From assembly GCA_025060595.1 (NCBI GenBank), contig JANXBX010000005.1, positions 62,001-126,000 on the forward strand: a stretch of DNA of 64,000 nt, read 5' to 3'. Positions within the stretch are counted from its first letter, which is position 1. Every line of letters begins with the position of its first letter. A program made the translations under genes and the position numbers. Positions 1-64,000 of the stretch are shown here, piece after piece. This DNA is from Synergistota bacterium (GTDB lineage: Bacteria; Synergistota; GBS-1). The notes under the pieces are model-generated. The model did no database searches. It had not been told where the DNA came from and saw only the letters and a program-made list of their open reading frames with translations.

Positions 1-1246
1 GGCTATTATAGGTGAGTTTGATTTGCTCTTTGCTGATATAGGAGATGAGCAGAGCATAGCTCAAAATCTTTCTACTTTTTCCTCTCATATTGGGCCTATA
101 TCCGAAGTTTTACCTAAGATAACCTCAAGATCTCTTTTGCTTCTTGATGAGCTCGGGGCAGGTACCGATCCTCAAGAGGGTGCTGCCTTAGCTATGGCGA
201 TATTGAAATATATAAAAGGGAAGAAAGCCAAGGCTATAATCACGACTCACTATCCGGCTTTAAAGTATTATGCCATAAGAGAAGAAGATGTAGAAAACGC
301 CTCTGTAGAATTTGATATAGAAACTCTTAGACCTACTTATAGGCTATTTATAGGTATCCCTGGTGCGAGTAATGCTATAGCTATAGCGAGAAGGCTCGGT
401 ATGATAGAGGAGGTCTTAGAAGAAGCTTCTAGGCTTATCTCCTATGAAGATGAAAAGATAGAGGAAGTTATAAGGGAGCTTCATGTCAAGATGTCAAATT
501 GTTCTTTATTGGAAAGTAAGCTTAAGGAGGAGTTAAAGAAAGCTCAGGAGTTGAGGGAAAAGTATGAAAAGAAACTCGAAACCATCCGTGAGAAAGAGGA
601 AAAAATTTTAGCCTCAGCTAAGCTTAAAGCGAACAGGATGTTGAAAGATGCTGAAAGGGAGCTAAAGGGTATACTAGAAGATGCCAGAGCTGATATCAGA
701 AGTTATGCTGAAGCTAAGGGAAAACTTAAGGAATTGTCCAAGGAAATAGGTGAAGAAGTGGCTCCCCTATTTGAGCCTTTAAAGAGCGTTACCTTTTTAA
801 AGGTTGGGGATAGGGTTTATGTTCCTAAGTTTGGGAAATGGGGGGAAGTTGAGGAAATTTTCCCTGAGGAGGAAGAAGTGGCTCTTCGAATGGGCTACTT
901 TAGGGTTTTTGTTTCTAAAGATGAAATAAGTGGTGAGGGGATTTCCCAGCTGGAAGAATCAGGTATTAAAGAGGAGGTTAGCTATGAAATTGGAGATGTT
1001 CCTTATGAGTTTTCTATAAGAAAGAAGAAGTTTGAAGAAGCAAAAGAGGAATTGTTGAGGTTCCTTGATAGAGCTTTTCTTAAGGGATATCCCCAGGTTA
1101 AAATAGTTCATGGAAAAGGGGAAGGTATATTGCGTAAGATGGTTTGGGACCTGCTTAAAGAGATTCCTTATGTTAAGAGCTTTAGGTTTGGTGAGGAGGC
1201 CGAAGGGGGACAAGGGGTTACAGTGGTTTGCTTCGAAAGGGGATGA
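1..1246 (+). CDS. mutS2: MutS2 endonuclease, C-terminal part (5' end outside window)
   Basis: The reading frame is open from base 2, so the N-terminal part lies upstream. What remains starts just before the ABC-ATPase signature region (FADIGDEQSIAQNLSTFSSH) and includes a Walker B segment (LLLLDELGAGTDP). A long charged coiled coil follows (about residues 130-240 of the visible part), then a KOW-like linker and a C-terminal Smr domain with HGKGEGILRKMV. MutS2 proteins bind branched DNA or collided ribosomes, and the Smr domain is the nuclease module in family members. The usual LDLRG-type motif at the start of Smr is degenerate here (YEFSIRKKK), which may affect nuclease activity. It overlaps the next gene by about 19 bases, so the two are probably co-transcribed. 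Identity is secure; activity is not. Confidence 0.93.
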   Translation, partial: AIIGEFDLLFADIGDEQSIAQNLSTFSSHIGPISEVLPKITSRSLLLLDELGAGTDPQEGAALAMAILKYIKGKKAKAIITTHYPALKYYAIREEDVENASVEFDIETLRPTYRLFIGIPGASNAIAIARRLGMIEEVLEEASRLISYEDEKIEEVIRELHVKMSNCSLLESKLKEELKKAQELREKYEKKLETIREKEEKILASAKLKANRMLKDAERELKGILEDARADIRSYAEAKGKLKELSKEIGEEVAPLFEPLKSVTFLKVGDRVYVPKFGKWGEVEEIFPEEEEVALRMGYFRVFVSKDEISGEGISQLEESGIKEEVSYEIGDVPYEFSIRKKKFEEAKEELLRFLDRAFLKGYPQVKIVHGKGEGILRKMVWDLLKEIPYVKSFRFGEEAEGGQGVTVVCFERG

Positions 1247-3408
1247 AGTTTAAATATATGAGGAAAAAACAGTTAAAAAAAGAAGATATCTTTGCTTTAG
1301 ATATAGGGACGAGGACCGTTGTAGGACTTGTAGTTGAACCTTTAGATGAGGGGCTTAAGGTTAAGCATCTTGCTTTTGAAGAACATAGAACACGTTCTAT
1401 GTTAGACGGCCAAATACATGATGTAACTCAAGTCTCAAAAGTAGTTTCCCGTGTTAAGGAGATCCTTGAGAATGAATATGGAAGCAAGCTTAGCGAGGTA
1501 AGCGTTGCAGTAGCTGGAAGAGCTTTAAGAACCATGAGGGGAAGTGCTGAGTTCCCTGTGGATATATTAAAAGATGTGGAAGAGGAAATAGTCAGGGAGC
1601 TTGAGCTTCAGGCTCTTCAAAATGCATTAAGAAGACTTAGAGAGGAGTCTTTTTCAAAGGAGGAGTTCCATTGTGTAGGCTATAGCGTGGTTAAATATAC
1701 ACTAGATGGGGATCCAATTAGGAATTTAGTGGGGCAGAGAGGAAGACGTATAGGAGTTGAGGTTCTTGCAACATTTCTCCCTCGGGTAGTGCTTGATAGT
1801 ATGCTTTCCGTTTTAAGGAGGACGGACCTTAAACTTTCGAGTATAACTCTTGAACCTATAGCTGCTATAGAGGTTGTAGTTCCTCCAGACATGAGAATGC
1901 TTAATTTAGCTTTAGTTGATGTTGGAGCTGGAACGATGGATATAGCCATAACAAAGGACGGAGCTGTTGTGGCATATGGTATGGTTCCTGTTGCAGGGGA
2001 TGAAATAACGGAAAAACTCTGTGAAAAGTATCTTCTTGATTTTAATATAGCTGAGAAAGTAAAGAGGTCATTAAGCGAGGAAGTTCCATTTGTAGAGTTT
2101 GAGGATATATTAGGAAACTATTATAAGGTTGAAAGGGAGGAGTTGATAAAGGTTGTAGAGCCGGAGGTCGAGAGGCATGCAAAGCTCCTTTCTGAGAAGA
2201 TATTAGAGCTTAACTCTTCTCCTCCACAGGCAGTGATATGCGTTGGAGGAGGAAGTAAGATACCACTATTTGACCTTAAAGTAGCAAGCTTTCTCGGGAT
2301 AGAGAGAAACAGAGTTAGAGTTAGAGGGGCAGAATTTCTTAAAGGTGTGGAAGATTTAACTGGTAAGCTAAAGGGACCAGAGATGGTCACTCCTTTGGGA
2401 ATAGCTCTTGTGGCTAGGAGAGGGGGAGGGTTCAAGTTTATAGATGTGTGGGTAAACGATGAGATGCTTAGGCTTGTCTCCTTAACTGGAGAACTCAAGG
2501 TTTTAGACGCCTTAATACCTATGGGAATAACTCAAGAGGAATTAAGACCGCGTCCCGGGATGTCCCTTACTGTTGAGGTCAACGGTGAGATAAAAATTAT
2601 AAGAGGAGAACTAGGGGAGCCGGCTAAGATATTAGTTAATGGGGAAGAAGCAACTTTAGATTATCCTATAAGACATGGAGACAGAATAGTAGTTAAAAGA
2701 GCTCGTCCGGGGAGAGCGGCTTTTGCATCCGTTAAAGATGTTGTAGGAGAATTGGTTTCTCTTAAACTATTTATAAATGGTAAGATGGTGGAATTTTTCC
2801 CTGAAGTTTACGTAGATGGGAAAAAGCTTCCTTTGAAAGCACCTCTTTACGATAGAGCTAAAATAGAAATCCTTCAGGTTAAAACAGTAAAGGAAGCTTT
2901 AAAGAGAGCTGGAGTACTTCCTATGCCTCATGAGATTAAAGTGTCTCTTAATGGGGAGGAAAGGGTACTGCCCTTATGGGATGGGAAGGTTCTTCTTAAT
3001 GGCAACGAGGCCTCTTTAGAAACCCCTGTTAAAGATGGTGATAGGATAGATTTGCTTAATTTAAGAGAGGTTTCTTACAGAATTAGAGATATTGTTTCTG
3101 AACCTGAGTTGAAAAAGATAAGAGTTTACGTTAATGGTAAGCCTCTTGAGATTACCTGGGGAGGAGTGGTTATTTCCTTAGATGGAAGAATTGTCTCTTT
3201 AGATGAAGCTCTATATGATGGTGCTAAAATAGAAGTTAAGGAGATTTATGGTGATTCTCCTATGCTTTCACATATATTTAGATACTATCCTGTTGATGAG
3301 GTATTAAAAGGTAAAAAGGGTTACGTAAAAATGAGAGTCAATGGTGAAGAGGCAGGTTTTACAACCCCAATAAAAGATGGAGATAAAATAGAGGTTTTCG
3401 TTGAGTGA
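1228..3408 (+). CDS. FtsA-like actin-fold ATPase with C-terminal beta-grasp repeats
   Basis: The first 420 residues look like the FtsA/PilM actin-Hsp70 superfamily. There is a phosphate-1 loop (ALDIGTRTVVGLV), an SHS2-like region (VAVAGRALRTM), a phosphate-2 motif (VDVGAGTMDIAI) and an adenosine motif (VICVGGGSKIP). The remaining 300 residues hold about five units with the pattern VNG...PIxDGDxI, for example at residues 445-485 and 700-726, resembling ThiS/MoaD or SLBB-type beta-grasp folds. No membrane helix is seen, and the amphipathic C-terminal helix of true FtsA is absent. The function is therefore not simply FtsA; a polymerising or scaffold role is inference. The TTG at 1228 was chosen because AAGGGG lies 10 bases upstream; ATGs at 1243 and 1258 are poorly spaced. 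The downstream gene begins 13 bases after the stop. Confidence 0.75.
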   Translation: MLRKGMKFKYMRKKQLKKEDIFALDIGTRTVVGLVVEPLDEGLKVKHLAFEEHRTRSMLDGQIHDVTQVSKVVSRVKEILENEYGSKLSEVSVAVAGRALRTMRGSAEFPVDILKDVEEEIVRELELQALQNALRRLREESFSKEEFHCVGYSVVKYTLDGDPIRNLVGQRGRRIGVEVLATFLPRVVLDSMLSVLRRTDLKLSSITLEPIAAIEVVVPPDMRMLNLALVDVGAGTMDIAITKDGAVVAYGMVPVAGDEITEKLCEKYLLDFNIAEKVKRSLSEEVPFVEFEDILGNYYKVEREELIKVVEPEVERHAKLLSEKILELNSSPPQAVICVGGGSKIPLFDLKVASFLGIERNRVRVRGAEFLKGVEDLTGKLKGPEMVTPLGIALVARRGGGFKFIDVWVNDEMLRLVSLTGELKVLDALIPMGITQEELRPRPGMSLTVEVNGEIKIIRGELGEPAKILVNGEEATLDYPIRHGDRIVVKRARPGRAAFASVKDVVGELVSLKLFINGKMVEFFPEVYVDGKKLPLKAPLYDRAKIEILQVKTVKEALKRAGVLPMPHEIKVSLNGEERVLPLWDGKVLLNGNEASLETPVKDGDRIDLLNLREVSYRIRDIVSEPELKKIRVYVNGKPLEITWGGVVISLDGRIVSLDEALYDGAKIEVKEIYGDSPMLSHIFRYYPVDEVLKGKKGYVKMRVNGEEAGFTTPIKDGDKIEVFVE

Positions 3409-3421
3409 GGAGTGAAGTTAG

Positions 3422-6031
3422 TTGTTACTTGCTAAGCTGGGTAAATATAGGATAATCTCTTGGCTTGGTGGAGGGGCTTTTGGTGATGTATACCTTGCTG
3501 AGGATACCCTAATTGGGAAGAACTTTGCGATTAAAGTTTCAAAGCTTAAGGAGAAAGATATAAAGGTTTTAAAAAGTGAAGCACAAATTTTAGCTTCCCT
3601 TGACCATCCAAATATAGCTCGTTTTTATAACCTCGATATAATAGAAGGGAAGCTGGTTCTTGTTATAGAGTATGTAGAGGGCGATTCTTTAAGAAGCTTA
3701 TTAGAGTATCGAAGGATTAAGATTGAAGAGATTCCTCAGATGTTCTTTCCTGTTTTAGATGCTCTTAGTTATGCTCACTCTAACGGAGTAGTTCACAGGG
3801 ATATTAAACCTGAGAATATACTTATATCCAAAGATGGTTCGGTTAAGCTTGTTGATTTTGGCTTAGGAGCTTTCATAAGAGCTGGGAGCGTTAAAGCTAC
3901 AGCTGCTGGTACCCCAGTTTATATGGCTCCTGAAAGCTGGAGTGGGGTTTTTCTGCCATCAAGCGATATATATTCTCTTGGAGTAGTTATATACGAATCC
4001 CTTACCGGGAAAAACCCATTCGATGGTGATACTCTTGAGGAAATAAGGAAAAAGGTTTTCGAGGTAGAGCCTAAACCTTTAGACTTTTATTTACCTTCTG
4101 CTTCTCAGGAGCTAAGCGGTGTTTTGTCTAAGGCTCTTTCTAAGAAGATAGAATTTAGATATGCAGATGCCCTATCTTTCAAGGAAGCTCTTTCCAGGGC
4201 CCTTAAGCTCGATAGATCAGTTGAGGTTATCACTACTAAAAAGAGTTATTTTTCCACTGTTGAGCTTCAGCTTACCCCCTGTCAGCATGATGTAGTTTTC
4301 TCACCTGCGAAAAGGATACTTCTTGTAGGTGGAGCTGGAACAGGGAAAACCACTACTCTTCTTTACAGGCTTTACAAAAAGTTGATGGAAGGGAAAGATC
4401 CATCCACATTTTTAGTTTTATCTTTTACAAAAAAGGCTGTTTTGGACTTAAGGGAAAGGCTTTCTCGCTTGTTAGGGAAAGATCCTAGGGATCTTTGGAT
4501 AGAGACATTTCATGGGGCTATTTACAGGATATTGAAAAGGGAGGCTGAAAGGATAGGCTTCTCGCAGGATTTTTCTCTGGTTTCAGACTCCTTTCCAATT
4601 TTTAAAGAAGCTACTGAAGGAATAGAAGCTCCCCTTCTTAATAGAATATTCAGTGAGATTTCCGTATTGAGATCTAAGCTTATATCTCCAGAAGAATCGT
4701 TAAGAACTTATAAATTTCCTTGGCATAAGAAGGTATCCGAGCTTTATTTTAAGTTTAGCGAGCTAAAGAAAAAGAAAAATATTATGGATTTCGATGACCT
4801 TATTTTTTATGGGGTTAAATTACTTGAAGAGGATGACCTAAGGGAGATTTACTCTGGTAGGTTTAAATTTATCTTTGTTGATGAGCTTCAGGATTTAAAT
4901 GAGGCTCAGTATCGTTTTATTAAGCTTCTCTCTTCTGATGATAGCGAGCTCTTTCTCACAGGGGACGCTACTCAGTCGATTTATCGTTGGCGAGGGGCTA
5001 TACCGAACATAATTAATAGGGCTGAGGAGGAGCTTCGCTTAAAGAGATATGAGCTTACACATAGTTTTAGGTTGCCCAAGAGGATATTAAGTTTGGCTTC
5101 TTCATTAATGATTAAAGAAGGTATAGACCTATCCAACATAGTGAGCTTAAGGGGAGAGGGTAAAGTTGAGCTCTACATTGCTAAAGATGAGGCCGATGAG
5201 GCGAGATTTGTTGTTCAGAAAGTTAAAGAGCTTTCTTTATCAAGAAAGCTTTCCTCTATAGGAATATTTTATAGATTCAATCATCAATCCAGGATAGTAG
5301 AGGAACTTTTAGCTCAATTACGTTTACCTTATAGGATTGTGGGCGGATCTAGGTTTTATGAAAGAGAAGAAGTAAAGATGGTCGTGTCTTATTTAAGAGG
5401 GCTTTTAGAGAGGGATTTTGAGGCTATTGGTCGTTTCTTTTCTTGGATACTAGGCTTTAAAAAAAGTAGATTTAAAGCCTCAACTGAAGGGCTTTTTCTC
5501 GAAGAAGGAAGTTTCTCAAAGAGGAAAAAGGCGGAGAGGCTCCTAGATTTTCTAAAAAGCTTTCTTGAGAGTGGAAAATTAACCGTAGAAGAGCTTCTAA
5601 GGATACCTTTGGAGATAGCTGAGGTCTTTAAAAGAAGAGAAAAGGGATGGGTAAGCTATAGGGATGGGTTTCTTGAGCTTTTGAAATTAGCTTCGTCTTT
5701 TGATGAGGGAAGCTTAAAGGATTTTTTAAATCATATTTCGCTTATGGAAGAGATGGGCCTCGGTAGCAAGGGAGAAGCCTTAAACCTTTTAACTTTTCAC
5801 TCTGCGAAGGGACTTGAATTCGATGTAGTATTTATAACTGGACTTTATGATGGGAATGTTCCATATTTTGCGAGTTTAGCAAGATTGGAGGAGTTAGAGG
5901 AGGAGCGAAGGTTACTTTTTGTTGCTTTAACAAGAGCGACGGAGCATCTTTATCTTTCGTATCCTCGGAGAGTGGATGGAAAAGGCGCAGAGCCATCCCG
6001 ATTCTTACTTGAGATGATTGGTATGCTATAA
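3422..6031 (+). CDS. Ser/Thr protein kinase fused to a UvrD/PcrA-type helicase
   Basis: One uninterrupted 869-residue frame joins two complete enzymes. Residues 9-265 are a Hanks-type kinase: glycine loop GGGAFG (16-21), Lys38, Glu53, HRDIKPEN (125-132), DFG (145-147) and APE (169-171). Residues 285-869 are a superfamily 1A helicase: Walker A GGAGTGKTTT (about 303), motif Ia SFTKKAV, TFHG, motif II DELQD (about 487), motif III GDATQSIYRWRGA, motif IV HSFRLPKRI, motif V TFHSAKGLEFD and motif VI VALTRATEHL. All catalytic residues I can check are present in both halves. The likely role is DNA unwinding or repair coupled to phosphorylation; partners and substrates are unknown. The TTG start has GAGGAG 9 bases upstream. 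It lies between the FtsA-like gene and cheW. Each domain call is very secure; the fused function is inference. Confidence 0.93.
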   Translation: MLLAKLGKYRIISWLGGGAFGDVYLAEDTLIGKNFAIKVSKLKEKDIKVLKSEAQILASLDHPNIARFYNLDIIEGKLVLVIEYVEGDSLRSLLEYRRIKIEEIPQMFFPVLDALSYAHSNGVVHRDIKPENILISKDGSVKLVDFGLGAFIRAGSVKATAAGTPVYMAPESWSGVFLPSSDIYSLGVVIYESLTGKNPFDGDTLEEIRKKVFEVEPKPLDFYLPSASQELSGVLSKALSKKIEFRYADALSFKEALSRALKLDRSVEVITTKKSYFSTVELQLTPCQHDVVFSPAKRILLVGGAGTGKTTTLLYRLYKKLMEGKDPSTFLVLSFTKKAVLDLRERLSRLLGKDPRDLWIETFHGAIYRILKREAERIGFSQDFSLVSDSFPIFKEATEGIEAPLLNRIFSEISVLRSKLISPEESLRTYKFPWHKKVSELYFKFSELKKKKNIMDFDDLIFYGVKLLEEDDLREIYSGRFKFIFVDELQDLNEAQYRFIKLLSSDDSELFLTGDATQSIYRWRGAIPNIINRAEEELRLKRYELTHSFRLPKRILSLASSLMIKEGIDLSNIVSLRGEGKVELYIAKDEADEARFVVQKVKELSLSRKLSSIGIFYRFNHQSRIVEELLAQLRLPYRIVGGSRFYEREEVKMVVSYLRGLLERDFEAIGRFFSWILGFKKSRFKASTEGLFLEEGSFSKRKKAERLLDFLKSFLESGKLTVEELLRIPLEIAEVFKRREKGWVSYRDGFLELLKLASSFDEGSLKDFLNHISLMEEMGLGSKGEALNLLTFHSAKGLEFDVVFITGLYDGNVPYFASLARLEELEEERRLLFVALTRATEHLYLSYPRRVDGKGAEPSRFLLEMIGML

Positions 6032-6037
6032 TATAAT
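6009..6037 (+). promoter_or_regulatory. Promoter for cheW and the HD-GYP gene
   Basis: TTGAGA at 6009-6014 and TATAAT at 6032-6037 are separated by 17 bases. The site lies across the last codons and stop of the kinase-helicase gene and about 30 bases before the cheW start. It suggests that cheW and the following gene have their own sigma70-type promoter. Confidence 0.7.
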
Positions 6038-6067
6038 TGTTTAAAACTTTTATAAGGAGGAATGACA

Positions 6068-6529
6068 ATGGAAGAGTTACAACTTGTTGTTTTTAGGCTT
6101 GGTAAGGAGGAATATGGGGTAGATATAGCTAAGGTGCAAGAGATAGTTAGAATTCAGGAGATAACTCGTATACCTCAGGCGCCGTCTTTTGTTGAGGGGA
6201 TAGTGAATTTAAGAGGCAAAATAATACCAATAGTGGATCTTAAGAAAAGATTTAGTTTGGAAGGAGAGGAAATTTCAGAAAAGGAAAAGAGAGTTATAGT
6301 TGTTAACGTTAGTAATCAAACTATTGGTATAGTTGTGGATAGCGTTTCTGAGATAATAAGGATTCCAAAAGAGGATGTGGAGCCGCCACCTCCTATTGTT
6401 GCTGGAATTGAAGCTGCATATATAGAAGGGGTTGGAAAGATAGATAAAAGGTTAATAATACTTTTGAATATAGAAAAGATCCTGACTGAACGAGAGAAGG
6501 AAGAAATTAAGACTATGGGACTCTCTTAG
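6068..6529 (+). CDS. cheW: CheW chemotaxis coupling protein
   Basis: A single CheW domain of about 153 residues with typical segments: YGVDIAKVQEIVRIQEITR near the N-terminus, then FVEGIVNLRGKIIPIVDLKK and VDSVSEIIRI. CheW links chemoreceptors to the CheA kinase under the inner membrane. No cheA, cheY or methylation genes are nearby, so it is an orphan here; a chemoreceptor gene sits at 24.3-26.4 kb. Of two in-frame ATGs at 6062 and 6068, the second is chosen because AAGGAGG ends 7 bases before it, while the first leaves only 1 base. Confidence 0.95.
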   Translation: MEELQLVVFRLGKEEYGVDIAKVQEIVRIQEITRIPQAPSFVEGIVNLRGKIIPIVDLKKRFSLEGEEISEKEKRVIVVNVSNQTIGIVVDSVSEIIRIPKEDVEPPPPIVAGIEAAYIEGVGKIDKRLIILLNIEKILTEREKEEIKTMGLS

Positions 6530-6555
6530 ATATCCTTTGGGAAGGAAGAGAGTTT

Positions 6556-7695
6556 TTGAAAGTTAGGATTAAAAAAAGCATTTTGGATTTGCAACCTGGA
6601 GATGTAATAGGTGTAGATGTTTTTGCTCCGGGAAAGGCTAGGGTATTACTTGTGCCTAAAGGATGGAAGATTGAGAGTGAGGAAGAGTGTGAAAATTTAA
6701 AAGTTAAACTCGCAAAATTTGGTATTGAAGATGTAGTAATTGAATCTGCTGAGTTAGAGGAAGGGATTCCATCAATAGCTAACATTAGAGAAAAAGCTCT
6801 CTCTCTTTTTCCTGTGATAAGCGAAGAGGCTAGAAGTAGAGCTTTGGATGCTGTTAAGAGGGTTGCTATTCTTGGAAGGATTGATATGAGAGAAATAGAG
6901 GAAGCTGTCGATAGAATAGTGGATGAAGTAGTGGAGAAGAGAGAGGTTGTTTTTAGTCTTTATGCTCTTAGAAATTATGATGATTATACCTTTGTTCACT
7001 CAGTTAATGTGGCCATGCTTACTGCCTTATTTGGTTTAGATTTTAACTATAGTAGGGATGAGATCAGGGTTCTTACAAAGGGTGCTATACTTCACGATTT
7101 AGGTAAGCTTAAGATATCCAATAGCATTATTAATAAACCTGGTCCCCTAACTCCTGAGGAGTTTGTAGAAATAAAGAAACATCCTATATACGGTGTAGAG
7201 ATGACTTTATCTTCAGGTGAGACGAACGAAGATATACTTTCTATAATAGCTCAGCATCATGAGTGGTTTTCAGGAAAGGGTTATCCTCGTGGTTTAACCG
7301 GTGAGAAAATAAGTTTTATGGCTCGTATTGTTTCTGTAATCGATGTATTTGATGCTTTGACTACTGATAGGGCTTACAAACCTAAAATGCTTTCCTATGA
7401 AGCTGTGAGCAAGATGCTTCATGAGGGAGCTGCTCACTTTGATCCTAGGATATTAAGTAAATTTATAACAAGGTTCGGGATATATCCTTTAGGAAGTCTC
7501 GTTAAGTTAAGTGATGGGAGAATAGGAGTTGTTAGTAAGATTAATCCCATTTCTCCAATTCGCCCCGTAGTAAAGATTTTATATGACGAGTTTGGTTTAG
7601 AGAGAAGTGAACCTGATGAAGTAGATCTCTTTACCTCGGATGTTTTCATAACTGAGGTTCTTGATGACCTTTCCAAAAGCTTACTCTATAAGTAA
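6556..7695 (+). CDS. HD-GYP domain protein, probable c-di-GMP phosphodiesterase
   Basis: The C-terminal two thirds is an HD-GYP domain: HSVNVAMLTALFG, ILHDLGKLKI (about residue 176), HPIYGVEM, then HHEWFSGKGYPRGL (about 234) and DVFDALTTDRAYKP. The metal-binding His/Asp residues and the GYP triad are intact, so hydrolysis of c-di-GMP is expected from family knowledge. The first 100 residues resemble the N-terminal domain often found before HD-GYP, with LQPGDVIGVDVF. No receiver domain or membrane segment is present. It starts at a TTG 27 bases after cheW and shares its promoter. Its last 15 bases overlap the convergent rnr gene. Confidence 0.92.
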   Translation: MKVRIKKSILDLQPGDVIGVDVFAPGKARVLLVPKGWKIESEEECENLKVKLAKFGIEDVVIESAELEEGIPSIANIREKALSLFPVISEEARSRALDAVKRVAILGRIDMREIEEAVDRIVDEVVEKREVVFSLYALRNYDDYTFVHSVNVAMLTALFGLDFNYSRDEIRVLTKGAILHDLGKLKISNSIINKPGPLTPEEFVEIKKHPIYGVEMTLSSGETNEDILSIIAQHHEWFSGKGYPRGLTGEKISFMARIVSVIDVFDALTTDRAYKPKMLSYEAVSKMLHEGAAHFDPRILSKFITRFGIYPLGSLVKLSDGRIGVVSKINPISPIRPVVKILYDEFGLERSEPDEVDLFTSDVFITEVLDDLSKSLLYK

Positions 7696-9759
7696 GAAGT
7701 CTATCTTTCTTGTTAATGGGTCAGATTTAATTACCTGGACCTTTACTTTATCTCCGATCCTATAAACTCTTTTAGCCTTTGCTCCTATTACCATAAAGTT
7801 TTCCTCAGATACTATGTACCTATCTTTAGGCATAAGTTCCAATGGAACGAATCCTTCAACGCCATTATCAAGTTCTACAAATATTCCTTGTGGGATTACC
7901 CCGCTTATTATTCCTTCGAATATCTCTCCTAGTCTTTCCTTCATGTATAGACATTTTCTAAATTTCTTTTCTTCTTCCTCTACCTCATCAGCTATAAGTT
8001 CTCTTCTCGTTGAGTTTATAGCTGCTTCTATTAACCAGGCTGATAGTCTTTTTTCTCTTTGAGGTGAAATATATCCCTCTTCAAGAAATTCAGCAAGGAC
8101 CCTGTGGATTGCTAGATCAGGATATCTCCTTATGGGAGATGTGAAGTGGGTGTAACATCTTGATGCTAAGCCAAAGTGTCCAAGGTTTTCCACATCGTAT
8201 CTTGCTCTAGCTAAGGATCTTAAAAGTAGGGTAGAGATTATCTTTTCTTCAGGTTTATCTTTTATTTCCTTTAGAAGGTTTTGAAGATGTTTTGGTTTTA
8301 TTTCTCCCTTTATTTTTAAAGAATAGCCGAAAAGTTTGAGAATATCTGATAGTTCCCTTATTTTTTCAGGGTCTGGATTTTCATGGATTCTATATATAAA
8401 AGGTAGAGATCTATAAAAGGCAAACTCAGCTATACATTCGTTTGCTACTATCATAAACTCCTCTATTATTTTTTCGCCTATGCCTCTTTCATAGCTTAAG
8501 ATATCTTTTACCTTTCCATTTTCAGCTAATATAACTTTTGTTTCCTTAAAGTTGAAGTCAAGAGCTCCTCTTGAGATTCTCTTGTTTCTTAGTATAAGGG
8601 CAAGCTCTTTCATTAGATATAGTTCTTTTTTTAAGCTTTTATAAGGTTCTATCTCCTTTCCATCAAAGAAAGCATTAACTCCCTCGTAGGTTAATCGGGC
8701 TTTAGATTTTATTATACTCTTTCTGATATCATAGTTAATAACTTCTCCATATCTATCTATCTTTATAATAACGCTGAAGGTTAACCGGTCTTCTCCTTCT
8801 ACAAGGCTGCAAAGCTGGTTTGATAGCTTAAATGGGAGCATGGGAATTGCCCTATCAGTTATATATACGCTGCAACCTCTTTTAAAAGCTTCTTTATCGA
8901 GTTCGCTACCTTCCTTAACGTAATATCCAACGTCTGCTATATGGACACCAAGTATATAGTTTCCGTCATCTCCTATCTCTATAGAAATGGCATCGTCAAA
9001 GTCTCTTGCATCTTCCCCATCTATTGTTACTATTATTTTATCTCTTAGATCAAGCCTTTTTCTTATTTCTTCCTGTGGTATTTTTTCTTTCAGAAGTTTG
9101 CTTTCTTCCTCTACCTCTTCTGGAAACTCAAGCGGAATATCATAGGATAGAAGTATACTTAGTACTTCAGTTTCTGTCTCTCCTACTTTTCCAAGAACTT
9201 TGGTTACCTTTCCTATAATTCCTTGGCTTCCCATAGGGAATGATACGATTTCTACTATGGCCTTATCCCCGTCTTGAGCTCCTTCTAATAGGTTTTTCTT
9301 AGGTATAAGCACAGGATCCCTGATGGAAGGATCATCAGGAATAAGTAGGGCAAAAGCTGGATAGATTTGAAGCCTTCCTATGAGTTTTGTTTTTGTACGT
9401 TCTATAACCTTAACGACTTCTCCGTATTTACCTCTTTTCTTTTCCTGCCTTACTTTTATAAAAACTTTATCTCCGTTCATTGCTCCGTTTAATGCGCTTG
9501 GAGGGATAAATATTTCCTCTCCACTATCTGTCTTAAAAAATGCGAATCCTCTTGGATGAACCTTTATTCTTCCTGCAAGTAGCTTGAGTTTCGAAGCTAA
9601 AATAGCCCTTCCTCTTGAGTCAATAAAAACCTTTCCTTCTTTTTCAAGATCCTCAATTATTTTCTTTATTTCCTTTAAATTAGCTTTACTTTCGGTCAAG
9701 TCTTCCGGTCGTAAAGGTTTAGATGCTTTAATTAACGCATTTAAAATTATGTCACGCAT
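7681..9759 (-). CDS. rnr: Ribonuclease R (RNase II/R family 3'-5' exoribonuclease)
   Basis: 692 residues with the full RNase R order: N-terminal winged helix (1-60), cold-shock domains (GRIKVHPRGFAFF...IFIPP and a second one), RNB catalytic domain with DGEDARDFDDAISIE (about 247-261) and HFTSPIRRYPDLAIHR (about 545), and a C-terminal S1 domain (IFEGIISGVIPQGIFVEL). The Asp cluster of the active site is present. It degrades structured RNA from the 3' end in the cytoplasm. It follows guaA with only 4 bases between stop and start, so it is likely translated from the same message. It lacks the long basic tail of the E. coli enzyme. Confidence 0.96.
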   Translation of the reverse strand: MRDIILNALIKASKPLRPEDLTESKANLKEIKKIIEDLEKEGKVFIDSRGRAILASKLKLLAGRIKVHPRGFAFFKTDSGEEIFIPPSALNGAMNGDKVFIKVRQEKKRGKYGEVVKVIERTKTKLIGRLQIYPAFALLIPDDPSIRDPVLIPKKNLLEGAQDGDKAIVEIVSFPMGSQGIIGKVTKVLGKVGETETEVLSILLSYDIPLEFPEEVEEESKLLKEKIPQEEIRKRLDLRDKIIVTIDGEDARDFDDAISIEIGDDGNYILGVHIADVGYYVKEGSELDKEAFKRGCSVYITDRAIPMLPFKLSNQLCSLVEGEDRLTFSVIIKIDRYGEVINYDIRKSIIKSKARLTYEGVNAFFDGKEIEPYKSLKKELYLMKELALILRNKRISRGALDFNFKETKVILAENGKVKDILSYERGIGEKIIEEFMIVANECIAEFAFYRSLPFIYRIHENPDPEKIRELSDILKLFGYSLKIKGEIKPKHLQNLLKEIKDKPEEKIISTLLLRSLARARYDVENLGHFGLASRCYTHFTSPIRRYPDLAIHRVLAEFLEEGYISPQREKRLSAWLIEAAINSTRRELIADEVEEEEKKFRKCLYMKERLGEIFEGIISGVIPQGIFVELDNGVEGFVPLELMPKDRYIVSEENFMVIGAKAKRVYRIGDKVKVQVIKSDPLTRKIDFLLIE

Positions 9760-9763
9760 AGCT

Positions 9764-11287
9764 TTATTCCCATTCTATAGTGGCAGGTGGCTTTGAGGTT
9801 ATGTCATAGACAACCCTGTTTACCCCTTCGACCTCTCTAGTGATTCTATTAGAAATCTTTTCAAGGATTTCGTAAGGAAGTTTAACCCAATCGGCGGTCA
9901 TACCATCTTCACTACTTACAACTCTTAAGGCTATGGTATAACCGTAGCTTCTTTCGTCTCCCATAACTCCGACGCTCTTTATAGGAAGTAAAACAGCAAA
10001 AGCCTGCCATACTTTGTCGTACCAACCGTTTTCTCTAAATTCCTCTTGAACTATTTTATCTGCTTTTCTTAGTATATTAAGCTTTTCTTTTGTTACTTCT
10101 CCTAAAACCCTAACAGCTAGTCCTGGACCTGGGAAAGGATGCCGTTTAAGAATCTTTTCAGGTATATCAAGAAGTTTTCCAAGCTTTCTAACTTCGTCTT
10201 TAAAGAGGTCCTTTAGGGGCTCTAGAAGCTCGAAGTCAAGTTTTTCTGGTAGGCCTCCTACATTGTGATGGCTTTTTATCTTGGCGGCTCCTTTACCTCC
10301 ACTTCCGCTTTCTATTACATCAGGATATAAGGTCCCCTGAAGCAGAAATTTTATTTTGCCCTGTTTAGAGGCCACCTCTTCAAATACTTTTATAAATTCG
10401 TGTCCTATTATCCTTCTTTTTTCCTCAGGATCAGTAACCCCTTTAAGTTTTTCTAAAAAATTTTCGCTTGCATCTATGTATACGAGGTTAAAGTTTCTTT
10501 CTTCAAAGAAGCTCCTTACTTCTTCTGGTTCCCCTTTTCTCAGCAATCCGTTATTTACAAAAACTGCTATTAGGTTGTCTCCTATGATCTCTTTGACTAA
10601 GGTAGCTGCTACTGTAGAGTCGACCCCACCACTTAGCGCACAGAGCACCCTTTCGTTTCCGACTTTCTCTTTTATTTCTATTATGGCTTTTTTAAGAAAG
10701 TTTTCCATGTTCCAATTTTTCCTGGCTTTGCATATTTCCGTTAAGAAATTGTCAAGGATTTTCATTCCGTAGTCGGTATGGGCTACCTCTGGATGAAATT
10801 GAAGACCGTATATCCTTTTTTGAGAATTTTCCATGGCAGCTATTTTTGTTTTTTCTCCCTCTGCTGTGATTGTAAAACCTGGAGGGGGTAGCGTAACACT
10901 ATCACCGTGACTCATCCAAACAAAGCTTCTTTCTGGAATTTCCTTGAATAAAGGGGATTCACTTAAAACCTTTATTTCTGTTTTGCCGTATTCCCTCTCT
11001 TTTCCTGAGGATACTGCACCTCCAAGCATTTTAGCTATGATTTGCATTCCGTAGCATATACCCAAAATTGGTATTCCAGTTTCTAATATTTCTCTTTCTG
11101 GAGCAGGAGCATCAGGGCTAAGAACGCTTGCTGGTCCTCCAGAAAATATTATCCCTTCTGGTTTTTTATTTAAGAGATCGGGGAGAGTTATATCCCAAGG
11201 AAGTATCTCAGAGAAAACACCAAGCTCTCTTATTCTTCTTGCAATTAGTTTTGTATATTGGGAACCGAAGTCTAAAATGGCTATCAT
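9764..11287 (-). CDS. guaA: GMP synthase (glutamine-hydrolysing)
   Basis: 507 residues, normal family length. The N-terminal class I glutamine amidotransferase has GGPASV, the nucleophile motif GICYGM and the His/Glu pair in FHPEV. The central ATP-pyrophosphatase has the P-loop ALSGGVDST. The C-terminal dimerisation domain ends with the family-typical [11 protein letters not shown]. It converts XMP to GMP with ATP and glutamine. GGAGGAG precedes the ATG at good distance. Transcription probably starts from the divergent promoter region at 11327-11352. Confidence 0.98.
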
Positions 11288-11326
11288 TTTTTTATCTCCT
11301 CCACAAGGATTTTAAGTATTTTCTTT

Positions 11327-11352
11327 ATTATATCATAGTTAGATGATATAAT
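11327..11352. promoter_or_regulatory. Palindromic divergent promoter pair between guaA and the GGDEF gene
   Basis: A perfect 10-base inverted repeat with a 6-base centre. Read rightward it gives TGATATAAT (extended -10, TATAAT at 11347-11352); read leftward the same sequence gives a second extended -10 (11327-11332). Neither side has a good -35. The two starts therefore diverge from almost the same spot, serving guaA-rnr leftward and the diguanylate cyclase gene rightward. The symmetry could also be an operator. Confidence 0.65.
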
Positions 11353-11375
11353 CTTTCTCTAGAGGGGGTGTACGT

Positions 11376-13712
11376 GTGGATAAACTCAAGCTTTATAGAT
11401 ACCTTTTGATCATAAGTGTTATTTCTTTAGTTATCTCTATAGCTATTGTACACTATGTAGGGACAAAACAAATAACCGAGCTTTTTTTACAGGAGAATCG
11501 TGAGAAGCTGTTATCCTCGGCAAGAATAGTTAGGGAGTTTTTTGAGGGAAACGTTTCTAGACTAAAGCTATTGGCCAGTGAGATGGAGAGAATGCCAGTT
11601 TTAACTAATAATATAAGAGGCATTCTTAAGGCTTTTTATGAGGGATCTCATGGAACTATTCTTGCTGTTCAATGGATAGACAGAGAAGGGAGCATTAAAG
11701 ATGGTTTCCCCCCAGAGCATACTCCTTACGGTTACAGCTTTAAAAGCGCTAGTTCTGCTTGGGATTTTTTTAAAAGGGTTACGGAATCAAAAGATGTTGT
11801 TTTTTCAAACTCCGTAACGCTTTTAGAAGGAGGTTTTGGTATCACTATAGCTTATCCTGTAAGAAGGGATGGGGAATTTGTAGGTGCTTTATGTCTTGTT
11901 GTAAGTTATGCTAAAAATCTTGGGCCTCGTCTTGATGGGATTAAAGATCTTTTAATAATTGATAAGAATGACGAAAGAATAGTTTACTCTTCTACGTTTA
12001 CTAGATTTGTTGGTAAAGCCTTTAAAGAGCTTTTTGGCAAAGAGTTACCCTTATTTACTGATATAGAAGGTTCTTCTTATTTAAGTGGAGATTTTCAGGG
12101 GAAAAAAGTTTTAGTCCTGTTTGATAAGGTTTCTCTTCTTTCAAGAGATTGGTATGTGATGCTTATTTCGTATAGCCCATTCTTATATTCTCTGGGTTTC
12201 ATACCAGGAATGAGATTTTCAGTTTTAATAATCTTTTTATTTAGTATATCTACATTGCTTTTTGCCTTTCTTCTTCTGAGGGAGTTCTGGATATACAAAA
12301 ATAAGCTTGAGGGGGAAAGGAAGTTTACGGGTAGAGCCCTTGGTAGTATAAATATGCCACTTCTGATAATGGATAAAGCAGGAAGGGTAAGTTTTGCAAA
12401 TGAGTTTGCTCGAGAGCTTCTAGGTAATGATATTGATGGGAAACCATGCCCATTCTTATCCATGTATCTTTCTTCCTGTTTCTATCATGGAGATCTTGAG
12501 AAAAAGGGTAGTATAAGACAGGAGTTCAAACTTGGTGAAAATAGGACTTTCGAGGTAGGTTGTTTCCTTATTAAGGAGGCAAGCGGAGATGTTGAGGGGG
12601 TGATGGTTTTAGCGAGAGATATAACTGAAAATAAAAAGTCAGAGCACAGGCTATGGGATTTAGCACGAAGATTGGAAAGGAAAATCTGGGAAGAGCATAT
12701 ACTTTTTGAAGTTAGCAAGGTTGTGGTAGTTCGTAGGGGGAAGGAAGACTTTATTAGAGAGGTTACTGATTTGATTTATGCGTACTTCCCTACAACTTTG
12801 GCTTTTATAGCATTTCTTGAGGAAAAGTGGAGAGCTCTTAAGGTTGAAAAAGTTAAGGGTGCTAAGAGGGAAGTTAAGGATCTTCTTATATTAGAGAAGG
12901 GCCTTTCTAAGGTGGTAGATATGGGGGAGATGCTCTATGTGCCAGATACAAGAGGCGCATTTAGTATAGGGAAAAGCTTCGGTGTTGAAACTATGAGCGA
13001 GCTTGTTATTCCCTTGATGGCAAGGGGTTCGACCTTTGGAATCCTCTTTCTCGGTTCTGATCGAGTTAATGCTTTTCCTGAGGAGGATAGAAACATTTTG
13101 AAAGCAGTGGCTGATGTTATAGCTATTGGCATAGATAATATAAATCTTTATCAAAGGCTTGAGGATCTTGCAATTACTGATGATTTAACCGGACTTTATA
13201 ACAGGAGATTCTTTTATCAAAGGCTTTCTGAGGAAATAGCTCGTGCAGTGAGACAGGAGACTAATTTAATACTGATGTTCATTGATATGGATAACTTTAA
13301 GGCCTATAATGACGCTTTTGGGCACCTGGCTGGGGATAAGCTTTTGAAGATGTTTGGTGTTGTTTTAAAGGAGAGCATAAGAAAAGGGATGGATTATGCC
13401 TTTAGATACGGAGGAGATGAATTTGCTGTTATACTTACTTCTACCTCTTATGATGGAGCTCTTAAGGTGGCTGATCGAATAACCAGGGAATTTGAACGCT
13501 ATGAGTTTGAAGTCGTAGGGTTAAGTTTTGGTGTAGCTGAATACGAGAAGGGAATGACGGAAGATAATATTATAGCTGCTGCAGATATAGCGTTGTATGA
13601 AGCTAAAAGAAAAGGAGGAAGAAAAGTAGTTCTTTATAAGAGCTTAACCAGCTCTTCCTCCACCACCACCAAATCCTCTGCCGATTCCACCTATCCCTCC
13701 ACTTCCTCCTAG
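11376..13712 (+). CDS. Membrane diguanylate cyclase with sensor, PAS, GAF and GGDEF domains
   Basis: Order of parts: N-terminal membrane helix (about 8-28), an extracytoplasmic sensor of about 240 residues with Cache-like sequence (FGITIAYPVRRDGEFVGALC), a second helix (about 280-304), a PAS domain (about 320-425), a GAF domain (about 445-590) and a GGDEF domain with RYGGDEF near residue 678. The active-site motif is intact, so c-di-GMP synthesis from GTP is expected. The inhibitory I-site position reads KGMD rather than RxxD. GTG start with AGAGGGGGTG upstream. The Ser/Thr-rich tail of about 20 residues overlaps the end of the convergent DUF2207 gene and looks like a by-product of its glycine codons. 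Confidence 0.93.
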   Translation: MDKLKLYRYLLIISVISLVISIAIVHYVGTKQITELFLQENREKLLSSARIVREFFEGNVSRLKLLASEMERMPVLTNNIRGILKAFYEGSHGTILAVQWIDREGSIKDGFPPEHTPYGYSFKSASSAWDFFKRVTESKDVVFSNSVTLLEGGFGITIAYPVRRDGEFVGALCLVVSYAKNLGPRLDGIKDLLIIDKNDERIVYSSTFTRFVGKAFKELFGKELPLFTDIEGSSYLSGDFQGKKVLVLFDKVSLLSRDWYVMLISYSPFLYSLGFIPGMRFSVLIIFLFSISTLLFAFLLLREFWIYKNKLEGERKFTGRALGSINMPLLIMDKAGRVSFANEFARELLGNDIDGKPCPFLSMYLSSCFYHGDLEKKGSIRQEFKLGENRTFEVGCFLIKEASGDVEGVMVLARDITENKKSEHRLWDLARRLERKIWEEHILFEVSKVVVVRRGKEDFIREVTDLIYAYFPTTLAFIAFLEEKWRALKVEKVKGAKREVKDLLILEKGLSKVVDMGEMLYVPDTRGAFSIGKSFGVETMSELVIPLMARGSTFGILFLGSDRVNAFPEEDRNILKAVADVIAIGIDNINLYQRLEDLAITDDLTGLYNRRFFYQRLSEEIARAVRQETNLILMFIDMDNFKAYNDAFGHLAGDKLLKMFGVVLKESIRKGMDYAFRYGGDEFAVILTSTSYDGALKVADRITREFERYEFEVVGLSFGVAEYEKGMTEDNIIAAADIALYEAKRKGGRKVVLYKSLTSSSSTTTKSSADSTYPSTSS

Positions 13713-15422
13713 GAAGTCGGAGAAAATACTTTTTTCGGTGTAGTCTTGGGTTTTAACTATATAAGCATCCATTAGGGAAGAGCGAAGGTTTCCAATCCAA
13801 ACCGTTGGAAAGTCCCAAACGGGGTAGAAAGAGCTTTCACGAATTGTTTCTCTTGGAATAAGGAATTTCATGGCCTTCCAAGTTTCTTCTGCTACTCCCA
13901 AGGCTGTAGCATATACGAGGTATTTATCCCATATAGCTATAGATGTCGGGGGATGCATCTTGAGCAAGCTGAAGTCACTTAGAAACCTTTTGAAAGCCTT
14001 CCATCTCATAGAATAAACCCTTCCGAAAGGTGTCCATCTTCCACCCACTTGCTCAGGTAGAAAGAAGGAAATTATTCCGCTTATAGTTAACAGTCCCATC
14101 GAAAGCATTAGAAGATTCCATACTTTAGGGTAAAACATTCTTTGAGAGCCTGCTGTTAAAATTGCCATTAATATAATTCCTAAGAAGAAAGCTAAGCTTC
14201 CGTAAATTTTAAGAAGTTTGCTTCCTGTGGCAGTGAAAAACCTTGTTGGGTTTAGCTCCTGTGTTACGATATCTTTCCATAGATCGAAGAAGTCTTTAAA
14301 CTTCGTACTGTTTTTCCATGCTTCTGTTAGCTTTTTCCAGCCCTTTCCTTCGTTTTTTAGCTCTTCCTTAAGAAAATTTAGAATCTCCTTTTCTGGGGGA
14401 TTTAATTCTTCGTTATTAGTCTTTTTAATTTTTATTATAATGTCGCTTCCTTTTTCATTTTCTATTTCAAGAAAACCCTTTCTTATAAGCTCAAGTATGC
14501 TTGCTATAAAGCCCTCGAGTGTGGGAATTCCTATTTTACCCATCATTATGGCGTTAACGAAAGATGGTGGATCTGGATAGGGAGGTTCGTGTTCGTAAGG
14601 GGCATAGTATGATACCTTTGGTTCCCTTCCCCACTTTAAGTATATAACTAAAGGTATAAATATTGAAAGAGCTGCTGTTAATAGAGCTAATCCCATGAAT
14701 AGAGAAGATTTTCTCTCATAGGATAGCTCTATTTCCTCTATCTTTCTTAAGGCAGGATAGTTATACTTTTTCGCGAAGATAGCGTTTACAAACCATTCCT
14801 TAGGCATCAAAAGTCTTATTTCTATAAATTGATGTGATGGTATATTTTCAAAATTTAGAAGAAGTTTATTCCCTTCTAACCTTGTTTCCTTTAGATAGTC
14901 TTTAGGATGAATCCAGTATTTTACTTCCTTACTTATGGTTTTTGGTAGTTCTATCTCACCTTTAAGTAAGTTAAGAGGCTTGCTCCATCCTTCTCCCCAG
15001 AGCTTCGGGAATAACTCAGCTACGTCTTGAAATAGCTTTAGGGCTCCTTTAATATCGTATGAGATTATCAATGTTATGTCCTTATTTTCTACACCTTTAT
15101 TTATATTTTGTGGATCTTCGCTAATGTAAGCAGTAATAATAATACCTTTTCCTTGTTCAACTCTTTTCTGAAACAATGCTGCTGCTCCTTTGACGCTTGC
15201 ACTAACGTTTTCTATGAAAATATCCCTCAGAGGTATTATTCTTTCGACAAAGCGGAATCTTCCTGAAAAGCTGTAAGTAATCTTTTCTGTGACTTTTACT
15301 AATCCACTTTCAAGGGCCTTTATTTCTACATTGGCTTCTTTAAGGTAGTAGTTTTTTGCTAGACCTTCTAACGGAAGAAATAAAATTAGAATAGTTAAAA
15401 TAAGGGGCTTCACAAAGCTCAT
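13644..15422 (-). CDS. DUF2207 membrane protein with glycine-rich tail
   Basis: The product starts with a signal peptide (MSFVKPLILTILILFLPLEG), then an exported DUF2207 beta domain of about 230 residues, a membrane helix (SLFMGLALLTAALSIFIPLV), a cytoplasmic region, two more membrane helices (about residues 390-450) and a C-terminal tail made almost only of Gly. This architecture and the LemA partner immediately upstream are typical of DUF2207 proteins, whose function is unknown. I place the start at the ATG at 15422, one base after the lemA stop, rather than farther upstream inside lemA, because the signal peptide begins there. The 3' 69 bases overlap the convergent GGDEF gene. Confidence 0.85.
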   Translation of the reverse strand: MSFVKPLILTILILFLPLEGLAKNYYLKEANVEIKALESGLVKVTEKITYSFSGRFRFVERIIPLRDIFIENVSASVKGAAALFQKRVEQGKGIIITAYISEDPQNINKGVENKDITLIISYDIKGALKLFQDVAELFPKLWGEGWSKPLNLLKGEIELPKTISKEVKYWIHPKDYLKETRLEGNKLLLNFENIPSHQFIEIRLLMPKEWFVNAIFAKKYNYPALRKIEEIELSYERKSSLFMGLALLTAALSIFIPLVIYLKWGREPKVSYYAPYEHEPPYPDPPSFVNAIMMGKIGIPTLEGFIASILELIRKGFLEIENEKGSDIIIKIKKTNNEELNPPEKEILNFLKEELKNEGKGWKKLTEAWKNSTKFKDFFDLWKDIVTQELNPTRFFTATGSKLLKIYGSLAFFLGIILMAILTAGSQRMFYPKVWNLLMLSMGLLTISGIISFFLPEQVGGRWTPFGRVYSMRWKAFKRFLSDFSLLKMHPPTSIAIWDKYLVYATALGVAEETWKAMKFLIPRETIRESSFYPVWDFPTVWIGNLRSSLMDAYIVKTQDYTEKSIFSDFLGGSGGIGGIGRGFGGGGGRAG

Positions 15423-15423
15423 T

Positions 15424-15969
15424 TTAAAAGGATATCTTAGGAGCAATTCTTTCACCCTCTTCAGCTTTAAAAAACTCTCTTTTTGTGAAGTTGAATAATC
15501 TTGCAATTATAATCCCCGGAAAGGTTTCTATAGCATTATTGTACATTAACACCGTATCGTTATAAAACTGGCGAGTGTAGGCTATTTTGTTTTCTGTTTC
15601 TGCAAGCTCTTTCTGTAGTTCCTGGAAGTTTGAGTTTGCTTTAAGTTCAGGATAGGCTTCGGCAATAGCAAATAAAGTTTTAAGGGCAGTTGTAAGCTCT
15701 CCTTCTGCTTGAGCGAATTCTTTTGGGGTTTTTGCACTTAGAACTGCGCTTCTCGCTTGAGTTACTTTCTCAAAGGTTTCTTTTTCGTGAGAAGCGTAAC
15801 CTTTCACTGTTTCTACTAAGTTTGGTATAAGATCCGCTCTTCTTTTAAGTTGGACTTCTATTTGGGCCCATGCGTTATCTACTCTGTTTCTTAAGGTTAT
15901 AAATCTATTGTAATAGATAACTATGATGCCTGCTATTAGTAGTAAAACCACCAATATAATCCATCCCAT
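15424..15969 (-). CDS. lemA: LemA family membrane protein
   Basis: 181 residues: an N-terminal transmembrane helix ([20 protein letters not shown]) followed by the LemA helical domain with [37 protein letters not shown] and a later [13 protein letters not shown] motif. LemA proteins are widespread membrane-anchored helical bundles of unresolved function. AAGGGGGT precedes the ATG. The DUF2207 gene follows directly, so the two probably act together at the membrane. Confidence 0.95.
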
Positions 15970-16022
15970 TTTTTAACCCCCTTCTCTGAAGGATATATCA
16001 TAGTGTACCATAGTTTCCGCCT

Positions 16023-16073
16023 TTTATCAAAGGCTCTTGTTTTTTTTCTCCTTAGGTGGTATCCTTTGATAAA
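16023..16073 (+). repeat. 11-base inverted repeat in the leader of the racemase-like gene
   Basis: TTTATCAAAGG at 16023-16033 is perfectly complementary to CCTTTGATAAA at 16063-16073, with a 29-base loop. The right arm ends a few bases before the ribosome binding site GGAGGTGAGG. In RNA it would form a hairpin next to the start; in DNA it could be an operator. No matching family is recognised. Confidence 0.5.
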
Positions 16074-16089
16074 TGGAGGTGAGGTCCTT

Positions 16090-16722
16090 TTGAGTAGAAG
16101 GAGGGTGCTTCTAATAACTCCTGGTGAGGTAAACTTGGATGACATTTTAAAAAGTTATGATACGATTTCAATTGAAGTTAAGCCCCTTTCAGAAGTTCCC
16201 TCCGTCGTAGAAGATACCTATGGGTTGGCTCAAGTGGTGTCAAATATCCTTGGCGTTCTGAAGAGCATTTCTAAGCTTTATGATGCTATAGTTATAAGCT
16301 GTTTTGAAGACCTTGGTTTGGACTTGCCTAAAAAAGTTGGTGTTCCTGTTATAAGCTTAAGTGATGTTTCTTTAATAAGCGGTTCTCTTCATGGTAGAAG
16401 GTTTAGTATTCTTGCTCCGAATCATTATATTGCTTCTCTTATATATAGGAGGATTCTTGAAAAGGGACTGGCTCCCTCTTTAGCTTCCATAAGGGTTGTT
16501 AGATCTGCAAGTAGCGATGTCTTTCCTTTTCTTCTTGCTGAAGCGAGAAAGGCTATAGAGGAGGATTGCGCGGAAGCGATAGTATTGGGTTATCCGGCAT
16601 GGAGGAAATTTTCAGAGGTTTTGAGCAAAAAGATAAGTGTGCCTATTATAGAACCCTTATCGAAAGCTTTAAGTCTTATAGAGGTAATATTGAGGAAAAA
16701 GGAGGTAGAAGATGCTCACTAG
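16090..16722 (+). CDS. Asp/Glu/hydantoin racemase-like protein
   Basis: About 210 residues resembling the aspartate/glutamate racemase superfamily: a start MSRRRVLLITPGEVN, a first-cysteine motif AIVISCFEDLGLD, VGVPVISLSD, and a second half with EAIVLGYPAWRKF and VPIIEPLSKAL. The second catalytic cysteine usually found in a GCAGM-like motif is replaced by GYPAW, so classical two-base racemisation is doubtful. It may be an isomerase, decarboxylase-like or binding member of the fold. The TTG at 16090 is chosen because GGAGGTGAGG lies just upstream. Its end overlaps the M20 peptidase gene by 11 bases, so both are one operon; a role in amino acid or small peptide metabolism is inference. Confidence 0.75.
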   Translation: MSRRRVLLITPGEVNLDDILKSYDTISIEVKPLSEVPSVVEDTYGLAQVVSNILGVLKSISKLYDAIVISCFEDLGLDLPKKVGVPVISLSDVSLISGSLHGRRFSILAPNHYIASLIYRRILEKGLAPSLASIRVVRSASSDVFPFLLAEARKAIEEDCAEAIVLGYPAWRKFSEVLSKKISVPIIEPLSKALSLIEVILRKKEVEDAH

Positions 16723-17935
16723 GATAAGAACATATCTTGAGGAAAAGCGTGACAGCATGGTTAAGAGTTTATGTGATATAATTTCCGTTCCTGCTCTTGC
16801 ACCTGAGGCTGGTGGAGATGGAGAGATGAAGAAAGCTAAAGTAGTTGTTAGGAAAGCTAAAGAACTTGGTCTTCCACTTCCACGGTGGTATGATTGCTTG
16901 GATTGGAGAGTTAGTGATGGAGCTCGACCAAATTTTATTATCACTATTGAAGGAGAGGATAAATCTAGAACCTTTTGGTTAATAACGCATTTAGATGTAG
17001 TAGCTCCAGGAGATTTAAGATTGTGGGAAACTGATCCATTCAAACCTGTTGTAAAGGGAGGAAAGGTTTTTGGCAGAGGCGCTGAAGATAACGGTCAAGA
17101 AATAGTTGCAGCTCTGTATGCTCTTTCTTTTTTAATCAGGGAAGGGATAAAGCCCAAAATTAACGTTTCCCTTGCCTTTGTTTCTGACGAAGAATCTGGA
17201 AGCAATTATGGTATGTTGCATCTTCTTAAGCAAGGTGTATTTAAAAAGGGTGATATTGCATTGGTTCCTGATGCTGGTGAGTCAGACGGTCTTTTCATTG
17301 AGGTTGCAGAGAAAAGCATGCTTTGGCTTAGGTTTACTTTAGGGGGAAAGCAAGCCCATGCTAGTATGCCTCATGAAGGGCTAAATACAAATTTTATAGC
17401 CTCTAAGATAATAGTTGAGCTTCATGAGGAGCTTTATAGAAAGTTTGATCAGCAAAACGAGCTTTTTATTCCTCCTTTTTCTACTTTCGAGCCTACTATG
17501 AGAGAGAAAAACGTAGACAATATAAATACCATACCTGCAAAGGATGTTTTTTACTTTGACTGTAGGATAATCCCACAAGTTAACATTGATGAGGTTTTGA
17601 GTTATATAAAGGAAAAAGCAGAGAATATAGCCTCTTCTTATGGAGCTACATTAGAATTAGAGGTAATAAATAGAAGTGAAGCTCCTCCTTATCAAGGAGT
17701 CGAGAGTCCAAGCTTAGAGCTCTTAAAAGCTTGTATAAGAAAAGGAATAGAAGGAGAGCCTCGAATCGGGGGTATAAGTTGGATCACGTTGGCTACCTTT
17801 CTTCGAAAAGAAGGTATAGATACTCTTGTTTGGAGTAAGCGAGATAATACAGCAAGTCGCCCCAATGAATATTGTCGTGTAGATAACTTGCTTAAAAGTG
17901 CTGAAATCTTTATACTTATGATGCTTGGTATTTAA
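16712..17935 (+). CDS. M20 family metallopeptidase/deacylase (ArgE/DapE type)
   Basis: 407 residues with M20 metal-site motifs: LITHLDVVAPGD, GRGAEDNGQE, the catalytic SDEESGSNYG, PDAGESDG, and a dimerisation domain starting near GGKQAHASMPHEGLN. A late His-type ligand region is replaced by KRDNTASRPNEY, which is seen in some DapE-like members. It probably removes an acyl group from an N-acyl amino acid or cleaves a dipeptide in the cytoplasm; substrate is not predictable. GGAGGTAGAAG precedes the ATG. Coupled to the upstream racemase-like gene by overlap. Confidence 0.88.
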   Translation: MLTRIRTYLEEKRDSMVKSLCDIISVPALAPEAGGDGEMKKAKVVVRKAKELGLPLPRWYDCLDWRVSDGARPNFIITIEGEDKSRTFWLITHLDVVAPGDLRLWETDPFKPVVKGGKVFGRGAEDNGQEIVAALYALSFLIREGIKPKINVSLAFVSDEESGSNYGMLHLLKQGVFKKGDIALVPDAGESDGLFIEVAEKSMLWLRFTLGGKQAHASMPHEGLNTNFIASKIIVELHEELYRKFDQQNELFIPPFSTFEPTMREKNVDNINTIPAKDVFYFDCRIIPQVNIDEVLSYIKEKAENIASSYGATLELEVINRSEAPPYQGVESPSLELLKACIRKGIEGEPRIGGISWITLATFLRKEGIDTLVWSKRDNTASRPNEYCRVDNLLKSAEIFILMMLGI

Positions 17936-18393
17936 TTTATTACTTTTCTTCCCTCCCCTTCTTCCTTGGAGAGTAAACTTTTGACGTTTTCCTTAGGAAC
18001 TCCTGCTTGGTGAAGGACCTCTTCATTTACATAAATAGGACTTTTCGTTCTTAGTGCAATAGCTATAGCGTCACTCGGACGAGAATCCATTACTACAAGT
18101 TCTCCGGTTTCCTTTTGTAGATAGAGATTTGCGTAAAATACATTGTTTTCAAGCTTTGTAACTACAATTTTCTGAAGATTGATCTTAAGACTGTCGAGCA
18201 TGTTTCTAATTAGATCGTGGGTTAGTGGTCGGAAAAAGAAATTACCGTTTAATGCATCCCATATTGATCTTGCTTCCATTGGTCCTATGCCTATAAGTAA
18301 GGCTTTTTCTCCCTCTAGTTCCTCTAATAGTACGAAAAACCCTCCCTCATTAGGATCCATTAAAACTCCCGAGATGTGTACTACTTTTTCCAT
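17932..18393 (-). CDS. DUF151 bifunctional nuclease family protein
   Basis: About 153 residues with the DUF151 core: LLIGIGPMEARSIWDAL, RPLTHDLIRNMLDSL, and the conserved VMDSRPSDAIAIALR followed by PIYVNEEVL. Characterised relatives from plants and Mycobacterium have RNase/DNase activity, and the Thermotoga homologue is structurally known; the cellular role is open. The ATG at 18393 has AAGGGGG 8 bases upstream; an in-frame GTG at 18402 is less likely. Its stop overlaps that of the convergent M20 gene. Confidence 0.92.
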   Translation of the reverse strand: MEKVVHISGVLMDPNEGGFFVLLEELEGEKALLIGIGPMEARSIWDALNGNFFFRPLTHDLIRNMLDSLKINLQKIVVTKLENNVFYANLYLQKETGELVVMDSRPSDAIAIALRTKSPIYVNEEVLHQAGVPKENVKSLLSKEEGEGRKVIN

Positions 18394-18417
18394 TTCTTTC
18401 ACCCCCTTTCTAGAGAG

Positions 18418-18441
18418 ATTATATCACACTTGTGATATACT
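18418..18441. promoter_or_regulatory. Palindromic divergent promoter pair (DUF151 gene / SpoIVB-like gene)
   Basis: Eight-base arms ATATCACA and TGTGATAT with a 2-base centre at 18421-18438. Leftward this gives TGATATAAT (TATAAT complement at 18418-18423), rightward TGATATACT (18436-18441), both extended -10 elements, with no clear -35. The layout matches that at 11327-11352. The palindrome could also bind a dimeric regulator. Confidence 0.6.
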
Positions 18442-18476
18442 TTTTATAAAGCTAAGAATTAAGGAGGTGCTTTTAA

Positions 18477-20237
18477 GTGTTTTTGAAGAGGGTGTGTATT
18501 TTTATTTTTTTGCTTTTTTTCTTTTCCTGTAGCTATGCTTTGTGCATCGAGATTATGCCTCTTAAAGAAGTTAAACCTGGAATGATTGGAGAGGTCAGAA
18601 CTGTATTTAAGGGAATCGAAGTAAGGAGCTTTCCAGTTGAAGTTATAAGTGTAATAAAGTCTTCAAGAGGGGATCGTCACTTTATACTTATTAGAGCGTA
18701 CGGTCCTCTTATTGAAAAGCTTGGAGGTATAGCTGCTGGAATGAGTGGAAGCCCTGTTTACATAAAGGGTAAGATTATTGGAGCTATAGGGTATGGGTGG
18801 AAGATGAGTGATCATCGTCTTGGGTTAGTTACTCCTATAGAGGAGATGATAAGAGTTTGGGATAAAAAATACTTACCTGAGAACTTAAATTGGGATGTGA
18901 TTTTGAGGGAGAGGAGATCAGAGGAAAATCCTGAAACTGAGGAGAAGGAGAAAATCGTTATGATAGCCTCTGGTTTGAGCCCAAGGGGATTTTCGATGAT
19001 AAGTTCTGATTTTGAAAGGTATGGAGTTAGGTTTGTTAGTGTTCCTATCTCTGGGGAAATAAAGGTTGCAAGAGATGTTAAGCTCGTGCCTGGAGCTGCT
19101 GTAGGGGCTCTTCTTTCCTGTGGTGATATTAACATTGGAGCCATAGGGACCTTAAGTTATCTAGATGGGGATAAATTTCTCGCTTTTGCTCATCCATTTA
19201 TGTTAAGGGGTAATGTAAATTATTTTTTGACTACAGCTTATATTCATGAGTGTATATCTAGTATAGAGTTTCCTTTTAAGCTTGGAACTCCTGGAGATAT
19301 AGTGGGTGTAGTTACACAGGATAGAATTGAAGCTATAGGTGGAGTTTTAAGGCGTTATCCCTTAAGTATACCTATAAGCTTCTATGTCAAGAGTTTAGAT
19401 GAGGGTAAAGAGAGAAAATCCTTTGTTAGGGTAGTCTATGATGATGGTATACTAGATAAGTTGCTTAAGGCTATTTTCTTGAGTACATTTGATCTGGGAT
19501 GGGGCAGAGTTGGAGATGGAACCGTTAAGCTAAAGTATAAATTGGAGGGCAGAAACATCCCCTATGTTGTTGAAAGGACTAACTACTTCTACAGTGGTGA
19601 AGATGTCTCGAAGGAAGCTTTTGAGGCCTTTAAGAGGGATTTCTTTTTGATATTATATAACGAATTTGCTGAGGTTTTTCCTTTGGGGGTTACTATAGAA
19701 GCGGAATTTACTGCTCAACCTAAGGTCTTATGGATAAAGGATGTTAAAGTTGCAAAGAAGGAGATCTCAAGGGGGGAGGAGTTGATAGTTAAGGTAAAGC
19801 TCCTTCCTTATAGAGGTAAAGGCACTGAGAAGGAAGTTAAGCTTAGGATTCCAGAGGATTTTCCGCAAGGAAAAGCTATACTAATGGTTAGAGGTGGAGG
19901 TATATATCCTCAGGGCAAAAATAAGGGGGATAAGAAGGAGGAAAAGGTTTATAAGAATCTTAAAGATCTTTTGGATGATCTTAGGAAAGAGGAAAATAAT
20001 AACGAGGTTATAGTTGAGATTGTTTCTAGCGGGGATAGAGCGAATGCTCAGGATAAAGAAGGTAAAGGGAAATTGAATAGTAAGGATGAGGAAAACGATG
20101 AAAGTGTAGAGAACAATGAAGATTTAGAGGAATCTGAAGATGAACAAAATCGTGAGAAGAAACATCAAGTTAAGGTTGTCTTTGATACTGATTTTTATGT
20201 TGAGGGATATATAGAAAAGGAGGTTAATATTAAATAG
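18477..20237 (+). CDS. SpoIVB-like (S55 family) exported protein with acidic tail
   Basis: 586 residues. A hydrophobic signal sequence (residues 7-22, with a possible lipobox-like FFFSC) is followed by a SpoIVB/S55-like region: PGMIGEVRTVFKGIEV, then GGIAAGMSGSPVYI (about 83-96), IGAIGYGW and LGLVTPIEEM. GMSGSP is the serine-protease-type motif of the family. Relatives in sporeformers cleave a membrane complex in sigma activation, but no sporulation gene is seen here. A large middle domain follows, and residues about 480-560 are rich in Glu, Lys and Asn and look disordered. GTG start with AAGGAGGTG 8 bases upstream. It precedes the mla genes and may act on envelope proteins; that is inference. 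Confidence 0.8.
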   Translation: MFLKRVCIFIFLLFFFSCSYALCIEIMPLKEVKPGMIGEVRTVFKGIEVRSFPVEVISVIKSSRGDRHFILIRAYGPLIEKLGGIAAGMSGSPVYIKGKIIGAIGYGWKMSDHRLGLVTPIEEMIRVWDKKYLPENLNWDVILRERRSEENPETEEKEKIVMIASGLSPRGFSMISSDFERYGVRFVSVPISGEIKVARDVKLVPGAAVGALLSCGDINIGAIGTLSYLDGDKFLAFAHPFMLRGNVNYFLTTAYIHECISSIEFPFKLGTPGDIVGVVTQDRIEAIGGVLRRYPLSIPISFYVKSLDEGKERKSFVRVVYDDGILDKLLKAIFLSTFDLGWGRVGDGTVKLKYKLEGRNIPYVVERTNYFYSGEDVSKEAFEAFKRDFFLILYNEFAEVFPLGVTIEAEFTAQPKVLWIKDVKVAKKEISRGEELIVKVKLLPYRGKGTEKEVKLRIPEDFPQGKAILMVRGGGIYPQGKNKGDKKEEKVYKNLKDLLDDLRKEENNNEVIVEIVSSGDRANAQDKEGKGKLNSKDEENDESVENNEDLEESEDEQNREKKHQVKVVFDTDFYVEGYIEKEVNIK

Positions 20238-20983
20238 TAAATCTTTTAGAACATGTAGGAAAAGCCTCTTTGCTTCTATTTAGAATATTTAAATGGGTTT
20301 TGAGAGGGAAGTGGGAGTTTTCCTCATTAAAGGAGCAAATGTCTCGAGTTGGAGTAGACTCCCTTCCACTAATAGTAATTACCTTTGCTTTTGCTGGAAT
20401 GGTTATAGCAGTTCAAATGGTCGATCAGTTTATAAGATTTGGAGCAGAAAGTCTCATTGGTGGTATAATTGGCCTTTCTATTTCAAGGGAGCTAGCCCCT
20501 GTTATGACTGCTCTAATAGTCACTGGGAGGGTGGGAGCTTCCTTTGCAGCTGAAATAGGTACAATGAAGGTAACTGAGCAGATAGATGCCCTTGAGGTGA
20601 TGGGGGTTGATCCAGTTAATTATCTGGTAGTTCCTAGATTTCTTGCATGTACATTCATGCTTCCTGTACTAACTATTTTTAGTGACTTTGTTGGTATAAT
20701 AGGGGGATACTTTGTGGTCATGACAAGAGAAGTCAATGTCATGGTTTATAAAACTTCTTTAAGTGAACTTATGGATCCTATTGACGTTATCGGCGGCTTG
20801 ATTAAGTCAAGTGTTTTTGGAGGAACGATAGCATTGGTTAGTTGTTACGCTGGTATGAATGCTTCTGGAGGTGCGAGAGGGGTTGGAGTGATGACCACAG
20901 CTGCTGTCGTGGTTTCCAATATGCTTATTTTGGTACTTAACTATTTTCTCTCAGTATTAATATTTTCTTTGAGGGTTATATGA
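20234..20983 (+). CDS. mlaE: MlaE-type phospholipid ABC transporter permease
   Basis: A membrane permease of the MlaE/YrbE family with about five helices and the conserved stretches GLSISRELAPVMTALIVTGR, GTMKVTEQIDALEVMG and PRFLACTFMLPVL. It forms the inner-membrane core of a phospholipid transporter with MlaF and MlaD. The start is uncertain: a TTG at 20270 would remove LLEHVGKASLLLFRIF, which matches the N-terminal helix of MlaE proteins. The frame is open back to an ATA codon at 20234, which sits 10 bases after AAGGAGG, and a stop lies just before. I therefore extend the gene to 20234. The stop overlaps mlaF as ATGA. Confidence 0.9.
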   Translation: MVNLLEHVGKASLLLFRIFKWVLRGKWEFSSLKEQMSRVGVDSLPLIVITFAFAGMVIAVQMVDQFIRFGAESLIGGIIGLSISRELAPVMTALIVTGRVGASFAAEIGTMKVTEQIDALEVMGVDPVNYLVVPRFLACTFMLPVLTIFSDFVGIIGGYFVVMTREVNVMVYKTSLSELMDPIDVIGGLIKSSVFGGTIALVSCYAGMNASGGARGVGVMTTAAVVVSNMLILVLNYFLSVLIFSLRVI

Positions 20984-21732
20984 TAGTTGTTGACTCTGTT
21001 AAGAAAAGATTGGGAGGAAAAGAGGTATTAAAAGGTATATCTTTGGAAATTTTTGAAGGAGAAGCTTTTGTTATCATAGGCCCATCTGGTTGTGGTAAAT
21101 CTGTGCTATTGAAGAACATAATGGGGCTTATAAAACCTGATGAGGGTAGAATAATAATAAACGATGTCGATATTACTAAAGCTTCCCGTGAAAAGCTTAT
21201 GGAGGTAAGGAGGTCGATGGGTGTTGTTTTTCAGGGAGGAGCCCTTTTTGATTCTTTAACTGTTTTTGAGAACGTGGCTTTTCCTTTGAGAAAACTTTTA
21301 AATCTTCCTGAAAAAGAAGTAAGAGAGAGGGTTAAAATTGCTTTGGAGAGAGTTGGCCTTGAGGGAGTTGAAGGTTTTTATCCTGAAGAGCTTTCTGGTG
21401 GTATGAGAAAGAGAGTTGCTTTTGCTAGAGCTGTAGTTTCTATGCCTAGGATACTTCTCCTAGATGAACCTACCACAGGTTTAGATCCGGTTACTTCAGC
21501 TACTATAGATGATTTGATAATTAATCTTAAAAGAAGCCTATCTCTGACTTTAGTTATGGTTACTCATGACATGAGAAGCGCTTTCAGAATAGCTGATAGG
21601 CTTGCTATGCTTTATGATGGTTTTATAGTTTTGCAAGGTAATGCTAAAGAATTGAAGAACGGAGAAAATCCGTTCATAAAGCAGTTTCTTGAAGGGAGTC
21701 TGGAGGGACCTATATGCGTGAAGTTAGCTTAG
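20980..21732 (+). CDS. mlaF: MlaF-type phospholipid ABC transporter ATPase
   Basis: 250 residues with all ABC ATPase motifs: Walker A GPSGCGKSVLLKN, Q-loop VVFQGGALFDSLTV, signature LSGGMRKRVAFARA, Walker B ILLLDEPTTGLDP and switch His in VTHDM. The Q-loop and signature spacing are those of MlaF/Mkl proteins. It powers the MlaE permease at the cytoplasmic face. The start ATG overlaps the mlaE stop, and its 3' end overlaps mlaD by 19 bases, indicating tight translational coupling. Confidence 0.96.
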   Translation: MIVVDSVKKRLGGKEVLKGISLEIFEGEAFVIIGPSGCGKSVLLKNIMGLIKPDEGRIIINDVDITKASREKLMEVRRSMGVVFQGGALFDSLTVFENVAFPLRKLLNLPEKEVRERVKIALERVGLEGVEGFYPEELSGGMRKRVAFARAVVSMPRILLLDEPTTGLDPVTSATIDDLIINLKRSLSLTLVMVTHDMRSAFRIADRLAMLYDGFIVLQGNAKELKNGENPFIKQFLEGSLEGPICVKLA

Positions 21733-23012
21733 GCTTAGTCATAGTGCTTTCTCTTTTAGCTTTGGGAACAATGATATTTTTGACAGGAGAGCTACCCTGG
21801 GAAAGAAAGGGGCACACTTTGATAACCGCTCGTTTCGATTATGTAGGAGGACTCAAGGAGGGAGATGCAGTTAGAGTTGCTGGGGTAAAGGTTGGAAAGG
21901 TTCTTTCTATTTCTATAGGTGATGACGGAGTATATGTAGTTATGATGCTTTCTCCAGAGGTAAGGCTTAGAAAAGGTAGTTTATTTACCATAGGAACTGC
22001 TGGAATAGTGGGCGAAAAGTATGTGGAGATCATACCTCAATTTGAGGGGGAGCCTTTTAAACCTGGTGAAAAGGTTGAGGGGATCTCACCTTATAGGTTT
22101 GAAGAGCTTTTAGGTGAGCTAAGGTTGTCTATACAGAGATTTGGGAGAGTCATGGATGAGGTTGAGAAGCTTATAGGGGATGAAGCTTTTAGGAGGTCTA
22201 TAAAGGAGGGGACACAGAGGTTGAATGAAGTTCTTGAGGAAGCTAAGGAAAGCCTTGAGAAATTCAAAGTAGCCGCAAGCAACATTGATGAAAAGGCTTC
22301 TAAGCTTATGGATGAGCTGAGACTAACGGTTTCGGAAAACAGGAAAGATATCAAGGCTTTGGTTGAAAATCTCCGTTTAACGAGCGAAAGGCTTAGGGAC
22401 TTCGCTAGTAGGTTTGCTACACCTGAAAATGTTCAAATGTTGGAGGAGACTTTGCTTTCTATTAAAAAAGCAGCAGAGGAGATTTCTTCCTTAGCTAGAG
22501 GGTTTTCGGAAAGTGATATAAATAGGACAGTAGAGGATGTTAAGTTTACCGTAGAGGAGACGAAGAGGGTAGTAGAGAGAATTAAGACCTTAAAAGTTGA
22601 AGGAGGGGCAAGATTTAGGTATGGTAAGTCTTCATTTGTAGCGGAAGAGGAAGGGTTTACTGATGTATGGTTCAGGTTGGAGCTCCCTAATGAGCAAGAT
22701 AGCTTATTTGTGGCTATTGATGATTTAGGAGGAGAGAATGAATTTAGCTTCCTTCTTGAGAAAAAGATAGGGAGGAATTTTTCGCATAAGTTTGGAGTAA
22801 TAAGGGGGGAGCCTGGCTATGCTATCTTTCACCAGGCTTCCCCGAGGTTTTCTTGGGAATTCACTTTGCGTAATGTTAAGGAGTTTGAGTTGGACCTCTC
22901 TTTGTGGTATAGGCTATTTTATAGCAACGAGAGAAAACTCTTCCTTTTTAGCAGGTTTGATTATCAAAGTGGTGAGTTGAGACCTTCTATAGGTATAGAG
23001 TATAGGTTTTAA
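21714..23012 (+). CDS. mlaD: MlaD-type MCE protein with C-terminal outer-membrane-like beta domain
   Basis: 432 residues. An N-terminal membrane helix (about 3-22) is followed by an MCE domain (about 35-110) with FDYVGGLKEGDAVRVAGVKV and GTAGIVGEKYVEIIP. A long helical, coiled-coil region spans about 120-290. The last 140 residues alternate polar and hydrophobic residues like beta strands and end in Phe (IGIEYRF), as in outer-membrane barrels. Such long MlaD proteins with a terminal barrel are known from Veillonella, where one protein bridges both membranes. The first two parts are secure; the barrel is inferred from sequence pattern. No MlaA, MlaB or MlaC gene is nearby. Confidence 0.88.
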   Translation: MREVSLGLVIVLSLLALGTMIFLTGELPWERKGHTLITARFDYVGGLKEGDAVRVAGVKVGKVLSISIGDDGVYVVMMLSPEVRLRKGSLFTIGTAGIVGEKYVEIIPQFEGEPFKPGEKVEGISPYRFEELLGELRLSIQRFGRVMDEVEKLIGDEAFRRSIKEGTQRLNEVLEEAKESLEKFKVAASNIDEKASKLMDELRLTVSENRKDIKALVENLRLTSERLRDFASRFATPENVQMLEETLLSIKKAAEEISSLARGFSESDINRTVEDVKFTVEETKRVVERIKTLKVEGGARFRYGKSSFVAEEEGFTDVWFRLELPNEQDSLFVAIDDLGGENEFSFLLEKKIGRNFSHKFGVIRGEPGYAIFHQASPRFSWEFTLRNVKEFELDLSLWYRLFYSNERKLFLFSRFDYQSGELRPSIGIEYRF

Positions 23013-24340
23013 CTTTCAAAGAAAACTTTATACCCCTTTATTGCCGAAAAAAGATCTGCTTTACTCGAAATTTCGAAGGGCGAGTGCATGTTAAGTAAAG
23101 GTGGTCCACAGTCCACAACTTCTACTCCAAATCTTGCTAGAAACTTGGCTACGGTTCCTCCTCCACCTTCATCAACCTTTCCTAGCTCGGCTGCCTGCCA
23201 AGCTATATTATTTTCATTGAATAATCTTCTTATCCAGCCCGTGTATTCCGCATCAGCTTCGCTTCCACCGGCTTTTCCTCTTACGCCAGTAAATCTTGAT
23301 ATCGCAATTCCATATCCAAGTAAAGCTGCGTTTTTTATCTCGTGAACCTCCTCAAAGAGAGGGTTAACCGCAGCATGAACATCTGCTGAGATGGCCTTAC
23401 TATTCCAAAGGGTTCTCTCAAGAATGAGATTAGACGAATTCCCTTCCCATTCTTCAAGAAGCTCTATTACCCACTTCCTTAGGATATTTGACTCTAGTCC
23501 GCTTATTCCAAAGCTTCCGATTTCCTCTCTATCAGCTAATATTAGGAGTATAGAGTGTTTGGGTTTTTCTACTTTCAGAAAGGCTTCTATTCCAGCAAAT
23601 GCGCATATCCTATCATCTTGGCCATATCCTCCTATCATACTTTTATCAAAGCCTATATCCTGAGCTTTATAAGCTGGGACCGCCTCAATATCGGAGCTAA
23701 CAAAATCTTCTTCCTCGATATCGTATTTTTCCTTTAATATCTTCAAAATTTTAAGTTTAACTTTTTCCTTTTCCTCTTTTTCTTCCTCTATAGGCATGTT
23801 TCCAACTACGATGTCAAGGGTTTCTCCTTCTATGAATTCCGAGGCTTTTTTTTCCATCTGCTTATAAGCTAAGTGAGGTAGCAGATCAGGTATTACGAAT
23901 ACAGGATCTTCGCTTTCCTCTCCTATTTTCCATTCTATGATTTTGCCGTTTTCCTTTACTATCCTTCCGTGAAGAGATAAAGGTATGTTAAGCCACTGGT
24001 ATTTTTTGATACCGCCGTAATAATGAGTTTCAAATAAAGCTATGCCATGCTTTTCATATAAAGGATGTACTTTAAGATCTATTCTTGGTGTATCTACGTG
24101 AGCTGCAACTATCCTTAGACCTTCTTCTAGGGGAAGTTCTCCCTTAAGTGCTACTCCTATTATTTTTTCTTTAAGCTTGAATATCCTATGGGCTTTTTCT
24201 TTAAGGGCTTTTTCAGCATATCTTATAGCTTCCCATTCTGTCTTAACATTATTTAAAAACTCTTTAAATTTTTCACCAATTTTATAGCTTTCTTCTCTTT
24301 CCTCGGGAAGAAGCTTTTCCCATGCGCTTTTTCTCTTCAT
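23009..24340 (-). CDS. M18 family aminopeptidase (aspartyl aminopeptidase type)
   Basis: 443 residues with the M18 metal and catalytic motifs: [42 protein letters not shown] and [15 protein letters not shown]. These cytoplasmic tetrahedral zinc enzymes remove N-terminal, often acidic, residues from peptides. A Glu/Lys-rich insert lies at about residues 185-205. Its start overlaps the stop of the upstream chemoreceptor gene by 4 bases (ATGA), so the two are co-transcribed. Its stop overlaps that of mlaD on the other strand. Confidence 0.94.
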
Positions 24341-26361
24341 GCTTCGACCTCCTTTATTTGGGTTTCTTCTATCTTAAATTTTGAGATGGTTTCCTTCACG
24401 AACCTTGATATTTCCCTGAGTTCTGAAGCTGTGGAGGCTAGCTCTTCGCTAGAGGCGGTTATTTCTTGAACGCTTGCTGAAACATCCTCTATTGCTTGAG
24501 CGTTCTTTTCTGCTTTTACGCTCACTTCATTTATTATTTTAACTACTTCTTCTGAAGTTTTAACTTCTCTCGAAATTATATCCTCAAGGTCATCGATAAG
24601 TTTTTTGGTTTCACTTACTGAGGATATTATAGCTTCTACAGCAAGCTTTGATTCTTCTACTAAGCTTGTTCCCTTTTCTACAGCTTTACTGCTTTTGATC
24701 ATGCTTTGAACTGCTAATTCGGTGTCTTTTCTTACCTCCTCGATAAGCTTTGATATCTGCATTGCTGCTTGTCCAGAAGCTTCAGCAAGTTTTCTAACCT
24801 CTTCAGCAACTACAGCGAATCCTCTCCCTGCTTCTCCGGCTCTTGCTGCTTCTATAGCCGCATTTAAAGCTAACAGATTAGTTTGATCAGCTATACTTGT
24901 TATTAGATCGACTATTTGACTTATCTCTCTAGATCTATCTCCAAGTTTTTTTACAGCCTCTGCTGTTGAAAGAACCTCTCTTCTAATTTCGCTCATGTTT
25001 TCAATTACGTGTTGAGAGGCTTCCTTTATTTTGATAGAAGCATCTTCAGCTTTAGCAGATGCATTTCCTGTAGCTTTCACATTTTTGTAAGCTGATTCTA
25101 CTATATGGGAAAGGTTAGTTAGCGCTTGAGAGGCTTGCAGTAACTCTTCTGTTTGCTTTTTGGTGTTTTCTGTAACTTCTATGATTTTTTCTGATGTTGT
25201 AGAGGTAGCTTTAGCATTTTCTTCGCATATGTTTAATAAGATAGAGGAAGATTCGTCAAGCTTGAGGCTTCTTTGTGTTACACTGCTTATTATATCCCTA
25301 AGCGAGTTTATCATAGAGTTTAAGCTTTCACATAGGTCTCCTACTTCATCCTTTGTTAGCTTTGGTATGTAAAAAGAAAGATCTCCCAGTGCTGCTCTTT
25401 GAGCTAATCCCATAAGTCTTCTTATAGGGTTTACGATACTGTTTCCAAGTAAGATACCAATGAGAAGAAAGACAATGGCGATTACGATGCCGGCGAAAAT
25501 GGACTTCTTTCTGATCGAAGATAATGGAGAAAGGATTTCTTCAAGATTTACGCCTGTTGCTACAGCTAATTTTATATCTCCGTTCTCAATATAATTTACC
25601 GCTACAAATTTTTCCTTTCCCTGAAATGCGTATCTACTGACCCTTTTTTGATTGGTTAGATCGTCTTCAAGCTTATTTAAGTTAAGCTCGCTTAAGGTTT
25701 TCCCAATATTTTCTAGTTTTGGATGGTGAACCAGCAAGCGTTTTTTAAGATCTACTATATAAGGATAAGCGCTTTCAAAACCTGTTTTGCTCTTAAGGTC
25801 TTCTTCTGATTTTTTAGTTACCTGAGATATGCTTGAAAAACGTAAAATTCCGATAAGTATTCCAAAAGTTTGAACGGGGTGTGAGAGAGCTATTCCAAAC
25901 TTTTCCTCTTTTAAGTTTAGATCCAATACATTGCTTATAAAAGCTTTACCCTCTTTTCCTAAGCTTAAAGCCTTTTCTACTACTTCCCTAGGTATCTTTA
26001 TGCTCTCTTCGTTTGTAGCTATCATTTTACCATTCATGTTGTAAAGCTGAAAAGCTAGAAATGAGGGATCTTCTTTAACTATCCTCATCATATCTCCTAT
26101 GGCGGTTTCTGCCATATTTATAGATATAGCAGTTAAGAAAGAACCTCTTCCACTATATTCTTTCACACTTCTAAGCTTTTCTTCAATAAATGAAGAAATT
26201 TTAGTAGCTATAAAGTCTCCCATGATGCTAAAGAACCTTATGCTTAAATTTTCCACAGTTTGTCCGCTTGTATTTACGCTTATAAATGTGGAGACTCCTA
26301 AGGGGACTAAAACGCTTATGAGTACTAAAATTAATATCTTGAGGCGCAAGGAGGTTCTCAT
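24337..26361 (-). CDS. Methyl-accepting chemotaxis protein
   Basis: 674 residues: first membrane helix (about 8-30), a periplasmic Cache-type sensor (about 35-285, with [20 protein letters not shown]), second helix (about 288-310), HAMP domain (about 310-365) and a cytoplasmic signalling domain whose hairpin tip reads [20 protein letters not shown] and [13 protein letters not shown]. It senses a small ligand and signals through CheW/CheA. No CheR-binding pentapeptide is at the C-terminus. It is placed between the TRAP transporter and the M18 peptidase, which hints at an amino acid or peptide ligand. The upstream AGGGGGTG is suitably spaced from the ATG. Confidence 0.95.
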
Positions 26362-26401
26362 TATGGTTTCACCCCCTATTAGGTTGTTTTAGTTCTATAA
26401 A

Positions 26402-26412
26402 AGAGTATATCA
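26402..26412 (-). promoter_or_regulatory. Extended -10 promoter for the chemoreceptor gene
   Basis: Reading leftward, TGATATACT (TATACT complement at 26404-26409) overlaps the dctM stop codon and lies about 45 bases before the chemoreceptor start. The -35 is poor, but the TG of an extended -10 is present. It would give the receptor and peptidase genes expression independent of the TRAP operon. Confidence 0.5.
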
Positions 26413-27693
26413 TATAAGAGTTATCTGAGGAAATAGCATGAGGAGGATTGCACCTAAAATTAATGCTATAAAGAAGGGGGTTACTCCTTTAAATATGGTT
26501 TCCATTGGAATTTCAGGGAAAATTCCTTTTATAACATAAGCGTTTATGCCCACAGGAGGGGTTATAACTCCTATCTGGGTTACAAGTACTACCATTACTC
26601 CGAACCATATTGGATCAAAGCCAAGTTTTATTACTACCGGATAAAATATTGGAATAGTTAAAAGTATCAACGCCAGAGCATCTATAAAACATCCGGATAT
26701 TACATAAATCAATATTATGAATGCCATTGCAAGATAAGGGTAATTTTCAAATTGAAGAAGCCAGCTTTGAAGAGCTTGAGGTAGTCTTGTTATGGCCAGA
26801 AAGTGACCAAATACGGCTGCTCCTGCAACTACAAAGATTATCATACATGATATCCTGACACTCTCTTGAAGTGAGCGTTTTATTCCTTCCCAGGATATCC
26901 TTTTTCTTAGAAGAGAGATGATCCCTATTAATCCAGTTCCTACTGCTCCTGCTTCAATAGGAGTGAAGATTCCCTTTAGTAAACCTCCGACAACTAAAAG
27001 GAATATGAGCAAAACCTCAGAAGCGCTTAAAAGAGAAAAGAGCCTTTCTTTCCATGAACTTTTAGGGCTTTTAGAGGCTATCTGAGGGTCTATTTTAGCC
27101 CATACATATATAGCTATGGAGAAGAGAATTGAAAGCATTATTCCTGGGAGTATCCCGGCTATAAATAGTTTTCCAATGGATTGTTGAGTTAGTATACCGT
27201 ATATTACGAATATTACGCTAGGGGGGATCATTATTCCTAGACTTCCCCCAGCAGCTACACATCCAGCAGCTAGAGATTCGGAGTATCCATATCTTTTCAT
27301 TTCGGGTAATGCTACCATAGCCATTGTAGCGGTAGAAGCGTTTGTTGACCCACATATAGCTGCAAATCCTGCGCTCGCCCATATAGTAGCTATAGCTAGC
27401 CCACCAGGTAAGTGTCCTATGAGTTTATTAGATGCCTCATATAGCCTTTTACTCATTCCAGAATTGTGAGCTAGTTGTCCCATAAGCACGAATAGGGGAA
27501 TTACTCCCAATGTGTAAGAGTTAAATGAGGAGAAAAAGTCAACTGCAAGCAGCTTCATTGCTGCGGGAAATGAAACTAGTAATCCAAATCCAATAAATCC
27601 AACGAGAGCCATAGCTATAGCTACTGGTATCTTTAGTAAAAAAAGTAGTATTAGGGTGAATGTGCCGATTGCCCCTAAAAATAAGGGGGTCAA
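26410..27693 (-). CDS. dctM: TRAP transporter large permease DctM
   Basis: 427 residues, about a dozen membrane helices, with family motifs LLKIPVAIAMALVGF, CGSTNASTATMAMVALPEM, AAGGSLGIMIPPSVIFVIYG and VTQIGVITPPVGINAYVIKG. It is the ion-coupled transport subunit of a tripartite TRAP transporter for an organic acid or amino acid. Its start overlaps the dctQ stop. Expression is expected to depend on the attenuator upstream of dctP. Confidence 0.96.
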   Translation of the reverse strand: MTPLFLGAIGTFTLILLFLLKIPVAIAMALVGFIGFGLLVSFPAAMKLLAVDFFSSFNSYTLGVIPLFVLMGQLAHNSGMSKRLYEASNKLIGHLPGGLAIATIWASAGFAAICGSTNASTATMAMVALPEMKRYGYSESLAAGCVAAGGSLGIMIPPSVIFVIYGILTQQSIGKLFIAGILPGIMLSILFSIAIYVWAKIDPQIASKSPKSSWKERLFSLLSASEVLLIFLLVVGGLLKGIFTPIEAGAVGTGLIGIISLLRKRISWEGIKRSLQESVRISCMIIFVVAGAAVFGHFLAITRLPQALQSWLLQFENYPYLAMAFIILIYVISGCFIDALALILLTIPIFYPVVIKLGFDPIWFGVMVVLVTQIGVITPPVGINAYVIKGIFPEIPMETIFKGVTPFFIALILGAILLMLFPQITLI

Positions 27694-28190
27694 GCTTTTT
27701 CCCTCCCTAGTTTTCTCATTTCTATTTGGATTTTTTCAGTTAGTTTTATCTTTTCTAAGAGAGGGGAAACTCCATTTATGAGGGCGAAGCCTACACATAT
27801 TCCGATAATTGCGTAACTTAAATACAAAGGTATCCCAAGAGTCATTGAAACTTCACCTGAAGCTTTAGAATTTAGGCTTGAAAAGACCATACTTATAGAG
27901 AGTACAGCTAAAAATAAGGTTGTAATTGTGTGCGATAGGCGTTCTACAAGCTTCAACTTATGTTTTGACAAGATTTTGTCTATTAGGTCTATTTTTATCT
28001 GTGTTTCACTTTGAAAACTTTTGAGGATAGCCAGTGATAGCATTAAAGAGGTGAGAAACTCCGCTATGTCATAGCTACCAGGTATGGGATACCTAAATAA
28101 TCTAAGTATAACATCAATGCATATTAAAGCAGTTAAGAATCCTAAGACAAGGGCAGAAAGCAAGTTTAGCTTACTTCCAAGCCATTTCAT
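27690..28190 (-). CDS. dctQ: TRAP transporter small permease DctQ
   Basis: 166 residues with four predicted membrane helices and the DctQ-like segment CIDVILRLFRYPIPGSYDIAEFL near residue 25-45 region. It partners DctM in the inner membrane. Overlaps both neighbours by 4 bases, as ATGA-type junctions, so dctP, dctQ and dctM are one translationally coupled unit. Confidence 0.92.
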   Translation of the reverse strand: MKWLGSKLNLLSALVLGFLTALICIDVILRLFRYPIPGSYDIAEFLTSLMLSLAILKSFQSETQIKIDLIDKILSKHKLKLVERLSHTITTLFLAVLSISMVFSSLNSKASGEVSMTLGIPLYLSYAIIGICVGFALINGVSPLLEKIKLTEKIQIEMRKLGREKA

Positions 28191-29203
28191 TTTTTAGTTT
28201 CCTCCTTTATAAGTTTTTTAAGGGTTTCTATTGCTTCTTTTCCGGGAACTCCTTTTTTCTGGATCTCATTCATGTACTCATCTATTACAGGTTCTACCGC
28301 TTTTCTCCATCTTTCATGTTCATCGTCAGGAAGGGATATTATTTCGTTTCCCAAGCTTAGCGTAAACTCCTTACCCTCTAAATCGCTTTCATCCCATGCT
28401 TTTCCGTGTTTTTCTACCCAATCTATGCTTATCTCTTCTAAAATCTTCTTCACATCTTCTGGAAGATTTTCCCATTTCTTTTGATTCATGACTACATACA
28501 TCCCAGTTGTATAGCCTATCTTTGTACACATTATGGTGTGTTTTATCACTTCAGCTTGTTTCCAACCTTTCAAGGTTTCCATCGGGGCGAAAGTAGCTTC
28601 AACGATTCCTTTTTGAAGAGCCTCATATGCCATGCCCTGACTCATGGCTACTGGGACACCTCCTAAGGCTTTAGCAACTTTTGCACTAAATCCGGTAGTT
28701 CTTATCTTAAGTCCCTTTAGATCTTCAAGCTTATTTATTTTTATTTTAGAGTGAAGTATGCCAGGGCCATGGGCGTGTAAATATAGTACTTTGACTCCAG
28801 ATAATTCTTTTGGATTTATCATGTTAAAGTATCTGTTAATCACTTTGGTTGCTGTTGTACCATCTGGGTAACCTAGAGGGAGATCGACGGCTTCCATAAG
28901 AGGGAATCTCCCACTTGTGTAGGCGAAACAAGACATACCTATATCTGCTATTCCATTCAATACGCCTTCAAAGATGTTAGGTCCTTGAAGTAGAGCACCT
29001 CCGGGAAAGTAAGATATTTCGACTTTTCCGTTGCTTCTTTTACCTACTTCCTTTATCCAGCTTTCAGCTAGGATAGATTGTATGTGAGATGGGGGAAAGA
29101 AATTTGCGTAAGATAATTTTATAACTCCCTCTGCTGAATTTAAAGGATTACCCAATCCTATTATTAAGCCTAGAAATACGCTTATTAATAATAGTTTCTT
29201 CAC
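28187..29203 (-). CDS. dctP: TRAP transporter periplasmic substrate-binding protein DctP
   Basis: 338 residues with an N-terminal signal peptide (KLLLISVFLGLIIGLGNPL) and the DctP fold: FPPSHIQSILAESW, LKGLKIRTTGFSAKVAKALG containing the conserved substrate-carboxylate Arg, and ATFAPMETLKGWK. It captures a carboxylate ligand and hands it to DctQM. The GTG at 29203 is chosen because GGGGG lies 8 bases upstream; an ATG 7 bases earlier is out of frame. Substrate cannot be read from sequence, but the Tyr-codon leader immediately upstream suggests tyrosine or a related aromatic acid. Confidence 0.95.
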   Translation of the reverse strand: MKKLLLISVFLGLIIGLGNPLNSAEGVIKLSYANFFPPSHIQSILAESWIKEVGKRSNGKVEISYFPGGALLQGPNIFEGVLNGIADIGMSCFAYTSGRFPLMEAVDLPLGYPDGTTATKVINRYFNMINPKELSGVKVLYLHAHGPGILHSKIKINKLEDLKGLKIRTTGFSAKVAKALGGVPVAMSQGMAYEALQKGIVEATFAPMETLKGWKQAEVIKHTIMCTKIGYTTGMYVVMNQKKWENLPEDVKKILEEISIDWVEKHGKAWDESDLEGKEFTLSLGNEIISLPDDEHERWRKAVEPVIDEYMNEIQKKGVPGKEAIETLKKLIKEETKK

Positions 29204-29237
29204 TTTTCATACCCCCTTTAGGTTATTTTTGTAAAAT

Positions 29238-29276
29238 AAAAAAAACCGCCACCCGGGAAAGGTGGCGGTTTTTTTT
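29238..29276 (-). terminator. Rho-independent terminator of the tyr leader (attenuator)
   Basis: On the minus strand an A8 run and stem ACCGCCACC pair with GGTGGCGGT and a T8 run, around a 7-base loop. It sits between the leader peptide and the dctP ribosome site, 35 bases before the dctP start, so it would stop transcription before the transporter genes. The palindromic stem could also work rightward, but no gene runs into it from that side. Confidence 0.9.
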
Positions 29277-29407
29277 ATCAGAATTGCCGAGGAAGGAGCT
29301 TACCTCAGCAATAACGCAGCCAGCCTTTCCCGCAACTTGGCGGGCTTAAGATAATAGTAATAATAATAGTAAACGCAATAAGACTTATCCTTGAGGCTGA
29401 CTGCGTT
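29254..29407 (-). promoter_or_regulatory. Mutually exclusive RNA arms of a translation-dependent attenuator
   Basis: Four arms on the minus strand. Arm 1 (29407-29395) pairs with arm 2 (29325-29313) over 13 base pairs including one G-U. An antiterminator segment (29332-29319) overlaps arm 2 and pairs with 29266-29254 over 13 base pairs with one bulged C; that partner is the 5' stem and loop of the terminator. Arm 1:2 pairing therefore permits the terminator, and freeing arm 2 removes it. A 10-pair hairpin (29312-29303 with 29292-29283) sits between them and shortens the distance. This is the logic of trp/his-type attenuators. Pairings are seen in the sequence; regulation is inference. Confidence 0.8.
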
Positions 29408-29416
29408 TATTATCAT
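29300..29416 (-). CDS. Tyrosine-rich leader peptide (38 residues)
   Basis: An ATG at 29416, preceded by AAGGGG at good spacing, opens a 38-codon frame ending TAA at 29300. The peptide starts MIINAVSLKDKSYCV, has seven Tyr codons in a row (codons 16-22, 29371-29351) plus one at codon 13, and ends LRERLAALLLR. There are no Phe, Trp or His codons, so it should sense charged tRNA-Tyr specifically. A ribosome waiting at codon 13 would cover the end of arm 1, and a ribosome finishing translation would cover arm 2. It lies between a strong promoter and the terminator before dctP. Confidence 0.85.
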   Translation of the reverse strand: MIINAVSLKDKSYCVYYYYYYYLKPAKLRERLAALLLR

Positions 29417-29439
29417 GCTTATATCCCCTTTCGCTTAAG

Positions 29440-29468
29440 TTTATATCACAGTGAAGAGACCGTGTCAA
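29440..29468 (-). promoter_or_regulatory. Strong promoter of the tyr leader and TRAP operon
   Basis: On the minus strand TTGACA (29468-29463) and TATAAA (29445-29440) are spaced by 17 bases, and TGA precedes the -10 as in an extended -10. Transcription would start near 29433, about 17 bases before the leader peptide ATG. Confidence 0.85.
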
Positions 29469-29556
29469 GGTTTTAGGAAAGAATTATTTTTAAATTTTTG
29501 GGAAGTTGCTTTTAGTGAATATCAGGGGCTGATTAATAGCATGTTTTGAGTTTAGC

Positions 29557-29585
29557 TTGACATATTGAAGTTTTTGAAGTATTCT
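29557..29585 (+). promoter_or_regulatory. Promoter for tRNA-Arg, possibly continuing into rpoBC
   Basis: TTGACA at 29557-29562 and TATTCT at 29580-29585 with a 17-base spacer, about 14 bases before the mature tRNA. No terminator is seen between the tRNA and rpoB, so some rpoBC transcription may start here. Confidence 0.75.
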
Positions 29586-29599
29586 TTATCTGTAGAGGC

Positions 29600-29675
29600 G
29601 TGCCTGTAGCTCAGTGGATAGAGCGTTGGACTCCGGATCCAAAGGTCGCGGGTTCAAATCCCGCCAGGCACGCCA
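29600..29675 (+). tRNA. tRNA-Arg (anticodon CCG)
   Basis: A 76-base cloverleaf with encoded CCA. Acceptor GTGCCTG pairs with CAGGCAC; D-arm GCTC/GAGC; anticodon stem TTGGA/TCCAA with loop CTCCGGA, anticodon CCG reading CGG; T-arm GCGGG/CCCGC with TTCAAAT loop; discriminator G. Arg in this window is mostly AGA/AGG, so this serves a rare codon. Confidence 0.97.
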
Positions 29676-29873
29676 GTGAGAGGGGACAATGAGATTTTGG
29701 AAGCAAGGATGAGTAATCTTAAAAAAGAAAAAGAAAATGTTTTAAAACCCCATTTTAATCCTCGAAAAAAGAAAGGGGTAACATTTGTTTTTTTGTTTCT
29801 TCTTAGGATAATATCATGACTTGTCATTTGGTTATCCCTCCCAAGCCTGTTACCTTGTGAGGTGATCTTTTAT
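29676..29873 (+). other. Leader region between tRNA-Arg and rpoB
   Basis: About 200 bases with no recognised RNA element. GGATAAT near 29804-29812 could be a -10 but lacks a good -35. A 36-codon frame (29709-29819) encodes a Lys-rich start followed by a hydrophobic segment (VTFVFLFLLRIIS); its ribosome site is weak and I do not call it a gene. There are no ribosomal protein genes rplJ/rplL here, which usually precede rpoB. Confidence 0.4.
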
Positions 29874-32800
29874 ATGGAGAGTTTTGTTAAGGTGGGAAGG
29901 GAAAGAGTTTTTTATGGTAATTCCTCAAAGGTTCTCCCTCTGCCTAATCTTATAGAGGTTCAGAAGAACTCCTTTAAGTGGTTCTTAGAAGAAGGACTTC
30001 GTGAGGTTTTTAACGAAGTTTTCCCCATCGAAGGGTACAAGGGAGATATGGTGTTAGAGTTTGTAGATTATTACTTGGGAGAACCTAAGTGTAGTGAGTT
30101 TGAGGCAAAGGAGAAGGATCTTTCTTATCAGGCGCCACTTTTTGCTAGGTTAAGGCTGGTTAGTCGTTTAACTGGAGAAATTAAAGAAGAAGATGTATAT
30201 ATGGGAGATCTGCCTATAATGACTGAACGGGGTACCTTTATCGTTAATGGAACAGAAAGGGTTATTGTCAATCAGCTTATAAGATCTCCTGGGGTTTATT
30301 TTGACAAGGAAGTTGGTGCGCAGGGTAGGGAGATTTTCACAGCTAGGCTTATTCCTGACAGAGGGGCATGGTTAGAGTTTGAGCTTACACCAGGAGAGGT
30401 AATATCTGTAAAGGTCGATCGTAGAAAAAAGGTACCTGTTACTTTACTTTTAAAGGTTTTAGGTTTTAGGGATAATCAGGAAATACTAGAATACTTTTCA
30501 GAGGGTATTTACGAGGCGGAGATAATAGAAGAGCTTGTTAGAGGTAAGATTCTTGCTGAACCTGTGTTAGATTTAGAAACAGGTGAGGTTTTGATAAGAA
30601 AAGGAGAAAGATTAACTAAGGAAGATATTGAATTTTTGATCGAGAGGGGAGTTTCTAAAGTTGTTTTATATAAGGTTGATTCTGCCATAGCTAATACCTT
30701 GGAGAGAGATCCAACGGTCACTATGGAGGATGCCTTAATAGACCTTTTTAGAAGGTTGAGACCTAGTGAGCCTGCAAGACTTGAGGGGGCTAGGGAGCTT
30801 GCTAGGGCCCTCTTTGGAGACCCAAGAAGATATAATTTGGGTAAAGTTGGGAGATTCAAGCTTAATAAAAAATTAGGACTTGATATTCCTCTTGATGTGG
30901 TTACTCTGCAGAGAGAGGACATCTGTGGTATTATAGATTATCTTCTTCAGCTAAGAGACGGCAAGGGAGAAGTAGATGATATAGATCATCTTGGAAATAG
31001 AAGAGTTAGGGCTGTAGGAGAGCTCTTGCAGAACCAGTTTAGGATAGGTCTTTTAAGGGTTGAAAGAATGGTCAAGGACAGGATGAGCTTATATCCAAAT
31101 GTGGGAAGCGCTACTCCTCAGGTTTTAATGAATATAAGACCTATAGTAGCTGCGGTAAAGGAGTTTTTCGGTTCTAGTCAGTTATCCCAGTTTATGGATC
31201 AAACTAATCCTCTGGCAGAGCTTACTCATAGGAGGAGATTAAGCGCTTTAGGGCCTGGTGGATTAACGAGGGAGAGAGCGGGGTTTGAGGTTAGAGATGT
31301 TCACTACACTCATTATGGAAGGATATGTCCAATAGAGACGCCTGAAGGTCCGAATATTGGACTTGTCACATCTCTGAGTACATATGCTCGTGTAAATGAA
31401 TTTGGTTTTATTGAAACTCCTTATAAAAGAGTTGTGGATGGAAGGGTAACTGATGAGATTGTTTATCTTACGGCTGATGAGGAGGATAAGTATTATATAG
31501 CTCAAGCTAATACTCCTGTTGATGAAAATGGTTACTTCATAGAGGATAAGGTAATAGCTCGCCATCGTAGGGAGATCGTATGGGTTGATCCTAAAATGGT
31601 TAATTTTATGGATATATCTCCAAAACAGGTGTTTAGTGTTTCTACATCCCTTATTCCCTTTTTGGAACACGATGATGCCAATAGAGCTTTAATGGGTTCC
31701 AATATGCAACGTCAGGCAGTTCCTCTTATTAAACCGCAAGCTCCGGTTATAGGAACTGGAATAGAGAAAAAGGTTGCCTTGGATTCTGGAGCACTGGTTG
31801 TGGCAAAAAGAGGTGGCGTTGTTGAGAAGGTTTGTGCGGATGAGATAGTTATAAGAACTCCTAGTGGGGAGAAGGATGTTTATAAGCTTCTTAAATTTAA
31901 GAGGTCAAACCAGGGAACGTGTATAAATCAAAGACCTATAGTTAATAAGGGAGATAAAGTTGAAGCAGGAGACGTTATTGCTGATGGTATGTCAACTGAT
32001 CATGGAGAATTAGCTCTCGGAAATAATGTTTTGATAGCTTTTATGCCTTGGGAAGGATATAACTTTGAGGATGCGATAGTTATAAGCGAGCGTTTGGTTA
32101 AAGAGGATTTATACACCTCCGTTCATATAGAGGAGTATGAGATAGAGGCTCGTGAAACCAAACTTGGTCCTGAGGAGATAACGAGGGATATCCCTAATGT
32201 TGGAGAGGATCAATTGAAGAATCTTGATGAAAATGGAATTGTTAGAATAGGGGCTGAGGTAAAAGCAGGAGATATCCTTGTAGGAAAGGTAACACCAAAG
32301 GGGGAAACGGATCTAACGCCTGAGGAAAGACTTCTTAGAGCTATCTTTGGAGAGAAGGCGAGAGAAGTAAGGGATACATCTTTAAGAGTTCCGCATGGTG
32401 AAGGTGGAAAAGTTGTTGACGTTAAGATTTTCTCTCGGGAAAATAATGATGAGCTTCCACCTGGTGTAAACAAGCTCGTTCGTGTTTATGTTGCTCAGAT
32501 AAGAAAGATTTCTGTGGGGGATAAGATGGCAGGAAGGCATGGCAATAAGGGGGTTATATCTAGAATATTACCTGTCGAGGATATGCCTTATCTTCCTGAT
32601 GGTACTCCAGTTGACATAGTTCTTAATCCCTTGGGGGTTCCGTCAAGAATGAACTTAGGACAAGTTCTTGAAGCTCATTTAGGCTTGGTGGCTAGAGAGC
32701 TAGGTTTTAGGGTTGCTTCTCCGGTATTTGAGGGGGCAACTGAAAAAGATGTGTTAGAGGGTCTTGAAAAGATATGCAAAATTAAGCCTTGGTTTAAACC

Positions 32801-33266
32801 TACAGGTAAAACTATTTTGTATGATGGTAGAACAGGAGAGCCCTTTGATCAGGAAGTTACTGTTGGTTACATGTATATGATGAAGCTTATTCACATGGTT
32901 GATGATAAAATCCATGCTCGTTCAACAGGTCCTTACTCTCTCATAACTCAGCAACCTCTTGGCGGTAAAGCTCAGTTTGGTGGACAGAGATTTGGGGAAA
33001 TGGAGGTTTGGGCTCTTGAGGGATACGGTGCGGCTTATACTCTTCAGGAGATATTGACTATAAAGTCTGATGATATACCTGGAAGAATGAAAACTTACGA
33101 GGCTATAGTCAAAGGTGAGGATATTAGCGAAGCGGGTCTCCCTGAATCCTTTAAGGTTCTTGTTAAAGAGCTTCAAGGGTTGTGCTTAGATATAGAGGTA
33201 GAGCTTGAGAAAGAAGAAAAGGAATTGGAGGAGGAAAAGGGAGGATTAACCGGTGATGGAAATTAA
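29874..33266 (+). CDS. rpoB: RNA polymerase beta subunit
   Basis: 1130 residues. Conserved blocks include the rifampicin region ([20 protein letters not shown] then [11 protein letters not shown]), the catalytic-side [47 protein letters not shown], and the C-terminal [19 protein letters not shown]. At about residue 215-260 it holds a small module ([18 protein letters not shown]...KGERLT) of the type repeated in the neighbouring rpoC. The ATG at 29874 is used because GAGGTGA ends 8 bases before it; a GTG at 29862 lies inside that ribosome site. rpoC begins before the rpoB stop. Confidence 0.98.
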
Positions 33267-36200
33267 AGGTATAAAAATAAGGTTAGCTTCTCCAGATCAG
33301 ATAAGGAAGTGGTCAAGAGGAGAGGTTAAGAAACCAGAAACTATAAACTATAGAACCCTTAGACCTGAAAGAGATGGGCTTTTCTGCGAGAGAATCTTTG
33401 GTCCCACTCGTGACTATGAGTGTTATTGCGGTAAGTACAAGCACATAAAATATAAGGGAATAGTTTGTGAAAGATGCGGAGTCGAGGTAACCGAATCTCG
33501 TGTTAGAAGAGAAAGAATGGGGCATATAGAGTTAGCTGTTCCTGTTGTTCATATATGGTATCTTAAGGGAATCCCAAGTAAGCTAAGCCTTCTTTTAGGT
33601 ATTCCTTCAAAGGATTTAGAGAAGGTAGTTTACTTCGCCTCTTTGCGCAGAAAAGAACAGCTTTATAAGGTAATGAGTGAAAGCAGAGGAGTATGTAAAA
33701 GAGGTGATATAATAACCGGCTCTCAGTTTAGAATTCACTCTCATTTTGATAAACAATTTGCAGCGGAGGAAGCCTATAGAGTTACTGATTTAACCGAGAT
33801 TCCTCTTGAAAAGGGTGAAGTCATAACTTCTAGGCAGCTTGAGCGTCTTAAGTCTGAATTTGGTAACATGATTGATGGAGAGCCTTGTTATGAGATATTA
33901 GAAATAGACTCTACGGTTACAGGGGTTACTTATAAAGTAGGAGATCTTCTTCCTCTTTCTGAACTCGAGACAATCAAAGCCAAGTTTGGTGCAAGTAAGG
34001 TTAAAGCTGAGCCTTTTCTTATAAAAGGTGAGGAAACTTATATTGTAACAAAGGTTTTGAAGATGCCTTTCAAGAAAGGGGATTTTCTTGGGGCATCTGA
34101 GTACGAGCTTTATAGGAAGAAATATGGGGAAAAGTTTAAGGTTCGCCTAGAAACATCCAATTTAGAGGAGAGCTGTTACATAGTTATAAATCCGGGAAGC
34201 TCTCCGTTCAGGCTAGGCGACATAATTATTGAAAGCGAATATGAGCTTTGCAAGAAATATGATCCTTCCTTTGAAGCTGGTGTAGGAGCTGAGGCTGTGA
34301 AAAAGTTGCTCCAAAATCTTGACCTTGATCTTCTCGCTGAGGAACTAAGGCTACAGATAAAGGAATCCACAGGACAGAGAAGAAGCAAGCTTATAAAAAG
34401 ACTTGAGGTTGTTGAAGCTTTTAAATATTCTGGGAATAAGCCTGAGTGGATGGTCTTGGATGTTCTTCCCGTAATTCCGCCAGAACTTAGACCGATGGTT
34501 CAATTAGATGGTGGAAGGTTTGCCACATCGGATCTTAATGATCTTTATAGAAGGGTTATAAATAGAAATAATCGTTTAAAGAAACTTTTAGCCCTTAAAG
34601 CTCCAGAAATAATAGTTAGAAATGAGAAGAGAATGCTTCAAGAGGCAGTGGATGCTCTTCTTGATAACGGTAGAAGGGCAAGACCAGTGGTTGGTCCTGG
34701 CAATAGACCTCTTAAATCTCTAACTGATATGCTCAGGGGCAAGAAGGGCAGATTCCGTCAGAATCTTCTTGGTAAGCGTGTTGATTATTCTGGTAGATCA
34801 GTTATAGTGGTGGGACCAGAGCTCAAGCTTTATCAGTGTGGATTGCCGAGGCAGATGGCTATAGAGCTCTTTAAGCCGTTTGTTAAAAGGAGACTTGTTG
34901 AGAAAGGTATAGCACCTAATATAAAGAGTGCTAGAAAAATGATTGAGCGAGGTAGACCAGAGGTATGGGATGTTCTTGAAGAGGTAGTTAAGGAGCACCC
35001 TGTTTTGCTAAACAGGGCCCCAACTCTTCATAGATTGAGTATACAAGCCTTTGAGCCGGTTCTTATGGAAGGTAAGGCTATAAGAATACATCCTCTTGTT
35101 TGCACCGCTTACAATGCTGATTTTGATGGGGACCAAATGGCAGTCCATGTCCCCCTATCTTACGAAGCTCAGGCTGAAAGTAGAATTATAATGTTATCTG
35201 CTAATAACCTTCTTTCTCCTGCAAGTGGTGGGCCTATAGTAACTCCTACTCAAGATATGGTCATAGGCTGTTATTATCTAACCATTGAGAGAAGCGGAGT
35301 TAAGGGTGAGGGAAGGAGATTTGTAACTGTAGAAGAAGCCTTGATAGCTTATGAGCATGGTACAGTGCATTTACATGCACCGGTTTTCTTAAGAGCAAAG
35401 GATGGTTATGTGGTTTTCGAAGATGGGAAGGTTAAGGTTGAGCCTATAGAAGACGGATGGTTTAAGACTACTATGGGTAGAATTTACTTTAATACTTTGC
35501 TGCCTAAGGAGCTGCGCTTTATTAATGAAGTTGTGGATAAAAAGAAACTCGCATCCATAGTTGAGCAATGTTATAGAGAGTGTGGCCAAAGGGTGACGGT
35601 GGAACTTCTTGATAGGATTAAAGAAACAGGTTTTCATATGGCTACTAAGATGGGGCTTTCAGTATCCATAACTGATGTTCACATCCCATCAAGGAAGCTT
35701 GAGATAGTTAAAGATGCTGAGGAGAAAACCCAGATCGTTGATGAGAGATTTAAGAAAGGGGTTATAACTGAAGAGGAAAGAATAAGAGAGAAGGAGAGAA
35801 TCTGGAGCGAAGTAGTCAATAAATTGACTGATATGACTCTTGAGGAGATGGATATAATTAATCCATTTGGAATGATGGTTTCTTCTGGAGCTAGAGGTAG
35901 TCGTACTCAGCTTGGACAGATGGCTGGTATAAGAGGTCTTATGATGGATCCCTCTGGAAGAGTTATAGAGTTTCCAATAAGGTCTAATTTTAGAGAAGGA
36001 TTAAGTGTTCTTGAATACTTCATCTCTACCCATGGTGCAAGAAAAGGATTAGCAGATACAGCCTTAAGAACAGCTAAATCTGGTTATCTTACGAGGAGAC
36101 TTGTCGATGTGGCTCATGACATAATAATTAATGCAGAAGATTGCGGAACTGATAATGGAATAGAGATTGCCGCATTAGTTAGGGGAGGAAAAGTAATTAT

Positions 36201-38292
36201 ACCTCTTGAGGAGAGAATAATCGGCAGGTATGCTGTTGAGGATGTGGCTAATCCTAATACAGGGGGAATTATTGTTCGCAAGGGAGAAGAGATAACAGAG
36301 GAAAAAGCTAAAATTATCGTAGAAAGCGGGATAAAGAAAGTTAAAGTTAGATCACCTCTGACTTGTGCTCTTCGTTACGGAATTTGTGCTAAGTGTTATG
36401 GAAGAAACCTTGCAACTATGAGAAAGGTCGATATTGGTGAGGCTGTGGGTATAGTTGCTGCACAGTCAATTGGTGAACCTGGGACTCAGCTTACAATGAG
36501 GACTTTCCATACAGGTGGTATAAGAACCGCAGAAGACATAACGCAAGGTTTACCAAGAGCTGAACAATTGTTTGAGGTTAGAAGACCTAAGAAAGCTGCT
36601 TTTATTGCTGAGTTTGATGGAGTAGTTATTGAGATTAAGCAACAAGATGGAAGGTATAAACTTACTTTGGAAGCTGAGAATGGGACTAAGAAGGTTTATA
36701 GCATTCCAGCTACATTGCCTCTTCTTGTTGATGAAGGGGATGAAGTTAAAAAGGGAGAGCTTCTCACGGAGGGAGATCTTGATCCTCAAGAGATCCTTGC
36801 TGTTCAAGGTATAAATGCTGTTCAGAGGTATTTAGTTGATCAGATTCAGATGGTTTACAGGTCTCAGGGGGTTTCTATAAATGACAAACATATAGAAACT
36901 ATAATTAGAAAGATTGTCCCACCCAACAAAGTGAGAGTTCTTAACGAAGGCGATACCCATCTTCTTCCAGGAGAGATTATATATACTGAGGACTTAGAAG
37001 CTATAGAGAAGTTTATAGATTTGGAAAATAAGAGAATTTTGGAAGACAATATCTCGCTACTTGTGGGTAAAAAGGTAGCTGAGACTGTGAAAGACAAAGA
37101 AGAGGGAGGCATTATTCTTCACAAGGGTGATATATTAGAAGAAGATATCGTTGTTGGATTAAGCTCTTCAGATTGTACTATTAAGGAGATAGCGATAGAG
37201 GACGAAGGGGAAGACGATGGTTCTTACATACGTATGATATTTGGTGAGCTTGAGTTTTCTCAAAGCGTTCTTAACAAGATTCTTGCGGAACCTGTTGTAG
37301 ATGCTAATGGAAGTATTATAGCTAGAGAGGGAGAGATATTAACTCGTAGTCTCTTGAATAGGATACTCGAAAGTGGCATAAGGCAAGTGTGCATAAGGGA
37401 TGAGAGCGTATTCAAAGATATTATAGGTGAGATAACCGCAGATCCAATAGTTGATTTGGATACAGGTGCCGAGTTGATTCCTGCAAATACGCTTATAACT
37501 GGAGAACACATAGATCTTATTCGTGGGAGGAGAGTAAAGGATATAAGGGTCTGGAGAAGAGTGGAACATCTCTCACTCAAAAGTAAGTTAAAGGAAAGAC
37601 TCTTAACATCAGTTCTTGGAGGTACTTTCACGGCTCCATTGATGGATGGAGACAAGGTTATTTTTAAGGAGGGCTTTAGAATAGATAGCCCTGAAATAGT
37701 AAGTGCTATTATAGATGCTAATCCTGGAGCTATAGAAGTGGATGGTAAACTGATAGATATTTTAGAAATGAAAATGAATATACTTACCGATGAAGTATAT
37801 GGGAAAATCCTCGCGCAACCGCTCTTAACTAAAGATGGAAAAGAGGCTTTTCCGGTAGGCCAGGAGCTCAATCAGAAGGTTCTTCAAGAAATAGCTCGTT
37901 TACCGGTAGATGAGATCGTAGTAAGAAGTTTACTTTCTGGGGTTGAAACATACAAAGTAGAGCAGAAGGTTGGATATGCTGGTCGTCAAAAGAGGAAACC
38001 TATAGTTAGGCCTCTTATGCAAGGTATCACTAAAGCTGCACTTACAACGGAAAGTTTCCTTTCTGCTGCTTCTTTCCAACAGACCGCTCAGGTTCTTACT
38101 TCGGCTGCAGTAAGAGGAGCTTATGATCCTCTGATTGGCCTTAAAGAAAATGTTATTATAGGGCATCTAATACCTGCAGGAACGGGTATAGAGCTTTACA
38201 GAAAGGTAAAAGTTAAAGAAAAGGCGAAATCTCTTAAGGAACTTGAAGCGGAAAGGGTTTTAACGGGAGAAACTATGATCAAGGGGGAGTGA
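33253..38292 (+). CDS. rpoC: RNA polymerase beta-prime subunit with repeat expansions
   Basis: 1679 residues, far longer than the roughly 1200 of compact bacterial forms. Zinc site CYCGKYKH...CERCG (about 56-75), catalytic [16 protein letters not shown] (about 625), trigger-loop region [16 protein letters not shown] and the C-terminal [19 protein letters not shown] are all present. Two insertions enlarge it: about four 45-50 residue units at residues 175-345, with pattern KGDxLxxSEYExxxxKYG, and about 300 residues at 1265-1565 made of units like [12 protein letters not shown]...GxxLT...I...V.I. These resemble the sandwich-barrel hybrid insertions seen in Thermotoga and Thermus. GTG at 33253 has GGGAGG upstream; ATG at 33256 is an alternative. 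Confidence 0.98.
33770..34290 (+). repeat. Four-unit protein repeat inside rpoC (N-terminal insertion)
   Basis: Four consecutive units of 45-50 codons, each with hydrophobic-KxGDxL, a SEYELxKxKYG-like helix, then a short strand pair. Key segments: [80 protein letters not shown]. Units are diverged at DNA level, so the duplication is old. Confidence 0.75.
37040..37950 (+). repeat. Tandem module array inside rpoC (C-terminal insertion)
   Basis: About five modules of 40-65 codons with the core A(D/E)P(I/L/V)(V/L)D...G(x)n G..L....I..I....I..V.(I/V)R. Clear copies begin near 37277 ([13 protein letters not shown]), 37430 ([14 protein letters not shown]) and 37804 ([13 protein letters not shown]), with weaker ones near 37060 and 37627. 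The same core occurs once in the normal part of RpoC ([15 protein letters not shown], near 36208) and once in RpoB, suggesting the insertion grew from that module. Confidence 0.7.
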
Positions 38293-38299
38293 TATTCGA

Positions 38300-39067
38300 A
38301 TGGCTTTTATAGCGCGCTTTGCTCTTGATGGAAGTGTAAGATGGGGATTTGTAAAGGATAACAGCGTTATGGTTCTAAAAGGAGATCCATGGGGTGAAGT
38401 TAAGTATTCTATTGAAACAGAAGTTCCTTTGTTTAGAGTAAAGCTTCTTCCTCCTACTTTACCTACTAAGATAGTAGCGCTTGGGCTTAATTATAAGGAT
38501 CATGCTGAAGAAACAGGCTTTCCTATACCTAAGGAACCGCTAATGTTTCTTAAACCACCTTCAGCAGTTATAGGTAGTGGTGATACTATTCTCATTCCTA
38601 AAGATATTGGAAGAGTTGATTATGAAGCAGAGCTTGCTATTGTTATTGGGAAAAGGTGTAAAAACGTTGATAGAGACGAGGCTTCCAAGTATATATTAGG
38701 TTATACGTGTTTTAATGACGTCACTGCTCGAAGTCTTCAAGGGAAAGATGGTCAATGGACTCGTTCTAAATCTTTTGATACTTTTGCACCTATCGGTCCA
38801 TGGATTTCTACGGAGATTGATCCTTTTGATCTGTCTATAAAACTTTATCTTAATGGTGATATTCGCCAGAACAGCAGGACCTCAAAGATGATCTTTAATA
38901 TTTATGATATTGTCTCTTTCGTGTCGAAAGTTATGACTCTTGAACCTGGCGATGTTATAGCTACTGGAACCCCATCTGGGATTGGACCCATAAAAGATGG
39001 AGATGAGGTTGTGGTTGAAATAGAAGGCATAGGGAGACTTGTTAATTATGTCAAAGAGGTGGTATGA
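38300..39067 (+). CDS. Fumarylacetoacetate hydrolase family protein
   Basis: 255 residues with the FAH fold: short N-terminal domain, then KIVALGLNYKDHAEE, the metal ligands YEAELAIVIG (Glu-x-Glu) and CFNDVTARSLQ (Asp), KSFDTFAPIGPW, and the C-terminal PGDVIATGTPSGIGP. Members include isomerases, oxaloacetate decarboxylases and acylpyruvate hydrolases, so the exact reaction is open. It lies 7 bases after rpoC, an odd partner, and overlaps the next gene. GGGGGAG precedes the ATG. Confidence 0.93.
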   Translation: MAFIARFALDGSVRWGFVKDNSVMVLKGDPWGEVKYSIETEVPLFRVKLLPPTLPTKIVALGLNYKDHAEETGFPIPKEPLMFLKPPSAVIGSGDTILIPKDIGRVDYEAELAIVIGKRCKNVDRDEASKYILGYTCFNDVTARSLQGKDGQWTRSKSFDTFAPIGPWISTEIDPFDLSIKLYLNGDIRQNSRTSKMIFNIYDIVSFVSKVMTLEPGDVIATGTPSGIGPIKDGDEVVVEIEGIGRLVNYVKEVV

Positions 39068-39473
39068 AAAGGGTTTAAGGTTCGAGTGCATTTCCTGTGG
39101 AAGATGTTGTAGAGGTGCCCCAGGATACGTTTGGTGTAGCTTAAAGGAGATTGAGAGGATTTCCGTATTTTTGGGAATTCCTCTCAATCTTTTTATTGAG
39201 AAATATATAAGGCATGTTTGTAAAGGTTGGTCTTTAAAAGAAAAACCTAATGGAGATTGCGTTTTTTATGATGAGAAAAGCGCAAAGTGCCTTATTTATG
39301 AGGTGAGGCCAATTCAATGTGTTACGTTTCCTTTTTGGCCTTCAAACCTATCTTCGAAAGATAATTGGGATTCTTTAGCGAGAGAGTGCCCAGGTATAAA
39401 TAGAGGGAAACTCTATACTTTGGAAGAGATAGATGAGATAGCCTTTAATCAGGCCAGGTTATATGAGCTGTAA
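39048..39473 (+). CDS. YkgJ-type cysteine-cluster protein
   Basis: About 141 residues with the metal-chelating cysteine pattern of the YkgJ/CxxCxxCC family: CISCGRCCRG near the N-terminus, then CVFYDEKSAKCLIYEVRPIQC and PFWP, and a late ECPGI. These cysteines probably bind Fe-S or zinc; the function is unknown. The ATG at 39048 inside the FAH gene is preferred over a TTG at 39039; ribosome sites are weak for both. Overlap with the upstream gene suggests coupling. Confidence 0.85.
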   Translation: MSKRWYEKGLRFECISCGRCCRGAPGYVWCSLKEIERISVFLGIPLNLFIEKYIRHVCKGWSLKEKPNGDCVFYDEKSAKCLIYEVRPIQCVTFPFWPSNLSSKDNWDSLARECPGINRGKLYTLEEIDEIAFNQARLYEL

Positions 39474-39501
39474 CTTTTTCAAAAAATTTTTATTAAAAGG
39501 A

Positions 39502-39529
39502 TTGACAACTGGGTTAATGTCGCTATAAT
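39502..39529 (+). promoter_or_regulatory. Promoter of speD
   Basis: TTGACA (39502-39507) and TATAAT (39524-39529), both perfect consensus, with a 16-base spacer. Transcription should start near 39537, giving a leader of about 90 bases. Confidence 0.88.
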
Positions 39530-39550
39530 TATCCTTAGCGTGAATAAGGA

Positions 39551-39591
39551 CGGGGGGTTAAGTCCTGTGAGCAGGGCGGCTTCCCGTTTTT
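39551..39591 (+). promoter_or_regulatory. Structured speD leader with terminator-like hairpin
   Basis: CGGGGGG (39551-39557) pairs with CTTCCCG (39580-39586); inside, GTCCTG (39562-39567) pairs with CAGGGC (39572-39577) around a TGAG tetraloop; a T5 run follows (39587-39591). This resembles an intrinsic terminator lying within the speD 5' leader. An alternative stem AGGAC (39547-39551) with GTCCT (39562-39566) would disrupt it and would allow a pseudoknot with the G-run. It may be a riboswitch or attenuator, or the end of a short RNA. No known riboswitch class is recognised. Confidence 0.55.
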
Positions 39592-39626
39592 AAATTTGCA
39601 ATTTGAAAGGAAAGGAGGGGGTTGGA

Positions 39627-40028
39627 TTGAGAGTAACCGACAAGGCCTTGGGCAGGCATGTCCTGGTGGAGGTTTATGAATGCAATCCTGAATTACTTGA
39701 TAATATTCAGTTTCTTCAGGAAGCAATGGTTGAAGCTGCGACGAGAACAGGAGCTGAGGTAGTAGATGTGGTTTTTAGAAAATTCCAACCTTATGGGGTG
39801 AGTGGTGTAGTGGTGATATCAGAATCCCACCTGGCCATCCATACTTGGCCTGAGTACGGTTACGCAGCTATTGATTTGTTTACCTGCGGGGAAACCGCAG
39901 ACCCCTGGAAAGCTTTTAGTTATCTTACAGAAGCCTTGGAAAGTAAGAAGGTAACTACTTTAGAAGTGCAACGGGGTAGATATCACGATCTAACCCCCGT
40001 GAGATTTATGAAGGAGGCCACATCCTAA
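39627..40028 (+). CDS. speD: S-adenosylmethionine decarboxylase proenzyme
   Basis: 133 residues, the size of the short bacterial/archaeal class. The self-cleavage site is in VVISESHLAIHTWPE, where the second serine becomes the pyruvoyl group; conserved GYAAIDLFTCG follows. It makes decarboxylated SAM, the aminopropyl donor for SpeE (58991). The TTG at 39627 is chosen because AAGGAGGGGG is just upstream. It has its own strong promoter, a structured leader and its own terminator, so it is a single-gene unit. Confidence 0.97.
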   Translation: MRVTDKALGRHVLVEVYECNPELLDNIQFLQEAMVEAATRTGAEVVDVVFRKFQPYGVSGVVVISESHLAIHTWPEYGYAAIDLFTCGETADPWKAFSYLTEALESKKVTTLEVQRGRYHDLTPVRFMKEATS

Positions 40029-40082
40029 GCATACTCCCTCCTTTGAAGAGGGTTTAGATGGTAATAGGAAGTGGCAATAATT

Positions 40083-40115
40083 AAAGGGTGTTCTTTCGAA
40101 AGAACACCCTTTTTA
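40083..40115. terminator. Bidirectional terminator between speD and cysS
   Basis: A perfect 15-base inverted repeat (AAAGGGTGTTCTTTC and its complement) flanked by T and A runs, working for speD rightward and cysS leftward. The cysS stop lies inside its T tract. It is the only clear terminator at a convergent gene junction in this window. Confidence 0.93.
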
Positions 40116-41528
40116 TTTTAATTTCCACCTTGTGCCTGTTGGAGTGTCTTCTAGTATAATCCCCTTGGATAGTAAGTATTTTCTTATTGAATCAGCTTTC
40201 TCCCAATTCCTTTCTTTTCTTGCTTCTTCTCTTTCTTTAATAAGTCTTTCTATTTCTATTATTTCAAGAGGGAGTTTTTCTTCCGTTCTTATTATTCCGA
40301 ATATCTCATTGACGTTGTTTAAGAAGGCAATGGCCTTTTCTAAAAGACCTTTCTTAGGGTTTATTGCTTCCGTAAGATAAGTATTTATAGATTTTACAAG
40401 TTCGAATATGCTTGCCAGAGCCTCTGGCGTATTTAAGTCGTCATCCATACTTTCTTCAAACCTTAACTTGGATTTCTCTATTTCCTCTGAAAACTTAAAG
40501 TCTTCTTTAGATGATGGGTTTAAAAGTTCGCTGCTATTAAAGGCATCTTTTAAGTTAAACATAGCGTTTTGTATTCTCTTTTGCCCACTTTCGGCTTGCT
40601 TCAAAGTTTCGTCGCTAAAGTTTATGGGATGTCTATAGTGAGCTGATAGCATAAATAACCTTAAAACCTCAGGAGCATACTTTTCCCTGAGTTCTCTTGC
40701 TGTTAATATATTGCCTAAAGATTTAGACATTTTCTCTTCGTTTATTAATAAGTATCCGTTGTGGAGCCAAAAGTTGCAAAAGGGCTTTCCTGTTACGCCT
40801 TCGGTTTGAGCGATTTCGTTTTCATGATGAGGAAATATCAGATCTTCTCCACCTGCATGTATATCAATTGTTTCTCCTAAATGTTTCATCGACATTGCTG
40901 AGCACTCTATATGCCAACCTGGTCTTCCCTTTCCCCAAGGACTATCCCAGTAAGGTTCTCCTTCTTTGGCCCTTTTCCATAAGGCAAAATCCAAAGGATT
41001 TTTCTTCTTAGGATCTGGTTCAATTCTTGCTCCAGCTTCAAGCTCGCTTATAGGTTTTCCTGAGAGCTTTCCGTATTCTGGGAAGCTTAAAACATCGTAA
41101 TAAACATCTCCATCAGTAACATAAGCGTGTCCTTTATCTATTAATTTCGACACAAGTTCTATCATTTCTTTAATGTGTTCAGTTGCTTTTGGATAGTAGG
41201 AAGCTCTTTTTATCTTTAAAGCATCAGCATCTTCGAAATAAGCCTCTATATATTTTTCTGCTATCTCCTTCCATGTTTTTCCTTCCTCATGCGCTCTCTT
41301 TATAATCTTATCATCTATATCAGTAAAATTTTGTACGTATTTAACTACATATCCCTTATACTCCATGTACCTTCTTGCTATATCGAATATAATAAACGGT
41401 CTTGCGTTTCCTATGTGGAAATAGTTATATACGGTTGGCCCGCAAACATACATTCTTACTTTTCCAGACTCTATGGTTCTGAAAGGCTCTTTTCTTTTAG
41501 TTAAAGTATTTTGGAAAACCAAACTCAT
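40113..41528 (-). CDS. cysS: Cysteinyl-tRNA synthetase
   Basis: 471 residues, normal length. Class I synthetase signatures: HIGN in YNYFHIGNARPF, zinc ligands VCGPTVYN and ECSAMSMKHLG with HAGGEDLIFPHHENE, and KMSKSLGN. The C-terminal DALR-like helical domain ends in GTRWKLK. It charges tRNA-Cys. AAGGAGGAGGTG precedes the ATG. Its promoter overlaps that of the divergent phosphatase-like gene. Confidence 0.98.
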   Translation of the reverse strand: MSLVFQNTLTKRKEPFRTIESGKVRMYVCGPTVYNYFHIGNARPFIIFDIARRYMEYKGYVVKYVQNFTDIDDKIIKRAHEEGKTWKEIAEKYIEAYFEDADALKIKRASYYPKATEHIKEMIELVSKLIDKGHAYVTDGDVYYDVLSFPEYGKLSGKPISELEAGARIEPDPKKKNPLDFALWKRAKEGEPYWDSPWGKGRPGWHIECSAMSMKHLGETIDIHAGGEDLIFPHHENEIAQTEGVTGKPFCNFWLHNGYLLINEEKMSKSLGNILTARELREKYAPEVLRLFMLSAHYRHPINFSDETLKQAESGQKRIQNAMFNLKDAFNSSELLNPSSKEDFKFSEEIEKSKLRFEESMDDDLNTPEALASIFELVKSINTYLTEAINPKKGLLEKAIAFLNNVNEIFGIIRTEEKLPLEIIEIERLIKEREEARKERNWEKADSIRKYLLSKGIILEDTPTGTRWKLK

Positions 41529-41545
41529 GTTTCTGCACCTCCTCC

Positions 41546-41574
41546 TTGATTAAAAGAATTATACCATATATAAT
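41546..41574. promoter_or_regulatory. Overlapping divergent promoters, cysS and phosphatase-like gene
   Basis: Rightward: TTGATT (41546-41551), 17 bases, TATAAT (41569-41574). Leftward: extended -10 TGGTATAAT (TATAAT complement at 41558-41563). The two -10 boxes are only 5 bases apart, so polymerases would compete for the site. Confidence 0.7.
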
Positions 41575-41610
41575 GATGCCGAATGAATAAGGAGGGAGGT
41601 GTGTTTAAAG

Positions 41611-42564
41611 TTGGATTTTAAAGCACTTTTAAGGGAGTTAACAAGTAGTGTTAAATCTGCTGTTAAACCATTTTTAGGAACGAGGCTTGCAAAAAGTATT
41701 GAGAGAATGGCTTATAGTGGTGACGTAACCTATGGTATAGATGTAATTGCTGAAAGGGAGGTCAAAAGGATACTCGAGCCTTTTCTCGCAAGAGGTGAGT
41801 TAGCTTATTGTACTGAAGATGAGGGACTTGTTAAAAAAGGGAACCCTGATTATCTTCTTATAATAGATCCCATAGATGGAACACGCTCGGCAGCTGCAGG
41901 GTTGGAAGCCTGCACTGTGTCTGTAGCAATAAGCGCTTTAAGTGAAGACCCTAAGTATAAAGATGTTTTCTTAGCTTGTATTCTTGAGCTTAAGGATGAT
42001 AGGTGCTTTTGGGCTGAGAAGGGTAAAGGAGCATGGATAGAGGAGGAAGGTAATCGTTTTGAACCAAGACCTGTAGATTTAGAAAATCTTGACGGTCTTT
42101 TTTGGAGCCTTGGTTTCATTGGTAGACCCGCTCGTTGGATTTCCATATGTATGGAGGATTTAATAAACAGATCAGCGATGAGAGGGGGTTTCTTTGTTTT
42201 AAATAGCTGTACATATTCTTTGACAAGGATATTAACAGGTCAGTTTCATGCTTGGATCGATATAGGCAATAGGTTATATAGGGATTTCCCGATGCTTAGG
42301 GAGGAGTTTCACAGCATAACGCGTGGAAAGCCTGTAGGAATGCTTCCTTATGATCTTGCGGCTGTGAATTTAATACTTAAAGAAGCAGGTGTGCCTTTAA
42401 CTGATGCCTATGGAATACCGTATGATGATAGGAGCTTGCTTGATTGGTCTATAGATGGTTTAGTTTCTGGGGTTTCAGCTTCAACTATAAGTTTGTATGA
42501 AAAGATAATGAATGAGGTTAATAAAGGTATCAGGAGGTTGGAAGAAGAATTAAAGAAAAGCTAA
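41611..42564 (+). CDS. Inositol monophosphatase family protein
   Basis: About 317 residues with the Li-sensitive phosphatase core: VIAEREVKRILEP, CTEDEG (metal Glu) and IIDPIDGTRSAAAG (metal Asp residues). The usual second-half motif WDxAAG is replaced by WIDIGNRLY, so substrate and even activity are uncertain. Candidates are an inositol, fructose-1,6-bisphosphate or PAP phosphatase. The TTG at 41611 has GGAGGGAGGTG 9 bases upstream; a GTG at 41599 lies inside that site. uvrC follows almost directly. Confidence 0.82.
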   Translation: MDFKALLRELTSSVKSAVKPFLGTRLAKSIERMAYSGDVTYGIDVIAEREVKRILEPFLARGELAYCTEDEGLVKKGNPDYLLIIDPIDGTRSAAAGLEACTVSVAISALSEDPKYKDVFLACILELKDDRCFWAEKGKGAWIEEEGNRFEPRPVDLENLDGLFWSLGFIGRPARWISICMEDLINRSAMRGGFFVLNSCTYSLTRILTGQFHAWIDIGNRLYRDFPMLREEFHSITRGKPVGMLPYDLAAVNLILKEAGVPLTDAYGIPYDDRSLLDWSIDGLVSGVSASTISLYEKIMNEVNKGIRRLEEELKKS

Positions 42565-42581
42565 AAGAAAAGGCTCTCTCA

Positions 42582-44042
42582 TTGCCTGAGAGTCCTGGGG
42601 TATATCTAATGTTAAATAAAAAGGGAGAGGTTATATACGTAGGTAAATCACATTGTCTTAAAAAGCGAGTAAGTTCCTACTTTATTCGATCTTTTGATTT
42701 TTCTCCAAAGGTTAAAAGACTTGTAGATGAGATAGCATCCTTTACATATATAACCACTGAAAGCGAAGCCGAAGCATTAATACTAGAAGCTGACCTTATA
42801 AAAAAGTATAAGCCCAAGTATAATACGATGCTTAAGTATGGCGTGAAATATCCGTACCTTTGTTTAACTCTTTCTGAAAGTTTTCCTAGATTGCTTGTTA
42901 CTCGTGTATTCAAGGAAGACGATGGGAATCAATATTTTGGTCCCTATACAAGCGTTGGAAAGATGAGAGAGCTCTTAAAGTTTATAGAGAGGTTTTATCC
43001 TTTAAGGAGTTGTTCAAGGTTAGTTAAGCGAGATCGCCCTTGTATAAATTATTACATGGGTAAATGTAAAGCTCCATGTATGGGGTGGGTCGATGAAGAA
43101 GAGTATGGAAAGATGGTGGAATCTCTTTCTCTTTTTCTTGGAGGTAAGCGTGCGGAACTTATGGCTAAGCTCCTGGAAAGTATGGAAAACCTTGCAAAAG
43201 AGCTAAAGTTTGAAGAGGCTGCTAAGGTTAGGGATCAGATAAGATTACTGGAAAAGGTATTTAGGCAACCCAGGATATCTTTAAGCTATTCTGAAGATTA
43301 TCTTGAGACCTCTTTGCTCAAGCTGAAAGAAGCTCTAAATCTTGATGTTCTTCCGAATGTTATTGAAGGAATAGATGTATCTAATCTATATGGAAGGGAA
43401 GCTGTTGGTGTAGTAGTTTGCTTTCAGGGAGGTATCCCTTTTAAGAAGAGATATAGAAGATATAAGATAAAGTATGTAGAAGGGATAAATGATCCTGGGA
43501 TGATAGCTGAAGTTGTGAGAAGAAGATATGGTAAGCACTCCGATGAGGGTATCCCTGATTTAATACTTATAGATGGTGGTGTAAGCCAAGTTAACTCTGC
43601 TAAAAGTGTTTTGGATGAGCTTGGAGTGAATATCCCTATTATAGGACTTGCTAAAAAGGAAGAGCTTGTGTTTTTCCCGGGTGATTCTATTCCTGTAAAG
43701 ATTCCTGAGGATTCTCCAGCACTTCATCTTCTTCAAAGAATTAGAAACGAGGCTCACAGGTTTGCTGTCAGTTATCATAGGAAGCTTAGAGAAAGGGATC
43801 TGCTTAAAACTATACTCGAGGAGATACCGGGTGTAGGTAAAGAAAGAATGAAAAAACTGCTTAGAGCTTTTAAGTCTCTTGAAGGTATAAGGAGAGCATC
43901 CCTTCTTGAGATAGCTAAAATTGATGGTATAGGTGAAAAGTTAGCCTTTACCATAAAGACCTTTCTTGGTCGATATTTCGAGATAAATAGCAATCCCGAT
44001 GAAGATAATACTAACGATTTGAGCGACTCTAACCCCTCCTAA
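42582..44042 (+). CDS. uvrC: Excinuclease ABC subunit C
   Basis: 486 residues from the TTG, shorter than the usual 550-610. It has the GIY-YIG nuclease (PGVYLMLNKKGEVIYVGKSH), the four-cysteine Fe-S pattern (RSCSR, RPCI, GKCKAPC), the UVR motif (KFEEAAKVRDQIRLLEK), the RNase H-like nuclease (IEGIDVSNLYG, LILIDGGVSQVN, RIRNEAHRFA) and a terminal double HhH (EIPGVGKERMKKLL, IDGIGEKLA). It makes both cuts in nucleotide excision repair. The frame is open upstream and the family-like KEKLKEKALSLPESPG could begin at an ATT at 42549, 11 bases after AGGAGG. The last 102 bases overlap lgt. Confidence 0.95.
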   Translation: MPESPGVYLMLNKKGEVIYVGKSHCLKKRVSSYFIRSFDFSPKVKRLVDEIASFTYITTESEAEALILEADLIKKYKPKYNTMLKYGVKYPYLCLTLSESFPRLLVTRVFKEDDGNQYFGPYTSVGKMRELLKFIERFYPLRSCSRLVKRDRPCINYYMGKCKAPCMGWVDEEEYGKMVESLSLFLGGKRAELMAKLLESMENLAKELKFEEAAKVRDQIRLLEKVFRQPRISLSYSEDYLETSLLKLKEALNLDVLPNVIEGIDVSNLYGREAVGVVVCFQGGIPFKKRYRRYKIKYVEGINDPGMIAEVVRRRYGKHSDEGIPDLILIDGGVSQVNSAKSVLDELGVNIPIIGLAKKEELVFFPGDSIPVKIPEDSPALHLLQRIRNEAHRFAVSYHRKLRERDLLKTILEEIPGVGKERMKKLLRAFKSLEGIRRASLLEIAKIDGIGEKLAFTIKTFLGRYFEINSNPDEDNTNDLSDSNPS

Positions 44043-44852
44043 GTATAAGCTATCTGTTCTTAGATTTTCTATGAGCAACCTTCCTATGGAATAAAGAAGG
44101 ATGTATCTGGAAAATAAAGTCCCTGGAGGAGGATTTTTTTTCTCTAGTTGAAGAAGATAGATGAATATGAAAAGATTCCACATGGACTCATATAGAAACG
44201 TTGGGTGGAAGTAAGAAAAGCTTTTGTAAGCAGCAGGGCGTGCAGCCCGCGGTATAAAGAGTTTCCAGGGAAGATCTGTTGGGGTTCCAAAAGCTTCGTA
44301 ATTAAAAAAGTTTCCCCATCTTCCTATGCTTTGGGCTAAAGGAAAAGCTATAGCGCCTAGGTCAGCGAGTTTAAGAAAGGGGATCTTCTTAATTCCTGAA
44401 AATACTATAGCTGTTAAAAGTGCCCCTATCCATACCCCATGTATAGCTAGTCCTCCGTGCCAAAAGGCAATTATTTCAAAAGGATTTTTAGAGTAGTATT
44501 CCCAATTAAAGATAACATAATACAATCTTGCTCCTACTAGACCAGCTATGTAACCCGCAATTAGAAGATGATCTAGATCTCTTGCTTTTATTCCATACTT
44601 AGGAGCTCGGTTGTAAACTATCCGAGCTCCTAAGATGAACCCTGTTACTATGAGGATGGCATACCATCTCAGGTCAAAATTTCCTATTTTAAAGATATAA
44701 GGCTTTACTATTACTTCTCCGCTGAAGACTTTATGGAGTGCTATAGGTGTGACTAAAAATAATATAATTGGAATTAGATAGAAGCTAAGTTTTCTAACGG
44801 TAGGTCGCCCTCCATCTGTGGGTATTTCGATCGTAGAAGAAAATTTTGTCAA
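43941..44852 (-). CDS. lgt: Prolipoprotein diacylglyceryl transferase
   Basis: A membrane enzyme that adds diacylglycerol to lipobox cysteines. Seen: FDLRWYAILIVTGFILGARI, GGLAIHGVWIGAL, the signature SIGRWGNFFNYEAFG and HPTFLYESMWN. It has an additional N-terminal helix (LIPIILFLVTPIAL) before the usual start. The TTG at 44852 lies inside the upstream gene and has no good ribosome site, so the start is uncertain; translational coupling is possible. Its 3' end overlaps uvrC by 102 bases, and the overlapped part encodes its last helix, so the overlap is genuine. Confidence 0.94.
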   Translation of the reverse strand: MTKFSSTIEIPTDGGRPTVRKLSFYLIPIILFLVTPIALHKVFSGEVIVKPYIFKIGNFDLRWYAILIVTGFILGARIVYNRAPKYGIKARDLDHLLIAGYIAGLVGARLYYVIFNWEYYSKNPFEIIAFWHGGLAIHGVWIGALLTAIVFSGIKKIPFLKLADLGAIAFPLAQSIGRWGNFFNYEAFGTPTDLPWKLFIPRAARPAAYKSFSYFHPTFLYESMWNLFIFIYLLQLEKKNPPPGTLFSRYILLYSIGRLLIENLRTDSLYLGGVRVAQIVSIIFIGIAIYLEISTKKGLYGKG

Positions 44853-45498
44853 CAGTATATACCACTACTTGTTGGGGTTCAACCATACCGCTTTGAGGTT
44901 TTATCCCTTCAGCTACAGCCCATTGGTGAAGGGAGAGATCATAAACATAAGCATTTTCAGGATTCCAGACTAAAAGGAAATTCTCGTTCATAGCCCAACC
45001 TATCGGATCTATGTCGTCGAGACCAACCCATTGTCTTAAGAAGGCGTCATAGAGATAGACAGAGGCAACCGTCATTATTACAGCAAAAGCGTCTGTAGCA
45101 TTTGCCGCTGATATAGGATCAATGGTATCCTTTGCTATCCATTGTCTTAAGCTGACATCGTATGCATAAGCTCTGTTTGAGCTCCATACTAGAGCGAGGT
45201 TATTTCTGACTACTCCATTTACTGGATTACAATCAAGGAGTGGATGCCACTGGTGAATTCTTATATCATATATATAAGCATGGTTTTGATTCCATACAAG
45301 AGCAAGGTAATTTCCGCTTCTCCACCCTGTTGGTCTGAAATCATTAAGAATAGACCAATTTTTGAGTTCTGGATCGTAAACTCTTACTGTGTTTTTATCT
45401 ACAAAGAGTTTGACTTCTGCATAAGACAGAGGAGATAATAGAACTAAGAGGAGAAAAACCACTAAACTCAAGGTTGCTTTTTTCAAATACCCCTTCAT
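44794..45498 (-). CDS. Exported repeat protein of unknown function (propeller-like)
   Basis: 234 residues with a signal peptide (KKATLSLVVFLLLVLLSPLS, then AYAE) and five repeats of about 36 residues. Each reads roughly AYxYDxxLxQWxxxxxIxPxxxxxxxNxxLVWxxN; examples begin AYIYDIRIHQWH, AYAYDVSLRQWI, VYLYDAFLRQWV and AYVYDLSLHQWA. The Tyr-Asp and Gln-Trp positions repeat as in Kelch-like blades, so a small beta-propeller is likely; I know no named family. The ATG at 45498 is chosen because the signal peptide starts there and GGGAGGTGA precedes it. lgt overlaps its 3' end. Confidence 0.75.
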   Translation of the reverse strand: MKGYLKKATLSLVVFLLLVLLSPLSYAEVKLFVDKNTVRVYDPELKNWSILNDFRPTGWRSGNYLALVWNQNHAYIYDIRIHQWHPLLDCNPVNGVVRNNLALVWSSNRAYAYDVSLRQWIAKDTIDPISAANATDAFAVIMTVASVYLYDAFLRQWVGLDDIDPIGWAMNENFLLVWNPENAYVYDLSLHQWAVAEGIKPQSGMVEPQQVVVYTVDKIFFYDRNTHRWRATYR

Positions 45499-45536
45499 TT
45501 CTGTCACCTCCCGAATTTGCTCTAGGGGATAAGATA

Positions 45537-45565
45537 ATGATACCATATATTTTGAGAAAATCCAA
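45537..45565 (-). promoter_or_regulatory. Promoter of the exported repeat protein gene
   Basis: On the minus strand TTGGAT (45565-45560), 17 bases, TATCAT (45542-45537), with TGG before the -10. About 40 bases upstream of the ATG. Confidence 0.6.
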
Positions 45566-45582
45566 TTACAGTGTAGTATAAT
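45552..45582 (+). promoter_or_regulatory. Possible dnaX operon promoter
   Basis: TATAAT at 45577-45582 is perfect, 20 bases before the dnaX ATG. The best -35, TTGAGA at 45552-45557, is 19 bases away, so strength is uncertain. It would drive dnaX through mutM, as no other promoter is obvious in that run. Confidence 0.5.
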
Positions 45583-45602
45583 GGTTAGGGAGGGAAAAGG
45601 AT

Positions 45603-47192
45603 ATGGCTTATCTTGCACTTTATAGGAAGTGGAGACCTCAAAAGTTTTCAGAAGTAGTAGGGCAAGAGGTGGTTGTGAAGATTTTACAAAATGCCATAAA
45701 GACAAATCGTATAGCTCATGCTTATCTTTTTGCCGGACCACGTGGTGTTGGCAAAACCTCAGTTGCAAGGATTTTTGCTAAGGCCTTAAATTGTGAAAAT
45801 GGTCCTGGAATAGAACCTTGTAATTTATGTTTCTCTTGTAAGAAGATAACAGAAGGAAGTTCTTTCGATGTTCTTGAGATCGATGGGGCTTCCAATAGAG
45901 GCGTGGAGGAAGTCAGAGCTTTAAAAGAAAGGATAAGTTTAGCGCCCATAGAAGGAAGATATAAAGTATATATAATAGATGAGGTTCATATGCTTACAGT
46001 AGAGGCTTTTAATGCTCTTCTTAAGACTCTTGAAGAACCTCCTTCTCGTGTGATTTTTATTCTTGCTACTACAGAACCTCATAAGCTTCCGCTTACTATT
46101 AGGTCACGTTGTATCTTTTTAGCTTTTAAGTCTCTTGATCCTAAGTGTATGGTTGGACGACTTAAAGAGATATTAGATAGCGAGGGGATAAAAGTTCCTT
46201 TTGAAGTGTTACTTGAAATATCTAGACGAGCAGATGGTTCTATGAGAGATTCTATATCGTTTCTAGAGCAGCTTTTAACACTTGGGGAGGAGATAACCTT
46301 TAATTCTCTAGAAAAAAACTTCGGAATTCTCTCAAGATCTGAGGTCAGGGAAAAGATCCCCTTATTTAGGGAAGGCAGATGGATGGAAATCTTTGAATGG
46401 GTTCGTTCTCTAAAGGATAGAGGAGTTATGATCCCCTATTTATTTGAGGATTTTAGTGAGATTTTTAGAAAAGTATGGTTATTTAAAATATTTCCGCAAG
46501 CAGATGTAGTATTTGATATTTCTTCAGATGAGAGGGAGTTTTATTTTTTAGAAAGTAGATATTGGGATGAGGAAGTTTTATGGAGTATTTTAAATGTAAT
46601 AGAGAAAAGGGGAGATAGGATTCGTATGGGTAGTTCTCCATTTAGGGAGTTCGAGATGTTTCTTTGGGATTTGAGAAGGAAAATTGCTTCTGGGTCAAAA
46701 GTAGTTATGGAAAGCTCTTCTTTTAAGGATGAGGTTAAAAAAGAAGAGCTTAAGAGACCTGTTGAAGCGGAAGTTAAGAGTCAGGCGATAGGTGAAGATA
46801 ATAAAAAGTGGGAAGAGTTTTTAAAGAAACTTAAGGAGAAGAAGATTTCTCTTTACGCATTTTTAATGGATGCTAATAATTCTCTTAGTAATGGAAAGCT
46901 TAGAGTGGAATATCCTGCTGATCTTAGGTTTCACTATGAACAGCTTAAAAGGGCAGAAAATATCGTTTTTCTTAAGGAAGCTCTTAAGGAAGTTTTTGGA
47001 GAAGAGATTGAATTAGAAATCGTAATCTCTAACGCTGAGGGAGAAGTTCAAGAGAAAGTCTTAGAATCTATAAGAGAAGAGAAGCCTAGAAGTGTTTTGG
47101 AGCATCCGACATTTCAAACTATCCTTAAGCTTTTTGGAGGGGACGTAGTAGAAGTAGAAAGGGAATCTGGTGAGGAAGATGAAAGATCTTGA
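45603..47192 (+). CDS. dnaX: DNA polymerase III subunits gamma/tau
   Basis: 529 residues. AAA+ clamp-loader domain with Walker A GPRGVGKTSVARIFAKALNC, four-cysteine zinc site (CENGPGIEPCNLCFSC), Walker B IIDEVHML, sensor 1 FILATTEPHKLP and SRC arginine finger motif. A helical collar domain follows to about residue 360, then a charged linker and a C-terminal tau-like domain. It loads the sliding clamp at replication. An A6G run near 46736-46742 could allow a frameshift to a gamma-like short form. It overlaps the next gene by 23 bases. Confidence 0.97.
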   Translation: MAYLALYRKWRPQKFSEVVGQEVVVKILQNAIKTNRIAHAYLFAGPRGVGKTSVARIFAKALNCENGPGIEPCNLCFSCKKITEGSSFDVLEIDGASNRGVEEVRALKERISLAPIEGRYKVYIIDEVHMLTVEAFNALLKTLEEPPSRVIFILATTEPHKLPLTIRSRCIFLAFKSLDPKCMVGRLKEILDSEGIKVPFEVLLEISRRADGSMRDSISFLEQLLTLGEEITFNSLEKNFGILSRSEVREKIPLFREGRWMEIFEWVRSLKDRGVMIPYLFEDFSEIFRKVWLFKIFPQADVVFDISSDEREFYFLESRYWDEEVLWSILNVIEKRGDRIRMGSSPFREFEMFLWDLRRKIASGSKVVMESSSFKDEVKKEELKRPVEAEVKSQAIGEDNKKWEEFLKKLKEKKISLYAFLMDANNSLSNGKLRVEYPADLRFHYEQLKRAENIVFLKEALKEVFGEEIELEIVISNAEGEVQEKVLESIREEKPRSVLEHPTFQTILKLFGGDVVEVERESGEEDERS

Positions 47193-48171
47193 GAGTTTCT
47201 TTGAAGGGAAAAGGATCCTTGTTAGTGGAGGAACTGGTTCTATAGGTAAGGAGATAGTTTTTCAGCTTCTAAAACTTAATCCTCAGGTTATAAGGATTTT
47301 TTCAAGGGATGAGCATAAGCTGTTTCAGTTAAGAGAGAAAATAGGAGATGATAAAAGGGTTAGATATCTATTAGGTGATATAAGGGATAAAGAAAGATTA
47401 AGATGGGCGATTGAAGATGTGGATATAGTATTTCATGCAGCTGCGTTAAAGCATGTTACTTTTTGTGAGTATAATCCTTTTGAGAGTGTTAAAACGAATG
47501 TTATAGGTACGCAAAATTTGCTAGAAGTGTCCTTAGAGAAAGAGGTATCGGTTTTTATAACTATAAGCTCTGATAAAGCGGTTAACCCTACTAATACTCT
47601 TGGAGCATCTAAGCTTCTTGCAGAGAAGCTTACTTTATCTGCGAATCATTACAAGGGGAGGAGAAAGTCTCTCTTTTCCGTTGTTAGATTTGGTAACGTT
47701 TTGGGTTCTCGTGGTTCGGTTATTCCTAAATTTATATCACAAATAAAAAGAGGCGGACCTCTAACTTTAACTCATCCAGCTATGAGACGCTATATGATGA
47801 CCGTTTCTGAAGCTGTTAATCTTGTTCTTAAAGCAGCTTTTCTGACAAAAGGGGAGGAAGTGTTTATTCTCAAAATGCCTAAGGTGTGGATGTATGATCT
47901 TGCTGAAGTAGTGATAGAGGTTTTCGCTCCTAAATTTGGTTTCTCTCCTAGAGATATTAAGATAGAGTTTATAGGAGTGCAGGCTGGTGAGAAGATCGAC
48001 GAGCGACTCTTTTCTGAGGAAGAGATACAAAGGTTAAAGGACTTCGATGATTTTTATATTATATCAGATAAGCAAGGCAAGCCAGCCGTTTTTACTGAAG
48101 AAAGATTTTTAAGTAAAAATGAAATAAGAGATATTCTTGAGAGTTGGTGGAGGGGACTGGAAGAAGAATGA
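47170..48171 (+). CDS. CapD/PseB-like nucleotide-sugar 4,6-dehydratase
   Basis: 333 residues, extended short-chain dehydrogenase: NAD-binding GGTGSIGKEIV, LGDIRDKERL, FHAAALKHV, catalytic SSDKAVNPTN with the following GASK lysine, and RFGNVLGSRGSVIP. It resembles the soluble UDP-GlcNAc 4,6-dehydratase (inverting) group that starts sugar synthesis for surface glycans or glycosylated flagellin. No other glycan genes are nearby. The GTG at 47170 has AAAGGG upstream; an ATG at 47179 is an alternative. It ends in an ATGA overlap with dnaE. Confidence 0.9.
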   Translation: MRKMKDLESFFEGKRILVSGGTGSIGKEIVFQLLKLNPQVIRIFSRDEHKLFQLREKIGDDKRVRYLLGDIRDKERLRWAIEDVDIVFHAAALKHVTFCEYNPFESVKTNVIGTQNLLEVSLEKEVSVFITISSDKAVNPTNTLGASKLLAEKLTLSANHYKGRRKSLFSVVRFGNVLGSRGSVIPKFISQIKRGGPLTLTHPAMRRYMMTVSEAVNLVLKAAFLTKGEEVFILKMPKVWMYDLAEVVIEVFAPKFGFSPRDIKIEFIGVQAGEKIDERLFSEEEIQRLKDFDDFYIISDKQGKPAVFTEERFLSKNEIRDILESWWRGLEEE

Positions 48172-51100
48172 GGGAGTTTGTTCATCTTCACGTTCATAGT
48201 GAATATAGCTTGCTTGACGGAGCTTGTAGAATAAAGGATCTCGCTAAAAAGGCGAAGGAGGAAGGCATGCCTGCTGTTGCCATAACTGATCACGGTGTTC
48301 TTTATGGGGCTATAGAGTTTTACGAAGCTTGCGTTTCAGAGGGAGTTAAGCCAATCATAGGATGTGAAGTTTACGTTACGCCTGAAGGGTATACTAAGAA
48401 AGGAAACAAAAACAGCGAGTTGTATCATTTAATTCTTTTAGCAAAAAGTGAAGAGGGCTACAAGAATTTGATGAAGATTGTTACTATATCTCACATAGAG
48501 GGTTTTTATTATAAGCCTCGTGTAGATAAGGAGCTTTTGGCCAGGTACAGTAAAGGTATAGTAGCTTTGAGCGGTTGTATAGCTGGGGAGATACCTTCGA
48601 TGATACTTACAGGTAAGTACGAAGAAGCCGAGAGGGCTGCTTTAGAATATAGGGAAATTTTTGGGAGAGAAAATTTCTATCTAGAAATACAAAAGAATGG
48701 AATGCCTCAGCAGGATGTTGCTAATAAGGGATTAATTGCTTTAAGCAAGAGAACTGGAATACCTCTTGTTGCTACAAATGATGTTCATTACCTTAATAAA
48801 GAGGATGCTTTTTGGCATGACATTCTTCTGTGTGTTCAGACTAATTCAAACCTGACTGATGAGGATAGATTGAAGTTTCCAACGGATGAGTTCTATTTTA
48901 AAAGCTGTAGTGAAATGGAAATGGCTTTCAAGGAGATTCCAGAGAGTATAATTAATAGTGTGAGGATAGCAGATATGTGCGAGCTTCGTCTGGAGTTTGG
49001 GAAGTTGCAACTTCCTCGTTATGATGTTCCGGAAGGATACGATCTTCATGAGTATTTAGTCCATTTATGTTGGGATGGTTTGAGAGAAAAGTTTGGAGAA
49101 GCGCCTCCTTCAGAGGTTATAGATAGAATGAATTACGAACTTAAGGTTATTAAGGAAACTGGTTATTCTGGGTACTTTCTCATTGTTTCTGATTTCATCA
49201 AATATGCTAAAAATGTAGGAATACCTGTTGGTCCTGGAAGAGGATCAGCAGCAGGAAGTTTAGTTGCTTATCTCCTTGGTATTACAAATCTTAATCCCCT
49301 TCAGTATGGGCTTTTGTTTGAAAGATTTTTAAACCCTGAAAGGGTTTCTCCTCCTGATATAGACGTAGACTTCTGTGACAGAAGAAGAGATGATATTATA
49401 AATTATGTCAGACGTAAATATGGTGAGGATAAGGTTGCTAATATAATAACTTTTGGAACTATGGCTGCAAGAGGAGCAATAAGGGATGTAGGAAGGGTTT
49501 TGGGTATGCCTTATAAGGATGTTGATAGGATAGCTAAACTTGTCCCTTTGGGTCCCAAGGTTAGTATAGAGGAGGCCTTATCTGAGAGCCCTGAGCTGGT
49601 AAAGTTAATTAAAGAGGACCCTCAGGTGGCAAGATTAATAGATGTTGCTAAAAAGATAGAAGGACTTCCAAGGCATGCCTCTCAACATGCAGCTGGAGTT
49701 ATAATTGCTCCTGCCCCATTAACTGAGTTTACACCTCTTCAAAGAATGTCTGATAATTCTATAGTAACTCAATATTCAATGAAGCCTCTTGAAAAGCTTG
49801 GACTTCTTAAGGTTGATTTTCTAGGTTTACGAACCTTAACTATGGTAAGTGATGTTATAGAGAGCGTGAGGAAAAGCAAGGGAATAACAATAGATATAGA
49901 TAAAATACCCCTTGATGATGAGAAAACCTATGAGCTTCTTCAAAACGGAGATACTACTGGCGTATTTCAACTTGAAAGCGATGGGATGAGAAGGTTACTT
50001 CAAAGGCTTAAACCTAATTGTTTTGAAGACTTGATAGCGGTTTTAGCTCTATATAGACCTGGTCCTTTAGGAAGCGGAATGGTGGATGATTATGTTCAAA
50101 GAAAACATGGAATTTCTCCTGTTAATTATCCACATCCTAAACTTGAAGGTATTCTTAAGGAAACATATGGTGTTATTCTTTATCAGGAACAAGTTATGCA
50201 GATAGCGTCGGTTTTAGCTGGTTTTTCTTTAGGAGAAGCTGATCTTCTTAGACGTGCTATGGGTAAAAAGGAACCAGAGATAATGGTTCAAATGAGGAAT
50301 GATTTTGTGCAAAGGGCTGTTGATCGAGGTATAAATAAAGATGATGCGGAAAAAATATTTGACCTAATGGAGTACTTTGCAGGTTACGGTTTTAATAAGT
50401 CTCATAGTGCTGCATATGCTCTTTTATCTTATCAAACAGCCTACCTTAAAGCTCATTATCCGGTTGAGTTTATGGCAGCTCTTCTTTCAAGTAAGATGAG
50501 TAGAGTAGATGAGATGGCCTTTTATATAAGGGAAACGAGGAAAAAGGGAATTAAGATTCTTCCGCCTGATGTAAATGAAAGCGATGTAGATTTTAGGGTT
50601 ACGGAGGAAGGTATAAGGTTTGGTCTCGCTGCAGTTAAAAACGTCGGTGAAAGCGCCATATCTGAAATAATAAGAGCTAGAGAGTCAGGAGGGAGGTTTC
50701 TTAGTCTTCAGGACTTTTGTAAGAGGGTTAATTTAAAAGTGGTAAATAGCAGGGTTATTGAAAGTTTGATAAAAGCTGGAGCTTTTGATTCTATGCCAGG
50801 TTCAAGGGTTCAAAAGCTTAAAATGCTTCCAAAGGCTTTATCTATGGCAGAGGAAGAAAATTTGTTTCAAAAGTCTATTTTTGAATTCGACCTTAATGGA
50901 GTTCCAGATCCAAGCATAGAGGAGATTCTCCTATGGGAAGAAGAGGTTACGGGATTTTATATAACTTGTCATCCCCTTGATTTGTGGGCAAGGGAGTTTT
51001 TTAAATATGTTACAATAACAAGCAAAAGATTAGCTTCTATAAAGGGGAGCAAAAAAGTCGTTGTTGGGGGGATGATAAGTAAGGTTGCTAAAAGGAAGGG

Positions 51101-51533
51101 AGCATTAATCTTAACTCTTGAGGATTTTGATGGTTTGGTAGAGGTGGTTGTATTTTCTCGTCCTGAAGGGGTGGAAGAAAAGCTTTTTAATAAAGGAAAG
51201 GTTATACTTGTTGAAGGAGATGTAGATAGAGGTGGTGACAGAGTTAGGGTTATAGCTTCAAAGATTGTTCCAATTGAAGAAGCTCCAAAACACTTTGATC
51301 CATGTTTTTGGATATCTGTCGATGTGGCATTAATAGATAAAGAGAAGCTTTTTGAGCTTGAAGAAATCTTAAGGAGGTATAAGGGAAGAAGCAGGACTTT
51401 TATGGAGATAAAGGATACATCAGGTAGGGTTGTACTTGATTTAAGCTCAAGATATAGAGTTTCTCCTTCAGAAGAATTGAAGGAGGAAATTCAAAGGGTG
51501 TTTAGTAAAGGGGAAGTACTGGTAAAGTTTTAG
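48168..51533 (+). CDS. dnaE: DNA polymerase III alpha subunit
   Basis: 1121 residues, the DnaE type without built-in exonuclease. PHP domain (FVHLHVHSEYSLLDG, AITDHGVLYGA), polymerase motifs GPGRGSAAGSLVAYLLGIT and PPDIDVDFCDRRRD holding the catalytic Asp pair, LYRPGPL and YQEQVMQIA, then HhH and OB-fold regions (KVVVGGMISKVAKRKG). It is the main replicative polymerase. The ATG at 48168 overlaps the preceding stop; an earlier in-frame ATG at 48144 would add eight residues not expected before the PHP domain. Confidence 0.98.
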   Translation: MREFVHLHVHSEYSLLDGACRIKDLAKKAKEEGMPAVAITDHGVLYGAIEFYEACVSEGVKPIIGCEVYVTPEGYTKKGNKNSELYHLILLAKSEEGYKNLMKIVTISHIEGFYYKPRVDKELLARYSKGIVALSGCIAGEIPSMILTGKYEEAERAALEYREIFGRENFYLEIQKNGMPQQDVANKGLIALSKRTGIPLVATNDVHYLNKEDAFWHDILLCVQTNSNLTDEDRLKFPTDEFYFKSCSEMEMAFKEIPESIINSVRIADMCELRLEFGKLQLPRYDVPEGYDLHEYLVHLCWDGLREKFGEAPPSEVIDRMNYELKVIKETGYSGYFLIVSDFIKYAKNVGIPVGPGRGSAAGSLVAYLLGITNLNPLQYGLLFERFLNPERVSPPDIDVDFCDRRRDDIINYVRRKYGEDKVANIITFGTMAARGAIRDVGRVLGMPYKDVDRIAKLVPLGPKVSIEEALSESPELVKLIKEDPQVARLIDVAKKIEGLPRHASQHAAGVIIAPAPLTEFTPLQRMSDNSIVTQYSMKPLEKLGLLKVDFLGLRTLTMVSDVIESVRKSKGITIDIDKIPLDDEKTYELLQNGDTTGVFQLESDGMRRLLQRLKPNCFEDLIAVLALYRPGPLGSGMVDDYVQRKHGISPVNYPHPKLEGILKETYGVILYQEQVMQIASVLAGFSLGEADLLRRAMGKKEPEIMVQMRNDFVQRAVDRGINKDDAEKIFDLMEYFAGYGFNKSHSAAYALLSYQTAYLKAHYPVEFMAALLSSKMSRVDEMAFYIRETRKKGIKILPPDVNESDVDFRVTEEGIRFGLAAVKNVGESAISEIIRARESGGRFLSLQDFCKRVNLKVVNSRVIESLIKAGAFDSMPGSRVQKLKMLPKALSMAEEENLFQKSIFEFDLNGVPDPSIEEILLWEEEVTGFYITCHPLDLWAREFFKYVTITSKRLASIKGSKKVVVGGMISKVAKRKGALILTLEDFDGLVEVVVFSRPEGVEEKLFNKGKVILVEGDVDRGGDRVRVIASKIVPIEEAPKHFDPCFWISVDVALIDKEKLFELEEILRRYKGRSRTFMEIKDTSGRVVLDLSSRYRVSPSEELKEEIQRVFSKGEVLVKF

Positions 51534-51548
51534 AGGAGGTGGATAAAG

Positions 51549-51788
51549 TTGAAGGAAGAAAGCGTTGTTTTAGCAGATTTTATAGTGGTTAAGGCATTGG
51601 AGAATGGTGTATCAGTTATAGGTCTTACGAGAGGTGAAGAGACGAGATTTCATCACACGGAAAAGCTTGATAAGGGAGAAGTGCTTCTTGCCCAGTTTAC
51701 CATGCATACTTCTGCTATAAAGATAAGGGGGAAAGCTAAGGTAATATGTAAACATGGAACGGTGATAGCTGGTGTTGAAGAAGATTAA
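51549..51788 (+). CDS. mtrB: MtrB/TRAP, trp RNA-binding attenuation protein
   Basis: 79 residues closely matching Bacillus TRAP from [20 protein letters not shown] through [17 protein letters not shown] to HTSAIKIRG. Residues that in Bacillus bind tryptophan (Thr in LTRG, Gln and Thr of QFT, Ser of HTS) and RNA (Lys in EKLDKG, Lys and Arg in IKIRG) are conserved, so an 11-mer ring that binds repeated GAG/UAG RNA when loaded with Trp is expected. No trp biosynthesis genes or obvious GAG/UAG repeat site are in the window. TTG start with GAGGAGGTGG upstream. It lies between dnaE and pfkA with overlap into pfkA. Confidence 0.93.
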
Positions 51789-52743
51789 GAGGATAGGTGT
51801 CTTAACAAGTGGTGGAGATGCTCCTGGGATGAATGCTGCTATAAGGGCTGTGGTTAGAGCTGCTATATTTAATGGACTTGAAGTTGTCGGTGTAAAAAGA
51901 GGATTTGTTGGGCTTATGGATGGAGATTTCGTTGAGCTCGGGCTTGGTAGCGTTGGTGGTATCCTTCAAAGAGGAGGTACCATACTTCAGACTGCTCGAT
52001 CTGAGAGATTTAAAACAGAAGAGGGTTTAAGGGAAGCATTAAATAGGCTTGAAGAGGCAGGAATAGATGCTCTTGTTGTAATAGGTGGGGAGGGGTCATT
52101 TAAGGGAGCCTGGGAACTTTATAAAAGAGGTATTCCAACTATTGGGATTCCTGGAACTATAGATAACGATATAGCTGGGACTGATTATACTATAGGTTTT
52201 GATACCGCTGTTAATATCGCTGTTGAAGCTATAAACAGATTAAGAGATACCGCTTCTTCCCACGAGCGCATGTTTATAGTTGAGGTTATGGGTAGAAAAT
52301 CGGGTTATATAGCCTTAATGGCTGGAGTTGCTAGCGGTGCAGAATCTATATTAATTCCTGAGATGCCTTATGATATGGAGAATATATGTATGAAGCTAAG
52401 GAGGGGACATCAAAGAGGAAAAACGCACAGTATTATAGTTGTAGCAGAGGGAGTGGCTTCTGCAGCTCAGATAAGAGATCAGATATTAGATAAAACTGGT
52501 TATGAAGTGAGAATTGTAGTTTTAGGTCATCTTCAGAGAGGAGGCTCTCCTACAGCTTTTGATAGGATTCTTGCAAGTCGTTTAGGGGCTAAATCGGTTG
52601 AACTTCTCCTTAATGGAATCGAAGGTAAAATGGTTGGATGGGAAAAAGGTAACATTTCCGTCTATGATCTTTCTTATTCTTGGGAAAACGTAAAGGGAAT
52701 CGATATAGAGCTTTATAGATTGGCTGATATGCTAAGCATCTAG
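51772..52743 (+). CDS. pfkA: ATP-type 6-phosphofructokinase
   Basis: 323 residues: [64 protein letters not shown] (catalytic Asp), [12 protein letters not shown] and [14 protein letters not shown]. The Gly in GTIDND marks the ATP-dependent type. One oddity is GGEGS where most enzymes have GGDGS at a magnesium-site residue. It commits glucose carbon to glycolysis and lies directly before pyk. Start GTG at 51772 or TTG at 51775, overlapping mtrB. Confidence 0.96.
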
Positions 52744-52754
52744 GGGGTGGGGGC

Positions 52755-54509
52755 ATGGTCAGTCTTAGGCGAACTAAAATAATAGCCACGCTTGGCCCTG
52801 CATCAAGTAGTGAGAACGTTCTTACAGAGATGGTGAAAGAGGGAATGAATGTAGCTAGGCTTAACTTTTCTCATGGTACTTATGAAACTCATGGAGAGTC
52901 TCTTAGGCTAGTTAGGGAAGTAGAAGAAAAGCTAAAAGTTCCATTGGCAGTAATGCTCGATACTAAAGGTCCGGAAATAAGAACAGGGAAGCTGAAAGAT
53001 AAGGTTACCTTCTTGAGAGAGGGAAGCATGCTTGTATTAACTCCAGAAGAATTGGAAGGCGATGAAAAAAGAGTATCGATATCCTTTCCAGATCTTTATA
53101 AGGATGTGAAATCTGGGGATCACATATTGATAGATGATGGGAAGATAGATCTTGAAGTTGTTGAAATAAGGGATTGTGATATTCACTGTAGGGTTATTGT
53201 AGGAGGGGAGTTAGGCGAGAAAAAGGGGGTTAATATCCCAGGGGTTGACATTTCTTTACCAGCCTTGTCAGATAAGGATATAAGTGACATAAGATGGGGT
53301 GTTGAGAACGGTGTAGATTGGTTCGCTATATCTTTTGTTAGGAAAGCAAGTGATATACTTGAGGTAAGAAAAGTAATAGAGGAGGCGGGAGGAAGTACGA
53401 AGATAATAGCTAAGATAGAAACCCGTCAAGCTGTTCAAAACTTTGACGAAATTCTTAACGTGTCTGATGGGATTATGGTGGCAAGGGGAGACCTCGGGGT
53501 TGAGTTACCCACTGAAGAGGTTCCTTTACTTCAAAAGAGGTTTATAAATAGTTGTAAGAAGGTTGGTAAGCCTGTTATAGTTGCAACGCAGATGCTTGAA
53601 AATATGATATATAATCCAAGACCTACGAGAGCAGAGGCAAACGATGTGGCTAATGCTATATTTGACGGTGCTGATGCAGTTATGCTTTCTGGTGAAACCG
53701 CGAAGGGTAGGTATCCTATTGAGTCTGTCAGGGTAATGAGAAGGATAATAGAGAAGGCAGAGGAAGAGATTCTTAAAGATGGTGGTAATCCTATGGTTTA
53801 CATAACTCTTTCCGTGCCTGATGCTGTAAGCCATGCTTCTTGTACTATAGCTAGAGATCTTGGAGCCTCAGCTATAATAACTGCTACACAATCTGGTTCT
53901 ACGGCTAGGATGGTGGCAAAATATAGACCCATCTGTCCTATAATAGCTACAACACCTTCTCTTAGAACTCTGAGGGAGTTGGTATTAACTTGGGGAGTTT
54001 ATCCCCTAATGATAAGTGATATAAGAAGTACGGATAAGCTTCTTGAGGCAAGTATTAATAGAGCTCTGGAAGCTGGATATGTTAGAGAGGGTGATGTGGT
54101 AGTTCTGACAGCTGGGGTTCCGGTTGGCGTTCCAGGGACAACCAACCTGATTAAGGTTCATGTTATAGCTAAAATCCTTGTTAAAGGGATCGGTATAGGT
54201 AAAGGTAAGGTTGTTGGTAAAGCGGTGCTTGCTCCTAGCTCTGAAGATGCTCTTTCCAAAGTAGGAAAAAACTCTATTCTTGTGGTTAAAGAAACCGATA
54301 AAGATTACGTTCCTGTGATGGATAAAGTAGTAGGCATTGTTGCTGAAGAAGGGGGACTATCTTCTCATGCTGCTATTGTTGGTCTCCAATACGGAATTCC
54401 TGTTATAGTTGGTGCAGATGGTGCTTTAGGAGCTATAAGAGATGGAATGATAATCTCATTAGATGCAGAGAGAGGAGTAGTTTATGAAGGTGAAGTAAAG
54501 CTTATATAA
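52755..54509 (+). CDS. pyk: Pyruvate kinase with C-terminal PEP-utiliser domain
   Basis: 584 residues. The core has RTKIIATLGPASSS, LNFSHGTYETH, DTKGPEIRTG, AKIETRQAVQNFDEIL, MVARGDLGVELP and AEANDVANAIFDGADAVMLS. An added C-terminal domain (about 480-584) has GGLSSHAAIVGLQYGIPVIV, the mobile domain of PEP-using enzymes, as in Bacillus and Geobacillus pyruvate kinases. It makes ATP and pyruvate from PEP. The ATG has GGGGGTGGGGG upstream. It sits 11 bases after pfkA, so the two glycolytic control enzymes are co-expressed. Confidence 0.97.
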   Translation: MVSLRRTKIIATLGPASSSENVLTEMVKEGMNVARLNFSHGTYETHGESLRLVREVEEKLKVPLAVMLDTKGPEIRTGKLKDKVTFLREGSMLVLTPEELEGDEKRVSISFPDLYKDVKSGDHILIDDGKIDLEVVEIRDCDIHCRVIVGGELGEKKGVNIPGVDISLPALSDKDISDIRWGVENGVDWFAISFVRKASDILEVRKVIEEAGGSTKIIAKIETRQAVQNFDEILNVSDGIMVARGDLGVELPTEEVPLLQKRFINSCKKVGKPVIVATQMLENMIYNPRPTRAEANDVANAIFDGADAVMLSGETAKGRYPIESVRVMRRIIEKAEEEILKDGGNPMVYITLSVPDAVSHASCTIARDLGASAIITATQSGSTARMVAKYRPICPIIATTPSLRTLRELVLTWGVYPLMISDIRSTDKLLEASINRALEAGYVREGDVVVLTAGVPVGVPGTTNLIKVHVIAKILVKGIGIGKGKVVGKAVLAPSSEDALSKVGKNSILVVKETDKDYVPVMDKVVGIVAEEGGLSSHAAIVGLQYGIPVIVGADGALGAIRDGMIISLDAERGVVYEGEVKLI

Positions 54510-54525
54510 AGGGAGGCATTTTAGG

Positions 54526-55332
54526 TTGCCAGAGCTTCCTGAAGTTGAGGTTTTAAGTAGAAAGCTTAGGGATCTATTAGTTGGGAGCAAGATCATCGGT
54601 ATTAATGTGTATAATTCTGCTAAAATTAAAGGAATTAAACCGGAACTTGTTTTAGGAAAAACTATAGTGGATGTTGGAAGAAGAGGGAAACATCTTTATA
54701 TTGGGCTTTCTTCAGGAGATAAGCTGGTATTTCATCTGAGGCTTAAAGGTAAGCTCGTTTATGGTTTAGATAGCGGTGAGCTTAATGCCCCATGGATAGA
54801 GCTGAAATTTGATACGGGGAAAAGTTTGTTCTTTGGTGATCCGAGAAAAATGGCAACTTTGGATGTTGTAAGAGATTTAAGGGAAATTAAGGCCATAGCT
54901 AATATGGGACCTGAACCCTTAAGTGACCAATTTACTCTTAATTTCTTAAAGGAGGGGTTGGCTAAAAGCTCTAAAGCTGTAAAGGCTCTTCTTATGGATC
55001 AGTCTTTTGTTGCTGGTATAGGAAACATATACGCTGATGAGATATTGTTCAGAGCAGGAGTTCATCCTGAAAGAAAAGCTAAAACTGTGTCTTCATCTGA
55101 AGCTGAAAAGCTTTATATTTCTATAAAAGAGGTTTTGAGGGAAGCTTTAGAGCATCGTGGTGTTGGAGAATACACTTCTCTGTTTTCTAATGATAAGGAG
55201 ATAGGAGATTTTGAGAAGCTTTTAAAGGTTCACGGTAAAGAAGGAATGCCATGCCCAAGGTGTAAAGTAGAAATAAAAAGAATAGAAGTATCGGGAAGAG
55301 GAACGTACTTCTGTCCCAAATGTCAAGTATAA
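54526..55332 (+). CDS. mutM: Formamidopyrimidine-DNA glycosylase
   Basis: 268 residues beginning MPELPEVEVL, where Pro2 and Glu3 are catalytic; the TTG start is fixed by this. RRGKHL carries the conserved lysine, then FVAGIGNIYADEILFRAG and a C-terminal zinc finger CPRC...CPKC. It removes 8-oxoguanine and cuts the abasic site. Its last 10 bases overlap the convergent M20 gene. Confidence 0.97.
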   Translation: MPELPEVEVLSRKLRDLLVGSKIIGINVYNSAKIKGIKPELVLGKTIVDVGRRGKHLYIGLSSGDKLVFHLRLKGKLVYGLDSGELNAPWIELKFDTGKSLFFGDPRKMATLDVVRDLREIKAIANMGPEPLSDQFTLNFLKEGLAKSSKAVKALLMDQSFVAGIGNIYADEILFRAGVHPERKAKTVSSSEAEKLYISIKEVLREALEHRGVGEYTSLFSNDKEIGDFEKLLKVHGKEGMPCPRCKVEIKRIEVSGRGTYFCPKCQV

Positions 55333-56369
55333 GCTACATAGAGTATAGCTTTAATTATTTCTTTTAGATTTTCAAGCTCTTTTAAATTTACAAATTCATA
55401 AGGGGTGTGAGCAAGTTCCAATTTGCCTGCGCCTAAAAGAATGCAGGGTATTCCTTTTGCGCTTAGGTTGTGAGCATCACTCCATGAAGGGAAAAAAGTC
55501 TTTTCTAGCTTTATCCCAAGCTTTTTATATGCTAGGCTTACAACTCTAAAAGAGTAGCTTTCTTCATCTATTTTAATCGGCTCATCCAGGTCTTTCAGAT
55601 TGTAATTCTTACCTTCAAGAAGCGGTTGCATTTTTTCAAAGATATCGGTAGCTTTATTTCCGGGGAGTATGCTTATTTCAAGAGTAAGCTTGCAATAGTC
55701 TGGTACTACGTAACTATCTCGGCCACCTTCTATTTTCCCAAGATTTATCCATGGTTTCAAAAAGCCATGTTCATCTTTTTGAGAGAGTGCAATATCTTTT
55801 ATTCTTTTAAAAAGTTCGAAGGCTTCTTCAATAGCGTTTCTGCCTGCGCAAGGAGTTGACCCGTGAGCGAACCTTCCTTTTACCTCTATTTCAAGACTTA
55901 TACCACCCATTTCTCCCATAGCTACTTTTAGTTCCGTTGGTTCAAGTACTATTGCACAGTCATATTTTTTAGGTGGGTTGAAGGCTTTTGATCCATTACC
56001 TTCTTTTTCTTCATCAACAAATATGGCTATCTCGCAAGGATAGTCACATTCGTCTACTGCTTTAAGTAGAGAAGCTATTTGTCCTTTTGTATCTACAGCT
56101 CCTCTTCCATAGACTAGATCACCCTTTTCTAGGGGAGCAAAGGCATTCGGGTGCTCCCACGCTGGAACTGTATCAGCATGGCTTACAAAGAGTATTCTAG
56201 ACTCTCCTCTTTGAGCGTAAAGGTTTGGTCTTTGGGGAAGTACTTCCTCAAGTTTAACTTTGAAGCCTCTCTCCTCCAAATAGTTCTTTATCCATTCCTG
56301 AATTTCTCTTTCATTTCCTGATACGCTATCAATGGATATCAACTTATTGATTATTTCACTTATCCTCAT
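55323..56369 (-). CDS. M20 family deacylase (ArgE/DapE/LysK type)
   Basis: 348 residues with SHADTVPAW, YGRGAVDTKGQIAS, IFVDEEKEGNGSKA, EPTELKVAMGEMG and a dimerisation domain starting VKGRFAHGSTPCAGRNA. Zinc ligands and the general base Glu are present. The length and the DEEKEGNGSK motif recall LysK/ArgE-type enzymes of lysine or arginine synthesis, but no pathway partner is nearby. It overlaps the upstream GNAT gene by 14 bases, so both form one unit. Confidence 0.88.
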   Translation of the reverse strand: MRISEIINKLISIDSVSGNEREIQEWIKNYLEERGFKVKLEEVLPQRPNLYAQRGESRILFVSHADTVPAWEHPNAFAPLEKGDLVYGRGAVDTKGQIASLLKAVDECDYPCEIAIFVDEEKEGNGSKAFNPPKKYDCAIVLEPTELKVAMGEMGGISLEIEVKGRFAHGSTPCAGRNAIEEAFELFKRIKDIALSQKDEHGFLKPWINLGKIEGGRDSYVVPDYCKLTLEISILPGNKATDIFEKMQPLLEGKNYNLKDLDEPIKIDEESYSFRVVSLAYKKLGIKLEKTFFPSWSDAHNLSAKGIPCILLGAGKLELAHTPYEFVNLKELENLKEIIKAILYVAYT

Positions 56370-56835
56370 ATTTCTTTATCATCCTTCTCCACTTACCCCA
56401 GTTTCCTGTGTATTTAAAATCTCTTTTTTCATAGAATTTGCGCGCTTTTTCGTTGTCTTCTCCTACCCATAATCCTATGATGTCTCTTCCTTTGCTTTTT
56501 AGATATTTGATACTTTCTTCGAAGAGTTTATTACCAATACCCTTTCCTTGATGTGACGGTATGACGGCAAATTCATGGATTTCCCCAACGATTTTTTCTA
56601 GTTTGGAATCCCACCAGTTATTATGGCAAGAAATAAAACCCATTGGTTCAGATTCTTCGAAAGCTACTAGAAACCCTTCAGGGTCTCCCCTATATAGCCA
56701 TTTAAGATATCTTTTTGCTTCGCTCTTGTTTTGGTATCCGTATTCTGGCAGTTCTCTGTAAGCTTCTATATAGATAGAACATAACTTCGGAAGAAGACTA
56801 TTAAATTCTTCTTCTTTCAGTGTCCTTATTTCCAT
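56356..56835 (-). CDS. GNAT family N-acetyltransferase
   Basis: 159 residues with the acetyl-CoA binding motif A (EFAVIPSHQGKGIGNKLFEE) and the later LWVGEDNEKARKFYEKRDF. The acceptor is unknown. Since it is coupled to an M20 deacylase, the pair may add and remove an acyl group on the same kind of amine, which is inference. AAAAGGAGG precedes the ATG. Confidence 0.93.
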   Translation of the reverse strand: MEIRTLKEEEFNSLLPKLCSIYIEAYRELPEYGYQNKSEAKRYLKWLYRGDPEGFLVAFEESEPMGFISCHNNWWDSKLEKIVGEIHEFAVIPSHQGKGIGNKLFEESIKYLKSKGRDIIGLWVGEDNEKARKFYEKRDFKYTGNWGKWRRMIKKYEDK

Positions 56836-56930
56836 AGTTTACGCCTCCTTTTATTCTTGAGGAGAAAATGGTATTATTAGTTATAGCTAAGAAACCATAA
56901 GATATTTTACCACTTTTGGAGGTAGGTTAT

Positions 56931-57905
56931 GTGAATTACATCATAGAATTGGTCAATGTAAAGAAATACTTTCCAGTTCAAAAGGGAATTTTTAGGAGAA
57001 TTATAGGTTGGGTGAAAGCTGTTGATGGTGTTAGCTTTGCTGTTAAGAAAGGGGAAGTCTTTGGACTTGTCGGTGAATCTGGTTGTGGGAAAACTACCTT
57101 GGGTTTGGTTTCAATAGGGTTATTCCCTTTTGATGGGGGCGAGGTTTTCATTTACAATGGTTCTGGGAAAAGGTCTCTTTCTCATTTGAGCGATTCGGAA
57201 AAAAGGGACCTGAGGAGGGTTGTACAGGTAATATTTCAAGATCCTTATAGTTCGCTTAACCCAAGGTTTAAAGTAAAGGATATCATTGCTGAGGGGTTGT
57301 TGATTCATGGTATTGCAAAAAGCAAGAAGGAAGCTTATGATATTGTTGCCGAAATATTAGAAAAAGTTGGTTTAGGGAAGGAGTGCTTGGATAGATACCC
57401 TCATGAGTTCTCTGGGGGGCAGAGACAAAGAATAGCGATAGCACGAGCTTTAGCCTTGAGACCGTCTTTTATTCTTTGTGATGAGCCATTATCAGCTCTT
57501 GATGTTTCGGTACGTGCTCAGGTTTTAAATCTTCTAAAAGACTTACAAGAGGAGTTAGGATTATCTTACCTTTTTATCTCTCACGATCTTTCTGTGGTAA
57601 AATACATAAGCGATAGGATAGGGGTGATGTATCTCGGTAAGCTTCTTGAGGAGGCTCCAAGAGATGAGTTATTTAAGAATCCTTTGCATCCCTATACTAA
57701 AGCTCTTTTAGCCTCTATTCCTGTACCAAACCCGAGGATGCGAGGGAAAAGAGTAATCCTTAAAGGTGATCCTTCTAACCCCATTAATCCTCCTCCAGGT
57801 TGTAGGTTTCATCCACGCTGTGCTATTGCTGCTGAAATTTGTGTTGAAGTTGAACCGGAACTTAGGGATTTAGGGGGACGTAGGGTTGCTTGTCATAGAG
57901 TTTAG
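56931..57905 (+). CDS. Oligopeptide/dipeptide ABC transporter ATPase (OppF/DppF type)
   Basis: 324 residues with Walker A GESGCGKTTLG, Q-loop VIFQDPYSSLNPR, signature FSGGQRQRIAIARAL, Walker B FILCDEPLSALDVS and ISHDLSVV. The C-terminal oligopeptide domain has NPPPGCRFHPRC and RVACH. It is an orphan: no partner ATPase, permease or binding protein is within the window, so it must work with subunits encoded elsewhere. The GTG at 56931 is chosen for GGAGGTAGG 7 bases upstream. Confidence 0.92.
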   Translation: MNYIIELVNVKKYFPVQKGIFRRIIGWVKAVDGVSFAVKKGEVFGLVGESGCGKTTLGLVSIGLFPFDGGEVFIYNGSGKRSLSHLSDSEKRDLRRVVQVIFQDPYSSLNPRFKVKDIIAEGLLIHGIAKSKKEAYDIVAEILEKVGLGKECLDRYPHEFSGGQRQRIAIARALALRPSFILCDEPLSALDVSVRAQVLNLLKDLQEELGLSYLFISHDLSVVKYISDRIGVMYLGKLLEEAPRDELFKNPLHPYTKALLASIPVPNPRMRGKRVILKGDPSNPINPPPGCRFHPRCAIAAEICVEVEPELRDLGGRRVACHRV

Positions 57906-57917
57906 GGAGGTGTAGCT

Positions 57918-58973
57918 TTGAAGACAGGGGAAGCTTTTCTTCCTCTTCATGATGGTGTGGCTCCTTCTTGGCTTTTAGAAAAGATGAAAAGGCTTGCCTC
58001 TCTTTTGGTAGAGGCTATTATAGAGCTTTATGGGACAGAGGAGCTATTAAGAAGGCTTTCTGATCCCTTTTGGTTTCAATCCTTTGGTTGTCTTTTAGGT
58101 TTTGATTGGCATTCCAGCGGTTTGACTACAACGACATGTGCGGCTATAAAGGAGGGATTGCAAGGTAAGGAGAAGGCATTAGGCTTTTTTGCTGCCGGAG
58201 GAAAAGGGCAAAGAGCTTTGAAAACCCCTGAGGAGATAGTTTGTTGGGCAAGTTTAGTAGGGGTAGATGGAGATTCAATAGTTTTAGCGAGTAGGTTGTC
58301 TGCAAAAGTGGATAATGTCGCTTTGCAAGATGGATATTCTCTTTATCAACATATGATATTTTTCAATTCTAAGGGTAATTGGACTGTTATCCAGCAAGGT
58401 ATGAACTTAGATCTCATGTATGCCCGTAGGTATCACTGGCTTTCTTTGGATCTTAAAGATTTTGTGAATGAACCTCACTCAGGTATAGCTTCTCCAATCA
58501 AACATGATAAGGTTTTAAATCTTGTAGCTTCAGAGAGTGCTGGTAACAGAGAGGCAACGTTGGAGGTGGTGAAGGACGCTGGTCTAAGAGAAATTAAAAG
58601 GCTTTTTTTAAGTAGGGATAATCCTATTTTATCTTTTTGCGATATGGATCCTAAAAGGTTCTTAAAAAAGCTTGAGGAGCTTAAGTGGCTTGAGCCAGGT
58701 GACTTTAAAGAGCTTCTCTTAGTAAAAGGGTTAGGGGCTAAGACCTTAAGAGCTCTTTCCTTAACTGCGGAGCTTTTGACAGGTAAATCGCCAAGTTATA
58801 GAGATCCAGTGAGATATGCCTATGCTCATGGAGGAAAAGATGGCTATCCCTTTCCTGTCGACAGGGAAACTTATAGCAAGACAATAGATATGCTTGAAAA
58901 GATTGTTAGGAGAGCAGAGCTGAGTTTGGTTGAAAAGGAAAAATTATTTAGAAAATTAAGCTTAATTTTTTAG
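57918..58973 (+). CDS. DUF763 family protein, function unknown
   Basis: 351 residues with the strongly conserved DUF763 start: FLPLHDGVAPSWLLEKMKRL, then DPFWFQSFGCLLGFDWHSSG and LTTTTCAAIKEGL, GGKGQRALKTPEEI and KVDNVALQDGYSLYQH. Near the C-terminus LLLVKGLGAKTLRALSLTAE resembles a helix-hairpin-helix, hinting at nucleic acid binding. The family is found mainly in archaea and thermophilic bacteria and has no established role that I can name. GGGAGGTG precedes the TTG start. It lies between an OppF-like ATPase and speE. Confidence 0.9.
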   Translation: MKTGEAFLPLHDGVAPSWLLEKMKRLASLLVEAIIELYGTEELLRRLSDPFWFQSFGCLLGFDWHSSGLTTTTCAAIKEGLQGKEKALGFFAAGGKGQRALKTPEEIVCWASLVGVDGDSIVLASRLSAKVDNVALQDGYSLYQHMIFFNSKGNWTVIQQGMNLDLMYARRYHWLSLDLKDFVNEPHSGIASPIKHDKVLNLVASESAGNREATLEVVKDAGLREIKRLFLSRDNPILSFCDMDPKRFLKKLEELKWLEPGDFKELLLVKGLGAKTLRALSLTAELLTGKSPSYRDPVRYAYAHGGKDGYPFPVDRETYSKTIDMLEKIVRRAELSLVEKEKLFRKLSLIF

Positions 58974-58990
58974 TGAGGGGTGATAGTGAT

Positions 58991-59800
58991 ATGGAGTTGT
59001 GGTTACACGACAAGATAGAGGGGCAGATTTGCTCTGTTAAAGTCAAGGAGATTTTGCATCTTGAAGAAAGCGAGTATCAAGAAATTGCCGTTGTATTGAC
59101 TGAAAATTATGGTAAGGCTTTGATATTGAATGGTGCTATTCAAGTTACCGAAGAGGATGAGGCTTTTTATCATGAAATGCTTGTTCATGTTCCTATGTTT
59201 ACTCATCCTTCTCCTAAAAGGGTTTTGGTTATAGGGGGAGGAGATGGGGGAACCGTTAGGGAGGTATTGAAGCATCCTGAAGTTGAAAGAGTAGTTATGG
59301 TTGAAATAGATAAAAGAGTTGTTGAGGTTTGTAGAAAATTCTTTCCTAACATTTCCTGTGCTTTGACAGATTCTCGTCTTGAGCTTCTCTTTGAAGATGG
59401 GGTTAAGTATGTTAAGGAAACCAAGGAAAAGTTCGATGTGGTTTTGGTGGATTCAACCGATCCTTACGATTTTGCTGAACAGTTGTTTAGCAAAGATTTC
59501 TTCTTGTCAGTTTTCAATATACTTAGTGATAATGGCATTTGCTGTTCTCAAACCGAAAATCCGTTTATAATGCGTAAGATAATAAAGAAGGTTCAGGGGT
59601 ATCTTTCTGAGATCTTCAAGTATAAAACCCTTTATTGGACTGTAGTTCCAACTTATCCTGGTGGTTTGTGGACCTTTTCTATGGGATCTAAGACGGTGGC
59701 TCCTGAGAGCTTTAGAAGAAATTCCAGTGTGAAAACGAAGATATACTCTCCTGAGCTTCATAAGGCGGTTTTGAACTTTCAGCTTTCCGAGGAGGTGTAA
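58991..59800 (+). CDS. speE: Polyamine aminopropyltransferase (spermidine synthase)
   Basis: About 269 residues: LILNGAIQVTEEDEAFYHEM, the SAM-type fold VLVIGGGDGGTVREVL, VMVEIDKRVVEV, and VLVDSTDPYDFAEQLFS with the catalytic Asp region. It transfers the aminopropyl group from decarboxylated SAM to putrescine, or to agmatine as in the Thermotoga/Thermus route. The ATG at 58991 follows GAGGGGTGA; an upstream GTG at 58973 overlaps the DUF763 stop. Confidence 0.96.
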   Translation: MELWLHDKIEGQICSVKVKEILHLEESEYQEIAVVLTENYGKALILNGAIQVTEEDEAFYHEMLVHVPMFTHPSPKRVLVIGGGDGGTVREVLKHPEVERVVMVEIDKRVVEVCRKFFPNISCALTDSRLELLFEDGVKYVKETKEKFDVVLVDSTDPYDFAEQLFSKDFFLSVFNILSDNGICCSQTENPFIMRKIIKKVQGYLSEIFKYKTLYWTVVPTYPGGLWTFSMGSKTVAPESFRRNSSVKTKIYSPELHKAVLNFQLSEEV

Positions 59801-59803
59801 TTA

Positions 59804-61258
59804 TTGAAGCTTTTTAAGGGAAGGGTTTGGACTACAAGGGGATATTGTGAGGCTTTTATTGTGGATTCGGAGAAAATAAGGTGGGTTGGTAGGAATAGGG
59901 AAGTTGGAGAGGTAACGTTTGATGAGGTTTATGATTATGGAGATGATTATATATTTCCCGGGTTTATAGATTCTCACGCTCATTTTACTGCAACGGGTGT
60001 AGATTCTATGGCTTTAGATTTAAGAAATATACAGAGCAAGGAAGAATTATTAGAGATCCTCAAGGAAGAAGCTTTAAATAAAGGTAAAGGAGAGTGGATT
60101 TGGGGAATAGGTTGGGATGAAAGTAAGTTTAGGGATAAGGCCATACCTACTAAAGAGGAGCTTGACAAAGTTTTGCCGCATAACCCTGTGATGCTTTTAA
60201 GAATAGATCATCATTCTTGCCTCGTTAATCAAAAAGCTGTAGAACTTTTAAATCTTTCTCTTGATCTTGATGAGATTAAATCGGGCTGGCTTAAAGCAGA
60301 GGTTAATGAACTTGCTAGAGCCAGGTTTTGGGAGAGAATGCCGGAAGAAATTATAGAGGAAGGAATAGGGCGAGCGGTAAAGCTTGCCCTTTCTAAGGGA
60401 ATTACCTTAGTGAATGCTCTTGAGGGTGGGGAGTGGTTTAGCAACAGAGCTCTAATTAAACTTATGGAAATGAGAAACTCTCTTCCGATAAAAGTAGTCA
60501 TATTTCCCCAATTTACTGATGTTGATGAGGTCTTAAGTATGGGCTTTAGAAGAATTGGAGGTTGTGTAACTATAGATGGCTCTTTTGGATCGAGAACAGC
60601 AGCTTTGTTTGAACCTTATGAGGATGAACCTTCTACTTGTGGTAGGCTTTACTTTACTGAGAGATCACTTTATGATTTCTTCTTTAAAGCTCATAGAGCT
60701 GGTCTCCAAATAGCTGTTCATGCTATTGGTGATAGAGCTATAGATCTTGCTTTAAAGTGTTACGAGTGGGTTTTGAAAGAGCTTCCCCAGGATGATCATA
60801 GGCATAGAATTGAACATTTTGAGCTTCCTCCTGAGGATGGAATTGAAAGAGCTCTTGAAATTGGTCTAGTTGTAAGTGTTCAACCTACTTTTGAAACTCT
60901 TTGGGGGGGACCTTATGGCATGTATGCTTCTAGACTTGGGAAGAGATGGAAAAGAACAAATCCCTTGAAAACTATGGTAAAGATGGGGCTTATCTTAGCT
61001 GGCGGATCTGATAGTGATGTTACACCTATGGATCCTTTACTTGGAATAAGGTCTGCTATGAACCTTCCTAATGAGGACGAAAGGTTAACCCTGGATGAAG
61101 CTGTTAAGATGTACACATATAATGGGGCTTATGCTGTATTTATGGAGAGGGAGTGGGGAGACATAAAAGAGGGATTCTGGGCTAATTTTGTGGTAGTCTC
61201 CCCAAACCTTAGTGAAATTAAGGCTACATATGTTAAAGGAGAAAGAGTATTTCCCTAA
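59804..61258 (+). CDS. Amidohydrolase family 3 protein (YtcJ-like)
   Basis: 484 residues: short beta-sandwich ends around a metal-dependent barrel. GFIDSHAHF carries the HxH pair, followed by WGIGWDESKF, AVHAIGDRAIDLAL, HRIEHFELP and GGSDSDVTPMDPLLGI with the metal Asp. The YtcJ group hydrolyses amide or urea-type bonds; substrates are mostly unknown. It lies 3 bases after speE and overlaps speB tail to tail, so a role on a guanidino or amide intermediate of polyamine metabolism is possible but unproven. TTG start after GAGGAGGTG. Confidence 0.88.
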   Translation: MKLFKGRVWTTRGYCEAFIVDSEKIRWVGRNREVGEVTFDEVYDYGDDYIFPGFIDSHAHFTATGVDSMALDLRNIQSKEELLEILKEEALNKGKGEWIWGIGWDESKFRDKAIPTKEELDKVLPHNPVMLLRIDHHSCLVNQKAVELLNLSLDLDEIKSGWLKAEVNELARARFWERMPEEIIEEGIGRAVKLALSKGITLVNALEGGEWFSNRALIKLMEMRNSLPIKVVIFPQFTDVDEVLSMGFRRIGGCVTIDGSFGSRTAALFEPYEDEPSTCGRLYFTERSLYDFFFKAHRAGLQIAVHAIGDRAIDLALKCYEWVLKELPQDDHRHRIEHFELPPEDGIERALEIGLVVSVQPTFETLWGGPYGMYASRLGKRWKRTNPLKTMVKMGLILAGGSDSDVTPMDPLLGIRSAMNLPNEDERLTLDEAVKMYTYNGAYAVFMEREWGDIKEGFWANFVVVSPNLSEIKATYVKGERVFP

Positions 61259-62066
61259 CTAGTTTTGCTCCTAGAAGAGAAGTAATGTCTGAAAAATCGT
61301 TGGGAGGGGATATCTCAACTATGTCTACAGCAATGATATTTAATCCTTGAAGCTTATACAGAAAATCGAAAAGCTCCCTTGGGGTTACTCCATTAGGTTC
61401 AGGAGTTCCAGTTCCTGGAGCAAAAGCAGGATCTATTACATCTATATCTATGGATAAATAGATCGGTTCTGAGGAAAGCTTTGTTTTTAAATTTTCTATG
61501 CCCTCCAAAGAAAAGGGAAAGATTTGTGTATTTTTCTTAGCAAACTCGAATTCATCTTTTGACCCCGATCTTATTCCGAACTGATATAAGTTGGAAGGAC
61601 TTAGAAAATCGCAAACCCTTTTCATAACACTGGCATGGGATAGCCCATTACCAAAGTATCTTTCTCTTAAGTCAGCATGAGCATCAAGGTGGATTACTTT
61701 AAGATTTGGGAAGTTAAGAAAAGCTGATTTTATAAGCGGTAATGATAAAAGATGTTCTCCTCCTAAAGTTATTAGCTTATAGCCCTGTTTTAAGAATCCA
61801 TAGGCAAATTTCTCTATGTTGTTTAAGCTCTTTTTGAGGTTTCCTCTCGGTAAGAGAATGTTTCCAGCGTCAAAAAATTTGACTTCTGTTAAATCTCTGT
61901 CAAAGTTTGGAGAGTAAGTTTCAATTCCATAAGATACCATTCTTATTCTTTCAGGCCCTAAGCACGTCCCTTTTCTAAAGCTTGTAGTTTCGTCTAATGG
62001 AACTCCCCACAAGACCACCTTGGAGCCCCTCAGGCTGTGAGAGGCCCCTATGAATTTCAACCCCAT
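61233..62066 (-). CDS. speB: Agmatinase family ureohydrolase
   Basis: 277 residues with the dinuclear manganese motifs GGEHLLSLP, HLDAHADLRERY and SIDIDVIDPAFAPGTGTPEP. It releases urea from agmatine to give putrescine, or from aminopropylagmatine to give spermidine in Thermus-type organisms; sequence alone does not decide. It overlaps the arginine decarboxylase gene by 10 bases, so the two are translated together. Confidence 0.96.
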   Translation of the reverse strand: MGLKFIGASHSLRGSKVVLWGVPLDETTSFRKGTCLGPERIRMVSYGIETYSPNFDRDLTEVKFFDAGNILLPRGNLKKSLNNIEKFAYGFLKQGYKLITLGGEHLLSLPLIKSAFLNFPNLKVIHLDAHADLRERYFGNGLSHASVMKRVCDFLSPSNLYQFGIRSGSKDEFEFAKKNTQIFPFSLEGIENLKTKLSSEPIYLSIDIDVIDPAFAPGTGTPEPNGVTPRELFDFLYKLQGLNIIAVDIVEISPPNDFSDITSLLGAKLVREILFLL

Positions 62067-62521
62067 AGCACTGTAGCTGCTATCACACAGCCTATTTTTT
62101 CAACGGTATGTTCAATAGCTTTACTTCTTATTTCTTTCAAAGTTTGTCCTCTTATCTCGAAGGATTCTCTTACCATATTTTCAACTATCTCCATTGCTTC
62201 CTTCGCGGAGCAGAAACCAGTGAATTCCATTATTAATCCTACATCTTCTGGGTTTACTGGAATACCTATTCCTATAGATGCGGCGATTCTTTGGCCAGGT
62301 TCTTCGCTTACTAGACTTCCGTATGCTACTGGTAGAAGAGCTCCTAGCGGTACAGAGAAGCTTTCCGTTATCTCAACATGGGGGGGTAGTATACTGCTGA
62401 CTTTAAGTAAATTATAGTTTCCTATTCCTGCTGATAAAAGGGCCTTATCAAAGGCAGTTAGGTGAGTTTTTCCTTCACCTTTTCCGATTACAAGGGTTGC
62501 TTTCTTTGGAACAATTAGCAA
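62057..62521 (-). CDS. pdaD: Pyruvoyl-dependent arginine decarboxylase
   Basis: About 154 residues matching the archaeal/chlamydial PvlArgDC family: AFDKALLSAGIGNYNL, the self-cleavage site KVSSILPP (between the two serines), VPLGALLPVAYG, LIMEFTGFCS with the catalytic Glu, and the C-terminal AIEHTVEKIGCVIAATVLWG. It makes agmatine. The TTG at 62521 is chosen because GGAGG ends 8 bases upstream; GTGs at 62527 and 62530 are too close to it. It is first in an operon with speB. Confidence 0.96.
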   Translation of the reverse strand: MLIVPKKATLVIGKGEGKTHLTAFDKALLSAGIGNYNLLKVSSILPPHVEITESFSVPLGALLPVAYGSLVSEEPGQRIAASIGIGIPVNPEDVGLIMEFTGFCSAKEAMEIVENMVRESFEIRGQTLKEIRSKAIEHTVEKIGCVIAATVLWG

Positions 62522-62542
62522 CTTCACCACCTCCGAGGAGTA

Positions 62543-62569
62543 ATTTTACCATAGCTAACGTGGTATAAT
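62543..62569. promoter_or_regulatory. Divergent extended -10 promoters (pdaD-speB / QueG-like gene)
   Basis: Leftward TGGTAAAAT (complement at 62543-62551) and rightward TGGTATAAT (62561-62569) face away from each other and form a 9-base inverted repeat with one mismatch. No clear -35 is seen for either. The layout matches other divergent sites in the window. Confidence 0.6.
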
Positions 62570-62592
62570 CCTCTTTAAAGGAGGGATAAACC

Positions 62593-63342
62593 TTGGGTTT
62601 AAAAGAGAAACTGAAAAATTTGTTGAATGATAGGGTTAAAGACTGGGGAGGCAAAACAAGTTATAGAGAGCCTATATTGAAAGTTGCTTCTGTTTTTGAT
62701 CCCTTATGGAAAAGGCTGAAAGAGTTATGTCCTTTTCATTTTATGCCTTGGGAACTTCTTGAGGAAGCAAAAAGCGTGGTTGTATTCTTTCTTCCGTTTT
62801 CGGAGGAGGTTATAGAGAGCAATCAAAAGGGATATTACTCTTCTAGGGAGTGGGCTGTAGCGTATCTAGAGACGAACGCTTTTCTTTATGATATTTCTTT
62901 AGAGATGATAAAACTCATGGAAGAACATGGTTATAAAGGAGTATCTATTAAGCCTACTCATAATTTTGATAAGGAAAAGCTTGTTAGTTACTGGTCTCAC
63001 AGGCACGCGGGATTTATAGCAGGTATGGGGACATTTGGCCTCAATAACATGCTTATAACAGAAAAGGGTTGTGGTGGCAGATTAGGTTCGTTTGTAACTG
63101 ATGCCCTTCTTGATCCTGATGATAGACCTTTAAGGGAATCTTGTTTATTTAAGAGGAATAAGAGTTGTACTCTATGTGTTAAAAGATGTCCTGTTGGGGC
63201 TCTCAAGGTTGACGGTTTTGATAGATTCTTGTGCCATAAACAGTGCCTTGAGGTTGGTTTTTACTTTAGTGACTTAGGCAAAGTTGATATTTGTGGTAAG
63301 TGTATAACTCATCCGTGTGCTCTTGGGATTCCTCAAGGATAA
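62593..63342 (+). CDS. QueG-like 4Fe-4S protein
   Basis: 249 residues resembling the epoxyqueuosine reductase superfamily: AKSVVVFFLPF, the central HAGFIAGMGTFGLNNMLIT and GGRLGSFVTDALL, then cysteine motifs CTLCVKRCPVGAL and CHKQC...CGKCITHPC for iron-sulfur clusters. It is shorter than QueG and lacks its HEAT-repeat end, so it is more likely a related redox protein than true QueG. TTG start after AAAGGAGGGA. It is followed 14 bases later by the second phosphofructokinase gene. Confidence 0.82.
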   Translation: MGLKEKLKNLLNDRVKDWGGKTSYREPILKVASVFDPLWKRLKELCPFHFMPWELLEEAKSVVVFFLPFSEEVIESNQKGYYSSREWAVAYLETNAFLYDISLEMIKLMEEHGYKGVSIKPTHNFDKEKLVSYWSHRHAGFIAGMGTFGLNNMLITEKGCGGRLGSFVTDALLDPDDRPLRESCLFKRNKSCTLCVKRCPVGALKVDGFDRFLCHKQCLEVGFYFSDLGKVDICGKCITHPCALGIPQG

Positions 63343-63356
63343 AGGAGGTGAAAATT

Positions 63357-64000
63357 ATGATTAGCAGGATTGGTATACTTACAGGTGGTGGAGATTGTGC
63401 TGGTCTAAATGCTGTTATAAGAGCGGTAGTTAAGAGTGCCGTTGGAAGACATGGTTTGGAGGTTTGGGGTATTGAGAATGGTTTTAGAGGATTGGTAAAG
63501 AGAGAAATGAGGCCTTTAACTCCCAGCGATGTTTCAGGGCTACTTCCTCGCGGTGGAACTATTCTTGGAACGACTAATAGAGATAATCCGTTTCATTTCC
63601 CGGTTTATGAAGATGGGAGACTTATATATAAAGATATGTCTGATATAGCTATGGAAAATTTTAGAAGATACAAGCTTGATGCTCTTATTGTTGTTGGGGG
63701 AGATGGTAGTCTTAAAATAGCCCTTGAGTTTTGGAAAAAGAAGGGAATGCCGGTTATAGGTATACCTAAGACTATAGATAATGATCTTGAGGCTACAGAT
63801 CTAACTTTTGGTTTTGATACCGCTGTATTGACAGCTACGGAAGCTCTTGATAAACTTCACACGACTGCAGAATCTCATCACAGAGTTATGATTCTTGAGG
63901 TTATGGGAAGATACGCAGGTTGGATAGCTCTTATGGCGGGTATAGCTGGTGGAGCTGATATAATTTTGATACCGGAAATACCCTTTGACTTAGAAAAGGT
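63357..64000 (+). CDS. 6-phosphofructokinase, PPi-type or mixed type (3' end outside window)
   Basis: The first 214 residues are visible: RIGILTGGGDCAGLNAVIRA, LPRGGTILGTTNRDNPF, LIVVGGDGSLKIALEF, GIPKTIDNDLEATD and EVMGRYAGWIALMAG. Lys in PKTIDND, instead of Gly in the pfkA at 51772, is typical of PPi-dependent and group III enzymes, while GGDGS is ATP-like, so the phosphate donor is undecided. AAAGGAGGTG precedes the ATG. The coding region runs off the end of the window. Confidence 0.92.
   Translation, partial: MISRIGILTGGGDCAGLNAVIRAVVKSAVGRHGLEVWGIENGFRGLVKREMRPLTPSDVSGLLPRGGTILGTTNRDNPFHFPVYEDGRLIYKDMSDIAMENFRRYKLDALIVVGGDGSLKIALEFWKKKGMPVIGIPKTIDNDLEATDLTFGFDTAVLTATEALDKLHTTAESHHRVMILEVMGRYAGWIALMAGIAGGADIILIPEIPFDLEK

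Follow-up and report, generated by a model that had tools for sequence, protein, structure and literature searches.

The dctP gene of a TRAP transporter operon is preceded by a short reading frame with an uninterrupted run of tyrosine codons, which raises the question whether the operon is governed by the supply of charged tRNA-Tyr and, if so, which compound the transporter brings into the cell. The operon was analysed within a stretch of DNA of 64 kb (the whole of which is called the window; plain coordinates refer to it), derived from a genome assembly of 1.86 Mb (G000). Among the nearest relatives of G000 are two MAGs, 'bacterium GBS-1' and 'bacterium 42_11'. GTDB places GBS-1 in Synergistota; at NCBI it is unclassified.

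Leader, pairing arms and terminator upstream of dctP

All elements of the locus are encoded on the minus strand. The promoter (29440–29468), read directly from the sequence, consists of TTGACA (29468–29463), a 17-nt spacer and TATAAA (29445–29440), and the spacer-end TGTGNTATAA is invariant in four orthologues. A promoter scan missed TATAAA because it accepts only -10 elements that end in T. Situated between the promoter and the first gene is a short leader ORF (29300–29416) with a Shine-Dalgarno sequence AAAGGGG (29425–29431), and translation of this ORF is predicted. The putative leader peptide of 38 codons, MIINAVSLKDKSYCVYYYYYYYLKPAKLRERLAALLLR, contains eight Tyr, seven of which are consecutive (29371–29351); no other (TAY)5 or longer stretch occurs on either strand of the window.

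The leader RNA can adopt two pairings which exclude each other. Arm 1, the protector (AACGCAGUCAGCC, 29395–29407), is located in codons 4–8 and pairs with arm 2 (GGCUGGCUGCGUU, 29313–29325) over 13 bp, with a duplex energy of -23.4 kcal/mol. Arm 2 overlaps the antiterminator 5' arm (CGGGAAAGGCUGGC, 29319–29332), which pairs with the 5' stem and loop of the terminator (29266–29254) over 13 bp with one bulged C and a duplex energy of -21.7 kcal/mol. Formation of the antiterminator is incompatible with the protector pairing, and the antiterminator overlaps with the terminator. The strong intrinsic terminator itself, AAAAAAAACCGCCACC-UUUCCCG-GGUGGCGGUUUUUUUU, extends from 29276 to 29238, upstream of dctP. 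A preliminary description of the locus had listed a near-consensus promoter, the 38-codon frame with its Tyr run, a strong terminator and two exclusive 13-bp pairings, all of which are present.

Two additional hairpins, neither of which had been named in that description, are conserved as well. A small hairpin, CCCGC-CAAGUU-GCGGG (29329–29344), lies just 3' of the Tyr run and competes with the antiterminator, while a spacer hairpin (29283–29312) encloses the leader stop codon. As a whole, the leader RNA folds with -82.6 kcal/mol compared with -55.5 ± 4.3 kcal/mol for shuffled sequences (z = -6.3; reached by 0 of 200).

The layout had been likened to that of trp/his-type attenuators, and the elements listed for it are indeed found. 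In the trp layout, however, the control codons lie within the first arm, whereas the Tyr codons of the dctP leader are positioned outside and downstream of arm 1. At the gathering score no Rfam family matches the dctP leader; with a permissive threshold only terminator-driven, sub-threshold scores to Phe_leader, Leu_leader and Thr_leader were obtained. A covariance-model match to a T-box is likewise absent from the leader.

Conservation in related genomes and a sister element before aroE

G000 encodes 22 DctP-like proteins. For the dctP of the attenuated locus, three relatives each contain a single clear orthologue (81, 81 and 68% identity), and in all three the orthologous gene is preceded by the same device. 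The dctP leaders were compared among these four genomes (n = 4; G000, G001, G002 and G003, the relatives' loci being L009, L010 and L011). The relatives' leaders read (M)LISVTSRRNVSYYAYYYYYYLYPARLRERLVALPLR, MLMVTSAASEKVYYYAYYYFYYYSPPEGGKGWLRKG and (M)LSQSAASKLHSFGYRYYYYYLKPARMRERLAVLTMG, so that between six and nine Tyr codons are found per leader; aligned Tyr codons differ mainly by synonymous T/C exchanges in the third position. In G002 the Tyr block is YRYYYYY. In the G001 leader MLMVTSAASEKVYYYAYYYFYYYSPPEGGKGWLRKG the peptide is frameshifted past the Tyr block with the RNA arms kept, which indicates that conservation applies to the Tyr codons and the RNA but does not extend to the C-terminal peptide. 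Conservation in close relatives, on which the preliminary description had made its reading depend, thus extends to Tyr codons, arms, antiterminator and terminator in all four genomes.

The genes located 5' of the leader differ between the genomes, with tRNA-Arg/rpoB in G000, a PaaK-like (phenylacetate-CoA-ligase-like) ligase in G003 and other genes in G002, indicating that the leader travels with the dctP operon. The ligase-like gene of G003 (L117 2812–4128, minus strand) is oriented divergently from the Tyr-attenuated TRAP operon.

A first covariance model, built on the 3' half of the leader, detected a second homologous element in G000, G001 and G003 with 93–98 bits. These sister attenuators are located at C1:177251–177378 in G000 (L095 7252–7379, minus strand), at L096 5190–5318 in G003 and at L097 5692–5821 (minus strand) in G001. 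Downstream follow aroE (TIGR00507, 270 bits) and a type I aroD (TIGR01093, 175 bits), then tctC-tctB-tctA and an IclR-type regulator. Arms and terminator are the same in the sister and the dctP attenuators. The sister leader peptide, however, codes for WFSFYYYFYFTW, which includes Trp, Phe and Tyr, and a W/F/Y block is found in all three sister leaders (MVKSVANLNVWFSFYYYFYFTWPAKLRERLAMLCKR, MRKGTASLNVWFSFNYYYFYFTWPAKLRERLAVLSLR and MRNCVTSLNVWFVYYYYFYFTWPAKVRERLVALSRR). Since aroE-aroD represents a common step of Trp, Phe and Tyr synthesis and the TRAP operon carries Tyr codons only, codon identity tracks the pathway. At the level of sequence, the sister attenuator therefore argues that the identity of the codons matters. 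It is possible that aroE-aroD-tctCBA-iclR forms an operon for uptake of a shikimate-pathway intermediate under aromatic amino-acid control.

The four dctP leaders and the three sister aroE leaders (G000, G001, G003) were combined into a set of seven, each with an A/G-rich, ribosome-binding-site-like sequence ahead of the leader start. Within the four dctP leaders, protector, small hairpin and terminator together comprise 31 pairs, which are formed to 98%, and four pairs are changed on both sides, compared with 1.0 in shuffles (reached in 2 of 500). In the set of seven, 98% of cells are formed for 28 pairs, and the number of pairs changed on both sides rises to 7, whereas shuffles give 2.2 ± 1.2 (7 being reached in 1 of 500); when the partner strand is slid, pairing falls to 30–49%. 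Double-sided changes are found in 5 of the 13 pairs between arm 1 and arm 2. One compensatory change each is present in the small hairpin (29344–29329), which is 100% paired, and in the terminator stem, which occurs in every leader. An equivalent of the spacer hairpin is found throughout, with -14.5 to -16.3 kcal/mol in 7 of 7 leaders despite differing sequences. The 12 core pairs of the antiterminator with 29266–29254 are kept in 7 of 7 leaders and are almost invariant, and hence provide no covariation support of their own; such near-invariance is expected of strands that are obliged to pair in more than one way.

A covariance model of all seven leaders (R2) was run over 392 genomes and gave seven matches with 100–127 bits, the next best reaching 34 bits. 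Besides these seven leaders no other copy of the attenuator was found by R2 in the 392 genomes, which places the device in four related genomes only. Consistently, the exact pattern GGGAAAGG-N45-75-CCTTTCCC occurs twice each in G000, G001 and G003 and once in G002. Weak model matches at C3:40669 and C1:210133 of G000 and in C4 of G066 are ordinary terminators after genes. A scan upstream of deltaproteobacterial DctP relatives with 45–58% identity (L040–L048) revealed no Tyr-run leader. Tyr runs outside the family gave many matches in 201 genomes, and at the loci inspected these were runs within ordinary genes or non-coding. In several genomes, TAY-repeat runs are found directly upstream of dnaN (L052, L066, L068–L071); presumably these represent origin repeats of the DnaA-trio type and not leader peptides.

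A third, more distant element of G000 combines a 37-codon leader containing eight Lys with an antiterminator and a terminator (C6:115024–115150, minus strand; L098, L120). It is situated in front of lysX (TIGR02144) in an operon of arginine/lysine type, and Lys-rich leaders are also present in relatives (L139 1269–1382; L141 1252–1386), the core LKRNKxxKKP being kept in G003 and G002. The element is a candidate Lys (or Lys/Arg) attenuator. T-boxes of G000 are found only before carA and argG (C6:62681–62941 and C2:125296–125555), so that arginine genes appear to use T-boxes and aromatic genes leader peptides. Tyr, W/F/Y and Lys leaders together suggest that codon-reading attenuation serves several amino acids in this lineage.

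The TRAP operon and its probable substrate

The genes downstream of the leader, all on the minus strand, encode the solute-binding protein DctP (28187–29203; Pfam DctP, 178 bits), the small permease DctQ (27690–28190; Pfam DctQ) and the large permease DctM (26410–27693; Pfam DctM, 337 bits), whose adjacent families make up the gene set of a DctPQM TRAP transporter. They are followed by two further putative operon members, a methyl-accepting chemotaxis protein (24337–26361; Pfam MCPsignal and HAMP, weak dCache) and, as the last gene, an M18 aminopeptidase (23009–24340; Pfam M18, 291 bits; NCBIfam PRK02256). This gene order is identical in G000 and G003. Uptake, chemotaxis and peptide hydrolysis may hence share control by Tyr.

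By sequence, the closest solved proteins to DctP are Desal_3247 (4n6d), Dde_0634 (4pgn, 4pgp, 4nap) and the group 7nsw/7nrr/5i5p, identity with solved aromatic receptors being only 24–33%. An AlphaFold model of DctP (mean pLDDT 78.9) was compared by Foldseek, and the first 27 matches are almost only families of aromatic-ligand receptors, namely Dde_0634, solute-binding proteins described as aromatic-acid-specific, and TarP; 4n6d, 5im2 and 4p56, whose ligands are not given in the Foldseek output, are also among these 27. The TarP matches carry coumarate, ferulate, caffeate, cinnamate or 4-hydroxyphenylacetate. As a control, a paralogous DctP of G000 was found by structure search to be nearest to 4p47 and sialic-acid receptors. 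The Dde_0634 structures 4PGN, 4PGP and 4NAP include complexes with D-Trp and indolepyruvate. The same protein has been reported as an indole-3-acetate binder (PMC9973260, PMC9543091). The link between the transporter and an aromatic substrate, which had been predicted from the Tyr codons, thus gains support from the sequence and the model of DctP. Most likely, the operon imports a Tyr-yielding aromatic carboxylate, i.e. Tyr, 4-hydroxyphenylpyruvate, 4-hydroxyphenylacetate or a similar aryl acid. An attractive, though hypothetical, route would take up 4-hydroxyphenylacetate, 4-hydroxyphenylpyruvate or another aryl acid and subsequently convert it to Tyr.

With regard to the gene content of the hosts, G000, G002 and G003 all encode an indolepyruvate ferredoxin oxidoreductase. 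G000 possesses genes for chorismate synthase and prephenate dehydrogenase, so that import would supplement synthesis, and the organism is probably not dependent on imported Tyr. In G003 no prephenate dehydrogenase was found, and salvage of a Tyr precursor would therefore weigh more there.

It is also conceivable that the attenuator is real and tuned to Tyr while the cargo plays no part in Tyr synthesis; an aromatic compound that provides energy, with its use tied to nitrogen or amino-acid starvation, would be one example. Such an arrangement, which competes solely with the substrate part of our explanation, has an appreciable but minor chance of being correct. It would agree with a binding-protein family that takes coumarate, ferulate and 4-hydroxyphenylacetate, with the chorismate synthase and prephenate dehydrogenase of G000, with its indolepyruvate ferredoxin oxidoreductase, an enzyme used in aromatic amino-acid breakdown, and with the chemoreceptor and aminopeptidase of the operon. 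However, amino-acid-specific attenuators as a rule govern synthesis or uptake of the amino acid concerned, as does the sister attenuator, which favours import of a compound that yields Tyr.

Ribosome positions, alternative readings and known systems

Each leader was folded up to the end of the antiterminator with a ribosome footprint blocked (assumed to cover 15 nt behind and 12 nt ahead), the resulting probabilities being equilibrium estimates of a switch that in reality is kinetic. Without a ribosome, arm 1 and arm 2 pair with a probability of 0.92–1.00, which implies termination by default. With the ribosome at the stop codon, the antiterminator does not exceed 0.012, a value that depends on the footprint chosen. 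In most leaders the antiterminator can form as long as the ribosome has advanced no further than about the first control codon, where it masks arm 1. Once a single ribosome has moved into the Tyr run, arm 1 is exposed a few nucleotides behind it; the planar model re-pairs the arms and the antiterminator probability is about 0. Masking by a single ribosome thus fails to explain antitermination at the Tyr run, and the switch must rely on queueing or on the stalled ribosome physically separating the arms. A second ribosome queued 30 nt behind masks arm 1 throughout the run in most leaders, though not in every one. The antiterminator probability was then 0.95–1.00 across the Tyr run of the G000 dctP leader and 0.99–1.00 in G002, and less in G001 and G003; of the aroE leaders, that of G000 gave high, that of G003 mixed and that of G001 low values. 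For the G003 dctP and the G001 aroE leaders, two ribosomes give low values over most positions.

The leader is thus very probably a ribosome-mediated, Tyr-specific transcription attenuator, which senses charged tRNA-Tyr and controls dctPQM-mcp-pepM18, most likely an operon for import of aromatic acids or Tyr precursors. Its anatomy, conservation and covariation, the sister attenuator and the nearest structures of DctP are observed, and the response to Tyr, the queueing step and the substrate are inferred. With ample Tyr, the ribosome would reach the stop codon or be released and the antiterminator would fail to form; either the ribosome would cover the spacer hairpin or arm 1 would capture arm 2, the terminator would fold and transcription would stop. 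In the absence of leader translation, arm 1 would likewise pair with arm 2, leaving the operon off by default. When Tyr-tRNA is scarce, ribosomes would stall at the Tyr codons, and either a following ribosome would queue over arm 1 or the stalled ribosome would stand between the arms. Arm 2, thereby freed, would pair with the 5' stem and loop of the terminator and permit read-through into dctP.

A more far-reaching view would regard the leaders as interchangeable cassettes, in which one RNA frame of arms, antiterminator and terminator was duplicated within a lineage and its codon blocks were swapped, a Tyr-only block serving the aromatic-acid TRAP operon and a Trp/Phe/Tyr block serving aroE-aroD-tctCBA. 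Queueing of ribosomes over the upstream arm would then replace masking of arm 1 by a single ribosome, and the switch would control salvage of aryl acids to Tyr. We consider this combination tentative, somewhat less than evenly probable.

Since the fold terminates by default without leader translation, the leader might instead sense translation in general or a ribosome-targeting drug, the Tyr run being merely a slow stretch; antibiotic-driven, ribosome-mediated attenuation has been described for the BmrCD transporter of Bacillus subtilis (PMC4191407). This is improbable, since Tyr identity is retained in four genomes within an otherwise variable leader peptide, a W/F/Y leader precedes aroE-aroD and a K-rich one lysX, and the genes downstream serve uptake, not resistance. 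Even less probable is an arrest peptide, in which the nascent Tyr-rich chain stalls its ribosome upon sensing a small molecule, as TnaC does with tryptophan. The Tyr block is alike in all leaders and the peptide would be made just before the switch. Known arrest-type peptides, however, require specific scattered residues, and no such conservation is seen next to the block or beyond it, as illustrated by the frameshift of G001 and the YRYYYYY of G002; furthermore, the W/F/Y version fits codon supply better. The chance of an insulating terminator downstream of the tRNA/rpoB region next to a meaningless short frame is negligible, for although hairpins with T runs and TAY repeats arise randomly and many (TAY)5 matches elsewhere are not leaders, conservation before orthologous dctP in three relatives is, as sequence evidence, decisive against it, together with covariation in four genomes with differing neighbours and the homologous copy before aroE.

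For tyrosine genes, RNA control has been described in the form of T-boxes, not attenuators (PMC1262725). Tyr T-box riboswitches resemble the proposed device in sensing uncharged tRNA-Tyr and stopping transcription, but no T-box is present at the dctP leader. With respect to the transporter, TarPQM aromatic-acid TRAP systems and Dde_0634 provide the nearest solved structures of DctP, albeit at the low identity given above. The nearest counterpart in function, closest to the sister aroE leader, is aroR of Corynebacterium glutamicum, in which an aromatic-codon leader and ribosome stalling control an aromatic-pathway operon. According to Neshat 2014, as cited in PMC11802643, its Phe-Tyr-Phe stretch precedes the aroF operon and responds to Phe, not Tyr; aroR thus differs from the dctP leader in its codon block and in lacking a transporter. 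Similarly, the uORFC-13-1 motif of Acholeplasma combines a candidate leader ORF and a terminator upstream of aroF, a gene of the common aromatic pathway, but has Phe codons only, another structure and no transporter (PMC8632094). A Tyr-codon-only attenuator or an attenuated TRAP operon was not found in the literature search (subscription literature lying outside its coverage), in line with the earlier statement that a Tyr leader for TRAP genes is undescribed.

If the assignment is correct, the codon block marks from within the sequence what an orphan transporter does for the cell, and thereby opens its substrate class to testing. Two versions of a single RNA frame, one Tyr-only and the other Trp/Phe/Tyr, would moreover constitute a natural experiment, in which attenuator specificity evolves via swaps of the codon block. 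With the trp/his/pheA-type attenuators of proteobacteria (Rfam Phe_leader RF01859, Leu_leader RF00512, Thr_leader RF00506), the dctP leader shares a leader ORF with a codon run and the mutually exclusive protector hairpin, antiterminator and terminator. It has the sequence-level features of a classical attenuator and is predicted to work like one. In contrast to these systems, Tyr is its sole regulatory codon, a TRAP operon is the target, and arm 1 is placed upstream of the control codons instead of over them, which poses the concrete question of how stalling of the ribosome is transmitted.
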